64,000 nt of DNA from Cordylochernes scorpioides (lineage: Eukaryota; Arthropoda; Arachnida; Pseudoscorpiones; Chernetidae): NCBI GenBank assembly GCA_030710605.1, contig CP092869.1, positions 15,364,093 to 15,428,092 on the forward strand, in the 5' to 3' direction. Position numbers and translations under genes: made by a program. Below, one piece after another: positions 1-64,000 of the stretch (within the stretch, counting starts at the first letter, position 1; every line of letters starts with the position of its first letter). A model generated the notes under the pieces. That model saw only the letters and a list, made by a program, of their open reading frames with translations, was not told where the DNA came from and did not search any database.

Positions 1-433
1 AAGGTTGTGTGCGAAGAAGATTTAAGACGGGTGAATGTCGCGGAAATCGGGGACACGGACGACCATTGTGTCTCGGTATTTCATTAGCCCACTTCCGTAT
101 GTCTTCCCCTCCCTCCCTCCCCGTCTTCTTTTTTTTTTTAATTGCCGGGGACACCTTCCGTTCTCTGCCTCCAGCCATCTCTTTTCTGCTCCAAGAGACA
201 ATGCCAGGGCACATATGTAGATCTACCTATTCTCCCAAGTCACCCTTTTTTTTTGTTTGACATCCTCCTGCTAGAGGCCTATTGCCTAGAAGCTACAACT
301 ACTTGTTTATTTATTGTTTAGGTCGAAGAAGACAACACAATACATTTTTCTCTGCTCAATTTCCTCTTTGATCTTAATGTAAGACAAATGCATGTCCTGG
401 TATAGGTACATTTCAATAATTTATTAATCGACC
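1..433. other. Unassigned flank, T/C-rich
   Basis: No repeat, RNA or convincing exon recognised. The open frames are short and run through pyrimidine tracts such as the T run near 130. Confidence 0.4.
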
Positions 434-557
434 AGGCGCAAATATTCAATATTTGCGCCTATTACAGATCAAACAAACAAAACAACAAACAAATTAAAAC
501 TTAGAATTAAATATTTACAAATTTACAAGTATATATATATATATTAATCGACAGAAT
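434..557 (-). repeat. LINE 3' untranslated region with perfect hairpin
   Basis: Lies directly downstream, on the minus strand, of the LINE C-terminal remnant at 558-833. Positions 434-446 and 448-460 are perfect 13-bp inverted repeats (AGGCGCAAATATT) around one central C. Both this block and the sequence next to the remnant end in TCGATTAATA followed by A/T repeats, the simple tail expected at a LINE 3' end. A role of the hairpin in reverse-transcriptase recognition is inference. Confidence 0.5.
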
Positions 558-833
558 TCATAAAAATGTATATAGACAAAGTGGCAGATGTAAGAGAGTT
601 GAATCATTTAGATCAGGGAACAATCGATGTCTTACTTCTGTAAAGTTCGGACAGTCATAGATAAGGTGAAGAGCAGTTTGTTCAGTTTCTCCGTAGGAAC
701 AATTTGGTGTTTCTGATAGACCTCTTTTATATAAGTATTTCTGGCCGTGTGATGTGACAAATTGAGTGACAATATGCATATGGTTACTTTTTGCCGATAT
801 ACCGATTTTTCGAACAATCTGATGCTTGGCCAA
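558..833 (-). pseudogene. Non-LTR retrotransposon C-terminal remnant
   Basis: About 91 codons resembling the extreme C-terminus of Jockey/R1-like LINE polyproteins, after the RNase H region. The read contains VTQFVTSHG, then CSYGETEQTALHLIYDCP. C45, H56 and C61 match the usual C-x-C...H-x4-C cluster, but the second cysteine is Tyr47. There is no normal start and the rest of the polyprotein is absent. A stop lies just upstream, so this is a 5'-truncated dead copy, typical of LINE insertion. Confidence 0.7.
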
Positions 834-1380
834 TAGTTATCGCTTGAAAGCGCAATCTCCAGACATGCGTACCCTGGACATAGCGCGCGTGGCTCTTGTA
901 ACCTTGTAGGTTTTTTTTAACGTGTAGATGACGTCCCCTAATGACTGAAGCATGAGTCTGAAGAAATCTCCGCCCACCTCTCTCTCTCTCTCTCTGTGGC
1001 TATACCTTTGTCTTTCATTGATTTAATGAACTGTTTATACCAGGGAATTATCAGTTCGTAGAATTGTCTGCCCATAGGATTACATTCTATTATTTCAGAT
1101 GAATCAGTTCTAAGACTCGAATACCTCCTCAATTAGGATCCTCAAAGATGATTCATCCATAGCCATAGTTTTCAACTGTCCATAAGACTTGGTCTCTTTC
1201 TTCAGTTGGTTTACAAATGTAGTACGAGGGTATCCTCTTGATCCGTTGTCTTCATTCCATCCTTTAATCAATATTTTCAACAGGCTATCATGTTTTAGCA
1301 TATGATCTATCTTAATTCAGTTTTCTCTGTATTCCAACGAGGCCATGTTGTAGCTCACGCTAGTTCTAACACCTCCTCGT
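834..1380. other. Unassigned; short (TC)n tract
   Basis: Contains a (TC)n microsatellite near 978-995. The short GCGCGCTATGTCC-like stretch around 875-890 resembles the LINE tail motif seen at 6418, 46315, 56770 and 63755. Nothing else recognised. Confidence 0.35.
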
Positions 1381-1800
1381 GTGACATGTCCACGGTATTG
1401 TCACCAGACGTCTCCAGTACCACTTCTCCAAAACCTCCAGCAATCTGACGTCCACAGCTGTATCTATGTTTCTCCCCGTATTACACTCTGCTCCAACACT
1501 AATGACTTAAACGTTCACAAGAGATTACAACTTTGTAACTGTAAATTTTGGCGGCATCTACTTGGTACAGACATGTAGTGTACTCCAATATAAGCATGAC
1601 TCTTGGAAATCATCTGACACGGTATTTTTATTCCCGGACATATTGCTCGGTGACTTCCCAACATTCCGCCTTTAGCAGAAAAGATTTGATCGCCGTTAAA
1701 AGGCGTCTCCAGTACAACTTCTCCGAAGCCTCCAACAATCTGACGCCCATAGCTGACAGCTGTATCTATGTTTCTCCCCCCCCCCCCCCCCCCCCCCCCC
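1381..1800. repeat. Imperfect direct duplication ending in C25
   Basis: The segment around 1408-1480 recurs at about 1705-1780: both read 'cgtctccagtac' ... 'aatctgacg' ... 'ctgtatctatgtttctcccc'. The second copy runs into an uninterrupted run of 25 C (1776-1800). The overlapping open frames encode low-complexity glycine or proline and are not genes. Confidence 0.55.
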
Positions 1801-2126
1801 ATCAATTCTTTTACAATCTCCTTCGTTAGCTAGCTTTTGTATTCGTATATTTGATCTTAAGGATTCTTTTTCTGCACACCAAATCTCAAACTAGTTGATT
1901 CTCTCCTTGATAATAATCGTTTGCGATAACCATAAAGAAAAGCTAACAGCAAGAACAATGGTTACAAGATGAATTCGTTCTACGACGAAGAGTGTTGGTT
2001 TCTTTTTAATTAGAAAACCGAATATTTCACAAAATTTTGGAGCCTCGCAGTCCTTCTGTAGCCAGTTGCACCGCGAATTTCGAAAGCTTGTTAATTACTC
2101 GACACTTTCTAATAATTCTTCAAATA
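1801..2126. other. Unassigned AT-rich spacer
   Basis: Nothing recognised on either strand. Confidence 0.4.
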
Positions 2127-2206
2127 AAAGATATTTCGGCCAGTAAATCTTTTTATGGTCGAAACGTCGAAACAATAAAAAAGATTTACTGGCCGAGGTA
2201 TCTTTA
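2127..2206. repeat. Family E palindrome (short copy)
   Basis: Inverted arms, AAGATATTTCGGCCAGTAAA on the left and its diverged complement near 2180-2206, surround GTCGAAACGTCGAAAC. The arm and the TCGAAACGTC core match family E at 47170 and 50700. The CTGACGA half of the core is missing. Confidence 0.55.
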
Positions 2207-2734
2207 ATTCTAAGAACTATGAATTCCGGTCATGCAACCACTATCTTTACGATTTCTAATAATTATTTTAAAAATGGAAACTTTTCGTATTATTTTCTTC
2301 ATAACAAATCTTTTCAGCGATTATTTAAAAATTGAAACATTAGCGTGACTGCGCGTGCATTCATTTCTTGATTAGTTATTCCTGAATTAAGCAGTTCTCA
2401 GAAGAACCTCTAACAAAGAAATCCGACCAATATTGTATAATTCAAAACAAGATATTCAAATATAACAGGATAGTGAATTCAAGCTAGCAGAAAAACCCGA
2501 CTCGCGTACCAGGAACTGGAGTTAATTGAATAAATATTTCGCTTATATCATTCCATTGTTATTCAGGTACGCTCTTATGCTTTTCTGCTTTCTCATATCC
2601 TTGGTTTGTCTTTGGTGTTGATTATTGTATCACATCATGAATTGACAATTCAAAACTGGTTCTCTTAGTTAATTGTTACAAGAATTAATGATAAATTAAA
2701 CAAAGAAATTGAAGAAAATTGCAACCTCAGAACA
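2207..2734. other. Unassigned AT-rich spacer
   Basis: No family assigned. Frames are closed by frequent stops. Confidence 0.4.
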
Positions 2735-2885
2735 ATTTTTTAACGTCTTGCCAAATGCTTTATTTTTATTATTTTTACTAACGAAGACAAAAGAATTTTG
2801 TTGAAACGTTGAGGAAACTCTAACTGGACGAAGTGTCTATATTTTACAGAAATATGGATGCCAGCCAGGCAATCTTTATCTTAAA
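2735..2885 (+). mobile_element. Family E copy, one arm
   Basis: Contains CTAACGAAGAC, a 16-nt hairpin, TTGAAACGTTGAG and 'ctctaactggacgaagtgtc', followed by the tail 'gatgccagccaggcaatc'. The same order occurs at 47170-47412, 50095-50215 and 50700-50945. The core reads CTAACGA instead of CTGACGA, so a hammerhead fold would be inactive here. Confidence 0.6.
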
Positions 2886-3009
2886 GATAAAGAAAATGAT
2901 ATAATTTACAATTAGATGATAAAATATAAAAAAAAGCTGTTCTCAGGAAGGAAGGCTCCTCCATCTTGTCCTCCTACAGACAAGGATCTCTCAGTTCAAT
3001 GTTGAGACA

Positions 3010-3114
3010 CTAGCCGAATGACCCGGGCAACGCCCGGGGTTTACCCGATTAAATGCTTTTATTCAAATACTATTCGTTACAATTATAAATTGGCGCCGTG
3101 GATGTCATTCTTGT
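3010..3114 (-). mobile_element. Helitron 3' end fragment
   Basis: On the minus strand it ends in a CCCGGG-type hairpin (CCCGGGCGTTGCCCGGGT) and CTAG at 3013-3010, followed by T. The terminal ~100 bp match the Helitron at 42345-42845, including 'ggcgccaatttataattg'. It is cut off upstream by the tRNA-Gly-containing block. Confidence 0.75.
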
Positions 3115-3190
3115 ATAATATATAAATGAGTTTTAAAAATTGTAAAAAAAAAATGCATCGGCCGGGAATCGAACCCGGGGCGCCCGCCAC
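3115..3190 (-). repeat. First unit of 76-bp duplication with partial tRNA-Gly
   Basis: Begins 'tataatatataaatgag' and includes the 3' half of a tRNA-Gly (3154-3190: acceptor 3' strand, T arm, part of the anticodon arm). It is cut at GCCAC and followed at 3191 by a second copy of the same segment. The duplication therefore copied flanking AT-rich DNA together with half of the tRNA. Confidence 0.75.
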
Positions 3191-3233
3191 TATAATATAT
3201 AAATGAGTTTTAAAAATTGTAAAAAAAAAAAAA

Positions 3234-3304
3234 TGCATCGGCCGGGAATCGAACCCGGGGCGCCCGCGTGGCAGGCGAGCATTCTACCACTGAACCAAAA
3301 GCAA
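3234..3304 (-). pseudogene. tRNA-Gly(GCC) pseudogene
   Basis: Minus-strand D arm, anticodon arm, variable loop, T arm and acceptor 3' strand match animal tRNA-Gly. Anticodon GCC is at 3272-3270, B box GGTTCGATTCC is intact, and the A-box region reads GGTTCAGTGGTAGA. The seven bases that should form the acceptor 5' strand (3298-3304) do not pair with the 3' strand. Internal promoter elements look complete, but RNase P maturation and charging should fail. Confidence 0.75.
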
Positions 3305-3598
3305 ACGGTGACAGAATTAAGAACGCATGACGCTGATAACTGTATATATTATGTCTTGGTAGATGTCAGGATGGTGTCATCATCCAGGACTCACCCGAAG
3401 ACCCAACTGGACCGGAATTGACAATCACGATTATAAGCAATACTTACAAGATTTTTCTTTTGGTAAAATCGAAAATTAATCAAAACTTTGATAGACACTA
3501 CTTTGTTCTTGGCTTCTTGGCCCCAAAGCAGAATTATTATCAAGAAATATATCGCTAAAAGTTTGATTTATTTATTAAAAGAAATATTCGTGTCTTAA
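3305..3598. other. Unassigned spacer
   Basis: Nothing recognised apart from AT-rich sequence. Confidence 0.35.
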
Positions 3599-3965
3599 TG
3601 TCTTCATTCATTATATAAAGATGGCGTGCTATATCTTTGTATTAATTTATGCCTAACTTGTTCTTATTGTTTGCGGAAAGGCATTGCTCGATGCAAATAT
3701 TTGAATGTAATTCTACTGTCCTAAAAGCTTATGTCCATAGTTTACTTAAATCCTATTTCTAAGATTCTACCTTTCAGTGTAGCATATATAAGCAGAATGA
3801 TCCAATATAGTATTAGAGCTCTAAAAAAGCGGTCTGTTAGATTAAATTGGCGAAATCACTGGGAGGGTTCACCACTGATGAGCCAAGTCCTCCCAAAATG
3901 TTTTTCCATCGAAGAAAGGACAGTAGAAGTTTGATTCATTTATTAAAAGAAAGTGGTGCCATTGC
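3599..3965 (+). mobile_element. Family F retroposon
   Basis: Nearly collinear with 47640-48005, sharing 'agcttatgtccatagttta' and 'agcagaatgatccaata'. The terminal module reads GGCGAAA, then TGGGAGGG, CACTGATGAGCC, a C-rich arm complementary to GGGAGGG, and 'aggacagtagaag'. The hairpin is slightly decayed here (TCCTCCCA). No coding capacity is seen. Confidence 0.65.
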
Positions 3966-4635
3966 CCCGTTAGTCAGCCACATTTCAGAGTTCCCTGTTC
4001 ACAGTTACCGTTGCGGCTCGGGGTTCACGACACCGTACTACAGGGCAGTCCCTTACTTGTGCTGCTTCTCCTGCCCGCCTTGTAGAGGAAGGGTTGGACT
4101 TAATAAGCAAATACAGTTCGTATAATCCAACCTTCCAAATCTGCTCTGAAATCCTACTCTGTTGCTACACAAGGAGCAGGGTAAAGAGGAAACCCGAGCT
4201 GCCGTCAGGAAAGGGTGACCTAAAAAAACAAGAGCCAGCCGGGTCTGTTAGTTTTTTACTTAGTCATCAAATATCCTAAGAAGCTTAGCAGCTGGTTGGG
4301 CCTCCGACATTCTGCATTTCCTCTTCCTCCACTACACCTTTAGTAAAAGACAAAAGATTAATACGTGGATGAAGAAAACTATTGCTTCCACTATTTCCAG
4401 AATTTGTTTTCTTTTGTATTTATGCCGCACAAAATGTCCTCTCTTTGTATTCGTATGTAAATCTGTCAAAGACGCTTTAATATTACTTCAAATGTAAAAA
4501 TAATTGTGGTGTATTTAGGTTGATTTAAAAGTAGAAATATATTTTAGGCTTTATAAAAATTTAAATTTATTAAAATAAATTTAAAAAATTTATTTAAATT
4601 AAAAAAAAAAATATTATATTACACCGTATTAGATC
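3966..4635. other. Unassigned; locally GC-richer
   Basis: 3990-4110 is noticeably GC-richer than its surroundings. Short open frames there show no recognisable domain and no clear splice context. 4390-4620 is A/T simple sequence. Confidence 0.35.
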
Positions 4636-4712
4636 TAAGATAGTGGACATTGCTGCTGCTGTGATAGAGATGCATGGAGACATCTGAGGCTCTTCATTGA
4701 ACACAACAAAAA
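4636..4712 (-). repeat. Dispersed single unit of minisatellite K
   Basis: Reverse complement of part of the K unit: 'tgatagagatgcatggaga' and 'catctgaggctcttcattg' correspond to the tandem arrays at 43405 and 57530. Confidence 0.7.
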
Positions 4713-4965
4713 CAACCGTATTAGATGCAAACTTAAGAATTACAAGTCAACAATAGAATGATGATGATAAATTATATATATTATGTTATCTATATATATA
4801 TATATAAAACTCAATGTTTGTATGTTTGTTTGTTTGTATGTCCGGTATACAAATTCGCAGTAGTTCACTAATTCAAACCAAAATTCCCATACATAGGTAA
4901 AAAAATACGGGGAAGACGATAGGCTATTTTAAAAATATATATAAATCAATTATTAAAACTATATA

Positions 4966-6099
4966 CAGTAGAACTCCTCAAATTCGGAAATTCTGAAATT
5001 CGGAAACTCCCAAATTCGGAAAGTATTGTAATGTTTTTTTTACATACAAAAAATCAATTTTCACATGCTTTTATTTTGTTGATATTTCAACATTATTTTA
5101 TTTTATTTTATTTACTTTTGCTTTGCTTTTATTTTATTTAATTTAATTTTTATTAGTAATTTATTTTTAATTTAAGTGTTTAATTAATTTACCTTTACCG
5201 ATTATTTATAATCGCTAATTAGGGGTTTATCCCCTTTTTTAAAAGCTTAAATAAATCAACAGTTTCATTTGACCTTTGTGCTTAGTTTAGGATATTGTCC
5301 AATAAGAAGGCAGCATTATTACGTCATAAGCCATTCACGCATTTTTTATTGCAAAGTTGATTCACCTAAAGTTCAAATTATCAAACATTTTCAGACATTG
5401 TAAGTTTCAAATTATTTTATTCAACTCTCAATTTTTTGCATTTACAAGTTTGTTCTTCAACAAAATGGCATCCAAAGAGGACCGGCAAAAACGAGGCAAG
5501 TACCGAATTCTTAAGCTTGGTGAAAAGTTAGATGTTCTTAGTGACATTAAAAAAGGATTAAGCTATACAACGATAATGCAAAATGATAGTTCCTCAACTT
5601 CTGAAGACAGTTTGGAGCCGGTGTTCCCAGATGCGAAGCGTTGAAAAGTTTGGATGTTGCATTAAAATATTTGGAAAAGCGCACTGAACCAGAAATGCTT
5701 GCAAGCTACAACACCATCAATAGTCTTCGAACTATGCTTATGAGAGAAGAAGAAGCTTTGTTAAACAAGCCAAAGAAACAGACAACAATCAGCAACTTCT
5801 TTGCCAAGCCATAACTTACTTGGCCATCAAATGCATTACATACATAATAAAATATTTTACTATTTTTCATCGGTTTCATGCTCAAAACTCATAAAAGTCA
5901 AGGAACATTTGATTAAAAATCGTAATTAAAATTATGTAATGTACATATAATATTCAACCTAAAATTGTTCATATGCTTCAAAATCTTTGTCTCAGTCATC
6001 TAAATGCCTATTTATGCCACATAAATATTCACAAATCTAACTCTCTCAAATTCGGAATACCTTGCGCCCCAAGCTTTCCGAATTTGAGGAGTTCTACTG
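4966..6099 (+). mobile_element. Tigger/pogo DNA transposon, internally deleted
   Basis: Perfect terminal inverted repeats of at least 24 bp begin CAGTAGAACTCCTCAAATTC and end with the complement at 6076-6099. They are flanked by TA (4964-4965 and 6100-6101). The first TIR is followed by several diverged CAAATTCGGAA repeats. It carries only the ends of a transposase. The related Helitron at 42345 lacks this insertion, giving an empty-site comparison. Confidence 0.88.
5465..5814 (+). pseudogene. Tigger-like transposase, N- and C-termini only
   Basis: From ATG 5465 about 38 residues resemble the CENP-B-type helix-turn-helix start of Tigger transposases (KLGEKLDVLSDIKKGLSY). The DDE catalytic domain is missing. 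The C-terminal tail resumes at about 5638 in a different frame (ALKYLEKR, SYNTINSLRTMLMREEEALL, TISNFFAKP) and stops at 5812-5814. The N-terminal frame stops at 5642-5644. The junction is a large internal deletion plus a frameshift, so no active transposase can be made. Confidence 0.82.
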
Positions 6100-6417
6100 T
6101 ATTCAAATTATTCTACTTAGCTCACGAACAGCGCCCTCTATCAAAGATTAGATTAAATTATGCTGATGCAAACAAATGGATAATGCTAATAACAAACAAT
6201 TATTTAAAAAAATCTTATCTAAATATATATCACTCGGGTAGATATGTACACGGGTCAATCCCGGGGTGAAGCCCGGGTCACCAGTCTAGTATACAATATA
6301 TAACAGAATAATATTCTGTGTATTTAAAATTATTATTATATTATAAAAATATAAATATACGACAATAATAATAATAATAAATAAGAAAAATAATTTTGAA
6401 AAAGGTTAGGTGTTGTA

Positions 6418-6500
6418 TTTATTTATTCATTTTATTTCGACTTATAGCGCGCTATGTCCCACTAGGGACACTTACACTTTAAAGGTAAACAAAACATAGT
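6418..6500 (-). repeat. Retroposon 3' tail (TATCCC/GTCCC motif)
   Basis: Shares 'agcgcgctatgtccc' plus 'agggacactt' and an A/T-repeat end with 46315-46385, 56770-56830 and 63755-63830. GTCCC and GGGAC can pair. Most likely the 3' end of a LINE or SINE whose body is not in the window. Confidence 0.5.
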
Positions 6501-6769
6501 AAGAAAGAAAGATCATTTGAAATACACTTGTATGTACAAGAATTAGTATGTAATCTAGTTAGATGAAACGAGAGAAAATATCAATTGAAATATGTACAAA
6601 GAGTTGGATATATGCAAATTTAGTTAAATGTAATCAATTGTAAAGTAATAGTGTTGATATTAAAAACAAAAATGGCATATCTTGATGACTCATATAAGCA
6701 TTTTTAGTTGGTATTTCTTGATTTATAAAAAAATGGGTTGGTCAAATATCACGGAACAATTAACGTTTA

Positions 6770-7071
6770 TGTGAAAAATAGTACAAAAGTGAATTTGTAC
6801 TTGGATCAGGTAGATAAATTAAGAAAAAAAGGCATTTCCTGATTGTGAAACTGAAAGTTGCTGATGGCTTCCGCCATCTATCGGACAACAGTTACAACAG
6901 CCCGAAACGCGTACGTGGTTAGCTTTTTTTAAATTAATATAAAGAAACGGTATTTGGACAATTCTGGAATAATTAAAAAATCAACGAGAATAGTTGATAT
7001 TTATTCCGATAGATGGCGCAAGCCATCAGCAACTTTCAATTGAACGATAAGGAGATGCCTTTTTTTATTAG
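6770..7071 (+). mobile_element. Family A palindromic retroposon
   Basis: Flanked by TTAACGTTTA at 6760-6769 and 7072-7081. Inverted arms read 'ttgctgatggcttccgcca' and 'agatggcgcaagccatcag'. Between them ACAGCCCGAAACGCGTACGT (6897-6916) keeps the 3' half of the hammerhead seen at 33989-34042. The CTGATGA half is lost, so the ribozyme is inactive here. Confidence 0.75.
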
Positions 7072-7081
7072 TTAACGTTTA

Positions 7082-7904
7082 GTTGATTTTTGTTCCACTA
7101 GATGGCGCTCTGCCATCTAAAATGCTCATGTAAACGGTTAGGATATGTGAAGCAAGAAAATGATTATTCATTGAGTGTGAAAACTAGTAAAAAAAGGAAC
7201 TTACCCTCTACCATTAATTTATTTATTTTCTTTGTCGTCTGTTTTGCATAAGTTGAATCTGGTTAAAACGATGTATGTAAATTAGATGATTCTTTTGTTG
7301 CCTTAAATACAAGGTAATTAACTCTCTCTATATCTAAAAATGTTTAAAGTTTAATTAAATAAATCTGAGAGTTGTCTTCAAAAACGATCCAATAATTTGC
7401 TATTTTTGTTTTTAATTTCTTTAAATGGTATATCAACACTTACATCTGTTTTATTATTCAGAACAATTGTGTGTTTTGTTTCACGGAAGAGTCATTTTAA
7501 TTCGATAAACAAAAGTGTTACGAAAACCTCAGCATTTGCTTTCAATGTTTCTTAACGGAATTCTAAAAAAAAAAAATTGACACATGGGAAATAATCTATA
7601 ATCATGTTTCCAAATGTTCTTTTCGTAACAAATCTTCTTCCTCTTCTTTTGTTCAATTCTTTTATTCATTTTTAGACTTTTGTTATTCAAATGACGGGGA
7701 AAGACAATGGACCTTCATATTTCTGAGAACATTTTAGAACTTGCATTGTCTTCCTTGATCGAATAAAAAAAAAAATCTGACAGAATGGGTCTAAAAGTCC
7801 CCAATGTTCTACTTTTCCGTCTCTTGTTTTAAGATGTCTCCTCCCCTGTTGGCGTTTCGATATAGCAAAAACATCCATTGTGGCAAAGAGTAGTTTGGTA
7901 CTTA
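7082..7904. other. Unassigned AT-rich spacer
   Basis: No family recognised up to the assembly gap. Confidence 0.4.
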
Positions 7905-8004
7905 NNNNNNNNNNNNNNNNNNNNNNNNNNNNNNNNNNNNNNNNNNNNNNNNNNNNNNNNNNNNNNNNNNNNNNNNNNNNNNNNNNNNNNNNNNNNNNNN
8001 NNNN
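7905..8004. other. Assembly gap (100 N)
   Basis: Exactly 100 N, a conventional placeholder, so true length is unknown. It cuts into a family G copy. A frame translated across it is meaningless. Confidence 0.99.
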
Positions 8005-8195
8005 CCGCCTCTGACATGAGGAACAGAGCCATGTGAAGCTGCTCCTAACATGGAGTACAAGCGCTGCTCATCCTGTATCCCTGGATTGGGAGCCCTTACA
8101 GGGTACTATCAGCCGGGCCAGCTGAACCCAGGTTCTTTAGTGAGCTTGTTACTGCTCCCCCTCCTCCTTTTTCATCCGGGCTTGGGACCGGCAAA
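8005..8195 (-). mobile_element. Family G retroposon, cut by the gap
   Basis: Matches 17160-17535, 37471-37775 and 58760-59055: 'aacatggagtacaa', 'acagggtactatcagccggg' and 'gggcttgggaccggcaaagg'. Orientation is set by copies whose minus-strand 3' end is GATAAGAAAGAAGAAG. The missing 3' part lies in or left of the gap. Confidence 0.7.
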
Positions 8196-8357
8196 GGCGG
8201 GTGTTAAACCTAAAGCCTCTAAAACCTATCTCTTGTAAGTGTAGGATCCCACTTCAAAGCTTGAATTGATGACATAGATGAAGTTGGGTGGTATGATTTA
8301 CACAGGGATAGGAATGGTATAAACTCTGGATTTCCAACAACCCTAGGTAGATGATAT

Positions 8358-8566
8358 ATAAAGCAAAATTTGAATTATAGATTATAATTCAAGAAGACCT
8401 AATCCAAATAATTTAATAGTGTGTGATGTTTCGGCAACAACATTGTTACCATCATCGGACAAAAGAATAAAACTAAAAGGATTTATTCTTTTGTCTGATG
8501 ATGGTGACAATGCTGTTGCCGAAACATCGCACACTATTATGGATTTGGTCTTATTTTCTTGAATTA
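8358..8566. mobile_element. Family C palindrome with two opposed hammerhead-like cores
   Basis: Left arm carries GTTTCGGCAAC...GTTACCATCATCGG (minus-strand core). Right arm carries CTGATGATGGTGACA...TGTTGCCGAAAC (plus strand). The outer arms contain CCTAATCCAAATAA and its complement. The core follows CTGANGA, hairpin, GAAA, but with one extra T before the hairpin. Confidence 0.65.
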
Positions 8567-8595
8567 ACCCTAGGTATAGAATCTCACCTTGTGTG

Positions 8596-8822
8596 GACAC
8601 TTCTTTTCTGAAGAGAAAATTGCTTCAATGGCCTCCGATTCTTGAAAAAGTTAAAACCCACCTGTAAGTGCAAGTAACCAAACTCTGGCAATCTGTATAT
8701 GCAAAAGTTAAATTACTTTCTACAAGAGTAACCATGTGGTGTACTTATAGTAAAAATGCAGTCGCAATCTCCTCATCATGATTATCATAGACTCTACCAT
8801 GAAATAAGTAAAAAATAATTAA
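8596..8822 (+). mobile_element. Family S SINE, 5'-truncated
   Basis: Body only: 'atggcctccgattcttg', 'catgtggtgtacttatag' and 'catgattatcatag' line up with the full copy at 33182-33493. The tRNA-like head is absent. Confidence 0.65.
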
Positions 8823-8835
8823 GAACCTCCATGAG

Positions 8836-8934
8836 AGGTTAGATTAAATTGTCGAAACTTCTGGGATGGTTCAACCAATTGATCAGCCAAGCCCTCCCAA
8901 TATTTTTTTCATGTCAGTAAGGACAGTAGAAGGT
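8836..8934 (+). mobile_element. Family F 3' fragment
   Basis: TTGTCGAAAC, CTGGGATGGTTC, TGATCAGCCAAGCCCTCCCA and 'ggacagtagaag' in the usual F order. The hairpin is diverged. Confidence 0.65.
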
Positions 8935-8938
8935 AGTA

Positions 8939-9444
8939 CAATAGAACCTCCCTTTAAAGGACAACACCAAATTACAGAGCCAAAGTGACTTTTAGGAGAG
9001 GTGTCCTCTTACAGGAGAGTTTCTAAATAGTAAAAATAAACACAAGGTAATAAGACCAAATCCAAATAAATAAACAGTGTGTGACGTTTCGGTAACAGCT
9101 TTGATAAGGCACAATTTGGATTATAGATTATAAACACAAGGTAATAAGACCAAATCTAAATAATAAATAGTGTGTTACATTTTGGTAACAGGTAACAATG
9201 CTGTTACCATAACGTCACACTATTTATTTATTTGGATTTGGTCTTATTACCTTGTGGTAACATCGTTGTTACTGAAGCGTCACACACTATTTATATATTT
9301 GGATTCAGTTTTATTACCTTGTGTTTATAATCTATAATCCAAATTGTGCCTATCAATAGTAAAAATAGTAATTTTGCAAATGAAAACTGTCCTTTATAGA
9401 GAAGTGTCCTCTAAGGCGAGTGTCCTCTCATGGAGGTTCTACTG
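8939..9444 (+). mobile_element. MITE P1, interrupted by a C insertion
   Basis: Ends CAATAGAACCTCCCTTTAAA and ...TGGAGGTTCTACTG, with TA on both sides (8937-8938, 9445-9446). TIRs beginning CAG and TA targets suggest pogo/Tc1-mariner mobilisation. The nested C element occupies 9039-9354. Confidence 0.75.
9039..9354 (+). mobile_element. Family C element nested in P1, 13-bp TSD
   Basis: AATAGTAAAAATA occurs at 9026-9038 and 9355-9367, exactly flanking the insertion. Ends are AACACAAGG (5') and AATTGTGCCTATC (3'). The body holds diverged inverted cores (GTTTCGGTAACAG; GTTACTGAAGCG). A 13-bp TSD argues for target-primed retroposition, not cut-and-paste. Confidence 0.82.
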
Positions 9445-9689
9445 TAATATGTGTAAAAGAAACATTAATGCTTTCATTTTCCTATGTGTAGATGGCACGT
9501 TATTGCTCTACATTATATTGTCTACAGGTGAGTCATTAACCCCTGGTAGTTCCTGTATCTGCCTGCCAACACTCCCTGCCAACATTCACTTGGCATCTCT
9601 TGGTGTAGCCATGTGGACACACACCTTATCTATGGTGATTAGAAAAGGAGACCAGAGATAATAGACACAATGTCAATGGGACATGTCTT

Positions 9690-9903
9690 CTTTACTTCAT
9701 TTAACATTCATGCGGCGCATATGGCATCTGTTCCTCATGTCAGAGGCAGCCATTTATTTAAGAGCTAAGTCGGCCTTGCCACTGAATAGTGCTCCCAGTC
9801 TTAATGACAAAGGCAGACACATTCTACTTCACCCAGTCATGATCTCAAACTTTACAAGCTTGATACCCTAATATGATTGAGTGGAGATAAGAAAGAAGAA
9901 GAA
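9690..9903 (+). mobile_element. Family G, 3' portion
   Basis: Reverse complement of 17200-17370, shown by 'gttcctcatgtcagaggc' and 'gtgctcccagtcttaatgac'. It ends in TACCCTAATATGATTGAGTG and GATAAGAAAGAAGAAG, the simple-repeat end shared with LINE fragments here. Confidence 0.65.
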
Positions 9904-9924
9904 GATTTAACATTCATACAAGAA

Positions 9925-10170
9925 AATAATGATTGGGTGATGAAACAGTCTTTGATTTCCAGACTCAAGTCTGGTCATCTACAGACAATGACTTTCCAGA
10001 ATGGTTGCAAGGTTTTCCCACTATGTACTAAGTGTCAATCTGCAACCTCAAAACCATTATTGACTGTATTGACTCATCCATTGATGAGTTCAACTCTTCC
10101 CGGCAGACACCATCTACAAGCTTTACAAGCTTGATACCTTAATATGATGAATGGAGATAAAAAAGAAGAA
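9925..10170 (+). pseudogene. LINE C-terminal remnant, frameshifted
   Basis: Codes for SLISRLKSGHLQTMTF...VFPLCTKCQSATS, homologous in form to the C-terminal zinc-cluster region at 60184-60575. After the CxxC pair the frame shifts: TIIDCIDSSIDEF continues in another frame to LIP and a stop. The 3' end is a short UTR and GGAGATAAAAAAGAAGAAG. Confidence 0.68.
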
Positions 10171-10457
10171 GACAAGAAAATAAAACCTAATCCAAATAAT
10201 TTAATAGTGTGTGACGTTTCTGTAACAGCATTGTCACCATCATCAGACAAAAGAAATAAATGAGAAAAAAATATCACAGCATGTTCTTAAATAGTTACTT
10301 TTATGAAGTGTGTAAACAAGATAATGCTTAAGAACATGCTGTGATATATATATATTTTTTTTTCTGATTTGTTCTTTTGTCTGATGATGGTAGCAATGCT
10401 GTTACCAAAACATCACACACTATTAATTTATTTGGATTTAGGTCTTATTTTCTTGTA
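10171..10457. mobile_element. Family C palindrome
   Basis: Left minus-strand core GTTTCTGTAACA...CATCATCAGAC and right plus-strand core CTGATGATGGTAGCA...TGTTACCAAAAC. An inner pair of arms, ATCACAGCATGTTC and GAACATGCTGTGAT, makes a further long hairpin. The right GAAA has decayed to AAAA. Confidence 0.68.
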
Positions 10458-10771
10458 GTTATTCTCAATTTTAGGTATTGAGATGAGCCATGGTGCAGCC
10501 TGCCAGGACTTGCTACCTGCCCTACGGGATACTTGCTTAAGACTTCGTAGGAAGCAATGTAACTTGGAGGCTAGCCAATCCAAGGGAGGACACACACAGC
10601 GCTGTGTGATGAAAGTCAGGACAATGGCTCACATTGTGCAGCAGCTTGGGCAGTTCTTCCCTAATTATTTTAGCCTTCTCTCAGGAAGTAATTCCACCAA
10701 CATTGCCGGGATAAATAGAAAAGTCATTAAAACTTCTCCTCTCTGTAGGGAACTTGCTAGGAAGAATGGAA
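10458..10771. other. Unassigned, balanced composition
   Basis: 10480-10730 is less AT-rich than its flanks and has a 110-codon plus-strand frame from 10483. I recognise no domain, and the frame ends inside the next C element, so it is not called as a gene. Confidence 0.3.
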
Positions 10772-10784
10772 TTGTTTTGTTGTT

Positions 10785-10952
10785 GATAAAGTACAATTTG
10801 GATTATAGATTATAAGCACAAGGTAATAAAACCAATTCCAAATAAATAGTGTGTGACATTATTCAGTACTTTTGTCTGAAGATGATAACAGCGTTGTTAC
10901 TGAAACATCACACACTATTTATTTATTTGGATTTGGTCTTATTACCTTGTGT
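10785..10952 (-). mobile_element. Family C element with 13-bp TSD
   Basis: Flanked by TTGTTTTGTTGTT at 10772-10784 and 10953-10965. On the minus strand it starts CACAAGG and ends GTACTTTATC. It retains one core, CTGAAGATGATAACA...TTACTGAAAC, on the plus strand. Confidence 0.78.
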
Positions 10953-11048
10953 TTGTTTTGTTGTTGTTCATATTGGAAAACATATTGCAGACTAATCAGT
11001 TTGAATTTTTAAAAAAATTGTTGCATTTCTAAATTGATTTAAAAACAG

Positions 11049-11330
11049 TGTATCCTCCATAAGTGGATACTTCTCAACAATGGACAGTTTTCATCATTAA
11101 AAATTACCATTTTTACCAATTAGCTGCTTTGTGATAAGGTACAATTTGGATTATAGATTATAAACACAAGGTTATAAGACCAAATAAATAAATAGTGTGT
11201 TTACACAATATTTATTTGTATTTGGTGTTATTACCTTGTGTTTAGCTGCTCTGTGATAAGGGGACAGCTCTTCCTAAAGGACACTTTGACTCAGAAACTA
11301 GATTTTGTTCTATACAGATAGGCTCTACTA
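11049..11330 (-). mobile_element. P1-like fragment with nested C
   Basis: Minus-strand P1 internal sequence: 'ggacagttttcatcatt', 'aaattaccatttttacc', then 'aaggacactttgactc'. The two halves are separated by the C insertion at 11133-11242. Termini are decayed. Confidence 0.55.
11133..11242 (-). mobile_element. Short family C element, core deleted
   Basis: TAGCTGCTTTGT (11121-11132) and TAGCTGCTCTGT (11243-11254) form a 12-bp TSD with one mismatch. Ends GATAAGGTACAATTTGG and CCTTGTGTT are retained, but the hammerhead-like core is missing. Confidence 0.7.
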
Positions 11331-11464
11331 TTTTATTTGAAGAGCTAGGCTCATTGCAAGCATGTATTTATATTTTAATCAAAGTTTGTCTTCACATTGT
11401 TTCCTTAAATACCTTCCTCCACCAAGAATTTCTCTTAAAAGTTTGGTACAGATCAGCAGAATTG

Positions 11465-11570
11465 TCCAATACAGTCTGGTAGATTAAACTGGTAAAACTG
11501 CTGGGAGGGTTTTCCACCGATGAGCCAGGCTCTCCCATTATTTTTTCATTGCAGTAAGGACGGACAGAAG
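11465..11570 (+). mobile_element. Family F 3' fragment
   Basis: 'tggtagattaaactggt', CTGGGAGGGTTTTCCACCGA, TGAGCCAGGCTCTCCCAT and 'gcagtaaggacgg', followed by a run of G. Confidence 0.65.
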
Positions 11571-12065
11571 GGGGGGGGGAAATAAGTTTAATTGATTTGA
11601 AAAAGAAAATATCAATGCTAAATAGTTTTTATTTCGTACAATGTTCAGTCGAAGTTCTTTAACTCTGCACCCCACAAGGAATCTGAGCTTTCAGTTGAAT
11701 TATAAAGTAAGTGTTGAATTAAAGTCGGTTAGATTCATTTTCATCACAGCATTCAGTTGCTAGTGGACTTTTTTTTTTCTTGGATTACCAAATATATCAT
11801 TAAAATATATTGTTGGTGTTGTGTTCTCTACCTAACAAAAATAGCACTTGACGAACACTATAAGGTATAAGCCATTTATTTCTATAAAAAAGATACTTTC
11901 ACTCTCCTCTTACACTCTATATACATCCAATCATTTTACATATTTAGTTTTCTATCAGAAAATTAATACATATTTAACATATATGCTGCATTTTTTCTTT
12001 AAGAATAAAATTTGCATATGAAATCATTACAGTTGGAAAATACTGTTGTAATATTGATCAACTTT
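11571..12065. other. Unassigned AT-rich spacer
   Basis: No repeat family or coding signal recognised. Confidence 0.35.
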
Positions 12066-12226
12066 TAGCGATACAGGGCTCTGTCATACTTGTAATTGCA
12101 AAAGTCAAACTGTTTTCACATGTGTAGACATGTGGTTTACTTACAGTAAAAGCAGTCGCTAACTACTCACTGTGATTATCATGGCCTGTACCATGTATAC
12201 TAGGGATAATTTTTTTTTTAAATTTA
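12066..12226 (+). mobile_element. Family S SINE body, 5'-truncated
   Basis: Begins in the body (GGGCTCTGTCATACTTG) and ends TACTAGGGATAA plus a T run. It lies tail-to-tail with the next S copy, so the pair forms a large imperfect hairpin. Confidence 0.7.
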
Positions 12227-12235
12227 ACGATGAAT

Positions 12236-12541
12236 TTTATTGTTATCCCTAGTACATGTGGTACAGGCCATTATAATCATGGTGGTTAGAAGTTGGCGAC
12301 TGATTTTACTGTAAGCGCACCACATGTCTACACATGTGAAAAGCAGTTTGAATTTTGCACTTACAAATGTGCCAGAGCCCCGTTTTGGTTACTTGCACTC
12401 GCTGGTTGGGTTGAACTTTTGCAAGAATCAGGGGCCATTGGGGCATTTTTTTAATTAGAAAAAAGTGCCCAATATGGGATTCGATCTTGGGTCATAGCGG
12501 TCGAAAACCAGTGGTTTAAACCCTCCTTCTACTGACTCCCT
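12236..12541 (-). mobile_element. Family S SINE, near full length
   Basis: Minus strand: tRNA-like head GGGAGTCAGTAGAAGGAGGG..., weak B box (GGGTTTAAACC and AAGATCGAATCCC region), then the body with TACACATGTG and CATGATTATAATGG, and end ACTAGGGATAAC. Confidence 0.7.
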
Positions 12542-12699
12542 GCGATGAATAAAATTGCATTAAAACATTTTTGAACAAAGTAAAAGTTCTGAATACAATT
12601 GTAAAATCTTAATTGAATAAATGCAATGAGAAGAAAGTAAATACATTTAGAAAATAAAGAAAAGGCAAACAATTCTATTTTTAAAATCTTTATCTTTTT

Positions 12700-13050
12700 A
12701 AAGAAAGCCTTTATGGTTGTTTGCTTTTGGGCTAGAATCCTATTCATTGTGCATTCTAGCTGATCAATCTTTAAAAGGCTTGAATGTCTTTCTTTCTCTG
12801 TAAGATTACCTCAAATATCACAACATTACTCTCCAAAATACCTTATTGTTTAAGGAATGTTAAAATGTTTAAGGAATTTAAGAAATATCGTTTAAGGATA
12901 AAGGAATCCTTTATGGCTGTTTGCTTTTGGGCTAGAACCCTATTCATTGTGAATTCTAGCGAATCTTCAAAAGGCTTGGTTGTCTTTCATTCTCTGTAAG
13001 GTTGCCTCAAATATCACAACATTACTTTTCAAAACACCTTATTGTTTACA
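12700..13050 (+). repeat. Direct repeat, about 150 bp, 200 bp apart
   Basis: 'tttgcttttgggctagaa' at 12720 recurs at 12920. Both are followed by CCTATTCATTGTG, AAAAGGCTTG, a Ctg-rich stretch and CAAATATCACAACATTACT. Several mismatches and indels indicate an old tandem duplication. Between the copies is AAGGAAT simple repeat. Confidence 0.7.
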
Positions 13051-13437
13051 TTGGTGACTTTCGGCCCCTTTGGTTAGGTTATTGGACCAATGATGCCGCA
13101 ATTATCCATGAGATTGAGAAGTGTATTTTAGCTAGAGTTTGTTTACATGGAGTACTGTACTTCTCATTTGAACAATGAATATTGATTTGGATCATCATAT
13201 GAGTTAATGGTCTGTATTTGCACATGTAAATTTTGTGTTTCCTGTCTGCTCAAAATGCTCCATCTCCACTGCAACTCCAGCACATATCCTGGACTGTATT
13301 GGAGCTAAGACCTATACAACAACCCCAAAACTATAGTAGAAAACATTATTGCTTTCAACCTTCATGACCTGGTATAATCTTACCCATGGGGGATAATAAA
13401 AAAAAAAACAAAAAAAAAAAACATGTAAATTCTAGTA
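13051..13437. other. Unassigned
   Basis: Nothing recognised beyond A-rich runs at 13397-13421. Confidence 0.35.
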
Positions 13438-13972
13438 CAGTAGAACCTCCCTGTAAAGAACACCTAAATTGCAGAGCCAAAGTGTCCTTTAGGGAGAGGT
13501 GTCCTCTTACCAGATAGTTGCTAAATAGTAAAAATGGTAATTTTGCAAATGAAAACTGTCCTTTGTGGAGAGGTGTCTTCTTACCGGAGAGTTGCTAAAT
13601 AGTAAAAATGGTAATTTTGCAAATGAAAACTGTCCTTTGTGGAGAGGTGTCTTCTTACCGGAGAGTTGCAAAAATTGTAATAATGGTAATTTTGCAAATG
13701 AAAACTGTCCTTTGTGGAGAGGTGTCCTCTTACCGGAGAGTTGATAAATAGGAAAAATTGGTAATTTTTCAAATGAAAACTGTCCTTTGTGGATAGGTGT
13801 CCTCTTACCGGAGAGTTGATAAATAGGAAAAATTGGTAATTTTTCAAATGAAAACGGTTCTTTGTGGAGAGGTGTCCTCTTACCGGAGAGTTGATAAATA
13901 GGAAAAATTGGTAATTTTTCAAATGAAAACTGTCCTTTGTGGAGAGGTGTCCGTTAAAGGGAGGTTCTACTG
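13438..13972 (+). mobile_element. MITE P1 expanded by internal 74-75-bp repeats
   Basis: TIRs CAGTAGAACCTCCCTGTAAA and ...AAAGGGAGGTTCTACTG, TA on both sides. Inside, ACCGGAGAGTTG recurs at 74-75-bp steps (13583, 13657, 13732, 13807, 13882). Because 75 is a multiple of three, a repetitive minus-strand frame (SPVRGHLSTKDSFHL repeats) stays open. That frame is a by-product of the expansion, not a protein gene. Confidence 0.82.
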
Positions 13973-13974
13973 TA

Positions 13975-14327
13975 TTCGGAAACAAAGTAGTGTTTTTCAC
14001 TCTCCAGTCTGCTTGCAGTAAATAAAGATCACAGGCCAGTCTCCATGGAAACAGCCTGTATCCAATCAATTCCTACATTAATCAGACAGCTGTTGTCAGA
14101 GCACCTGTTCCCTTATTATTACCCTTGTCTGTTTGTCAATAACAAACCAAGGTCTCTCTCTTGTACTGAGGTGCCATTCCACACTGGTATTTCTTGTAAC
14201 TTTGAAAGACACACTTTAACCTATAGAATTAAGATGTTGGAATCAACAACCATTACAACAACCTCCTTTATAACAGCAACTTGGTTATAACATCCTAATT
14301 TGTTTAAACAATGATTATAACAAGTTT
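13975..14327. other. Unassigned
   Basis: No family recognised between the P1 and C elements. Confidence 0.35.
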
Positions 14328-14340
14328 TATCCAAGATGAT

Positions 14341-14597
14341 AAACACAAGGTAATAAGACCAAATCCAAATAAATAAATAGTGTGAGACGTTTCGGTAACA
14401 GCATTGTTACCATCTTCAGACAAAAGTACTATAATCCAAAACAAGGTAATAAGACCAAATCCAAATAAATAAATAGTGCGAGACGTTTCGGTAACAGCGT
14501 TGTTACCATCTTCAGACAAAAGTACTGAATGAATTATTTATTTGGATTTGGTCTTATTACCTTGTTTTATAATCTATAATCCAAATTGTGCCTTATC
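14341..14597 (+). mobile_element. Family C element with 13-bp TSD
   Basis: TATCCAAGATGAT at 14328-14340 and 14598-14610. 5' end AAACACAAGG, 3' end CCAAATTGTGCCTTATC. Two tandem minus-strand cores, GTTTCGGTAACA...TGTTACCATCTTCAG, are spaced 96 bp apart like the array at 51474-51775. Confidence 0.82.
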
Positions 14598-14610
14598 TAT
14601 CCAAGATGAT

Positions 14611-14937
14611 GTTAAATAAATATGCTTATGCAAATTCTTTTCTTAAATTATCTTGGCTTCAGGAACAAATATAGAGGCAGTTATATATGATATTTTTTTA
14701 AAATATCTTTTTTAACTTGTTGAAATTTTTAGAATTTTAGAATATTTTGAAAAAGAAAATTTCCGAAACCTATAAAAAAAAGCAGGAAAACGTTTTTAGT
14801 ATATTTTCAGCTTTGTTTATTTTATTGTTTATTGCAGTGTGATAATAGGCAATGTGCAGCCATCTTGGTTATTGATTCAGTGACTCAGAAATCTCTAAGA
14901 CAACACTGTTAGCTCGGCATGTTTAGGCAACCCTGTT
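14611..14937. other. Unassigned AT-rich spacer
   Basis: Nothing recognised. Confidence 0.35.
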
Positions 14938-15070
14938 ATCAGCAGTGTGATACATACACCTGTCTATACAGACCACCCTGTCTATAGCGGCCACTCTAGA
15001 CAACCCTGTTATCAGCTGTGTGATACATACACCTGTCTATACAGACCACCCTGTCTATAGCGACCACCCA
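14938..15070 (+). repeat. Two-copy tandem repeat
   Basis: 'gtgtgatacatacacctgtc' followed by TATACAGACCACCCTGTCTA occurs twice, about 68 bp apart, with few differences. Confidence 0.7.
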
Positions 15071-15084
15071 AGACAACGTTTTTA

Positions 15085-15136
15085 AATATATTCACACTCG
15101 GGTAAAACCCGGGCGTTGCCCGGGCCATTCGTCTAG
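15085..15136 (+). mobile_element. Helitron 3' end fragment
   Basis: 'cactcgggtaaaacccgg', GCGTTGCCCGGGCC and CTAG at 15133-15136 before T. Same 3' end as 42345-42845. The body upstream is not recognisable. Confidence 0.7.
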
Positions 15137-15244
15137 TATATAATAAGCATTATATACACTATGTACAATGAATATGGCGTCTCTACCATCGCTGCAGAGT
15201 TTGGTTGAGAATCACCAGCGGATCTCCAGTGGCACCCACGTTTT

Positions 15245-15273
15245 CGCGATCTACGAAGAAACCGTAGATCGCG
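15245..15273. other. Perfect 10-bp hairpin
   Basis: CGCGATCTAC (15245-15254) pairs perfectly with GTAGATCGCG (15264-15273) across a 9-base loop GAAGAAACC. It sits in a locally GC-rich block (15180-15300) of unknown origin. Confidence 0.6.
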
Positions 15274-15303
15274 TACTTCTCCGCTGAGGAGATGGTGTGG
15301 TCC

Positions 15304-15353
15304 TCTAGAGTGTCCTATAGAGACAGAGGTGTCCCCTCATGGAGGATCTACTG
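15304..15353 (+). mobile_element. P1 MITE right-end fragment
   Basis: 'gtgtcccctcatggagg' and ATCTACTG before TA match the P1 right terminus. The left end is not found. Confidence 0.55.
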
Positions 15354-15620
15354 TACTCCTGTCTGTAAAGGTCTCCATAAGGTTTGAGATTAATATGAGA
15401 TAACCTTAATAAAGAGGTCAGATTTTTCAATGGACAATAAAATTTGAACTGTCAATCTTGACCTTAATAAAGGGAAAACTGTCATAGACTGTAATCAGAT
15501 AGGTTTTACTCGCGTGTACTTGCCACAGGTAATTGAGAATTACAATTATATTTTTCAAAGTGCAGTTGAACCTTGTTCATTAACCCACTTGGGACCAAGT
15601 TTTTTTTTTGGTTATAACTA

Positions 15621-15958
15621 ATGTGAAAAAAATAGTACAAATGTGATATTGTACTGGGATAAGGTGCATAAATTAAGAAAAGGGAATCTCCTTATTGTGC
15701 AACTGAAAGTTGCTGATGGCTTGCGCCATCTATCGGAATAAATATCAACTATTCACGTTGATTTTTAATTATTCCAGAATTGGCCAAATACCCAATCGCG
15801 TCCGGGGTTAGCTTTTCTTGATTAATCAAGAATGGGTATTTGGCCAATTCTGGAATAATTAGAAATCAACGTGAATAGTTGATATTTATTCCGATAGATG
15901 GCGCAAGCCATCAGCAACTTTCAGTTGCACGATAAGGAGATGCCTTTTTCTTAATTTA
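15621..15958 (+). mobile_element. Family A palindromic retroposon, 11-bp TSD
   Basis: GGTTATAACTA at 15610-15620 and 15959-15969. Inverted arms share GTTGCTGATGGCTTGCGCC and GATGGCGCAAGCCATCAGC. Centre: CCAATCGCGTCCGGGGTTAG, the remnant of the ribozyme cleavage side. The CTGATGA and GAAA boxes are gone. Confidence 0.8.
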
Positions 15959-16040
15959 GGTTATAACTAAGTTTATGCAACAATAAATGACTTAAAACCT
16001 GGAAATTTTTAATTGTAATGTTATAACTAAATTTCTGTTG

Positions 16041-16247
16041 GTAAGGCACAATTCGGATTATAGATTAAAACACAAGGTAAAAAGACCAAATTCAAATAAA
16101 TAAATAGTGTGTGACATTTCAGTAACAGCGTTGTTACCATCTTCAGACAAAAACAAGATTCAGTACTTTTGTCTGAAGATGGTAACAACGCTGCTACCGA
16201 AGCATCACACACTATTTATTTATTTGGATTTGGTCTTATTACCTTGA
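16041..16247. mobile_element. Family C palindrome
   Basis: Left end GTAAGGCACAATTCGG, minus-strand core GTTACCATCTTCAG, plus-strand core CTGAAGATGGTAACA...TGCTACCGAAGC, right end ATTACCTTG. The right GAAA is decayed to GAAG. Confidence 0.68.
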
Positions 16248-16675
16248 AGTGAAGCCATGAGTTGGGAATAAGATCAACACAATTTCTAAAGTGACCAAGT
16301 TGTATATTATAGTGATCATTGTGTTGGAGAAGTCTGCTGCCTCGAATGACTTATTTAATGTCAGACGACATCACCTAACCTCCTCCCTCCACAACCATAA
16401 TTGATGTAATTTAGACTAATAATATGTATTTAAGTTGCATAGAGAACGCAACAACTTGGGGAAAAAAAAAGTTTCTTTGTTTCCCTTCTGCCTTGGTATA
16501 TATACAACTGACCTTTCCTTGTTTCACCACACTCACATTGTGCTGTCTTATTTTCTGGGGTTACCAAATCTACAAAATTTTGACATGAATAGCTTTTTGT
16601 TCGAGATTAAAGTAAATCGAATCATATTTTTGAAAAATATAAGGCAATCTATAAATAAATATGAAAAAATGACGA

Positions 16676-16775
16676 GGGGCAACAGCCCGAAACATGTACG
16701 TGGTTAACTTTTCTTAATTAATCAAGAATGGGTATTTGGCCAATTCTGGAATAATTAAAAATCAACGATTATAAA
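16676..16775 (+). mobile_element. Family A fragment with degenerate ribozyme
   Basis: ATGACGAGGGGCAACAGCCC, GAAACATGTACGTGG, TTTTCTTAATTAATCAAG and 'ggaataattaaaaatcaacg'. Relative to 34002 the first core base is A instead of C and stem II has an extra G. Confidence 0.65.
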
Positions 16776-17039
16776 TTAGCCATTTGAAGAGAAACATTAG
16801 TTTTTTTCATTGAAACAAAAAGGTGTTAAAACACTGTTTAGAGAGACGACCAATCAGCATATCATTCTGGGTCAAATCAATTATTGCCTTGACCTGATCA
16901 ATAACCTATTGGATCCATATTCTCATTGGTTGTGTCGCGCGGCAGAGAGATCTGTGTGCTCTTCTTCATTAAGGTCAGTTTAAACAAATTTTAAAAAATA
17001 ACTTTCATAATATTGTGAGGGCCTATTTTTCTAGGATGA

Positions 17040-17115
17040 AATCAGTGTATGAGTGTGGTTAAAACCCTCGATTCCTGACAGCTATGAACCGGGATCGAAT
17101 CCCGCATTGTACATT
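17040..17115 (+). mobile_element. Family S tRNA-like head only
   Basis: 'gtgtatgagtgtggttaaaa' (A-box side) and CCGGGATCGAATCCC (B-box side) lie in tRNA-like spacing. The same subtype is at 61798-61872 on the other strand. No S body follows. Confidence 0.55.
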
Positions 17116-17159
17116 TTGTTTTAATATGTGAATACCCTTCAGATATTTATTCATTTTTG

Positions 17160-17535
17160 TCTTCTTCTTCTTTCTAATCGTCACTCAATCATATTAGGGT
17201 ATCAAGTTGTGACCCTTGATGGTGTCTGTTTGACAAACCATCATGACTGGGTGAAGTAGAAGGGGTGTCTGCCTTTGTCATTAAGACTGGGAGCACTACT
17301 CAGTGGCAGGCCGACTTAGCTCCAAAAGAAATGGCCGCCTTTGACATGAGGAACAGACACCATGTGCAGCCGCTCCTAACATGGAGTACAAACGCTGCTC
17401 ATCCTGTATCCCTGGATCAGGAGCCCTTACAGGGTACTATCAGCCTGGCCAGCTGAACCCAGGTTTTTTAGTGAGCTTGTTACTGCTCCCCCTCCTCCTT
17501 TTTCATCCGGGCTTGGGACCGGCAAAGGCGGAGTT
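17160..17535 (-). mobile_element. Family G retroposon, longest copy
   Basis: Minus-strand order: GCCTTTGCCGGTCCCAAGCC, AGTACCCTGTAAGGGCTCC, TGTTCCTCATGTCAAAGGC, CAGTCATGATGG, CTAATATGATTGAGTG, then a pyrimidine/GAA-type end. No long frame is conserved between copies. Confidence 0.65.
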
Positions 17536-17642
17536 ATTCATTGTTGTAAATATCATAAACTAGTTTGCTCTTTTTTGAGCGGCACCTAATAAAGTTATTT
17601 TGGAACCAGGATTTTTCTAGGAAATCTAATTTTGTTTATGGG

Positions 17643-17763
17643 TATAAACACAAGGTAATAAGATCAAATCTAAATAGTGTGTATATATAATACTATTTAT
17701 TTATTTGGATTTGGGGGGTCTTATTAACTTGTGTTTATATAATCTATAATCTAAATTGTGCCT
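17643..17763 (+). mobile_element. Short family C element
   Basis: AAACACAAGGTAATAAGATC to AATTGTGCCT. Flanks share TTGTTTATGGG. The cores are deleted, leaving only the outer inverted arms. Confidence 0.7.
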
Positions 17764-18156
17764 TTGTTTATGGGAGTTATATAAGCTTGTTAAATGATAA
17801 TGTGAGGATGTAAATTTATGGCCATCTTGTCAACTTCTATCATAACCACAATATGTAGTTATTATTATTAAAAACTAGCAAAACAACCTGACTTCATTGG
17901 AGTTCTATACAAGTGTATGATTGCCTAATGAACATTGTATTAACAAAGATTTATTATCATGATGCATGATTTATTATTTTTATTATCAGCAGTGTGACTC
18001 TCCCTATATATAAATTCATTAATATAATATTTTGATCACCATTTCCTGACCAAAGAATTAAGTCAATTAGTCTGTATTAGCTATTTTATGTTAAAACCAA
18101 GTGGCTCTTATTAAAGAGTCTTTTATGATGAGATTCTACTATATAGAGAGAGGTTT

Positions 18157-18282
18157 AAACACAAGATCTAAATAAATAAATGTGTGTAATTATCAGTAAG
18201 AATTGAGTTGTCACACTATTTATTTATTTGGATTTGGTCTTATTACCTTGTGTTTATAATCTATAATCCAAATTGTGCCTTT
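18157..18282 (+). mobile_element. Short family C element
   Basis: AAACACAAGATC to AATTGTGCCTTTT. Flanks share ATAGAGA(G/A)AGGTTT. The central core is reduced to TTATCAGTAAGAATTGAG. Confidence 0.68.
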
Positions 18283-18362
18283 TCATAGAGAAAGGTTTAC
18301 TTCTCAATTATATTTACTGTTAAGGTATTGGTTAAAAATCCTCAATGCCTGAGGCATCTAAT

Positions 18363-18690
18363 AAGACAAATAAATAAATAGTGTGTGAAGTTTCCGTAAT
18401 AGCCGTTGTTACCATCTTCAGACAAAAGTACTGAATGAGAAATTTTACCACAACATGTTTTAAATATCATGTTATCGTGATACTCCTGTGGAAGGACTGA
18501 CAGGTCAGAAAGCTAGAGAATAAAAATTTGAGCAAGAAACTTAGCCCTGGAGACTTTTATTTTCTTTATAATGTTTTAAATAATTACTGTCATTTTAAGT
18601 GTGTAAATAAGATAACGGATAAGAAGAATATAGTTTTCTGAGATTTACCTTGTGTTTATAATCTATAATCCAAATTGTGCCTTATCATCC
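18363..18690 (+). mobile_element. Family C element interrupted by a family H fragment
   Basis: Minus-strand core GTTTCCGTAATAG...CATCTTCAG near 18385-18425, then a block at about 18475-18570 (GATACTCCTGTGGAAGGAC, GACAGGTCAGAAAGC) matching 57225-57310. C sequence resumes and ends CAAATTGTGCCTTATC. Confidence 0.6.
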
Positions 18691-20094
18691 ACCATGCCTA
18701 TTGTGAGGAAGGCTTACATTGGAGTTCCACTTCAGTGGCCCAAGGTCTACTGTTGCCAAGGTAGACGGTCAGTCGGATACTTGACCGCTTTCTTGCTGTT
18801 GTTGTCGCCCCATTCCGACCTATTGTCCACTCTCTCTCTCTCTCTCTTAGTAAATAATTTTGTTTTCCTCCAAATCTCTGCATCTCTAATTCTCTTATTT
18901 TAGGAGAATATAAAACAATAAGAAATTTCTTTCATCGTCCAATCTGCTTGGTGAGTTTAAAAGGCTCAGAACACAAACCCCTGCAAGTGCCTTGGAAGAT
19001 AGGTTCCAAGAAAAAATGAACGACCTAAGAAAATATTAGCTTCAACCCTCCCAAAAAAAGAAAGAACGAGCTGGCAAAGAATTAGAGGAAAGGAAAAAAA
19101 ATCTAAATCATGGGGAATTCTTTGTCCAGCCGTTGACAGATATGGGTCCAAGAATAATGAGGATAAAAATATATAAATTGCAATTTTCAAAAGAATTGTT
19201 TGTTATTATTATTATATATTTGGAGCGAGAGAGTAACTAACTGGCTTTCAAGCCGATAAAATATTTTTATTTTAAAATAAATTTCATGGTATACATTTTT
19301 ATTGTTAACCACACATTAGTGTTGCTTTAAAAAAAAAAAATTAATTACTATAATAATTTTTGATATTATATTGTGGTGAAAAGTTATTTTTCACTAATCA
19401 AATTATAGGGGACGAATTTTTATAATAATAACCATAAATAAGGAATACAATTCCATAAATTGCATAGTTATTTTTATAAAGAACTATCTTCATGTTCAAC
19501 AACAAAATCCTCCACCTCACACCATATAAAAAAAATCATAGAATAAAACAGGAGTGTCAGTCTGTTTATTATTCATAAAAAATTCAGGCAGATAGTAGAT
19601 CTATGACAAAGTGTTTTTAATTAGATAACCCCCCCCCCTCTCCCAATTAATTGTTAACCCTCATTAATGACAACGACCCACATTTTTATAATAATGAGAA
19701 ATATTAAAACCTAAGAATTAATTGCCCCATTTTTTAAATATTCTAACCTTGAAATACCGATATTACCTAGTTTTAGAGAGTAAGCATTTTTAGGGTTATT
19801 CTATGAGTTGATGAAGCCAATTCTTTCTCTATCGTGTAGCCAAACGGGCCGTTTTCTTACTTATTCTAATTTAAACATCGTGTATATAATAAAAAATATA
19901 TTTAAGCAAACTAGGTCCTTTGCTCCATTAATATATATTGTCAGGCAACTATAAAAAGTTAGAAACCATGATGATTACTCAACTTCAATTATGTTTGTAT
20001 TCAATAAACAATCACTACTATGTATTAAAGATCAACTACACATTATTTCTATCAATTCACAGCAAATAGTTTTAAGTCATATTGAGTCTCTGTT
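18691..20094. other. Unassigned AT-rich region
   Basis: 18695-18830 is GC-richer with a (TC)n run near 18830-18848. The remainder is AT-rich with poly-A/T and a C run near 19630. No repeat family or exon supported. Confidence 0.35.
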
Positions 20095-20310
20095 TTTGTT
20101 GTTTTCGTGTCCAATGAAGAGCCTCAGATGTCTCCATGCATCTCTATTACAGCAGTCTTAATGTTCTCTATCTCTGTGTAAAGCTGCTACTCAGGGTTCA
20201 TGTCAATTTTCTACAAGGCTGCGGCCATTGCTAGACATTAGAATATGTGTGTAGGTGTTAGTTCCACACCAGGACAATTGTTGCATGTCCTGTAGGTTCT
20301 TGTGCTATCT
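20095..20310 (+). repeat. K-related single copy with longer flank
   Basis: GTGTCCAATGAAGAGCCTCA, CATGCATCTCTATTACAGCA, TGTAAAGCTGCTAC and CATGTCAATTTTCT follow the K unit order once. They then continue into unique sequence ('ggctgcggccattgctag'), so this may be the dispersed element from which the K tandem unit was derived. Confidence 0.6.
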
Positions 20311-22799
20311 GGATGTATTGTCATATTAGTCTCAAATTATTATATATACATTTTTATAAAGGGGGTTGTTCATTAGATATGGAATTTACGGGAAGTTTGA
20401 AGGTATCAACCCGGAGAAAAAATCCAGGAAGCCATTTCTTAAAACCACGTTATAAAAAGAAGTTTAGCCGAAAAAAACGACCGTATTCCAATAAATTGAG
20501 AAGAGAACAAGGCCGTATATAGAAGAAGGGAGGGAATTGAGTACACAGGGTGGGGGTAGCTACTGTTTGCCTTTATGCAATAGCCCAGTACTATGCAAAC
20601 ATATTTAGTAATGGCGCAGCCTTCTCCCACGTGGTAGAATTGATGACGGGCCCGCAAATATTCTACAGAGCTGGCCGGACACATTTCAGAGAGAAAGAAA
20701 AGTGCGATCTTCAGCGACTTCAATTAGCTTTTCATAACCCCCCTCTATCGCGGCTCTCGGAAGATGCTGCTACTGGAATTTCCTACAGGATTCGGATTTT
20801 CAATGTGACAGAAAATATTTTAGCGTGTCGTATAGGAAGTCTTCTACAGAATTCTATCCATTACTAGGTGTTGTTCCGAGTGTATGAATAACATAATCTG
20901 TGATTGATGCCCTAATTTGAGGGGAAAACCGGAGGCCTCTCACGTTCAAGGGAAATGTGAGTGTTCTTACTTGTAAAGATAATCATGTAGTGTCTCATCT
21001 TCAAGATTGAAAACAGCCTGCTCAAAACTACCTTCTACACGTTCTCAAGACCATCTGCTTTAGATTAGGCATTTGCCTATAATCCAGCTCTATGCAAAAG
21101 CAATTCACAAATTTCTACGTCAAAAAAGATTCTGCTTTGAATTTCTCTCAGTAGAAATTGCCGCTGAATCGAGTTAAGAATTTGACTTACAATTGGTTTA
21201 TCGAATTTAACATATCATTGTGAATAGGATTGTGAACCTTCTACGAAAACATTAAAATAAATGACGTTAAAATTGATTTTAAGAAATTAAATTTGCCGAA
21301 CGTCGCTTTAAGTACACGAATTTTGATCCCTTTTAGTGCGAGAGATAACTCAGATAACTCTGTACATTTAAAAAATATTTTCCACAATTTATCATCATCA
21401 TAACCACATTCTATGAATATTTCAACTACCTCTTTCAAATAATAATTCAAAATTTTTCCAATCTAAAAATAAAAATAAAATTAAGACAATTCTCTCAAAA
21501 CTTTTCCCCAAAACTGGCAAGAATAACGTTGAACTTATTTCCTCAATAGAAAAAAAAAGTTTGTGATGGAAGGCAATAAACAAAACATTTGTATTCTATA
21601 TATAGTATTCTTTTCTCTCTTCCCATCTTCTTCCAATTACTTGTTGTTCTCAACGGGCACAAGGAAACCATCTTCAGGAAGTTTCAGACCTTCCGGTGTG
21701 TGTTGGCTGGCGGCAGAAATTGGTATCATCATCGTCGTCTGATTGAGGCAGACGAGAATCTGCCACTTTTTCCAATACCCCCGTCCATCGGGACGGACGT
21801 TTTGTTGACGCGGAAACTCCCGAAGGGGGAAAAAAACTGCTGGGAAGTTGGTTGCATGATAATTTTTCTCCTTGCCTTTTCGAACAAGGTAGTTTTGAGA
21901 TGTTTCTTAAATTCTTGTCAATATGATTGGTTGATTTGTCTTTTTTTTTTATCCTGCTTGTTGCTTGCTTGTCACTTTTTATTTTTTTTTCTCGCGTGAA
22001 ATTGTTTTCTCGTTTTGTTTGAAGAAAAATATATATCTGTGATAGCTTATTTTTTATTTTATTTCTCTCATAGTCGTAGAATAAGTTTTTATTAATATTT
22101 GACCAGTATATTTTTTCAAAATCTATCGTATCGCTTGCTTAATTTAGTGTGATTCTCAGATAGTTGGCGATTTTTGTACGTATCGGAAGTCTGGGTTACG
22201 CACAATTAGTAGTTTGTTGTTTTTTTTTTTTAATACTTGTACATTTAACAATAGTTTTTAACTTGTTTTTCCCTTATCGAATTAAAATTTTATTATTTAC
22301 AGATTATAATTATAATTGAGATCAAAGCCGCTCTATCATCAGCTGCTTGCAAATTCTACATATTCTTCTAGTACTTTTTCTCTTTCAAATAGCATTGGTA
22401 AATGAATAATTGCATCTATTTACTGCGAATTTTCCCTTTTTTTACTAGAATTGGTTAATAATCTTAACTGTTTCGTCAGTTCAATCTACAATGGTAGTGG
22501 CCATTCATCGCGGTATTGTGACGGAGTGTTTGCTGATTTGATGACGTGTTTCTAATTATTCTAGCTTATATGGTAAATCACAGATTTTAGAATTTGATAT
22601 AAATTGGAGTCGTTTCACCCCATACCAGAGATCTTTTAGGTAATTGGTCAAATACGTATTGCCATGATGAAGATATTTACCCCCACATGGGGGGTTTTAA
22701 GGTAAAAAAGAATTCCAATTTTTTTCAATGTGTTGCTTGGTTCGTTAAATACCTATACAGACAGCCCTCCTACCCAAACCTTGTATAGCCATCACCGTA
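20311..22799. other. Unassigned; possible unique DNA
   Basis: 20380-20870 and 21640-21860 are GC-richer islands in AT-rich DNA. Open frames of 105 codons (20550-20867) and 136 codons (21589-21999) show no recognised motif, and the second ends in low-complexity Phe/Leu. Either could include an exon, but nothing in the sequence demonstrates it. Confidence 0.3.
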
Positions 22800-22955
22800 A
22801 GGACAATAGGATTCTGTTTGACTTGTAAAACTGATTTTCTCCTCCACTACATGATGGTGATTGATCATCATGGGGTTATCATTGCAAACCGGCAATGAGA
22901 GAGGAGAATCTGTATAAGACTGGTGTCTTAATAAAGGCTTTGTGTGTGTGTGTAA
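22800..22955 (+). repeat. Retroposon-like repeat with (TG)n end
   Basis: Shares GTCTTAATAAAGGCTTTG followed by (TG)n with 51130-51231. Upstream both have a 'gagaggagaatc'/'ggggagaatcc' stretch. AATAAA just before a simple tail suits a retroposon 3' end. Confidence 0.5.
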
Positions 22956-24088
22956 AACTGAAAATTCTCTCTAAATAGTTTGCATCATTACCATATATTT
23001 TTCTTTAGATTTCCAATTACTTCGATAGAAATCTACTATTTGAAATGACTTAGTGTGGACATTCATATTAGCCAAGAAATTCTCTATCACATTAATAACT
23101 TTTATATCGTCTCAGTATTATCCTTTAATCCAATGTTCCTGAAGTATATTTTGAAATCCCTCACACGTGTGCAGACGACGTCATTCAGGACAATTCAGTC
23201 CATCTAGATTGAGCCTATGCTTACGAAACACTCTTTTGGTGTCGCGTGGCTAATCGATTTTTAATCGTTTGGTGTCTTTTTTTTTGTCGTTTGAAATAGA
23301 TCTATTAATGAAAAAAGAAATATTTTGATTAAATATATATTTCTATAGTATATATTTTAATATGCTAAACGAGAAGATTCGAATAAAATAGAATAAAGAT
23401 CCTTTTTTTGTTTTCAATTTTGCAAAAGGCGTCTATTTCAAATAGACTAATTGAATTTTGCGTTAAAAGTAATCTTTTTTTTTTTAAACCTGCGATAGGA
23501 ATATATGCAATGTGGGACGGAGTATAGGCAATTAACTAGACAGATTTTCACTTTTAATTATATAGATAAATTCAAAAATATTTTATTGGCACTTATCGTC
23601 AATTGATACAGAAATTAATGAGAATTACAATAGAGAATTATATAGATAGATATGTGAATGACCGTTCTACAAGAGCAGATCTAGAACAACGACTAATCCT
23701 AAACCTCATTGAATACCTTAGTAATGATTATTATTAATAATCATCATGATCATGATCTTCAATCTGTCGTGAAGGTACCTTAAGACTATTATGTAATAGG
23801 GGATTTCACAAAATATATGTTTCTAGGAATATAAATTTAAGCACGCAGCTTATTCTTCAAGAGAATTGATAGTATCTGTTATATATACCTATAGTCCTTT
23901 CGTAAACATATATGCATATAGCCCTTCGAGGTGTGAATATAATCCAATGGTATTCTTCATTTCATCTTATTTTGTTGTTGCCTTCCCATGTTAGTATAGT
24001 TGTATAGACAATTCAAACAATTTTTTTAATTCTAATTAATTGTTACAGAAAGAAAAATTAAGATAAAATAAAGGATAATATATAATAA
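22956..24088. other. Unassigned AT-rich region
   Basis: No element or exon recognised. Confidence 0.35.
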
Positions 24089-24235
24089 AGGAGTAAATAA
24101 AGGGTAGATAAAATGTAGGGAAATATATATAGTTGTATATGTGCAAATATCTTCAGCAAGGAAGACTTCCCCACCTTGAGAGAGTCCTCCTCCAGACAAG
24201 GTCTTCTTGAACACTCCTCAGTTCCACGCCGAAAA
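24089..24235 (-). repeat. Dispersed single unit of minisatellite M
   Basis: Reverse complement of the 130-bp unit at 26463-27262: 'aaagggtagataaaatgtag', CTTCAGCAAGGAAGAC, 'agagagtcctcctccagac', 'cactcctcagttccac'. Confidence 0.78.
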
Positions 24236-24310
24236 TACGCGTCTTGGCATACGCCAAGATGGCGCAAGCCATCATCTTTTAGTTGCACGATTAGGAGATG
24301 CCTTTTTTTT
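24236..24310 (+). mobile_element. Family A 3' end fragment
   Basis: 'aagatggcgcaagccatca', AGTTGCACGATTAGGAGATG and a T run match the A right arm. Confidence 0.65.
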
Positions 24311-24459
24311 CTTCTTCATTAACCAACTATAATTCAACACTGACTATAATTCGACCAAAAATTCTGATCCTCGGTGTGTTGAATTAAATATGTTGGACTG
24401 GTACATATATAATTGGTAAAGCATATTGCCATTATTATTTTTTTTTTGCGTTTAAAATA

Positions 24460-24739
24460 CACCTATCCCCCGATTTACACGGTACTTTTTTTACACGTTT
24501 TCGCTTTTACACGGTTTTCCAAATAAGTTTTTTTTTTGTTGTTTTTATCGCACTATACTAAATGCTACTGTGATTGAACACATGCGCTGTGTACACATCC
24601 CACGAGGAATCCCGAGCTTATGTGCTGACTACATATTTCAACCTGTCAATGCATTTTATTTTTATTTCTGTGTACACCTATCCCCCGATTTACACTTTTT
24701 CTCAGGAACGTATCTATCGTGTAAATCGGGGGATAGGTG
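24460..24739 (+). mobile_element. MITE P3
   Basis: TIR CACCTATCCCCCGATTTACA with its complement at the right end, TA on both sides (24458-24459, 24740-24741). A third internal TIR-like copy occurs near 24673. A collinear second copy is at 46408-46687. No coding content. Confidence 0.85.
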
Positions 24740-24788
24740 TATATATTTTTAGGTAAATTGAATCATTTTTTGTTTTACTAAACTTAAA

Positions 24789-25990
24789 GAAGATAACTCT
24801 CTTCTGAGAGCGACAATCCCAACCAGCTATGAAAAGAGAAAAATGTGAAACCGATCAAGAAGAATTAGAAACTTTGGGCGCAGTCTCTTCTGTGTATTGA
24901 AATGTTAAAAACCCAAATGGGATGGTTGTGGCTCAGCAATGATGAACCATCTTCCCAGCAGCGGTAACACTTGTGTTAATCCCCGTGAAAGGATTCGCTA
25001 CTAATGAATCATGTCATTTCTATCATTGCAGTACTGTATATTATCTATAAAAATAGCTTTTGGTTATTAAATAAAGAAAAAATTAGGGAGGAGGGTGGTA
25101 GTAACGTTTAAAATGTCTCAAATTTCTTGCGACGCTTCCTCTGATTGACCGCTCGGGGCGACCTCGGAGTTTGTATAGTTGAACGGAGTGTATTTGTAGC
25201 ATTTTAAAACGTAATAAAAAGTTTGTTCTTTGTCTTATTCAATGCTAAGTCTCTTACATGCCATCGTCAGCCCCACTTTCTTCATTTTAACGGTTCTAAG
25301 TGCCATTTGCAACTTCTCTTTTGTCCTTCCAGGTCGTGACATGGAGCCAATTACTTCTTTCTCTCTTTGCTAATGCCGGCTTTTTCAAGGTTCTCTAAGG
25401 TCATTAAGGTGTTTGCTGTGCACAAAGGCCGTTGGCTACTCAATTCTCTTTGTTGCTAGCAATCTTCCTGTAAATGTCTTCATATCTCCGCAAGGCCTGC
25501 TAGAAGATTCTCGATCTTTATTCCTGTTCGAATTATCTCAACTTGAATGAGAGGAGTAACGCTATAGAAAACGATGTTGTTCTGGCTGTGTGATGATGTT
25601 AAACTGAAGAGCCTATCATTGTTATCATTTTACCGCCTTCAATCGCAGAAATTTGAGACATTTTTAACGTTACTATCCCCCCTCCTCCTTTCATTTTTTC
25701 TTTATTTAATAACCAAAAGCTATTTTTATAGACAATATATAGTACTGCAATGATAGAAATGACATGATTCATCAGTGGCGAATCCTTTCACGGGGATTAA
25801 CACAAGTGTTACCGCTGATGGGAAGATGGTTCATCATTGCTGAGCTACAACCATCCCATTTGGATTTTTAAGATTTCAATACACAGAAGAGACTACACCA
25901 AAAGTTTCTAATTCTTCTTGATTGGCTTCACATTTTCCTATCTGTTTATAGCTTGTTGGAATTGTCGCTCTCTGAAGAAGGGTATCTTCT
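24789..25990. repeat. Large inverted repeat with unique spacer
   Basis: Arms 24789-25130 and 25645-25990 are reverse complements with scattered differences: GAAGATAACTCTCTTCTGAG against the complement ending at 25990, and TTGGTTATTAAATAAAGAAA in both. The 514-bp spacer (25131-25644) is unrelated to the arms and less AT-rich. It could be a fold-back element or a very large member of the palindromic class. No coding frame of note. Confidence 0.8.
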
Positions 25991-26462
25991 TTATTATATG
26001 CTAGAACGTTAACTATTGTATTATTCCTCAAGAGTACAAATACTACAGGACACGACACGATGGAACTGTATGTACACTACATATGTAATAGCAGTTCAAT
26101 ACTTACAAGCTGCCAGTTTCCCCTGCACTTACTGGTGGGCAACGGGATTTCACTTGTTCGCTAATCCATTGAAGATATCTTTATTTCAACGAAGATTTCG
26201 AACTGGCCCTGGCTATCACCAGTTCATGCCGCTGGAATGTCCCAATCCTAAATTTTGAGGCAATTTTACTGACTTCCGCCTAGGTTATGTATATAGTAAG
26301 AGGGAAATTATAAACAGGGCTGTCTGGTACACGACTATTTACAATCCAATCTTAGAACGTAAGACCATCAGCTTGAATCCAATATTGTAATTCCACGTGT
26401 TGATCAATCATCGGACGATGACGCCCTGGCCATCCTGACGTCTACCAAGACACACATCTATA
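25991..26462. other. Unassigned
   Basis: A GC-richer stretch at 26080-26250 shows no recognised domain or repeat. Confidence 0.3.
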
Positions 26463-27262
26463 GGTACTTCCTCGGTGTGGAACTGAGGAGTGAAGACCTT
26501 GTCTGGAGGAGAACTCTCTCAAGTTGGGGAAACCTTCCTTGCTGAAGACATTTGTACACAACTATATATATATTCCCCTACATTATATCTACCCTTTATG
26601 GGGCTATGTGGAACTGAGGAGTGAAGACCTTGTCTGGAGGAGAACTCTCTCAAGTTGGGGAAGTCTCCCTTGCTGAAGACATTTGTACACAACTATATAA
26701 TATTCCCCTACATTATATCTACCCTTTATGGGGCTATGTGGAACTGAGGAGTGAAGACCTTGTTTGGAGGAGAACTCTCTCAAGTTGGGGAAACCTTCCT
26801 TGCTGAAGACATTTGTACACAACTATATAATATTCCCCTACATTTTATCTACCCTTTATGGGGCTATGTGGAACTGAGGAGTGAAGACCTTGTCTGGAGG
26901 AGAACTCTCTCAAGTTGGGGAAACCTTCCTTGCTGAAGACATTTGTACACAACTATATAATATTCCCCTACATTATATCTACCCTTTATGGGGCTATGTG
27001 GAACTGAGGAGTGTACAAGAAGACCTTGTCTGGATTCTCTCAAGGTGGGGAAGCCTTCCTTGCTGAAGACATTTGTACACAACTATATATATATTCCCCT
27101 ACATTATATCTACCCTTTATGGGACTATGTGGAACTGAGGAGTGTTCAAGAAGACCTTGTCTGGAGGATAACTCTCTCAAGTTGGGGAAGCCTTCCTTGC
27201 TGAAGACATTTGTACATATACAACTATATATATTCCCCTACATTTTATCTACCCTTTATTTA
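26463..27262 (+). repeat. Minisatellite M, about 130-bp unit, six copies
   Basis: GGAACTGAGGAGTGAAGACC, TGTCTGGAGGAGAACTCTC, 'cttgctgaagacatttgtac' and 'tccctacattatatctaccc' repeat at 130-bp steps (26621, 26751, 26881). Later units vary by small indels. Frames that look conserved on both strands are repeats of this unit. Confidence 0.92.
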
Positions 27263-27277
27263 CTATCTTATTATATA

Positions 27278-27764
27278 CTAGCGGATGTGTACCCGGCTTC
27301 GCCCGGGTTTTATCCGAGTGAAAGTTTGCCTAACGAATATTATATATTATGAAGTATAATAAACAATGTTAAAGATTAGTTTTAATTATTAATCAAGATT
27401 GTGTGTGAATATGTGAGAAAGATGTAATATCGTTGTTGTTTTCTTGGCCGACTGTTTTACATATGGTGTTATCTTAAAATTGCTTGTTTTGAATATTTTT
27501 TTAGATTGAGTTGAATGAATTGCTGAATTTTTTTTTTTTTTTGTATTTATATATAAATAATATTAACTCTGTTGATTTTTTTTTTGTATTTAATCGATAA
27601 CAGCGAAGTTACGCATGTTAAAGTTAGGAAAAATATTTTGATGTTAAGCAAAACCTGCTCCATCTCGTTTTACATAAATGTTGAAAATTTGGTCGAAATT
27701 GATGCATTGTAACGAAAGTTTTTAGCGAACACCACTTATGAAATTTGCATTTTATTAATATAGA
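27278..27764 (-). mobile_element. Non-autonomous Helitron
   Basis: Minus strand: TCTATATTAATAAAATGC at the 5' end (27764) and CCCGGGCGAAGCCGGGTACA hairpin with CTAG at 27281-27278, inserted between A and T. Nearly identical to 32660-33134, differing mainly in T-run length and a few bases. Confidence 0.85.
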
Positions 27765-28509
27765 TTTTTCCACCTTTGTAACAATTTAATAGAAGATTCA
27801 ATATAATTGTTTAAATTGTCAATCATCTCAGCTCATCATCTAAACGTCCCTCCAGCCCATAATTACCCATGGCCGGCCAGTCCAAGCAGCCATTGGTGTC
27901 GCCGTCCCGTAACAAAGTCATCGCAGCCGAGGCGTTACGTCCGACTGAACTAGGTCATCTTTTGTGCCTTGCTTCACCCTTCCCTTCTTTTCTTCTTCTT
28001 CTTCTTCCACCTCCTCTAATTCTCTCCGTTATCTTTGTTTTGGAATACTAATGGAAATGGTAGACGTTCTTATTGACTTTTGCCTGTTCTTCTTCTTCCC
28101 TTTTTTCCCCCCTGCAAATACAGTAAAACCTCTGTTTAAACCTGTTGTTTGTTGTTATAAAAATCTCATGGTAGCATGGTTATCTAGTAGGTAAGTGTTC
28201 TTACTCTGATAATCTCTCTCTCTCTGTGGACATTGTGTTTACTTGGTCAACTGTTTTAAGACATGTGTCACCTCGATTGACACATCTTATATATATCTAG
28301 AGAGAATATGGTTTTTTTTTTTACGGGCTACTAACCAAAGTTTATGGTTTTTGAGCCCAGAAACTATAACGTGCCATGCTATATATGGCTCATTTGAGAG
28401 GTCAGGGTAATATGTCTATTTAGTCTTTCTACTGCCTGAATTTCTTCTTTTTTAGCATGATTTGGGGATGGGGGGTAGAAGGAATCTTTAGAATCAATCG
28501 TTAAATCGA
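27765..28509. other. Unassigned, includes GC-rich island with an open frame
   Basis: 27855-27960 is distinctly GC-rich. On + an ATG at 27869 opens about 30 codons of mixed composition before low-complexity Pro/Leu/Ser. On - a frame ending RLDDELR-stop covers the same bases. Either could be exonic, but no splice or homology evidence was found. Confidence 0.25.
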
Positions 28510-28575
28510 GGTTCATTTTCTTCTTCTTCTCTACTCAATCATATCAGGGCATCAAGATTGTAGAGCTTCAGACTT
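28510..28575 (-). mobile_element. LINE/G 3' end fragment
   Basis: Minus-strand CTTGATGCCCTGATATGATT, GAGTAGAGAAGAAGAAG matches the 3' ends at 9900 and 17165. Confidence 0.55.
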
Positions 28576-28698
28576 TTGAGGTTCCTTTTGAAATATCCCA
28601 GTCGGAATAAAATCAAAACTAAGATTGAATTAAGGGAAATTGTAAAATGAATTCCAGTTTAAATCAATAATTTCAGTATGATAATTTATAAATAAATA

Positions 28699-28906
28699 CA
28701 CTCATGGACATAACTTAAGGAAGTTGTACCTTTTAGCATGTATATCGGGTTTCAGACAATAACTCTCAAAGATATTTGATACACAGTGACCTTTATTGAA
28801 GACGCATGAGATAACCAAGTGTAAACAAAATTGCCTCTGTCTACTAAAAAAAAAAAAAAAAGATTACATCAAAGACTTTCCACTTTCTTAAGTTTATCCA
28901 TGAGTG
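28699..28906 (+). mobile_element. MITE P5, mariner-like
   Basis: Left end CACTCATGGACATAACTTAA and right end CTTAAGTTTATCCATGAGTG, TA on both sides. A diverged partial copy is at 61236-61373. Interior contains a 16-A run. No coding. Confidence 0.8.
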
Positions 28907-28919
28907 TATTTAATTCTCA

Positions 28920-29334
28920 AAATTGAAAGATGGAAGTAAAGGTAAACGTTTTTTTTTTTAGAATGTTCCACAATTTCTAGTCTTATATAACCAGTTAGAT
29001 TGAAGTACTACTGTATGTACGTGAACATGGGATGGTTTTGTCAGTATCCCCTCAAGCCAGGTAATCTAGACTTCCGGCCCGACTGGACATAAGGAAGCTA
29101 CTGGGGATATCGCTCCTCTTGGCGACAGCGCGACTGACCGATGGCATCGTAGGTCAGGTTTCCTTCCTTTGGTCAGTTAAGCCGTTGACCGTGGAGTGAA
29201 TAGACGTACTCAGTAGATCCTGTTGGACTCAAGTAACTGTGTTACAATACAGGAACTAGTAAATACTTAATGTGAGCAATAGTTACACAGGAATTATTTG
29301 AAAAAAGGAAAAATAAAATTCAGGAAAAAAAGTT
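28920..29334. other. Unassigned, GC-richer centre
   Basis: 29040-29230 is GC-richer. No recognised repeat, RNA or protein. Confidence 0.3.
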
Positions 29335-29505
29335 TCTTTTAATTTTGAATTTTCAAGCTTTCAAGCAAATATACTGCTCTTCAACGGGCTGATACTCTAT
29401 GTATAATCTCTATAATACAAAGATTGTACATAGAATATCAGCCCGTTGAAGAGCAGTATATTTACTCGAAAGCTTGCAAATTCAAAATTAAAAGAAACTT
29501 TTTAC
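29335..29505. repeat. Family D palindrome
   Basis: Arms TTTGAATTTTCAAGCTTTCA and complement. Plus-strand core reads TTGAAGAGCAGTATATTTAC, TCGAAAGC and the minus strand mirrors it. This follows the (C/T)TGAAGA, hairpin, GAAA plan with T for C at the first position. Confidence 0.65.
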
Positions 29506-29672
29506 CTAAATACTTAATAATTATAAGGGATTATAAATAAATCGAATATAAGATACCTATTGAGAAGTCAGGACATGCGTATTTAGTCACTTTACTACCT
29601 GAGTCCCCTTCTCCGTTTTTCTTACTTAAAAAAAAAGTTATTTTAGTGTAATCACGCTATAAATTGCTATCA

Positions 29673-30200
29673 GTTTGTCTAGCGAAGGAACCCATCAAAT
29701 CCATGGGATTCAACCATTTGTATTCTCTCAATGTACGTACCAAGTCACCTCTTTATAAGTTTGTCTAGCGAAGGAACCCATCAAATCCAGGGGATTCAAG
29801 CATTTGTATTCTCTCAATGTACGTACCAAGTCACCTCTCTATAAGTTTGTCTAGTTAAGGAACCCATCAAATCCATGGGATTCAACCATTTGTATTCTCT
29901 CAATGTACGTACCAAGTCACCTCTTTATAAGTTTGTCTAGTTAGGGGACCTATCAAATCCAGGGGATTCAAGCATTTGTATTCTCTCAATGTACGTACCA
30001 AATCACCTCTTTATAAGTTTGTCTAGCGAAGGAACCCATCAAATCCATGGGATTCAAGCATTTGTATTCTCTCGATGTATGTACCAAATCACCTCTTTAT
30101 AAGTTTGTCTAGCGAAGGAACCCATCAAATCCATGGGATTCAAGCATTTGTATTCTCTCGATGTATGTACCAAATCACCTCTCTATCAGTTTGTCTAGCG
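29673..30200 (+). repeat. 86-bp tandem array, six units
   Basis: GTTTGTCTAG begins each unit at 29673, 29759, 29845, 29931, 30017 and 30103, with a partial seventh at 30189: exactly 86 bp each time. Units contain AATCCATGGGATT, a small palindrome. Very few differences, so recent. Confidence 0.95.
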
Positions 30201-30598
30201 AGGGGGCCCGTGGGTGGACAATGGACCCGAGAGCGGACTAACAATGTGGAATAGTTAACTGGCCGATGGCCTCTTTTCTTTCACCTCCCGTTTGGACTTC
30301 TATTTTAGAGCACATTGTGTGTGACCACCAGTTTTTACACCTTTCGGATCGTCCAAGATGGTCAAACCGGCCGTTACTTGACAGCACGTTTGGTACAAGC
30401 CACCCCACCCTACTTACTGTAAGCAACGACCATGGTCGCTACACGCTCACCTTTTGAGCGTGAGTGATTTAAGCCAGCGTTTCCTAACCTTCTTTTAGCT
30501 CTCGGGCCGTTTTTTAACAACAACAAAACTTAGGTATCAGAGTTACTACAGCATAAGTTAATTATCAATATCCATGATAAAATTGTGAAAAAAGTATT
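30201..30598. other. Unassigned, GC-richer at start
   Basis: 30205-30460 is GC-richer with overlapping ~60-codon frames on both strands and no recognisable motif. Confidence 0.3.
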
Positions 30599-30800
30599 AA
30601 AATTACAAATATATTCTCACAATGAGTATCTTTTTTATTTAAAAAACGCTAGCTTTCAAGCGTTAATCGCTCTTCAACGGACTTATTATAATATTATAGT
30701 AAGTCCGTTGAAGAGCGATTAACGCTTGAAAGCTAGCGTTTTTTTTTTTTTTTTTAATAAAAAATATACTCATTGTGAGAATATAATTGTAATTTCAATA
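30599..30800. repeat. Family D palindrome, near-perfect
   Basis: Long arms run from ATTCTCACAATGAGTAT inward to TCCGTTGAAGAGCGATTAAC and CGCTTGAAAGCTAGCG, mirrored about 30690-30700. The right arm has a 17-T run. Such arms would extrude or fold into a ~90-bp stem. Confidence 0.8.
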
Positions 30801-31017
30801 ATTATCATATGTTTTATAGTTGAAGCATAAAACTAAGACATTAAAATTGATATATACCGTTCATAATTTTGTTGTTTTTACTGGGTTCTGTGCTGCTTGG
30901 AATATAGGGGCTCTTCCTCTATTACTGAAAATATGCAATTTTTAAGCTATTTTGACTTTATAGATGGAAAACTATTTTTTACATACCTTATACAGTAATG
31001 ATAAAAATTAAAATGGG
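30801..31017. other. Unassigned AT-rich spacer
   Basis: Nothing recognised. Confidence 0.35.
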
Positions 31018-31072
31018 AGGGCATGGCTCATCAGTGGTGAACCCTCCCAGCTGTTTTGATTGTTTTGACCAC
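31018..31072 (-). mobile_element. Family F hairpin fragment
   Basis: GGGAGGGCATGGCTCATCAG, TGGTGAACCCTCCCAGC: the minus-strand F module in its best-conserved form, with 7-bp GGGAGGG/CCCTCCC stem. Confidence 0.7.
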
Positions 31073-31230
31073 TCTGATTGTCTTATAATTAAAATTTGTC
31101 TTCAGTTATCAGCTATCTAAACTGACCGTCTTCCACAGACAAATTAAAGAGATTGAAACTGATTTATTACAATGTCCATATAAAATTATATAAGGTTAAT
31201 TATATAGAGAGGGAAAATAAAATAAAATAA

Positions 31231-31344
31231 TTATAAATCGTTTGTATCAGACGAATACCACTGGGTGTCGTCTCGTTCAATGTCGCATTCTGCCCTGAAG
31301 TCGGACAGCCTCTTGCCTAGGTCGGAGTCCTTGTCCCCGACAAA
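31231..31344 (-). pseudogene. Possible retroposon C-terminal coding tail
   Basis: A 37-codon minus-strand frame (DSDLGKRLSDFRAECDIE, DDTQWYSSDT) runs from a stop at 31345 to TAA at 31231. It is followed by about 90 bp including AATAAATCAGTTTCAATCTC. That 3' segment recurs near 42210-42250, which favours a LINE 3' end over a host gene's last exon. The family is not identified. Confidence 0.4.
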
Positions 31345-31734
31345 TTAGGTGAAATATATAAATGGTAAATTTTAGACGTTATTTTAAAGAAATTTTATAA
31401 AATATTTTCCAGACTTTTTTTGAAAATTCGGCAAAGGTTGAGTCTTCCTGTCCCACTTCTAAATTTGTGACCCCTCACTTCCCTTAGCGATAAAAGTTTA
31501 GGATGTTTTAGCGACAACGAGAATGGTATTGCTCAAGTTAATGTAAATACGTATAATTGAGCGTTAAAAGAGAAGGACATTGAGGAAAAGTTCAGGGAGC
31601 TAGCTGGTTGTTAGGTGGATTTCGAAAATCCTCCAAGGAAAACCCAAGTCGCTAGACACACACACTGCTGGGTGTCAGCCATGCGAGGCATTCTCTCTCA
31701 GCGCAGATTGAACTTTTTTTTTCCTCGATGCCCG
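31345..31734. other. Unassigned
   Basis: Nothing recognised before the tandem array. Confidence 0.35.
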
Positions 31735-32115
31735 GGTGCTGTCTGCTGCTCCTTGGACACGTGTCTAGTGCTTTGTCTGCTCCTTGGGCACGTGTCTAGT
31801 GCTTTGTCTGATCCTTGGACACGTGTCTAGGGCTTTGTCTGTTCCTTGGACACGTGTCTAGTGCTTTGTCTGTTCCTTGGACACGTGTCTAGTGCTTTGT
31901 CTGCTCCTTGGACACGTGTCTAGTGCTTTGTCTGCTCCTTGGACACGTGTCTAGTGCTTTGTCTGCTCCTTGGACACGTGTCTAGTGCTTTGTCTGCTCC
32001 TTGGGCACGTGTCTAGTGCTTTGTCTGATCCTTGGACACGTGTCTAGTGCTTTGTCTGCTCCTTGGACACGTGTCTAGTGTTTTGTCTGATACTTTAACA
32101 CGTGCCTACTGTTTG
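31735..32115 (+). repeat. 31-bp tandem array with CACGTG in each unit
   Basis: Unit GGACACGTGTCTAGTGCTTT plus GTCTGCTCCTT repeats about 12 times at 31-bp spacing (for example 31751, 31782). Each unit has the 8-bp palindrome ACACGTGT containing a CACGTG E-box; a few units read GGGCACGTGT. Highly homogeneous. Confidence 0.93.
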
Positions 32116-32489
32116 TCTGTTCTTCCCTTCTTGGCTTGTTGACTTCGTGGCACTGAACGGTCTGATTCCTAACTTACTAGTTTCAGTAGTGAAGAATACT
32201 GTGGAGAGAGGATTATCCTCCGATTGATCTAGTTCCTTTTTCCCTCCTCGATATCCATTCTACGAAACATTTCTATCTTGATGGAAGATATGCTGGTTTA
32301 TGTCTCCTGCACATATATAATGGCTCAGTACCGTAAACAACGAGCATCTCCTAATCATGCAACGTTTAGCATCAACGCTTAGTTATTACGTGATCAGCAA
32401 AGGCTTCTTTTTCTTCACTTGACCACACTGATCTTCCTCATACCATTTCCCAGAATCAAAAATATGGAGAATTGTCACCTTTGGTGGGT
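32116..32489. other. Unassigned
   Basis: No repeat family assigned. Confidence 0.35.
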
Positions 32490-32640
32490 TGCTAACGCTG
32501 ATAAGAACCAACAGCCCGAAACACACAGATGGTTAGCTTTTCTTTTCAATGCAATAAAAGAAGGTATTTGCCAATTTCTGGAGAGGGGCTGATCATCGTT
32601 CAGTTGATGCTCTCTGCCATCAGCCACATTTACTTGCGTT
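32490..32640 (+). mobile_element. Family A fragment with degenerate ribozyme
   Basis: GCTGATAAGAACCAACAGCC, CGAAACACACAGATGGTTAG, then 'ggtatttgccaattctgg'-like sequence. The core has CTGATAA (invariant G8 lost) and no pairable stem II, so it should be inactive. Confidence 0.65.
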
Positions 32641-32659
32641 AACAGAATATTATTGTATA

Positions 32660-33134
32660 CTAGCGGATGTGTACCCGGCTTCGCCCGGGTTTTATCCGAG
32701 TGAAAGTTTGCCTAACGAATATTATATATTATGAAGTATAATAAACAATGTTAAAGATTAGTTTTAATTATTAATCAAGATTGTGTGTGAATATGTGAGA
32801 AAGATGTAATATCGTTGTTGTTTTCTTGGCCGACTGTTTTACATATGGTGTTATCTTAAAATTGCTTGTTTTGAATATTTTTTTAGATTGAGTTGAATTG
32901 CTGAATTTTTTTTGTATTTATATATAAATAAAATTAACTCTGTTGATTTTTTTTTGTATTTAATCGATAACAGCGAAGTTACGCATGTTAAAGTTAGGAA
33001 AAATATTTTGATGTTAAGCAAAACCTGCTCCATCTCGTTTTACATAAATGTTGAAAATTTGGTCGAAATTGATGCATTCTAACGAAAGTTTTTAGCGAAC
33101 ACCACTTATGAAATTTGCATTTTATTAATATAGA
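32660..33134 (-). mobile_element. Non-autonomous Helitron
   Basis: Same family and nearly the same sequence as 27278-27764. CTAG at 32663-32660, TC at 33134-33133, inserted between A and T. 475 bp. Confidence 0.86.
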
Positions 33135-33181
33135 TATGCAGATGGACATTTTACAAAAGGAAAATGATCTATAAAAGAATA

Positions 33182-33493
33182 GGGATCGGTGGAAGGATGG
33201 TCTAAACTGTTGGTTTTTGACTGCTACGACCCGGGTTCGATTCCCTCATTGGACACTTTTTTTCTGATAAAAAAAATGCTCCAATGGCCCCCGATTCTAG
33301 GAAAAGTCCAACCCCTCCAGCGAGTGCATGTAACTAAACGGGACTATTGACACATTTGTAAGTGCAAAGTCGAACTGCTTTTCACATATGTAGACATGTG
33401 GTGCATTTACAGTAAAAAGCAGTTGCTTACTTCTACCCACCATGATTATCATGGCCTGTATCACGCGTACTAAGAATAAGCAAAAAAATAATA
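33182..33493 (+). mobile_element. Family S SINE, full length
   Basis: tRNA-derived head: GGGATCGGTGGAAGGATGGT (A-box side), then GGGTTCGATTCCC (B box, about 33232-33244), ending 'cattggacac'. The body has AAATGCTCCAATGGCCCCCG, 'cacatatgtagacatgtgg' and 'accatgattatcatggcc', then an A-rich tail. The head best resembles a tRNA in box spacing; the source tRNA is not identified. Confidence 0.82.
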
Positions 33494-33621
33494 GGGTGCC
33501 TATCCCGTCAAAATAAACGACAAAACTAGACGCTGTCTATTGACCGTCGCTGCAAACTAGCAGCCTCAGGTCGGTGACAAAGCCACACCACCAGCTCTTC
33601 CAAACTGACAAGTGTCCACCT
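33494..33621 (-). mobile_element. Family B fragment starting at the predicted cleavage site
   Basis: On the minus strand it starts TCTAGGTGGACACTTGTCAG, collinear with 49479 onward, and runs through GGCTTTGTCACCGACCTGAG and GTTTATTTTGACGGGATAGG. The first bases coincide with the nucleotide just after GTC, the cleavage triplet of the hammerhead at 49435-49489. It adjoins GCGCCCTATGCTTTTA in the opposite orientation. Confidence 0.7.
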
Positions 33622-33657
33622 AGAGCGCCCTATGCTTTTATAGATTTATACGTGTAT

Positions 33658-34181
33658 GAAAAAATAGTACAAATGTGATATTGTACTGGGATAAGGTGCA
33701 TACTTATGAAAAAAGGCATCTCCTTATCGTACAACTGAAAGTTGCTGATGGCTTGCGCCATCTATCGGAATAAATATCAACTATTCTCGTTGATTTTTAA
33801 TTATTCCAGAATTGGCCAGCCATAAGGAGATGCCTTTTTTCATAATTATGCACCTTATCCCAGTACAATATCACATTTGTACTATTTTTTCACATTGTGT
33901 CGCGGTCTCACGCAATTCTGGCCTTAACTACCCGTTTCATGATTTTTCAGGATGCCTAGAATGACCAGTTTTTTGGTCGTTGAGGTACAGCTTGCACCAC
34001 GCTGATGAGGGCCAACAACCCGAAACGCGTCCGTGGTTAGCTTTTCTTGATTAATCAAGAATGGGTATTTGGCCAATTCTGGAATAATTAAAAATCAACG
34101 AGAATAGTTGATATTTATTCCGATAGATGGCGCAAGCCATCAACAACTTTCAGTTGCACGATAAGGAGATGCCTTTTTTCA
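33658..34181 (+). mobile_element. Family A element carrying a consensus hammerhead
   Basis: TATACGTGTAT at 33647-33657 and 34182-34192 is an 11-bp TSD. It holds a palindromic A unit (33658-33895: 'tagtacaaatgtgatattgt' and its complement), a unique 100-bp linker (33900-33990), the ribozyme (33989-34042) and the A right arm ('gatggcgcaagccatca', 'gcacgataaggagatgcc'). No protein is encoded, so movement would require enzymes in trans. Confidence 0.82.
33989..34042 (+). ncRNA. Type I hammerhead ribozyme candidate (family A)
   Basis: Stem I: ACCACG (33996-34001) pairs with CGTGGT (34032-34037), extended by AGC/GCT (33989-33991, 34040-34042) across an internal loop. Core CTGATGA 34002-34008. Stem II GGG/CCC (34009-34011, 34019-34021) with loop CCAACAA. 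GAAA 34022-34025. Short stem III A-C/G-T with a 2-base loop. Cleavage triplet GTC, cut predicted after 34031. All invariant bases are present. The very short stem III is typical of hammerheads in retrozymes and Penelope-like elements. Activity is inferred. Confidence 0.85.
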
Positions 34182-34192
34182 TATACGTGTAT

Positions 34193-35025
34193 ATACGTGA
34201 AAAAATGGGAAGACGTACGTAATACGAATAATTTTTCGTTTCTACCTCTTATACCATATCTTGATGAAAGGAAGACCTCAATATCATTGCGTACGCTGGT
34301 GTCTCCTGTATATTATATACTTCATGTCTTCAATACCGACTTTCAAGAAATAGAAAATGTATTTTCGTTGGTTGTCACGAAGATCTTGTCTCTTCGTGTC
34401 ATTTTTTTTCCTTCTCGAATGGCCGGTCGTACTTATGTCACCAAAATGACTTTGTCACGGCGCCATGTCGACGGATATAGTAACTTTTTTTTTTTTATTT
34501 TCGGTGTTGGGGCATGGTGAAGATAGGGTCATCGGTTTGTCTTCTAAATATACACGTGGTGGGTAATTTATGAAAGACAAACTGAAGATCGCCGAGTAGA
34601 CCTAGAGGCCATGGGTGCTGTGATCTACATTTTCGAAGACTTGGGTCCAGGATTCCACTGCCGTGTCAAAGCCAAGACTTCCTTTCAAGATGACGATGTC
34701 CCTATAGACGACGATACAACGACAAAGCCGCTCTTCGCGCCACAAGAAAAAGGACGCAAAGGTACTAGGGACAAAGTTTAAGTACAAATAGGCGTCGTGA
34801 ACAGGTATGATTAAATAACTAATACGATTCAATATCAATTGGTTCAAATATCCTGAATATTAATCAAACAAATACGATAGGTTTCTGGAGATGTGTTTCT
34901 TTATCAATCTTTTTATCATCTCCAGAAAACCTGTAGCATTTGTTTGATTATAATGTTTCAGAAACCTTGTGAGGGTAGAAAAGAAATAGGTATAGTCTAT
35001 ATATTATATACCATATCTATATTAA
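34193..35025. other. Unassigned
   Basis: Contains a plus-strand 107-codon frame (34197-34520) ending in a Phe run and a minus-strand frame at 34602-34847. Neither is recognisable. 34600-34790 is GC-richer. Confidence 0.3.
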
Positions 35026-35730
35026 TAAAATGGAAATTTCATAAGTGGACATCACTAAAAACTTTCGTTACAATGCATCAATTTCAACCAAATTTTCAAC
35101 ATTTATGTAAAACGAGATGGAGCAGGTTTTGCTTAACATCAAAATATATTTCCTAACATTAACATGCGTAACTTCGCTGTTATCGATTAAATACAAAAAA
35201 AAAAAAATCAACAGAGTTAATTTTATTTATATATAAATACAAAATTAAATTTCAACAGAGTTAATTTTTTTACATACTAGCTAATAATCTCAATCTAAAA
35301 AATATTCAAAACAAGCAATTTTAAGATAACACCATATGTAAAACAGTCGGCCAAGAAAACAACAACGATATTACTTCTTTCTCACATATTCACACACAAT
35401 CTTGATTAATAATTAAAACTAATCTTTAACATTGTTTATTATACTTCAACTTTTATTTCTACATTTGTTTTTAAATACCCAATTTTTTTATCATGTTTCT
35501 AATTTCGCCTCACAAATATACAAATTTATAGTGACCAACATATGCAAATTTTATCTTTGTTTTTATTTAACTTGATATCGTAAACATAACATCCATTGTA
35601 AGCATTTTTCTGTTCACCTTCCGTGGTTTCTCTTTTCTCTGATAGTTTTTAGGTGTAGTATATTTTCTTATTACTAGACTACAAACATTCCCTCGAGAAA
35701 AACCTGGGCGAAGCCGGGTACATCCGCTAG
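35026..35730 (+). mobile_element. Non-autonomous Helitron, longer variant
   Basis: TCTATATTAATAAAATGG start, CTAG end at 35727-35730. The CCTGGGCGAAGCCGGGT hairpin has one mismatch. Its 5' half matches 27278-27764 on the opposite strand; a duplicated 'caacagagttaattttttt' and extra 3' sequence account for the extra length. Confidence 0.84.
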
Positions 35731-35780
35731 TATATATATATATATAGTTCTGAAAATAGAGTAATCCATACTTAAATCAT

Positions 35781-36002
35781 TAGATAGTAAAAAGGCATAT
35801 ATTGGATTGAATAAAAGATTTATTTGCCAATATTTCGGCTGGCTGAACGCCAACCTTTATCGAGGCATTACATTTTTGTATACTAAAGGTATACAAAAGG
35901 TATACAAAAATGTAATGCCTCGATAAAGGTTGGCATTCAGCCAGCCGAAATATTGGCAAATAAATCTTTTATTCAATCCAATATATGCCTTTTTACTATC
36001 TA
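35781..36002. repeat. Near-perfect palindrome, about 100-bp arms
   Basis: TAGATAGTAAAAAGGCATAT and its complement bound the repeat. Inner arms carry TGCCTCGATAAAGGTTGGC, then CAGCCAGCCGAAATATTGGC. This is another hairpin-GAAA core (GGTTGGC/GCCAGCC stem), though without a CTGANGA box. Confidence 0.8.
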
Positions 36003-36020
36003 ATATATATATGTTATATA

Positions 36021-36197
36021 CAGTTAAACCTGTCTATAGCGCCCCCTCTTGGGACTCACCAAAATAGGGTGCTATAGAGTGGGGGTGCTATAGACAGGTC
36101 ACTTTTAATGTAAAATATTTACATTTTAATGTTTAAAATCGGGCGCTATAGAGAGGAAGGAGCTATTTAGATGGAGCGCTATAGACAGGTTTAACTG
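36021..36197 (+). mobile_element. MITE P2
   Basis: CAGTTAAACCTGTCTATAGC and its complement at the right end, TA on both sides. The interior contains three more copies of the TGCTATAGA motif. A second, right-truncated copy is at 45278-45420. Confidence 0.87.
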
Positions 36198-36823
36198 TAT
36201 ATTTATTATATTTTAAACATTTTATTTACATCCCAAGTCCCAATGGTAGGGGAAAAGAGGATATAAAGGTATTAGGGATAGTCCAAGATGCTCTCCCAAC
36301 GATGAATTTTCCGACTGTTTAAAAGAACGGGAATCCTATGTTGAAAAAAAGAGATTCGAACAAGTAGGAAGCAACGTTGAGTTCATTCTTTTCGAATTCC
36401 TGTCATTGCGCGCATAGCAGGGAGTTTGTATGTCTTTGGTTTATTATATTGTTGCACCAAGTTTCAGCTTTGCAGGGTCGTCGACCTTGGTTTCTTCCTT
36501 CTTGGTGTTATACACCGAGCGGGTTTCCATATTCAAAGCAAATAAATAAAAGTAAAAGTAAATAAATAAAAGTAAATAAAAATAAATTACCTTTCAAAGT
36601 TATTGTGTTTATTTATTCGTGGTCTTCCTCGTAGGTCGTGATCCGCAGTCTCCCTCTAGGTCCTCTCTCGCTCCAATAACCAATCAAGATATATGTACAA
36701 TAAATATTACAAAAGGAATGATGATAATCTAAATATTCTGTTTTAAATAAATATTAAATATCATAGAATATTTTGAATAAATATAAGGCGCATTAAAATG
36801 GATGTAACAATATTACTACAGAG
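36198..36823. other. Unassigned
   Basis: AT-rich, with an AAGTAAATAAA simple repeat around 36540-36590. Nothing else recognised. Confidence 0.35.
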
Positions 36824-36985
36824 AGTCATCGTAATTTAGTGGAAGTTTATGATGACCATGCTCTAACTGAACGAACATGTCAGCAGTGGTTTGCAATGTT
36901 TAAAAGTGGCAATTTTGATTTGGAAGACGAAGAAAGACCCGGAGCGCCACCAACGTTTGAGGATGAAGAATTACAGATATTAATC
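36824..36985 (+). pseudogene. Mariner transposase N-terminal remnant
   Basis: The frame reads ...NLVEVYDDHALTERTCQQWF, AMFKSGNFDLEDEERPGAPP. This matches the second helix-turn-helix and linker of mariner transposases (W-F-x-x-F-x-S-G-x-F-D-L-E-D-x-x-R-x-G). The D,D34D catalytic domain is absent and the frame stops near 37013. No TIRs were found. Confidence 0.82.
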
Positions 36986-37470
36986 TGTATTACTCTCAGA
37001 ATTACTCTGTAGAGGCAAGGCTCGATGAAGATCCTACACAAACGCAAAAAGAGAGCTTTCTTTTTTTTTTTTTTTTTGAAGACAATTTTTCAAATAATTC
37101 TTAGAAAATATTGTCTTTTCTTCCAAGAAGATTATGATAGATGGTCAGGAGCACTAACAAGCCATATTCTACTCTCCCTCCCATCAATAATCGAAGGTTT
37201 TGACTTACTCCCCCCTACTCAATGTCTCCAACAACAAGGAGGACATTGTTGATGGGACGTCGGTGTAGGATATCTTGACATCTGGGGGCCGGCCGCACAG
37301 CGCGGCCGAGACAGACACCAGAGAAAACACTCACCGTTCAATCAACATTGATTCTTGAGGCAAAGTGTGTGAAAAAAAAAAACTTTTTTAAAATGTGGAT
37401 GTCATCTTCACAAGTCGAAACTGTCCTTTAAAAAAAAAAAAAATGTAATGTCATTTTAAACTCGTATCTT
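36986..37470. other. Unassigned
   Basis: Contains T and A homopolymer runs (37061-37077, 37371-37381, 37430-37443) and no recognised element. Confidence 0.35.
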
Positions 37471-37775
37471 CTTCTTTCTTATCTCCACACTGGGTGAAGT
37501 AGAAAGCGTCTGCCTTTGTCATTAAGACTGGGAGCACTACTCAGTGGCAGGCCGACTTAGCTCCAAAAGAAATGGCCGCCTCTGACATGAGGAACAGACG
37601 CCATGTACAGCTGCTCCTAACATGGAGTACAAACGCTGCTCATCCTGTATCCCTAGATTAGGAGACCTTACAGGGTACTATCAGCCGGGCCAGCTGAGCT
37701 CAGGTTTTTAGTGAGCTTGTTACAGCTCCCCCTTCTCCTTTTTCATCCGGGCTTGGGACCGGCAAAGGCGGAGTT
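37471..37775 (-). mobile_element. Family G retroposon
   Basis: Minus-strand 3' end GATAAGAAAGAAGAAG at 37484-37469. Then the G body shared with 17160-17535 and the CTCCGCCTTTGCCGGTCCCA end at 37775. Confidence 0.7.
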
Positions 37776-37877
37776 AATTAAACTCGTATGAATATGGCAA
37801 AGCGAACAAAATGACGCGCTTTGAATAATGACTATGTATGTGTAACAAATGTTTTAATCTTTATATATTAAATAGTA
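37776..37877. other. Unassigned AT spacer
   Basis: Short stretch between G and the Helitron; nothing recognised. Confidence 0.35.
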
Positions 37878-38570
37878 TCTATATATATAAAAATGAATGT
37901 ATGTGTGTCTGTTTGTTTGTCCTTTATGCCTGACCAAACCACTCATTGGATCGCCATGAAACTTTGGGAAGTTATTTAGTATAGTACTGGGAAGGTTTCT
38001 AGCAAATCAAATTTTTGAAATAACTTTTCGTCTAGAAATAATCAAGATAAATATTCTAATTTATCTGTTATAATTCAACAATCTGCTCTAAATATTATCA
38101 TGATGATACGATGATTTTGTAATGTAGAAAATTAGGAAAGACAAAATTCAGGATGACACGGCAATTTATTTGAGACAAGAATAATGATACAATTCAAAGG
38201 CAAGATACTATTCCTTTAACTTCCAATTACCGAGGGAACCAATTAATATTGATTTTATTCAAATTATCGAGTATTTTTCAAGGGACCGGGAAAAAATGTT
38301 CACTTTATCGAAAGATTCGTTAAACAAACCTTTACTCGGGTAAAACCCGGGCGAAGCCGGGTACATCCATACAAGAATAATGATACAATTCCAAGGCAAG
38401 ATACTATTCCTTTAACTTCCAATTACCGAGGGAACCAATTAATATTGATTTTATTCAACTTATCGAGTATTTTTCAAGGGACCGGGAAAAAAATGTTCAC
38501 TTTATCGAGAGATTCGTTAGACAAACTTTTACTCGGGTAAAACCCGGGCGAAGCCGGGTACTTCCGCTAG
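37878..38570 (+). mobile_element. Helitron with duplicated 3' terminus
   Basis: TCTATATATATAAAAATGAA start and CTAG end at 38567-38570. A 196-bp segment is present twice (38175-38370, 38371-38566), each ending in AAAACCCGGGCGAAGCCGGG. Only the second copy is followed by CTAG; the first reads CATCCATACAAG. 5' text resembles other Helitron starts ('tgtttgtttgtcc'). Confidence 0.82.
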
Positions 38571-38635
38571 TTTATATATAAAAGAGACAATCTTAGATCA
38601 ATAGTATTAATTTTAAAATTTACCCTTTTCAAAGA

Positions 38636-39597
38636 GTTGAATCCCAGAAGAAGAAGGGCGAGCAGCCCTCGTCTCGAATCCCAGAAGAAGAAAGGCGAAC
38701 AGCCCTCATCTCGAATCCCAGAAGAAGGGCGAACAGCCCTCATCTCGAATCCCAGAAGAAGGGCGAACAGATCTCGTCTCGAATCCCCGAAGAAGAAGGG
38801 CGAACAGCCTTCGTCTCGAATCCCAGAAGAAGAAGGGCAAACAGCTCTCATCTCGAATCCCAGAAGAAGAAGGGCGAACAGCCCTCATCTCGAATCCCAG
38901 AAGAAGAAGGGCGAACAGCCCTCGTCTCGAATCCCAGAAGAAGAAGGGCGAACAGCCCTCGTCTCGAATCCCAGAAGTAGAAGGGCGAACAGCCCTCGTC
39001 TCGAATCCCAGAAGTAGAAGGGCGAACAGCCCTCGTCTCGAATCCCAGAAGAAGAAGGGCGAACAGCCCTCATCTCGAATCCCAGAAGAAGGGCGAACAG
39101 CCCTCGTCTCGAATCCCAGAAGAAGAAGAGCGAACAGCCCTCGTCTCGAATCCCAGAAGAAGAAGGGTGAACAGCCCTCGTCTCGAATCCCAGAAGAAGA
39201 AGGGCGAACAGCCCTCGTCTCGAATCCCAGAAGAAGAAGGGCGAACAGCCCTCGTCTCGAATCCCAGAAGTAGAAGGGCGAACAGCCCTCGTCTCGAATC
39301 CCAGAAGAAGAAGGGCGAACAGCCCTCATCTCGAATCCCAGAAGAAGAAGAAGGGCGAACAGCCCTCGTCTCGAATCCCAGAAGAAGGGCGAACAGCCCT
39401 CGTCTCGAATCCCAGAAGAAGAAGGGCGAACAGCCCTCGTCTCGAATCCCAGAAGAAGAAGGGCGAACAGCCCTCGTCTCGAATCCCAGAAGTAGAAGGG
39501 CAAACAGCTCTTGTCTCGAATCCCAGAAGAAGAAGGGCAAACAGCTTTTGTCTCGAATCCCAGAAGAAGAAGGGCGAACAGCCCTCGTCTCAAAATA
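38636..39597 (+). repeat. 37-bp minisatellite, about 26 units
   Basis: Unit GAATCCCAGAAGAAGAAGGG plus CGAACAGCCCTCGTCTC, period 37 with 34- and 40-bp variants that lose or gain one GAA. GGGCGAACAGCCC can form a hairpin. No frame of the unit on the minus strand contains a stop, so a 295-codon open frame results. Its repeating LLLGFETRAVRPSSSGIRDE is translation of satellite DNA. Confidence 0.95.
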
Positions 39598-41174
39598 TTT
39601 AGATTTTAAAAATGACTACTATATTGATGAAGATTGACGAGAAAAAAAAAAAAAAAACGATGCCTGAAATTTGTCGTTAGTTTCCAAGTTTTATATTAAA
39701 CAATTCTAGAACCCCGCATGCTATGTGAAAGCCAAAATGTGGGCAATACAGTACCAACTCTAACCACCGTAAGAAATAGTTAGGTCAACTAATATCTCTA
39801 TATCGAAATATATGACCATCATAAATATCGTTCTAATGTAACTTTTCCTCAAACCAATATCAGAAATTGCCATGTCATGCTAAAAATAACTTTTAACCCT
39901 TTTTGAGACAATTTAAGTCTTTTTTCCCCCCCTGAACAATCGAATAGTATTTTATCGTACGGTCCTGTAATGGTAATCTATCTACCAATCTTTTGGTAGA
40001 TTAAAATTTTAAAAATATAGCCGTTATTTGACGATTTTAATTGATTTTTTTTAAATAATCGCACCTACATTTAAAAATAGCGAATTTTAAGTTTTATTCT
40101 ATATTTTTATTACTTAAAAAAAATCTTTTATTTTTTTTTTATTATTATTATTTCGATTTTTTTAAAATGATTTTTATTGATTTTTGCCTTGTCGCTCATT
40201 GAAGACTAGAAAATAAGAGGTGGAAACGAATTCCATATTCCTTAAAATTTGAAGGTTTTTGAAAAAAATAAAAATAAATAAATTTGTGTCTTTATTAAAA
40301 GAAAACCCAAAAATATCAATTGAGAGGGCGTTTAAAATGCACATGATTATTTATTTTTAAGTGCTGCTTCATATAAAATCATAAAAATGGGACGATTTTT
40401 ATTGACTTCTCGGTGTAGAGACCAGAAAATAAGAGGAAGAAAGCGAACTCTCAAACTATTTAAAGTTATTACCATAACAACTCCTATTTACATACATCGA
40501 GGAAAACCTCACGAAACTGAGCACAATTTTCATTGTTCGCTAAACCTTTTGTTTCTCAGCTTGAATATTATTGTGCGATACAAATCATTTTTTTAAACCA
40601 ACTTTCCCCATAAATCTGATATACAGGTGAATAGACGTGACATAAAACGTGATTAGAAACTCTCTTTAAAAATAATTAATTAGAAAAATATGATCGTGAG
40701 GTTTGAAAGTTTGACGTAACCAGGTTCTCCCTTATCCTTCTTTTATTCCCTTTCTTTCTAACCTTGTAGCCCAGTTTGACGTTTGTATCTCTCTGCCATC
40801 AGACATTTTTATCTATATAGATTGCTGTGTTGGCCATTGTATTTCTGAATATGTGTTCGGGGAGATATTTAAAAGCCTTTAATTACAAAAGAAAAACTCA
40901 CGCTTGTTATTGTAATATAGATTTTTTAAAATTAATTTTTGCACGTAGTGGGATAATAGATGGTTGCTGGTTAGCGTTTCTCTACAATTTCTGTTTATAG
41001 AGGTTGATAGTGTCTCTATCGTAATTCCTTACTGGCCTATACGCAAAGAGATACGCTTTTAAGATACGCTACGCTAAGTGCCTTAGAAAAAAAAAAGGAG
41101 AAAATCCCATTAATCATTCCTGATACAGTAGAACATATGAAAAATACAAAAATATATTTATCACAATGAGTTTC
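39598..41174. other. Unassigned AT-rich region
   Basis: No element recognised. Small frames only. Confidence 0.35.
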
Positions 41175-41230
41175 TTTTTATTTTAAAATGCTAGCTTTCA
41201 AGTGATAATCGCTCTTCAACGGGCTTAATT
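41175..41230. repeat. Family D single arm
   Basis: AATGCTAGCTTTCAAGTG, ATAATCGCTCTTCAACGGGC matches one arm of 30599-30800. The partner arm is missing. Confidence 0.65.
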
Positions 41231-41580
41231 AAAAAAACATTTAATGCCAGCGTGTTTCTCTAATTAATCAATACTAAAAGATTTTAGTGTGTAATGAAAA
41301 ATTTTTTAAAGGCCAATTTAAAATTCTGAAGAATAAATACGATTTGAGGCCGCGTAGATTGGCCTTGAGAATTGAAATTAGGCTGATTACAAACAGGCAT
41401 ACACCTTTAAGAAGTCGCATATAGACGTATACTTGAAAATGGTAGAAGAAATACCCCCTTAAATAGAAGGAAAAAAGTATTTCAATACACGCAAACAACA
41501 AACAAAAGTTTCTAAGCACAGAAACACAGCCTATTTTAAATGAGAAAAAATTGCAAGTACAATAAAAAGAAACACATATA

Positions 41581-41882
41581 ATGTCTTCTTCTTTCTTATC
41601 TCAAAGCCATGATAATCATGGTGGGTAGTTAGCGACTGATTTTACTGTAAGCGCACCACATGTCTACACATGTGAAAAGCAGTTCGATTTTGCACTTACA
41701 AATGTGCCAGAGCCCCGTTTGGTTACTTGCACTCGCTGGTGGGGTTGGCCTTTTGCAAAAATCGGGGGCCATCGGAACATTATTTTTTTTTTTTAAACAG
41801 AAAAAATTGTCCAATGCGGGAATCGAACCCGGGTCGTAGTGGTCGAAAAACAAACGGTTTAACCAGCCTTCCACCGACCCCC
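41581..41882 (-). mobile_element. Family S SINE, full length, with LINE-like tail
   Basis: Minus strand: GGGGTCGGTGGAAGGCTGGT head, CCCGGGTTCGATTCCCGC B box, body, 'ccaccatgattatcatggc', then GAGATAAGAAAGAAGAAGAC. This tail is the same as the 3' end of G and the LINE remnants, suggesting the SINE borrows that LINE's 3' recognition sequence. Confidence 0.8.
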
Positions 41883-42344
41883 ACATATAAAGTAACCTAT
41901 ACATACCAGAAACTCTACAAAAAACTTATCAAAAACAAAAGTACACGTTATAAACAACACAAATGGATAAACACAAAAACATTCAGAGACTTCCACAACA
42001 ACCTAAAAAAACGAGCAAATACAGTAAACAAGACACGCAAACACAAGCAGCTCAAATATACGTAAAAGCCTTCTACTAACATTAACCATACAAACTCAGT
42101 GATACCATCCAAAATGGCTGAAACATCATGGAATTACTTATCCACAGCATCAGCAAACAGCAAACACATTTATTCAGTGTTAATCTATATAATGAAAATA
42201 GAGAGAGAGATTGAAACGGATTTATTACCATGTCCATATAAGATTATATAAGGTTAAATACAGAATAAATATAAATAAGATTATATAATGATAAATATAT
42301 AAATAAATGGATATAAATAGATAAAAATAATTGATAAATATACA
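41883..42344. other. Unassigned, partly A-rich
   Basis: 42190-42260 shares GAGATTGAAAC, GATTTATTACCATGTCCATA with 31145-31195, probably a retroposon 3' end on the minus strand. The rest is A-rich with a lysine-rich frame of no recognised family. Confidence 0.4.
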
Positions 42345-42845
42345 TCTATATATATAAAAATGAATGTTTGTTTGTATGTCCGGTATACAAATTCGCAGTA
42401 TTTCACTAATTCAAACCAAAATTTCCATACATAGGTAAAAAAAATACGGGGAAGACGATAGGCTATTTTAAAAAAATATATAAATCAATTATTAAAACTA
42501 TATATTTTTAGTCAGAAAATGATGATGACGATATTGCTGTATCATGTTTGATTATCAGATACAAAATTATATCGGGAAAAATTCCAAAAAGCAGAGACCA
42601 CGGGTGAAACCAGTTCATTATTTTGTACGCAGGAACAAAATTCTAACAGAAAAACATTCATTCGAGCAGAAAACAAAAGCCAGATCATCTTTCTATAAAA
42701 ATATCGCTTCTCAGACACAAAGTTTGGAGCGGGACGTTTCACAAGAGTGACATCCACGGCGCCAATTTATAATTGTAACGAATAGTATTTGAATAAAAAC
42801 ATTTAATCGGGTAAAACCCGGGCGTTGCCCGGGTCATTCGGCTAG
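42345..42845 (+). mobile_element. Non-autonomous Helitron (empty-site partner)
   Basis: TCTATATATATAAAAATGAA start, CCCGGGCGTTGCCCGGGTCA hairpin and CTAG at 42842-42845, between A and T. It runs through 'attattaaaactatata' without the Tigger insertion that interrupts the same position at 4966. Confidence 0.86.
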
Positions 42846-43404
42846 TATATATATAAATATATACAAGGTCTTCATTGGTGACGCCCACCGCGGGAAAGAC
42901 TCCGCCACCGATGGACTGCGAGAGTTCTTTCCCAAAGAGTGGGAGAGATTTGAGATTTAAAAAATATTTTATTTACACCATACACAAGTCAATGGTTGCA
43001 TAGATATAGAAAAAGAGTAAACTATATACAATTATGTAAAGTCCAGGAGATCCCCCAACGACAAAGAGTCCTCCTCCAGACAGTAAGTCACGTTCTCATC
43101 TCAAGTCTCAGAAAGAACCTGTGTATGGATGACTTGGGGGGAAGAGAAATGTGAAGATGTGTTTGTTAGAGGAATCCACAATACTTTGATCTATCTGGAG
43201 AGCTAGGTTATAAAGTGTTTGGAATACATTATCCTAACTAACTTCGAGCCCAGAATAGAGAAATTTTACAATTCAACAGATTGAACGATTCTTAAAAATC
43301 AATTTGATATACCGAGATTTGAAAAATAATAAAAAAAAAAAAAAAAAAAAACGCATTAAATAAGAGAAATTATTACCATTGTTGAAGTTAATTTTAAGGC
43401 GATT
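42846..43404. other. Unassigned, with an M fragment
   Basis: 43030-43090 contains AAAGAGTCCTCCTCCAGACA, a piece of the reverse M unit. 43331-43350 is a run of A. Otherwise unassigned. Confidence 0.35.
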
Positions 43405-44160
43405 GTTGTTGTCATGTCCAATGAAGAGCCTAAGATGTCTACATACATCTCTATCACAGCAATGTTCTCTATCTTGGGTGTGTAAAGCTGCTGTTCTGGG
43501 TCCATGTCAATTTTCTGTTGTTGTCGTGTCCAATGAAGAGCCTCAGATGTCTACATACATCTCTATCACAGCAATGTTCTCTATCTTGGGTGTGTAAAGC
43601 TGCTGTTCTGGGTCCATGTCAATTTTCTGTTGTTGTCGTGTCCAATGAAGAGGCTCGGATGTCTACATACATCTCTATCACAGCAATGTTCTCTATCTTG
43701 GGTGTGTAAAGCTGCTGTTCTGGGTCCATGTTAATTTTCTGTTGTTGTCGTGTCCAATGAAGAGCCTCAGATGTCTCCATACATCTCTATCACAGCAATG
43801 TTCTCTATCTTGGGTGTGTAAAGCTGCTGTTCTGGGTCCATGTCAATTTTATGTTGTTGTTGTTGTGTCCAATGAAGAGGCTCAGATGTCTACATACATC
43901 TCTATCACAGCAATGTATCTATATCTTGGGTGTGTAAAGCTGCTGTTCTGGGTCCATGTTAATTTTCTGTTGTTGTCGTGTCCAATGAAGAGCCTCAGAT
44001 GTCTACATACATCTCTATCACAGCAATGTTCTCTATCTTGGATGTGTAAAGCTGCTGTTCTGGGTCCATGCCAATTTTCTGTTGTTGTTGTGTCCAATGA
44101 AGAGCCTCAGATGTCTCCATACATCTCTATCACAGCAGTCGCAATGTTCTCTATCAGGCG
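43405..44160 (+). repeat. Minisatellite K, 112-bp form, about seven units
   Basis: GTGTCCAATGAAGAGCCTCA, GATGTCTACATACATCTCTA, TCACAGCAATGTTCTCTATC, TTGGGTGTGTAAAGCTGCTG and TCTGGGTCCATGTCAATTTT repeat in order, two units spanning 224 bp between 43518 and 43742. Frames such as LSCPMKSLRCLHTSLSQQ are products of the repeat. Confidence 0.94.
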
Positions 44161-44183
44161 ATAGATAACGTGTTATCTATATA

Positions 44184-44356
44184 CAGTAGAACTACCTCCT
44201 GTAAAGAACACCTAATTGCAGAGCCAAATTATCCTTTTAGGGAGAGGTATCTTCTTAGCGGAGAGTTGCTAAAGAGTAAAAATGGTAATTTTGCAAATGA
44301 AAACTGTTCTTTGTAGAGAGGTGTCCTCTAACGTGAGTGTCCTTGAGGTTCTACTG
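44184..44356 (+). mobile_element. MITE P1
   Basis: CAGTAGAACTACCTCCTGTA to GAGGTTCTACTG, TA on both sides. Internal 'aaatggtaattttgcaaatg' as in other P1 copies. Confidence 0.8.
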
Positions 44357-44384
44357 TATAAGAAATGGAAGCATTAAACCACGA

Positions 44385-45085
44385 ATGTTTCTTGTAATCA
44401 TAGGACAAACTTCTACTGTCCTTACTGTGATGGAAAATATATTATCGTAAAGATAGAGGTTGTCTGGCTGGGGGGGGGGGGGGGGGGGGGGGCATTCATA
44501 TTTCTATGAAAAATAGACACTTCGGCCAGTTAGAGTTTTTTATTTTCTCAACGTTTTTTTTTTCTAACGCCATGCCAAATTCTTTATTTTTATTTACTTC
44601 TTCTTAAGAAGACAAAATTTTTTTGTCGAAACGTTGAGAAAAAAAAAAAAAACTCTAACTGGCCGAAGTGTCTATTTTTCATAGAAAAATATCTTGTTGA
44701 GGTTATGAAGTTTCATTGTTGTTCTGGTTTTTTTGAGGTTGTTCGCGAACATTCTAATTAAGCCTCTCTGTCCTCTGGGACGAATTAAACCCCGAATGTT
44801 TCTTGTAAACATAGAACAAACTTCTCTACTATCCTTACTGCAATGGAAATGATTGTTGGGGTTTTATTGATGTTCTGGTTTTGTTGAGGCTGTTCGCGAA
44901 CATTCTAATTAAGCCTCTCTGTCCTCTGGGACGAATTAAAGCACGAATGTTTCTTGTAAACATAGAACAGACTTCTACTATCCTTACTGTGATGGAAATG
45001 ATTGTTGGGGTTTCATTGTTGTTCTGGTTTTGTTGAGGCTGTTCGCGAACATTCTAATTAAGCCTCTCTGTCCTCTGGGACGACG
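44385..45085 (-). repeat. F-derived units in tandem, about 150 bp, with E inserted
   Basis: GTTCGCGAACATTCTAATTA plus AGCCTCTCTGTCCTCTGGGA occurs at 44741, 44892 and 45041. CGAATGTTTCTTGTAA with 'ttctactatccttactg' alternates with it. The CGAATGTTTCTT and CTACTGTCCTTACTG parts belong to F. The first unit is split by the E element at 44443-44700. Confidence 0.72.
44443..44700. mobile_element. Family E palindrome with G23 run
   Basis: Inverted arms 'gacacttcggccagttagag' and complement. Inner ATTTTTTTGTCGAAACGTTG. 44470-44492 is an unbroken run of 23 G. The CTGACGA box has decayed to CTTAAGA. Confidence 0.7.
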
Positions 45086-45277
45086 TTTCCCCGGGGCGTC
45101 TAATTTTCGCCTCCAGGAAGTCAACTATCGGCCTACTTTCTGGGAGTCCCTCGAGGTCGGGTTGTCAACACCCCAAATTTTGTATATCGCCCCAGCTAAA
45201 ATCTTCATCTCCCACTAAACTAAACGTTGCAAACCCTAAACGCGGAGAGAGTCTAATCTTTCTCATGTTTTAATATA

Positions 45278-45420
45278 CAGTTAAACCTGTCTATAGCGCC
45301 CCCCTCTTGGGACTCACCAAAATAGGGTCCTATAGAGAGGGGGTTCTATAGACAGGTCACTTTTAATGTAAATCGCATCGTACTATGTATTTAAAATCGG
45401 GCACTATAGAGAGGAAGGCA
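45278..45420 (+). mobile_element. MITE P2, right-truncated
   Basis: CAGTTAAACCTGTCTATAGC start after TA, then GGGACTCACCAAAATAGGGT. Similarity ends at 'actatagagaggaaggca' without the right TIR. Confidence 0.78.
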
Positions 45421-46314
45421 CGAAGGAATAAACGAAACCCATTTTTCTGTAGTTCTTCTTTTCACCTCTAAGGGCATCACTGTTTGGGTTAATATATTTG
45501 ATTGGTCGCTATTTTATTTCACAATGTTTTTTTAAGCGAAAATGTTTTAACTGTGATTCGACGACTTAACAAGACGTACTTTATTAGCAGTACCTGGAAT
45601 AGTATACTCGAGCACTAGTTTAATATAAAGATGCATTTTGTGAAATGCTAGCCAGTCTTCTATCTGTTGCAAAGATTGTTTGATTTCGAATTCTAGTAAA
45701 GATGCCTCCAGGAAAACGACGAGTGTAGACTACATGTGTGACATATGCGGTCACACTCTCCCATGTTTATTTACATACCCACTGACCTTCGGCGCAGTGC
45801 ACCCCAACTTCCTCCGTTTGGATAACCTACTAACCAGCCTAATTTTGGACCCTTTCACAACACCAAGGTTGGGAAACCATTTTTTTTCTACATTTTCTGG
45901 GGCCTGATGTATGTAAAAGAATTGGTGAACAATTTGCTAGTTGGATATAAACTTCCAACTACTTTAGCTTTATCCTTTCTTACTCCATTGGTACCGTATA
46001 AGAGAACACGACAATATCAGCATTGTTATCGTATTAACTCTTTTTAGTATTGTTTTAAATGAATAATTCTCTAATATCTAGCATATTTTCATTATAAAAT
46101 ATTCCTTAAAACTTTTTTTTAAAATCTGTAAATTGCTTTTCTCGAATAAACACAATACTTTACAATTTGATTTCATTTAACTAAATTTGCTTACCAACCC
46201 TTTGTACATATATCAATTATGTTGATATATATATTTTTTATCTTTTCTTCTAACTAACTTGCATACTAATTCTATACATATTTAAAATATCTTTCTTTCT
46301 CTTCTTTAAAAAAT
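45421..46314. other. Unassigned
   Basis: No recognised element. A 75-codon frame at 45680-45907 has one CDICGH motif but no second zinc-finger half, so no gene is called. Confidence 0.35.
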
Positions 46315-46385
46315 TTGTTTATTTTTAAAGTGCAAGTGTCCCTAGGGGGACATAGCGCTCTAAGTCGAAATAAAGAAATAAAGAA
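46315..46385 (+). repeat. Retroposon 3' tail
   Basis: AAGTGTCCCTAGGGGGACAT, AGCGCTCTAAGTCGAAATAA then AAGAAATAAAG: plus-strand copy of the motif at 6418, 56770 and 63755. Confidence 0.5.
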
Positions 46386-46407
46386 CGATATAAAATATAT
46401 GACTATA

Positions 46408-46687
46408 CACCTATCCCCCGATTTACACGGTACTTGTTTTACACGTTTTTGCTTTTACACGGTTTTCCAAATAAGTTTTTTTGTTTTTGTTTTTATCGCA
46501 CTATACTAAATGCTACTGTGATTGAACACATGCGCTGTGTACACATCTCACGAGGAATCCCGAGCTTATGTACTGACTACATATTTTAACCTGTCAATGC
46601 ATTTTATTTTTATTTCTGTGTACACCTATCCCCCGATTTACACGTTTTCTCAGGAACGTATCTACCGTGTAAATCGGGGGATAAGTG
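46408..46687 (+). mobile_element. MITE P3
   Basis: Same ends and interior as 24460-24739 (CACCTATCCCCCGATTTACA, 'atgcgctgtgtacacatc'), TA on both sides. The same length of 280 bp suggests recent spread. Confidence 0.86.
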
Positions 46688-47014
46688 TATTTGTTTGTAT
46701 TTATAGTAAAAGAAAAATAAAATCACCAAGGATGACTATCTTATATTTTAATGCTTTACGTTTCAAGCTTTCAGGTATTAACGTCCCCTCTACAGCAATA
46801 AGAACCAATCTAAGAACTGATTGTTTATATTTATAAAAATAAAGGTCGCCTCTCCTGTCAAAATACTTGTTTGGTTATTCTAAAGTTATCATAATTCCAT
46901 TTTAATTGCTCTTTTTCATCACGGTGTAATTCATAATTATTACACCATTCATAATGGTGTAATACATGATCTTTTTACTAAAGGAAGGAATATATTCGGA
47001 CCACTATAATAGGC
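46688..47014. other. Mostly unassigned; D-like arm
   Basis: 46750-46800 has TTTCAAGCTTTCAGGTATTA, ACGTCCCCTCTACAGC, resembling one arm of the D/H fold-back type. Otherwise AT-rich. Confidence 0.35.
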
Positions 47015-47110
47015 ATTTCTTGAAAGTTGCACGATAAGGAGATGCATTTTTTCTTTTCTTAATTTATGAACTTTATCCCAGTGCAATATCATATTTGTAA
47101 TCATTTTTTC
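47015..47110 (+). mobile_element. Family A 3' tail fragment
   Basis: 'agttgcacgataaggagatg', then ATGAACTTTATCCCAGTGCA and ATATCATATTTGTAA match the A right end at 62370-62441. Confidence 0.68.
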
Positions 47111-47169
47111 ACAATAACGATTTGGTTCGAGATTTCATCAAACCCTATGGTGGGAATAGGTAACAACAA

Positions 47170-47412
47170 CAACATATCGTAAAGATAGAGGCTGCCTGGC
47201 CGGTATTCATATTTCTTAAAATAAAAGACACTTCGGCCAGTAAATCTTTTTATTGTTTCGACAAAAATCTTTATAGATTACCTTCTATATAGAATAATTT
47301 CTAACACTTTGCCAAATGTTTTAATTTTTGTTTGCTCCTGACGAGGACAAAAGATTTTTGTCGAAACGTCGAGATAATAAAAAGATTTACTGACCGAAGT
47401 GTCGTTTATTTT
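47170..47412. mobile_element. Family E palindrome with best E core
   Basis: Arms 'gacacttcggccagtaaatc' and complement. Plus-strand core CTGACGAGGACAAAAGATTT, TTGTCGAAACGTCGAG has all invariant hammerhead bases and a 3-bp CTC/GAG stem I. Stem II GACAAA/TTTGTC leaves one unpaired G after CTGACGA, so it departs from a strict hammerhead. The left partner lacks its box. Confidence 0.68.
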
Positions 47413-47454
47413 AAGAGCAACAACATAGTTCTGTGGAATAAATTAACACAAAGC

Positions 47455-48005
47455 AATAACGCGCCATCTATACATATAAAATAAAAGGATTTAAAAGCGC
47501 GAATGTTTCTTTTATACATAAAACGAACTTCTACTGTCCTTACTGCGATGAAAAATATATTGGGAGGGCTTGGCTCATCAGTGGTGAACCCTCCCAGCGG
47601 TTTCGCCAATATAAAAGAAACATTCGCGCTTTTAAATCCTTTTATTTTATATGTATAGATGGCGCGTTATTGCTTTGTGTTAATTTATTCCTAATGACCT
47701 TGTCTTTATTGCTCGAAGCAAATATTTGAATATAATTCTACTGTCCTATAAGCTTATGTCCATAGTTTACTTGAAAACCATTTCTAAGATTCCATCCTTC
47801 AGTGTAGCATATAAAAGCAGAATGATCCAATACAATATTAGAGCTCTGAGAAGCGGTCTGGTGGATTAAATTGGCGAAACCGCTGGGAGGGTTCACCACT
47901 GATGAGCCAAGCCCTCCCAATATATTTTTCATCGCAGTAAGGACAGTAGAAGTTCGTTTTATGTATAAAAGAAACATTCGCGCTTTTAAATCCTTTTATT
48001 TTATA
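47455..48005. mobile_element. Family F pair, head-to-head
   Basis: A minus-strand F 3' part (47455-47605) faces a plus-strand F (47640-48005). Each has CGCTGGGAGGGTTCACCACT, GATGAGCCAAGCCCTCCCAA and AAGCGCGAATGTTTCTTTTA. The plus copy is the best preserved in the window, with perfect 7-bp hairpin stem. Confidence 0.75.
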
Positions 48006-48248
48006 AACATAATTCTGTAATTTAAAGACAAAAATCGATACTTGTACATCTAACCATTAAGATAATCTTTTTGTTTTAACTTTTTCGATATGGAATTGGA
48101 GATGGAAGCAATGAAAATGTACGGTATAACACAATACGCTACCCACTAACAACCTTCACATACAACTTTTTGTTTGGAAGTGGGAAGGAGAGAATCAATA
48201 AGGTAACATGCGTCATTCTACCTAAGTCATTGGGGTTTTCCAACTTGG
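48006..48248. other. Unassigned
   Basis: Nothing recognised between the F and J elements. Confidence 0.35.
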
Positions 48249-48260
48249 AATTAAGACTTT

Positions 48261-48632
48261 TTATAATACAATATAATGCGGCTTATGATTGTAGAACGAC
48301 ATTTGAAAATTATCCCGCATGTGTTTCTTTTCAAACGAAAAATCGAATTTTTTTTTAAAAGGATAAATAACGATTATTTCTAACCTTAGGGATGAAGTAT
48401 GAAAGGATGAATTGTGAAGAGTAATGATAAACGGAAAAATAAAAGTGTCCAGAGGGATGGGAAACTTTTAACTTTTACACTTTTAATTTTCCGTTTATCA
48501 TTACTCTTCACAATTCATCCTTTCATACTTCATCTCTAAGGTTAGAAATAATCGTTATTTCGCCTTTAAAATAAATTTCGATTTTTCGTATAAAATAAAC
48601 ATTTGTGGGATAATTGTCAAATGTCGTTTTAC
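48261..48632 (-). mobile_element. Family J palindromic retroposon, 12-bp TSD
   Basis: AATTAAGACTTT at 48249-48260 and 48633-48644. Arms 'ataacgattatttctaacct' and complement, with GATGAATTGTGAAGAGTAAT and GATAAACGGAAAAATAAAAG inward. An extra one-sided tail (CAATCATAAGCCGCATTATA on the minus strand) sits beyond one arm, as in the copy at 62569-62859. Confidence 0.8.
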
Positions 48633-48763
48633 AATTAAGACTTTATTGGAGAAACTTCAGTAGAATGTGTGTTGAAATGTATTCTGGTTTATTCCTCACC
48701 ACATCTATGAAAATTTGGAGGTAAAGAATTACGACCGCTTGCGACCTCTTCAAGAGACCAATA

Positions 48764-48958
48764 AGGTTGTCCCAAAAGTTCGTGTTTTCTTAAAACGTTT
48801 TGTTTTCCTTATTGACGAATATATTTATTATGGTGAATACACATAACAATACATATTACAATTACTTTATACATTATACAAAGATATTATACATAACGGC
48901 GAATAATATTGGTATTTAATTTTTTTTTGCAAGTGTTTAAGAACTTTTAGGACAACCT
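48764..48958 (+). mobile_element. MITE, mariner-type TIRs
   Basis: AGGTTGTCCCAAAAGTTCG at the left and GAACTTTTAGGACAACCT at the right, TA on both sides. GGTTGTCCCAAAAGTT-like TIRs are characteristic of mariner. 195 bp, no coding. The mariner remnant at 36824 need not be its source. Confidence 0.85.
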
Positions 48959-48960
48959 TA

Positions 48961-49244
48961 TAACGCATGGAATTTAATTTAGAATTTTCAGTTTTGTCTT
49001 TTAATCACTTTTGTGCATGAAAATATTATGTTCTTTGTTAAAAATCAATTCCGTTCGTTATTGCACGATATTATCAATTCAACCCGTGTTCATCTTGAAA
49101 CATTTTTTTTTTTCCTTTTTGCCAGGGCGTCTCATATGTTTAACTAGACATTCAAAGAATGAGACAACGTCTCAATTTGGCCCCTACGTTCAAATCTAGA
49201 GATTACCTGCAACATGATTTGTATTTATTTATTTATTTATTTAT
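48961..49244. other. Unassigned; (ATTT)n at end
   Basis: Ends in an ATTT microsatellite (49220-49243), apparently the target of the B insertion. Confidence 0.5.
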
Positions 49245-49652
49245 AGAAGCATAGGGCGCCTCTCCCGTCAAAATAAACGTCAAGGGCCCTATGCTTCTAT
49301 GGATCAATATCCTCCCGGCAAAATTTCCATCTATATTTTAGCCATAGATTTGGTCCAGCCATCTTGCCAGTAAAACACCTCTTTGGTAGATTGTGAAGAT
49401 TCCGTTAGATCCCGTGTGGATCTCATGGAATAAAGTCCGCCCTAGACTGACGAGGGCCATTAGCCCGAAACCATGGTCTCTAGGTGGACGCTTCTCAGTT
49501 TGCCAAAGCTGGTGTTGTGGCTTTGTCACCGACCTGAGGCCGCTAGTTGCGGCGACGGTCAATAGATGGCGTCAGGTTTTTGACGTTTATTTTGACGGGA
49601 GAGGCGCCCTATGCTTCTATGGATCAATTTCCTCCCGGCAATTTTTCCATCT
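49245..49652 (+). mobile_element. Family B retrozyme-like element
   Basis: Direct repeats CCCTATGCTTCTATGGATCA... at 49286-49332 and 49606-49652 are offset by 320 bp and enclose the ribozyme. The left edge (49245-49282) is an inverted copy of 49579-49617 (GACGGGAGAGGCGCCCTATG). Flanks are ATTT repeats, so a TSD cannot be judged. Direct repeats around one hammerhead suit insertion of a slightly more-than-unit-length copy of a circular RNA. No ORF. Confidence 0.8.
49435..49489 (+). ncRNA. Type I hammerhead ribozyme candidate (family B)
   Basis: Stem I: CCTAGA (49441-49446) pairs perfectly with TCTAGG (49479-49484), then internal loop GC/T, then GTCC (49435-49438) with GGAC (49486-49489). Core CTGACGA 49447-49453. 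Stem II GGGC/GCCC (49454-49457, 49463-49466) with loop CATTA. GAAA 49467-49470. Stem III ACC/GGT (49470-49472, 49475-49477) with loop AT. Cleavage predicted after C49478 (GTC). C at the variable position 7 is allowed. Every pairing and invariant base fits, so this is the stronger of the two ribozymes. Activity is inferred. Confidence 0.9.
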
Positions 49653-49907
49653 TATTTATTTATGTAAAATATTTAAATATTCTTTGATTTTTCATCATAT
49701 AGTTTAAGCAGTCGGCAAGACTTTCTTTCTTCCTCTAATTTTACATAAGTTTTGTTAATATATTACGGTTAACCTTGTTGTAATGTAATTAAATATTAAA
49801 ACACAAAGTATTGTGGCTATCCTTTATTTATAAATAAGGAAACGTTACTGTTTTGTATTATTTATCATTGATTTTCTATATTCTCTTTTTATCAACATCA
49901 TCATTCA
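49653..49907. other. Unassigned AT-rich spacer
   Basis: Nothing recognised. Confidence 0.35.
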
Positions 49908-50030
49908 TATTGTCAAGAAGCTCCATGGGACACCTGTCAATCATCCCTGGACCCCGGGGGGGACCACAGATGTGAGGGATTCTCGGAATGATTGACAGGT
50001 GTCCCATCTGGATGTAGTTTCTTGACAATA
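49908..50030. repeat. Hairpin repeat, about 45-bp arms
   Basis: ATTGTCAAGAAGCTCCATGG, GACACCTGTCAATCAT on the left and ATGATTGACAGGTGTCCCAT, 'gtttcttgacaat' on the right. The loop includes a CCCCGGGGGGG stretch. Confidence 0.75.
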
Positions 50031-50094
50031 TTGTAATCAAAAGATGTTTCGAGAATAAAATTGTTTTTGTTATTGTGTGTAAACAAATGTCATT

Positions 50095-50215
50095 AATTTA
50101 AATATAATATATTAAATATTTTATTTACTTCTCCTGACGAAGACAAAAGATTTTTGTCGAAACGTTGAGAAAATAAAAAGCTCCAACTGGCCGAAGTGTC
50201 TATTTTTTATATAAA
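50095..50215 (+). mobile_element. Family E copy, one arm
   Basis: CTCCTGACGAAGACAAAAGA, TTTTTGTCGAAACGTTGAG, 'aactggccgaagtgtctatt'. The triplet after GAAAC reads GTT instead of GTC. Same one-base bulge as 47338. Confidence 0.68.
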
Positions 50216-50699
50216 TATAAAAAGACATTACAGTTACATTATCCAGATGTTGAATTCTGTATAATATTTCTGAGAAATTGATTGGATTTTCTCTTCTGGA
50301 TGGTTGTTGAGGGTTTTGGAAATTTTATCCAGAAGATAACTGCTCCAGACGGCCAACTAGCCGCTACACAGAGCCCTCGGGTAGTGACCGCTTCTAATGG
50401 CAGGCTGAAGATGGTATCTATTCTTTTTCAATGATGTTCAGACGACACTTTGCACCATGTACAGATGGGCCCTTTGTTGGAAACTATCTCGTCTTTTTTT
50501 GTTCTTGTTTTACTCAGCATACCTTCATGTTGGAACATCGTTTCTTAAGCTGCCCAACAAACGGTGATTTAGATGGCGTTTTCTGATATCCCCCAGCTCT
50601 CTCTGGTCGTGAACTAAGATCTTCACGATATTCTCTAAGCTTAGTGTCGTTACTCTTGTTTCGAAGATGTTTTAATGATTTCTGGAACATCTTTCTTTC

Positions 50700-50945
50700 T
50701 TCTTTGATTTAAGAGACACTTCGACCAGTAAATGTGTTTTTTTTTTTAATTTACTCGATGTTTCGACAAAAATCTTTTGTCTTCGTTAGGAAAAAAATAA
50801 AATTTGAGGCATTTGGCAAGGTGTTAAAAATTATTCTAAGATGACAAAAGATTTTTGTTGAAATGTCAAGAGAATAAAAAAACATTACTGACCAAAGTAT
50901 CTTCAATTCTAAGAACTATGAATGCCGGCCAGGCAGCCTCTATCT
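50700..50945. mobile_element. Family E palindrome
   Basis: 'gagacacttcgaccagtaaa' on the left with minus-strand core GTTTCGACAAAAATCTTTTG, TCTTCGTTAG. Right arm 'attactgaccaaagtatc' followed by GAATGCCGGCCAGGCAGCCT. Cores are decayed (CTAACGA; GAAATGTC). Confidence 0.68.
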
Positions 50946-51129
50946 TCATGATTTTCTTTCTTCGATTCGATCCTGTTTTAAATTCGATTATGGCTTCTTT
51001 AAACCTTCTCTAGAACATCCAACATGGAATTCCTTCTCCCTCTTTTTTTTTGGCAGTCAAAATAGGTTCAAAAAATGACATCTGACAATCTTGATTTAAA
51101 ATAAGTTTCTTTCTTTTTCTTCTTCTGTA

Positions 51130-51231
51130 TATTCCCCCACTTTCACAGGCCTATCTCTCTTGTAATCTCGGGGAGAATCCTCTATTAGACAAGTGTGTCT
51201 TAATAAAGGCTTTTGTGTGTGTGTGTGTGTG
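51130..51231 (+). repeat. Retroposon end with (TG)n
   Basis: GTGTCTTAATAAAGGCTTTT followed by (GT)n, as at 22800-22955. Confidence 0.5.
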
Positions 51232-51473
51232 ATTTAAAATAAGTTTCTGGTAAATGGCAATGCGTCAATGGGTTGGATGACATGTGGTTTTTCAATCAAA
51301 AAGAACTTCTCCTATCAAGTATGTGATGTAATCTGTAAATAATTCATAGAATGTACAAAAGAAAGGTTATCATCATTATTGTGTATGTTCTGTATAGAGA
51401 CAGGTCGAGTTATGCCATATATATATAGTTGATAGAAAGGCCATATAAGTTAGTAAGTTCCCTCTCTTGCTGT

Positions 51474-51775
51474 GGTAAAATTTCTCATTCAGTACTTTTG
51501 TCTGAAGATGGTAACAACGCTGTTACCGAAACATCACACACTATTTATTTATTTGGTAAAACATGCTGTGGTAAAATTTCTCATTCAGTACTTTTGTCTG
51601 AAGATGGTAACAACGCTGTTACCAAAGCATCACACACTATTTATTTATTTGGTAAAACATGCTGTGGTAAAATTTCTCATTCAGTACTTTTGTCTGAAGA
51701 TGGTAACAACGCTGTTACCGAAACGTCACACACTATTTATTTATTTGGATTTGGTCTTATTACCTTGTGTTTGTA
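51474..51775 (+). mobile_element. Family C, three tandem hammerhead-like cores
   Basis: CTGAAGATGGTAACAACGCT, GTTACCGAAAC(A/G)TC recurs at 51502, 51598 and 51694, exactly 96 bp apart, within GCTGTGGTAAAATTTCTCAT units. The array ends with the C end TTTGGTCTTATTACCTTGTG. The 32-codon repeating frame results from a 96-bp period. Confidence 0.82.
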
Positions 51776-52022
51776 AAAAAAAATAATTGTTCATCTTCGC
51801 ATTCTGATTTGTAAAGAAAACAAAACAAAGTCTAGTGTTAAGGCCGTCCATACATGGTGTAAAGTGTCGTCTGGACATCATTGAAAAAGAATAAATACCA
51901 TCTTCAGCCTGCCATTAGAAGCGGTCACCACCCGAGAGCTCTCTATACGGGTCGTCTGGAGCAGTAACCGAATGCTCTGTCTGGGTAAAATTTCCAAAAC
52001 CCTCGACAACCATCCAGAAAAA

Positions 52023-52224
52023 AAAAAAAATTATAGAAAAATATTTTAGAACGCACGAAAAAGTCTAGTGTATTTTTCCATATTACTGTCTTCCTTCAGG
52101 ATTTGACGGATTCGACTCTAGAAGTTTCAATAGTGATATAGCAGCAATGCGATCTGACATTTCAGCTATATCTACCGCTACATAGGAACTGTACAAGAGC
52201 AGCCGCAGAAAGTTCAATAGAAGG
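52023..52224. other. Unassigned
   Basis: A-rich start, then a 63-codon minus-strand frame (52083-52274) with no recognised motif. Confidence 0.3.
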
Positions 52225-52990
52225 AAGTCTATTTGCCATGGCGCAATAAACGTAAAAAAAAACCTAGACGTCATCTATTGACCGCCTCTACAATTTAGCG
52301 AATTCGTGTTGCTAACAAAGCCACAAAACCACCTTTGACATATTCAGAAATGTCCACCCGAAGACCATAGTTCCAGGCTAATGGCCTTCGTTAGTCGAGG
52401 ACTGGCTTCGATGTCATGAGATCTCCATAAAAAACTAAACGTAATCTATTGACCGCTTCTACAATTTAGCGAATTCGTGTTGCTAACAAAGCGACAAAAC
52501 CCCCTTTAGCATATTCAGAAATGTCGACCTGAAGACTATGGTTTCTGTATAATGGCCTTCGTTAGTCTAGAACTGGCTTCGATGAGATCCATAAAAGATT
52601 CATGGAATCATCAGAATTTTCCAAAGAGATGATTAGCTGTTGAAGTGGCTAGGTTAATTCTATAGCCAACATAGTTGGAAATTTTGCTGGGAGGATATTC
52701 GTGTTGCTAACAAAGCTACAAAACCAGCTTTGGCATATTCAGAAATGTCTACCTGAAGACCATAGTTTCTGGCTAATGGCCTTCGTTAGTCGAGGACTGG
52801 CTTTGATGTCATGAGATTTCCACAAGGGAGATTTATGGAATTACCAGAATTTGCCAAAGAGATGATTAGCTGTTAAAAGTGGCTAAGACAATTCTATAGT
52901 AAAAATATATAGTTGGGAATTTTGCTGGGAGTATATGTGATCTTACAAAAATAAAAATGGATATATCTTCTGGCAAAATAGACGCAATAA
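52225..52990 (-). mobile_element. Decayed family B array, three ribozyme relics
   Basis: Minus strand: CGACTAACGAAGGCCATTAG, CC(A/T)(G)GAAAC-like, then TATGGTCTTC. The CTAACGA boxes lie at 52394-52388, 52565-52559 and 52789-52783. Body sequence 'ttgttagcaacacgaat' and 'gcaataaacg' relates it to B. All three have A for the invariant G5 and should not cleave. Confidence 0.7.
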
Positions 52991-53486
52991 ACTCCTGTTG
53001 TTTGTGTCCTTGTTGTCCATCCGAGCCATCAAATTGGGGAATACCGTGATGGTAGTGGAAACTCTTGTGTGAAAGATACCGCTGCTACTAACTTGAGTCG
53101 TTAATGACATCGAGGAACCTTCCGTGACCGGTCAAACCCTTTCTTTGTAGGAAAAAAAGAAAGAGGTTGATAAGGCTTTATCTGTCAGAGGCCGCCTTGT
53201 GTGTCCTTTCTTTCTCAAGACAAACAACAGCTTCGATCTAAAGACATGTTGAAATTGGTATCCCTTTTTTCTTCATTTAAAATGAAACCAACGTTTCAGA
53301 ACCGAAATCCAAAATATAGTTCTGAAGTTAAGTTTTCTTATACAGTAGAATTTCTAATGAGAGAACATAACCTAAAAACCTTGGTTAACCTGGTCTCTTC
53401 TGGAAGTGGTCGCTCACCGGAAACTTGTCATGTAAGACCAAGTCCTGACGATTCTTTCAACCGAAAAAAAAAATATATATATTCTG
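52991..53486. other. Unassigned
   Basis: Nothing recognised; a 98-codon frame (53201-53497) runs into the S element and has no known motif. Confidence 0.3.
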
Positions 53487-53786
53487 CTTATCCCTAGTAC
53501 AACTGGTACAGGCCATGATAATCATGGTGGGTAGAAGTAGGCGACTGCTTCTACTGTAAGTGCACCACATGTCTTCACATGTGAAAAGCAGTTCGACTTT
53601 GCACTTACAAATGTGCTAAAGCGCCCCGTTTGGTTACTTCCACTCGCTGATGGGGTTGGACTTTTAAAAGAATCGGGGGGGCTTTGGAGCATTTTTTTTT
53701 CTCAGAAAAAAGAGCCCAATACGGGAATCGAACCCGGGTCGTAGCGGTCGACAACCAACGGTTTAAGCCATCTTTCCAACGACCCC
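53487..53786 (-). mobile_element. Family S SINE, full length
   Basis: Minus strand: GGGGTCGTTGGAAAGATGGC head, CCCGGGTTCGATTCCCGT B box, 'gaccatg...'-type body and ACTAGGGATAAGC end. Confidence 0.8.
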
Positions 53787-54889
53787 TTCGAAAAAGAGTT
53801 TCTGATGAGAGTCCAATTTCTGGAGAGACCAAGTTTACCCATGTTTTGAGGTGGTCTCTAATGGGGAGACTTTACTGTACCTGTTATATATCAATAGACT
53901 TATCTTTCAACCGGCTGTATTCCACACTCTGTCCCTACACCGCGGAAGCAGCCCACGGGGGTCAAGAGACGTCTGCAGCAGCAAGACCGATCCCTAGATA
54001 AGATAAAAGTTCTCCCAACTTCCAGGCAGCTCACAGCCGGGTCGTCTGGCATCGTTGGTGTCCAATTTTTGGGACCGCTGATCCCCATTGTCTTGTCCTT
54101 TATGTGTCATCCATCGTTTAGACTGCGCTTCCTGTTTCCTCCCGGAATTATACACGGATCTACCCTGTCCTCCCTGAATTCTGCATTTGTCTACCATGGT
54201 CGCAGGATCTACCCTGTCTTCCTGTAATTCTCTCTACGCGTATCTACCGTGTCATCCCAGAAGTTTAAACAGAACTACCCTCTCCCGCGTTCTATCTAGT
54301 CCACTAAGAATTCTACACTAATCTACCATGTCCTGCATATAACCAGCCCACTAAGAATTTAACACCGATCTACCGTTTCCATTGTTGTTCTATCATGTCC
54401 CACAGTATACACTCAATATATCCACTCATTTTGCCCTAATCTTTCAACTAGGCTGCTTTCACGCTATCTTTCACTGCAGACTATTTTTTCATCTATTATA
54501 TTGTCCTCCAAGCTCTTTGTTCTCTCTTGGCCTTGTCCTTCAAACGGCTTTTTCCAAGTTTGTACTTCAGTTTGTAGCACTTCTAAAGCATAAGTGTTCT
54601 CTCTCAGCGCCGCTGGAGATCTCTATACGGAGGACTGAGTGTCCCGGCAGCGGTATGTTTGTCAGAATGGAGGACACAGATGTGGGAGCCCGCCCGGTCC
54701 AACGGCTGCGTCACCGGTGACTCACTCACAAGCGGCCGTTCAACCCACGCATGGTCCGTCCCCTACCTAACGGAGAACATGTTTTCACACCTCGTCGTAG
54801 CGTGTCGTCGTCTGTCCATCGATCGCCCTTGAACTTTGCCGACTCGACATTGCCGTGACGCAGTCCGGGACAACTTTCTTGATGACTTT
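53787..54889. other. Unassigned GC-richer region; possible exon at 54600-54720
   Basis: The least AT-rich kilobase of the window. A plus-strand frame (54382-54720) ends FVRMEDTDVGARPVQRLRHR-stop, with a GT-containing CACCG|GTGACT at its end that could serve as a splice donor. No domain is recognised and no partner exon is visible, so it is only a place to look for a host exon. Confidence 0.3.
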
Positions 54890-55325
54890 ACCCCACTCGA
54901 TAACAGCAGTCTCTACCATGTTGTCTGACGCTAGAGCGATATAGCCCAAACTTGGACTTCGCTGGACTCAGTAGCAGCCTTGACTCCAAACATAGCCCAA
55001 ACATGATGACTATCCCATTCGAAAACAGCAGTCACTACCAAGTTAACTGACGTTAGGCCGATATAGCCCAAACTTGGACTTCACTGGGACTCAGTAGCAG
55101 CCTTGACCCAAAACATAGCCCAAACATGATGACTTTACCCACTCGAAAACGGCAGTCTCTACCAAGTTGTCTGACGTTAGGCCGATATAGCCCAAACTTG
55201 GACTTCACTGGACTCAGTAGCAGCCTTGACCCCAAACATAGCCCAAACATGATGACTATCCCATTCGAAAACAGCAGTCACTACCATGTTGACTGACGCG
55301 CTAGAGCGATATAGCCCCAACTTGG
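54890..55325 (+). repeat. Tandem repeat, 122-124-bp unit
   Basis: GATATAGCCCAAACTTGGAC at 54938, 55060, 55184 and (diverged) 55308. Units include GACTCAGTAGCAGCCTTGAC, 'catagcccaaacatgatgac' and 'cgaaaacagcagtc'. About 3.5 units. Confidence 0.9.
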
Positions 55326-55790
55326 CACAATTTTCTTTATGACGTTACCCCAATCAATAACAGCTTCTGTCAAGTTGACAGGTGTGCAAATTCAGACTGG
55401 TCCATGGGATGATGGAATTCGATATTTTTTCATCCCGAAGACCCATGTATGCGCACAAACTGTTCAACACGAACCAAATTGATATAATATAATAAATATT
55501 GTGTTGTAACATTCACCCCACTATGATTATAGAATCGGGTTTGTCTTCAGAAGACAATCAGGAAGTATCTTATTTCCTTGTGCATCTTCTCCTCGTCATT
55601 TGATGAGGCAGTTATTACACAAAAGACGGCGTTTCCTTCTCAACATTGTCCAAAGACAATCAAACGCCTTATTTGTCAAATATGTTTACCCGCCCTTCCA
55701 AAAGACAATGGCTTGTTCCACCTACTGCCTGCCTCACCTTGTTTGCCTTTCCACGCCTGCCACATCTAAGCCCTTCGCCATGTTCTGATA
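55326..55790. other. Unassigned
   Basis: 55600-55770 is mildly repetitive ('ccaaaagacaatggc' resembling 'ccaaagacaatcaaa'). No gene or element called. Confidence 0.3.
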
Positions 55791-55862
55791 TCCTATATTA
55801 TAAAACGAGCCATTCTTGTTTAGTATCTCCCAAACGACTCTACCGATTTCAACCAAATTTTC
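55791..55862 (+). mobile_element. Possible Helitron 5' end
   Basis: TCCTATATTATAAAACGAGC and 'accgatttcaaccaaatttt' resemble Helitron 5' regions, such as the stretch at 35083-35101. No CTAG end nearby. Confidence 0.4.
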
Positions 55863-55914
55863 CATCTAGAAGGTGAACTTTTTAACGATGATATTTTTGC
55901 ATTAGAGGGTTCTG

Positions 55915-56460
55915 CTGATAAAGCGATCATTGACAAGCTTTTGATGATGATGAAAATGACGTTGCTAGGTTACAATTTAATGGTAAAGAAAGAAACATAT
56001 TTGCATAATAGCCTAGCAAATGCAACCAAGTAAACGTAATACTTAGTAAGTACAGAATCAAATTATTATTTTTTTCCATTGCAGTAAGGGCAGTAGAAAT
56101 TGTTTAATATCAAAAAGAATCTTACGCCTTTAAAATAGTTTCGAATTTTGATAAGAGAATCAAATTGTTACATCAGCAGTTCATCACAAGTGATAATGCA
56201 CTTAAAAGCAATATATAGAATCTCTATAGCCACACCTATAGAGCGAACATTGACAAGTTTTTGATGATGATGATATTGCTAGGTTACAATTTAATGGTAA
56301 AAAAGATAAGCCTATTTGCATAATAGCCTAGCAAATGCAATTAAGTAAACGTAATATCTTGTAAGTACAGAATCAAATTGTTTCATCAGAGGTTCAACCA
56401 ATGTGATAATGCACTTAAAAAGCAATATATAGAAACTCTATAGCCACACCTATTGACCTA
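55915..56460 (+). repeat. Direct duplication, one copy interrupted
   Basis: TTGCTAGGTTACAATTTAAT, 'ttgcataatagcctagcaaa' and 'ctctatagccacacctat' occur in both halves, about 320 bp apart. The first half is lengthened by the F insertion at 56065-56155. Confidence 0.75.
56065..56155 (+). mobile_element. Truncated family F with 11-bp TSD
   Basis: AGAATCAAATT at 56054-56064 and 56156-56166. The insert is only the last 91 bp of F ('ccattgcagtaagggcagta', 'cgcctttaaaat'). 5' truncation with a TSD indicates target-primed reverse transcription. The uninterrupted second half of the host duplication confirms the boundaries. Confidence 0.82.
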
Positions 56461-56769
56461 AAAAAAAGAAATATAAATCCTCTTCTTAATATATATTTTT
56501 TCTAGATCTCTCAATCATCCTTTTATCCTATTGTGTTAAGGATTCATTCAATTCTTGACAATGGTTTCCTCCTTTAAAGGTGTTATAAACAGAGAATTTC
56601 GAACTTATTTCCTTCTTCAATCGTAAGACAACATCCGCCTCGTTAGGAAGTCTTCTAACCCGGAAAAAATATTTATTCCTCTGAATCTAGGTTTCGACAG
56701 CAGACCGCCTTGGGGAATTCCAGAATATTCCTCCCGGCCATGCTGCTTTCTTTCTCCGTTGAGGATTTG
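56461..56769. other. Unassigned
   Basis: Nothing recognised. Confidence 0.35.
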
Positions 56770-56830
56770 TTGGTTACACTTATTTTATTTCCAAAGCGCT
56801 ATATCCCGCAAGGGATACTTGCGCCAAACA
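56770..56830 (-). repeat. Retroposon 3' tail
   Basis: AAAGCGCTATATCCCGCAAG, GGATACTTGCGCC: same family as 6418, 46315, 63755. TATCCC and GGGATA pair. Confidence 0.5.
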
Positions 56831-57224
56831 AGGAGAAAAGTTTATTTACATAAGTTATTTACATTATTCAACGCATGAAAACATTAGAGACCCAGATTTT
56901 GTAGAAAGTTTAGAATGTATTTACAAAATGAATTGAACTTTAAATATGATTTTTTTTATCGGAAATCAAATCGTTAAGTTCACAAACAACTAGATCATTC
57001 TTCATTCTATAATCTTGAAATGCTGGGCAATCGATCAGTATTAATTGGTGATAGGTATTCTTTCCTTCACGCTGTTTGTTTATCCGAGCTCTATTTTTAC
57101 TTTCTGGTTAATGGACCTCGGCTTCTTAGAGACTGTTGTATATAATAATATTCTGTATACATGTGAATATCCGGCAACACTGTTTGTAAACAATGGAGCC
57201 ATTATAAATATGTTATAAAATAAA

Positions 57225-57310
57225 GCTTCCAGGTCTAAGTTTCTTGTTCAACTTTTTTATTTTCAAGATTTCAGACTTGTCAGTCCTTCAACAGGAGTAT
57301 CACAATAATA
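57225..57310 (-). repeat. Family H fragment
   Basis: Minus strand GATACTCCTGTTGAAGGACT, GACAAGTCTGAAATCTTG, AAAATAAAAAAGTTGAAC. GACT/AGTC forms a hairpin before GAAA. Matches the block inside the C element at 18475-18570. Confidence 0.6.
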
Positions 57311-57529
57311 AATTGATGATATATACTATTTTTATGTACAAATTATTATTTACATGTTTTAAATAATAATGATATTGAAAGGGAAGAAAAATATAGATTA
57401 CATTCTTTGTGTGTTATAAACAATTTTTGAAAATATACGTACATGGTAAACAAGATCATATAATAAATATGTAATTCATCTACCGTGGTACTGTATTGCA
57501 TAGCTCTATCTAGAGACTGTAACTATATT

Positions 57530-58455
57530 GTTGTTGTGTCCAATGAAGAGCCTCAGATGTCTCCATACATCTCTATCACAACAGTTGTAATGTCCACTAC
57601 CTTGGGTGTGTAAAGCTGCTGCTCTGGGTCCATGTCAATTTTCTGTTGTTGTCGTGTCCAATGAAGAGCCTCAGATGTCTCCATACATCTCTATCACAAC
57701 AGTCGCAATGTCCACTATCTTGGGTGTGTAAAGCTGCTGCTCTGGGTCCATGTCAATTTTCTGTTGTTGTCGTGTCCAATGAAGAGCCTCAGATGTCTCC
57801 ATACATCTCTATCACAACAGTCGCAATGTCCACTATCTTGGGTGTGTAAAGCTGCTGCTCTGGGTCCATGTCAATTTTCTGTTGTTGTTGTGTCCAATGA
57901 AGAGTCTCAGATGTCTCCATACATCTCTATCACAGCAGCAGCAATGTCCACTACCTTGGGTGTGTAAAGCTGCTGTTCTGGGTCCATGTCAATTTTCTGT
58001 TGTTGTTGTGTCCAATGAAGAGCCTCAGATGTCTCCATACATCTCTATCACAGCAGCAGCAATGTCCACTACCTTGGGTGTGTAAAGCTGCTGCTCTGGG
58101 TCCATGTCAATTTTCTGTTGTTGTCGTGTCCAATGAAGAGCCTCAGATGTCTCCAAACATCTCTATCACAGCAGCAGCAATGTCCACTATCTTGGGTATG
58201 TAAAGCTGCTGCTCTGGGTCCATGTCAATTTTCTGTTGTTGTCGTGTCCAATGAAGAGCCTCAGATGTCCCCATGAATCTCTATCACAGAAGTCACAATG
58301 TCCTCTATCTTGGGTGTGTAAAGCTGCTGTTCTGATTCCACGTCAATTTTCTGTTGTTGTTGTCGTGTCCAATGAAGTGCCTCAGATATCTCCAATGTCC
58401 TATATCAGCAATGTCCTATATCTTGGGTGTGTAAAGCGGCTGCTCTGGGTCTATG
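57530..58455 (+). repeat. Minisatellite K, 118-bp form, about eight units
   Basis: Period 118 bp (57646, 57764, 57882, 58000). Relative to the array at 43405 the units contain TCACAACAGTCGCAATGTCC or TCACAGCAGCAGCAATGTCC, six bases longer, and read CTCCATACATCTC. The last two units are diverged. Confidence 0.94.
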
Positions 58456-58524
58456 TAACTATATTAAATACGATATAGAATATAGAGAGGTTTAAAGATA
58501 AAAACTGTATAAAGATACGACATG

Positions 58525-58600
58525 GTGTCAGTGATGGGATTTGAACCCAAGCCTCTGAAGAGATTGGTGATTTTGTGATTTCAGCATTGATGCTTTCAGT
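58525..58600 (-). repeat. tRNA-like sequence
   Basis: Minus strand has GGGTTCAAATCCC-type B box (GGGTTCAAATCCCATCAC) following a long CT-rich variable region and ATCAATGCTGAAATCAC. A class II tRNA relic or another SINE head is possible. Acceptor pairing is not evident. Confidence 0.35.
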
Positions 58601-58759
58601 GGCAGGAAGTTAACGATATTCCACGGACATATCAAGTTTTTGTTTTCACGTAGATATTTAAAAAGAATTGTGCCGTTTGAAGGTTGTTCACCTTTATTAT
58701 TACAATCTGACTCACCGTTCTTTAAATCAATCCACTGCTATTTCAAATTAATTTACGAC

Positions 58760-59055
58760 ATGTATCTTCTTCTTCTTGCTTATCTATACTCAACCATGAT
58801 GGAGATGAGTAAAACGCATTCGTCACATTGAGGTTAGGAGTACTTTTCAATAGTAGACCGACTTCAGTATAAAATGGCTGTTTCTGACATAAGCGCAGTC
58901 GCTCATAACATGGCGTACAGATCATTCCGTGTACCTGAATCAGGAGTCCTTACAGGGTACTATCAGCCGGGCCAACTAAGTCCATTTTTTTTTAGCAAGC
59001 TTGTTACTGCTCCTCCTCTTCCAACCGGGCTTGGGACAGTCAAAGGCGGAGTTCC
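58760..59055 (-). mobile_element. Family G retroposon
   Basis: CAGTCCTTACAGGGTACTAT-type body ('acagggtactatcagccggg') and 'gggcttgggacagtcaaagg' at the right; 'cttcttcttcttgcttatc' is the minus-strand GAA-type tail at the left. More diverged than other copies. Confidence 0.65.
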
Positions 59056-59429
59056 AGGAATGTACGCATCGAAGCCCGCCCGGGATATGAGAACGGCGAA
59101 GAAGGAAGTCACCGTTGATTGAGTCCAATAACCGCCATCTCAAATACCGCCGGCAGAAATCTCCTCTTCCTATGCGGAAACTTTCTTCTACTTAACAACC
59201 CTCACGGCTCTTTCGTCTTCGAAAGTCATTTCCATATCTTTCTTCGACCACCACCACTCGGGGAGATTTCAACACCTCTCCAGTGTACCGCAGAAATTAC
59301 ACCTTACCATCGTGTCTAGAGGCCCCTTCATATCCTATCATCAACTTCAACTATTAGATTAAGAACATCAATTGACCATCCGTGGAACAAAACTACTGAT
59401 ATATTATTGGAACTGTTTTTTACTGGTTG
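59056..59429. other. Unassigned
   Basis: GC-richer than average. No recognised element or domain. Confidence 0.3.
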
Positions 59430-59790
59430 TGAACCACACGTCTACCCATGTAGGAACAGTTCAACTTTTGCCCTTGCAAGATGTCAGAGCTTCCTTTAAA
59501 AACTTGCACTCGCTGGTAGACTTGTACAAGAATAGAGGCCAGCTTGGTATAAGTAGACGAATCTACACGTCTACCCATGTAGAAACAGTTCGACTTTTGC
59601 CCTTGCAAGATCTCAGAGCCTCCTTTAGACACTTGCAATTGCTGGTAGACTTGTACAAGAATAGAGGCCAGCTTGGAATAAGTAGAAAAAATCGACCTTG
59701 CACTTGCAAGATAACAGAACCTCCTTTAGAGACTTGCAATAGCTGGTAGACTTGTACAAGAATAGAGGCCATCTTACAAAAAAGTCTGAG
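59430..59790 (-). repeat. Diverged S body in three tandem copies
   Basis: CACGTCTACCCATGTAG, 'cagttc(a/g)acttttgccctt', ACTTGCA(C/A)T, 'gctggtagacttgtacaaga' and ATAGAGGCCAGCTTGG recur at about 125-bp spacing. The order is that of the S body on the minus strand. Overlapping frames on both strands come from this repetition. Confidence 0.65.
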
Positions 59791-60183
59791 ATATGGGGTG
59801 ACCTGTAGGTTGTTCGGCTACCATCTACCGAGGTTTGTAGGTCGTCTACCAACAAAAGGGAATGAATGTTGGTGGATTAACTCTACAATGGTCCTTCCTT
59901 TCAACTTGTGGTCATTATCGCCTCAACTTCTTCTCCCTTTCTTCGGCCCTTGATTGTTGTCTCCGACTGACGGAGGCCTTGTGTGAAAAACACATTGAAA
60001 CCTTGCTGTGGTTATAATACTTCTTAAATACTGCTTGATGCTTTTTTTGATTGATTCTTTGATACAATATTGTATCTAGTAGTGAGAAATACATTATAGC
60101 CTCTATTGTTGAAAATATTATAAATAGATACTCTTTTTTTTCTTTTTTTTTTGTTGGTGGTGTGGTGGTGGTTTTTATAATAA
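59791..60183. other. Unassigned
   Basis: Nothing recognised; GT-rich near 60150-60175. Confidence 0.3.
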
Positions 60184-60598
60184 AGAATTTTAATAGAATA
60201 CTCTCTCATGGAATGGTAATTAGTAATAAACTTACTTTTAAAGAAATAGAAACAATAGCCAAAACAAAAATAAACAAGAACTGGAGGATCCCACCTAAGC
60301 ACAGTTGGTACAGTGGAGTGAACCCAGGAGGAGCTCTGAACATCAGAAATAGACAGCATCAAACATCACTAACAAGATTTAGAACAGGCCATCTCAAGTC
60401 ATTGAAGATAGAAAATAATAACAAAATTTATCTCACTTGCCCAAAATGTAGTTTGGTACCTGCAGCTCCAGAACACATTTTGGCTTGCATTAGATGTATT
60501 AAACAGGACCTTTGGGAGAGACCGCTGCTCATCATAAAACAGCCCGAGGAGCATGAACTCATGGAATTCGTGTAATCTTTACACAAGGGGATAAGAAA
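60184..60598 (+). pseudogene. LINE C-terminal remnant with 3' end
   Basis: Frame closed at 60573-60575. It contains W-x-x-P...SWY, QTSLTRFRTGHLKSLKI, then LTCPKC (C93, C96), PEHILACI (H105, C109; numbered from 60162). This Cys-His cluster after the RNase H region is typical of Jockey-like LINEs. The 3' UTR is about 20 bp and ends GGGGATAAGAAA and (CAA)n, parallel to GATAAGAAAGAAGAAG elsewhere. The 5' part is missing. Confidence 0.75.
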
Positions 60599-60802
60599 CA
60601 ACAACAACAACATGGTTAGGGTGGCGTATCGTTGGATGGAATGAACGTAAGCTGATGCAATGGTTGGTGGTTGACAACCGAGACTTAGGCATTTCAAACA
60701 CTAAAGTTGGGTGACGTTAATATTTTCTATTTGATCTGTGTCTCTTGGATGTTAGGGTCTTCTGTTTTTGTAAATTTCTATTACTCAGAGCCTTCTTTAT
60801 AC
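60599..60802. other. Unassigned
   Basis: Nothing recognised. Confidence 0.3.
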
Positions 60803-60815
60803 ATAAGACTATCTT

Positions 60816-61052
60816 GATAAGGTACAATTTGGATTATAAAACAAGGTAATTAGACCAAATCCAAATAAATAATTAGTGTGTGACGTTTCGGTAACAGCGT
60901 TGTTACCATCTTCAGACAAAAGTACTGAAACTTTAAAAAACTGAAAAATACTGAAACTCATTCAGTACTTTTGTCTGAAGATGGTAACAACGCTGTTACC
61001 GAAACGTCACACACTATTTATTTATTTGGATTTGGTCTTATTACCTTGTTTT
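60816..61052 (-). mobile_element. Family C element with 13-bp TSD
   Basis: ATAAGACTATCTT (60803-60815) and ATAAAACTATCTT (61053-61065), one mismatch. Both opposed cores are intact in sequence: minus-strand GTTTCGGTAACAGCGTTGTT, ACCATCTTCAG and plus-strand CTGAAGATGGTAACAACGCT, GTTACCGAAACGTC. Confidence 0.82.
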
Positions 61053-61235
61053 ATAAAACTATCTTCTTTTTCTCAAAAAAATTAAATGGTAAATCGATGT
61101 TTGTTAATTCACAAAAAAAAAAAAAAAAAAATACCGAATCAATCATTACGAAATTTCACCTTTAATTACATTCGTAGACAAAATTTAAGGAAATTTCATA
61201 TTTTGGTACCGCGGTCGTCTGGTTTTTTTTAAGGA

Positions 61236-61373
61236 GACGAAGGCAATTTTGTTCACACTTGGTTATCTCGAGTCTTCAATAAAGGTGACTGTAATATCTT
61301 TCAGATTTATTGTTTGAATCCCGATATACATTCTGATAGGTACAACTTCCTTAACTTTTGTTTCATGGGTGTA
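61236..61373 (-). mobile_element. MITE P5 fragment
   Basis: 'gcaattttgttcacacttgg', 'caataaaggtgactgt', 'aggtacaacttccttaac' and TTCATGGGTGTA match 28699-28906 in reverse. The other TIR is lost. Confidence 0.68.
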
Positions 61374-61445
61374 GCTAAGGAGATGCCGATTAACATATAT
61401 GGTATTTATAAATTCAATTGTCATTTATCGATACATTTTGTAAGA

Positions 61446-61626
61446 CAGTAGAACCTCCCTTTAGCGGACACCCTGCTAGCGGACACCTCTCTATAAAGGA
61501 CCGTTTTCATTTACAAAATTACCATTTTTACTATTTAGAAACTCTCCAGTTAGAGGACACCTCTCCCTAAAAGACACTTTAGCTCTGTAATTAGGTGTTG
61601 TCCTTTACAGGGAGGTAGTTCTACTG
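61446..61626 (+). mobile_element. MITE P1
   Basis: CAGTAGAACCTCCCTTTAGC to ...CAGGGAGGTAGTTCTACTG. TA follows on the right; the left flank is GA, so the target site has mutated. Interior in reverse order to the copy at 44184. Confidence 0.8.
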
Positions 61627-61797
61627 TAATAATTTTTGACAATGTATTTCTCTTTTCGCATACCTAAGGTAAGATCTGTAGAGATATTTGATGATATTCA
61701 AATTCACATTAATAGGTACCGCTCAGCAAGAGCAACCTAGTTCAAGATAATTGAAACAGTGAATAATATATGAAGGTTATTCACATATTAAACAATT

Positions 61798-61872
61798 TTT
61801 AACGCGGGATACAATCCCGGTTCATGACTGTCGGGAATCGAGCGTGTTACCCACTCATCCACCGACTTTTAT
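61798..61872 (-). mobile_element. Family S tRNA-like head only
   Basis: Minus strand GTCGGTGGATGAGTGGGTAA, 'acgctcgattcccgacagtc', ATGAACCGGGATTGTATCCC. Same subtype as 17040-17115. No S body. Confidence 0.55.
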
Positions 61873-62169
61873 TTGATGATATAAGTGAAAAGAAACATAT
61901 TGCCAAAATATATTGTTTACAAATATATGGTATTTAAAAAAAGAGGTAGATGAAATTTTCTTTCGCAACACGCTGGCTTTATTCAAATAAAACATTATGA
62001 AATATGTTGATGTATCTCCCCTCATAATCAATTTCTATAGTAATTGTCGTATAGAAAAAAATGAAGGTCATATATTAAAAGCCTTCACAAATTTATCCAA
62101 TAACTGAGTCTTCCTGGAAAAATATCGTTCAAGAGATAAATTTGTTAGGCGCCACTTCATGAATCGGAC
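61873..62169. other. Unassigned
   Basis: Nothing recognised. Confidence 0.35.
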
Positions 62170-62182
62170 TTCCACTTACATT

Positions 62183-62441
62183 ATGAAAAAGGCATCTCCT
62201 TATCGTGCAACTGAAAGTTGCTGATGGCTTTCGCCATCTATCGGAATAAATATAAACTATTCTCGTTGATTTCTAATTATTCCAGAGTTGGCCAATTACC
62301 CGAAATCAACAAGAATAGTTGATATTTATTCCGATAGATGGCGCAAGCCATCAGCAAACTTTCAGTTGCACGATAAGGAGATGTATTTTTTCATAATTTA
62401 TGCACCTTATCCCAGTACAATATCATATTTGTACTATTTTT
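62183..62441 (+). mobile_element. Family A palindrome, 13-bp TSD
   Basis: TTCCACTTACATT at 62170-62182 and 62442-62454. Arms GGCATCTCCTTATCGTGCAA and complement, nearly perfect, and the extra one-sided tail 'atgcaccttatcccagtac'. The central ribozyme segment is deleted. Confidence 0.85.
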
Positions 62442-62568
62442 TTCCACTTACATTGTTAACAAAACCAAATAAGGATCTCTGAAGGACAACACGGTAGTTG
62501 GCGACTACTGTGCGTGGCTCCAGGAACCTGCTTGGTTAACCAAATAAATAACAATAAACTTACATAGT

Positions 62569-62859
62569 AAAACAACACTTGAAGTTACACCGCATGAGTT
62601 TCTTTTCAATGAAAAATCAAAATTTATTTCAAGGTGAAATATTGACTATTTCTAACTTTTTTGGATGAGGTATGAAAGGCTGAATTATGAAGAGTAATGA
62701 TGAACGGAAAAATAAAAATTTTATTTTTATACCTCATCCAAAAAGGTTAGAAATAGTCAATATTTCACCTTGAAATAAATTTTGATTTTTCATTGAAAAG
62801 AAACTCATGCGGTGTAACTTCAAGTGTTGTTTTACAATCACAAGCCGCAGTTTATTATA
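62569..62859 (+). mobile_element. Family J palindrome, 14-bp TSD
   Basis: TAAACTTACATAGT at 62555-62568 and 62860-62873. Arms AACACTTGAAGTTACACCGC and complement, nearly perfect for about 130 bp. One-sided 3' tail CAATCACAAGCCGCAGTTTA. Core contains ATGAAGAGTAATGATGAACG, GAAAAAT. Confidence 0.85.
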
Positions 62860-62873
62860 TAAACTTACATAGT

Positions 62874-63008
62874 CTTGAGTTATTATTTATTTATTACTAG
62901 TTACAAACAAGACACGCTATATCCGATCTGGATAATTACGCGTGAAACTATTTACAATAATTCATATGGGCTAAACTCTTCGAATTAAAACAGCAAAATA
63001 TAACCACG
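62874..63008. other. Unassigned AT spacer
   Basis: Nothing recognised. Confidence 0.35.
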
Positions 63009-63163
63009 ATTGAAGAGGAGTGTCTTATTCGAACTTTATTAGCAAGCTTTCGGACGTCCTTCTACAGGTTTTACTGTGACAAGTTGTTTGTCATTGTAAA
63101 GCCTGTAGAAAGACGCCCGGAAACTTACGAATAAAGTTTATATTAGACACTCCTCTTCAATCG
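63009..63163. repeat. Palindrome, D/H-like
   Basis: GATTGAAGAGGAGTGTCT and complement at the outside. Inner CTGTAGAAAGACGCCCGGAA, ACTTACGAATAAAG with its mirror. The GA-hairpin-GAAA plan is again recognisable but not hammerhead consensus. Confidence 0.7.
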
Positions 63164-63171
63164 TTGTTATA

Positions 63172-63425
63172 CACCCATACCTCGCTTTGCGTCGGGGTTA
63201 CGTTCCAAAAAAAAAAAAAACACGACGCAAAGTGAAAATAAATTGGCGCAATCAAAAACAAAGGTATTATCATATTTTAGGGGGAAAAAAATTAAAGCTC
63301 GAATCCAAAACAACGCAACTTCGAAAATCTAACGACGCACAGTGAAAATCAGTAAAAATTAAGCAGCGACGCAACTTCGAAAAAAAAAAACGCAAAACGA
63401 AACGACGCAAAGCGAGGTATTGGTG
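63172..63425 (+). mobile_element. MITE P4
   Basis: CACCCATACCTCGCTTTGCG and complement (one mismatch), TA on both sides. The interior repeats GACGCAA motifs. TIR form and TA target suit pogo/Tc1-mariner. Confidence 0.84.
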
Positions 63426-63427
63426 TA

Positions 63428-63754
63428 TTTAATAATTCATATTGTAGTAGAGTAGGTAACAGAATTGTCAAAAAGAAAATAAACAATTAAGAAAAAGAGC
63501 ATTGAATAAACATATACATTAAACAAATAAGCAACAGCATAAGCAGATAGAAGAAACCACAAGATAGTTATTTACAATATGTTAAGCAATGATGGAAGTT
63601 AATGAAGTTATCTGTAATGTATCGTGGAGAGAGAAAGTTGATAAGTTGAGCTATTTACAATGAGTTATATTCTAAAGTAACTTATTAATTATTTAGATTT
63701 TTGCAAATCAAGTTGCATAGTAGTGTAGTTCCTCAAAGTTGTTTAATTATTAAG
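63428..63754. other. Unassigned AT-rich spacer
   Basis: Nothing recognised. Confidence 0.35.
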
Positions 63755-63830
63755 TGATGGTATTTTTTTATTTTTTAATTTAAAGCGTTATATCCCCTTA
63801 AGGACACTTGCGCTGTCATACATACCTCAA
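63755..63830 (-). repeat. Retroposon 3' tail
   Basis: AAAGCGTTATATCCCCTTAA, GGACACTTGCGC, with an A/T-repeat end toward 63755. Fourth copy of this tail. Confidence 0.5.
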
Positions 63831-63864
63831 AATACGAAACTATTATAGACGCGTATGATTCTTT

Positions 63865-64000
63865 TTAAAATAAAACAATTTCTACTGCCCTTACTGCAAT
63901 GGAAAAAATTATGGGAGGGCCTGGCTCATCAGTGGTGAACCCTCCCAGCGGTTTCGCAAGTTTAATCTACCATACCACTGTTATATTGCATTTTTGGATC
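63865..64000 (-). mobile_element. Family F, cut by window end
   Basis: 'ttctactgcccttactgcaa', GGGAGGGCCTGGCTCATCAG, TGGTGAACCCTCCCAGCGGT, TTCGC and 'taatctaccataccac': minus-strand F with an intact hairpin. Confidence 0.72.

Follow-up and report, generated by a model that had tools for sequence, protein, structure and literature searches.

Among the described systems, two come closest to the elements treated here. Animal non-LTR retrozymes, as presented in the excerpted text of Cervera and de la Pena (2020; PMC7229834), are circle-making tandem repeats, and the same excerpts leave open which enzyme mobilises them while naming Penelope-like elements as a strong candidate. With regard to the latter, a Penelope-like protein has been found to cut AT-rich DNA, to extend both strands and to start at two internal sites that bound a tail, the start sites being alike on both strands (PMC11167929), and head-to-head pLTRs of which one carries a 31-bp tail appear in the excerpts of PMC3846280. 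In addition, schistosome hammerhead repeats with inverted repeats and possible target duplications are mentioned in part of PMC8490949. A search of the open-licence literature yielded no report of a two-ended anatomy or of Penelope-type integration marks in retrozymes.

The locus studied here lies in a 64,000-nucleotide stretch of Cordylochernes scorpioides DNA (the window), in which a first-pass annotation had placed a type I hammerhead within a 320-bp direct-repeat element, termed family B. The direct repeat with its spacing of 320 bp is indeed present, its two 47-nt copies being 94% identical. An inverted repeat of 49 nt (49235-49283 and 49580-49628) and both copies of TTATTTATTTAT had escaped that annotation. 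The family B element is 49245-49651, larger than first reported, and consists of two head-to-head arms between 12-bp duplications (Table 1). It has a GC content of 49.1%, and the longest stop-free run in the doubled unit amounts to 108 amino acids. Since no reading frame for reverse transcriptase plus GIY-YIG occurs in the 407-bp element, family B is not itself a Penelope-like element, despite its Penelope-like insertion. Comparison with phage records gave no match, and none of ten window ORFs, out of 34 with at least 105 amino acids, contained a Pfam domain above cut-off. About 250 bp to the right of the element, nested inverted repeats (23 nt, 96%; 20 nt, 90%) form a foldback-like structure at 49907-50031.

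Table 1. Features of the two retrozyme insertions and of a Penelope-like pair in the window (positions of the window; a dot marks features given no strand)
Feature	Positions	Strand	Remarks
Family A insertion (tail on the minus arm, short end on the plus arm)	33658..34181	.	flanked by TATACGTGTAT copies
Family A type I hammerhead	33990..34041	+	palindromic stem III ACGCGT
Head-to-head Penelope-like pLTR pair	47177..47417	.	minus arm with tail, plus arm without; CAACAACATA flanks (by eye)
Family B, left target duplication TTATTTATTTAT	49233..49244	.	register uncertain, inside TTTA repeat
Family B, minus arm, short end (site 1, ..GCTTCTAT) at 49245	49245..49283	-	inverted repeat and end reading
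Family B, plus arm of one 320-nt unit and a further ~46 nt; its tail end (site 2, ..TTTTTCCATCT) falls at ~49651	49284..49651	+	
Family B, 47-nt direct repeat, copy 1	49286..49332	+	
Family B type I hammerhead	49435..49489	+	cut predicted after 49478; stem III is the palindrome ACCATGGT
Family B, 47-nt direct repeat, copy 2	49606..49652	+	holds both start sites
Family B, right target duplication TTATTTATTTAT	49652..49663	.	

A second retrozyme of the window, family A, has a unit of 339 nt, a GC content of 40.7% and the same two-armed plan, and the TATACGTGTAT copies at its flanks occupy 33647-33657 and 34182-34192. The only sequence that families A and B have in common is a stretch of 25 nt in the ribozyme core (84%); otherwise they are unrelated. 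On its left, the family A insertion is adjoined at about 33560-33646 by a family-B-like relic composed of GCCCTATGCTTTTATAG and a partial ribozyme.

The hammerhead of family B is genuine. The core bases CTGACGA and GAAA and the GTC triplet are all in place, as are the stem I of 6+4 bp with an internal loop and the stem II of 4 bp that had been described, while the 3-bp stem III of the first-pass annotation does not hold: ACCATGGT is perfectly palindromic and leaves no room for a loop, and the monomer fold (z = -2.75) has no stem III. The palindrome cannot close a hairpin, and cleavage should therefore need two ribozymes. The two-molecule minimum-energy fold is a double hammerhead with a stem III of 8 bp, at a predicted -55.0 kcal/mol vs. 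-23.9 kcal/mol for the single molecule. The covariance search by which the ribozyme was to be checked came back empty, Rfam hammerhead families remaining unmatched at gathering scores over the whole window and at E<=10 over 48800-50400, likely because stem III is a loopless palindrome. A full type I descriptor (stem I of at least 4 bp, stem II of at least 3 bp, GAAA, stem III as hairpin or palindrome, and UH), run on both strands, found two sites in the window, at 34002 in family A and at 49447 in family B, both on the plus strand and none on the minus strand. The bare core CTGANGA..GAAA occurs 21 times in the window vs. 5.7 expected, many of these sites being copies of repeats.

That the hammerhead is a chance match, with the repeat representing a foldback DNA element or else an assembly error, is extremely improbable. 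Foldback elements also show inverted ends and AT-rich duplications, and the missing Rfam match would fit this explanation as well. On the other hand, no site fitting the full descriptor turned up in 2.56 Mb of random sequence (40 first-order Markov sequences, each 64 kb long, with the dinucleotide make-up of the window); the stems of family A covary, there are many copies with different flanks, and unequal ends, one per arm, occur in two unrelated families.

Conservation among genomic copies was followed in both families. The hammerhead core is nearly invariant in 73 family-B stretches. When the extraction was widened, 106 copies, some of the loci overlapping, yielded 25 distinct family-B variants, in which only two two-sided stem changes, both isolated, were seen; some variants have broken pairs or an altered core, as expected for decaying copies. 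The presence of the palindrome in 25/25 of these variants is uninformative, as the extraction pattern nearly demanded it. Family A yielded 29 variants from 58 copies, with two pairs of stem I changed (A-T to T-A in five variants, T-A to C-G in seven) and one pair of stem II (G-C to C-G in five). These covariations largely co-occur in one subfamily and thus represent few events. Stem pairs were counted by script; a MAFFT alignment had failed to bring the stem I strands of the two families into register. The absence of covariation among genome-wide copies, named in advance as the observation that would speak against the ribozyme, is thus found in part: within family B there are only isolated two-sided changes, while covariation exists within family A and between A and B. 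The proposal of a small retrozyme is supported by the conserved core, tandem and dispersed genome copies, target duplications and the family A stem covariation.

Several further repeats of the window were noted. A hammerhead-like core, CTGAAGA..GAAAC(G/A)TC, is found in a 96-bp unit that occurs in tandem or head to head at 51468-51748, 14345-14526, 60840-61050, 8495, 10217, 10876, 16117 and 18391; the copy at 60840-61050 differs from families A and B in that its two sides seem to stop at one and the same site. An inverted-repeat element at 47480-47660 and 3875-3917 contains CTGATGAGCC and GGCGAAAC in permuted order, and its relatives adjoin family A and B copies (L044, L019); a hammerhead considered for the repeat at 47480-47660 was dropped, as no stem I could be drawn. 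A minus-strand tRNA-like match (39.4 bits) at 3114-3302 overlaps an 80-bp tandem duplication. Long tandem arrays occupy 38639-39591, 43404-44137, 57528-58456, 31746-32119 and 26476-27259, the 112-bp unit at 43404 being related to the 118-bp unit at 57528.

To characterize the insertions beyond the window, the genome (2.62 Gb in 24 contigs) was searched with both elements. For family B there were 2279 first-look candidates, and scoring of 40 of them yielded 200 matches; the best other family B matches among these 40 candidates had 95-96% identity. Family A gave 2516 first-look candidates. In all, 37 family-B insertions and 40 family-A loci were read, which are the best matches to one query and no random sample. 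L038, a segmental duplicate of L025, was excluded from family B, and L086 was excluded as a second copy of L052, whereas L081-L085 are counted within the 40 family-A loci; L057 and L058 are possibly duplicates of one insertion. Two arms were detected by BLAST in 23/37 family-B insertions, arm lengths vary, and many copies have different flanks. The longest insertion, L032, has arms of 2148 and 1563 nt with several units each. The seemingly single-armed copies L003, L005 and L010 start at AGAAGC beside the duplication, and they could have a second arm of a few nucleotides, joined via the AGAAGC/GCTTCT inverted repeat of the unit.

Family B insertions end on their outer sides either after ..GCTTCTAT (short end) or after ..TTTTTCCATCTAT (tail end), two sites 34 nt apart; the corresponding sites of family A are ~48-50 nt apart. 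One short and one tail end were present in 21 of the 22 family-B insertions with both ends read, a count including L001, the left end of which comes from a separate reading, and in 20 of the 21 such family-A insertions, where the tail ends of L044 and L054, lying 10-18 nt early, were scored as tails. The exceptions are L034 in family B, with the same odd stop (index 38) on both sides, and L047 in family A, with two tails. Two short ends were found in none of the 22 B and 21 A insertions with both ends read. A single readable end was available in 14 family-B insertions besides L001, always the tail, and in 19 of family A (16 short, three tail); in L064 neither end was readable. The contrast between A and B in the one-ended copies fits selection by the ends of the queries, and we conclude nothing from it. 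Selection by query does not easily yield the two-ended result, as the B query favours the tail and the A query the short end, and neither forbids the second end.

The flanks of these insertions, compared over 18 nt of flank plus 8 nt of element per side, have mean shared runs of 13.45 nt in family B and 11.48 nt in family A vs. 9.04 and 5.73 nt after shuffling of partners, with largest shuffled means of 10.32 nt (B) and 7.57 nt (A). Shared runs of at least 7 nt were present in 20/22 B and 18/21 A insertions, and all 38 of these have one short and one tail end. Target sites are often (TA)n or other AT-rich DNA, and many B flanks consist of (TA)n, where a shared run has little meaning. Unique shared runs of 11-15 nt occur in L002, L009, L011, L036 and L040, including the unique duplications TCGATATGGAAT in L002, AGTGTTTTCAA in L009 and TTCTTAAAATAA in L011. 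The two insertions that break the end rule, L034 and L047, share 4 nt each, and L033, L044 and L052, which obey it, have similarly short runs of 3, 5 and 6 nt. The sequences thus show most family-B copies with both ends read to be the product of one insertion flanked by short duplications.

One short and one tail end per insertion indicate that reverse transcription starts inside the unit, probably from both cut strands. The start of the cDNA is at about u45-47 of the unit, far from the ribozyme cut at u193. The direct repeats arise because reverse transcription begins inside the unit and runs somewhat beyond one unit, and they do not imply copying from circular RNA as the first-pass annotation had assumed. 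Arms of the same insertion resemble each other as closely as do units inside one arm: in the interval u71-270, the divergence between units is 0.41% for comparisons within an arm (n = 37), 0.40% for those between arms of an insertion (n = 53) and 1.94% for those between insertions (n = 1926). Two nucleotides carried by the nine other units of L032 are missing from the unit that was copied first in each arm. This single insertion is most simply explained by one multimeric RNA whose units differed and which served both arms as template; alternatively, gene conversion may have acted between the outermost units. With regard to the other end of the cDNAs, the 5' end made by the ribozyme was rejected as a stopping point, since just one of 54 arm starts lies there. 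Fifteen of the 54 arm starts fall at u271-279 vs. 1.5 expected, an interval chosen post hoc, and a hairpin just upstream, seen by eye, may stop the enzyme. Folding of the start region revealed no convincing common structure (z of -0.5 to -2.6, with folds differing within one family).

Unit-length RNA circles made by the ribozyme and copied round and round into tandem cDNA, with the inverted arms as a secondary product, would be another source of these insertions. Northern blots in the excerpts of PMC7229834 show circles of animal retrozymes, several arms exceed one unit, reaching the 2148 nt of L032, and neither L021 nor L022 shows any difference among the units read. We nevertheless consider such a template unlikely: the 2-nt gap of the first-copied units in L032 speaks against it, although arm-to-arm gene conversion could also explain that gap, and insertion of a Penelope-like element in vitro is unaffected by ribozyme mutants (PMC11167929), while the scarcity of arm starts near the ribozyme cut (1/54) is neutral for a circle. 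Self-priming by snap-back on an antisense template, proposed for the palindromic junctions of rotifer Penelope elements in the excerpts of PMC3846280, would make head-to-head arms and is in line with both arms carrying the same sequence. It predicts equal junction coordinates, however, whereas the arm starts are at least 18 nt apart in 22 of the 23 two-armed B insertions, being equal in L022, and it leaves the unequal outer ends unexplained, which makes it a very improbable origin of the arms.

The comparison was extended to head-to-head GIY-YIG/Penelope-like pairs of the same genome. Candidate genes for the inserting enzyme are plentiful there: the PF01541 (GIY-YIG) profile gave 17015 first-look candidates, and 146 of the 150 scored matched, among which 11 pairs of GIY-YIG matches 1.4-4 kb apart were recognized by eye, all of them minus then plus. 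Outer pieces were examined for five of these 11 pairs. In L087/L088 the pieces are identical to their end and no end is readable, while in all four head-to-head pairs with readable ends one arm stops and the other continues with a tail; a duplication is visible by eye in three of these four. A minimal hammerhead CTGACGA..GAAACGT is present in the pieces of three of the four pairs and absent in L093/L094. With the pLTR pair of the window included, a tail on one arm occurs in 5/5 readable insertions of this kind. Pieces of these pLTRs are found in the window, e.g., at 47291-47416 and 50119-50216; Penelope-like pLTR pieces were noted at 2112-2959, 44491-44690, 47133-47416, 50112-50229 and 50693-50953, some in inverted pairs, with minimal hammerheads at 47338 and 50134. 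A hand-written GIY-YIG motif had no match in the window or in the loci collected before these pairs.

Twin priming by a LINE-type enzyme likewise gives inverted arms joined at variable points, and target duplications of about 12 bp are usual for LINEs too. Mobilization by such an enzyme is nonetheless about as improbable as snap-back, as twin priming inverts from inside the element whereas here both arms begin near 3' sites, and as fixed ends ~34 or ~48 nt apart match the Penelope-like tails of the same genome.

Our main reading, to which we assign a probability of roughly 0.78, is that an endonuclease-bearing Penelope-like enzyme inserts family B, a non-coding, non-autonomous hammerhead retrozyme of ~319-320 nt. 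The candidate enzyme would cut both target strands, whose 3' ends would prime on retrozyme RNA, probably on a single molecule, with one end using the short site and the other the tail site. The resulting cDNAs would then be joined at whatever point each had reached. The ribozyme would cut multimeric transcripts into units, working pairwise through the ACCAUGGU stem. More tentatively, and at somewhat below even odds, a single RNA may serve both target ends simultaneously, held by the Penelope-type enzyme, perhaps as a dimer, in such a way that each cut DNA strand primes at its own fixed site and the two cDNAs are linked head to head, with an uncut multimer rather than a unit circle as template. 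If this is true, the rule of one short and one tail end would be the genomic footprint of that geometry, shared by Penelope-like elements and the retrozymes mobilised with their enzyme. The insertion marks are observed in families A and B, and from them we infer a mechanism common with Penelope-like elements.

These results bear on the open question of how hammerhead retrozymes move in animal genomes. Insertions of families A and B are short enough for complete reading and preserve a record of the insertion reaction. They join two published facts about Penelope-like elements, the two start sites and the extension of both strands, and suggest one site per strand per insertion, which the strand result of PMC11167929 neither contradicts nor supports. 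In addition, they call into question the ribozyme-made circle as the integrating template.

In comparison with known systems, the evidence supports family B as a new family of animal non-LTR retrozyme. As far as the excerpts of PMC7229834 describe them, metazoan non-LTR retrozymes likewise have a small unit (150-450 bp in that paper) with a type I hammerhead, tandem and dispersed copies, a GC content below 50% and target duplications of more than 4 bp. The words inverted, head-to-head and tail do not occur in the main text of PMC7229834, whereas families A and B are two-armed with two fixed ends. The stem III of family B is a palindrome usable only between two ribozymes, for which the weak helix III of amphibian retrozymes may be compared. 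Plant LTR retrozymes (PMC4918200, as cited in the excerpts of PMC7229834) are likewise non-autonomous, carry hammerheads and have proposed RNA circles, but their hammerheads are of type III and reside in LTRs and their duplications measure 4 bp, whereas family B has a type I hammerhead and duplications of ~12 bp. Penelope-like elements, according to PMC11167929 and the excerpted text of PMC3846280, resemble family B in the head-to-head arrangement of the arms, in a tail of ~30-40 nt on one of the two ends, in short duplications, in AT-rich targets and in two internal starts of reverse transcription, while family B differs from them in being non-coding, in its 320-nt unit and in a hammerhead that is longer than the minimal one in the pLTRs of the same genome.
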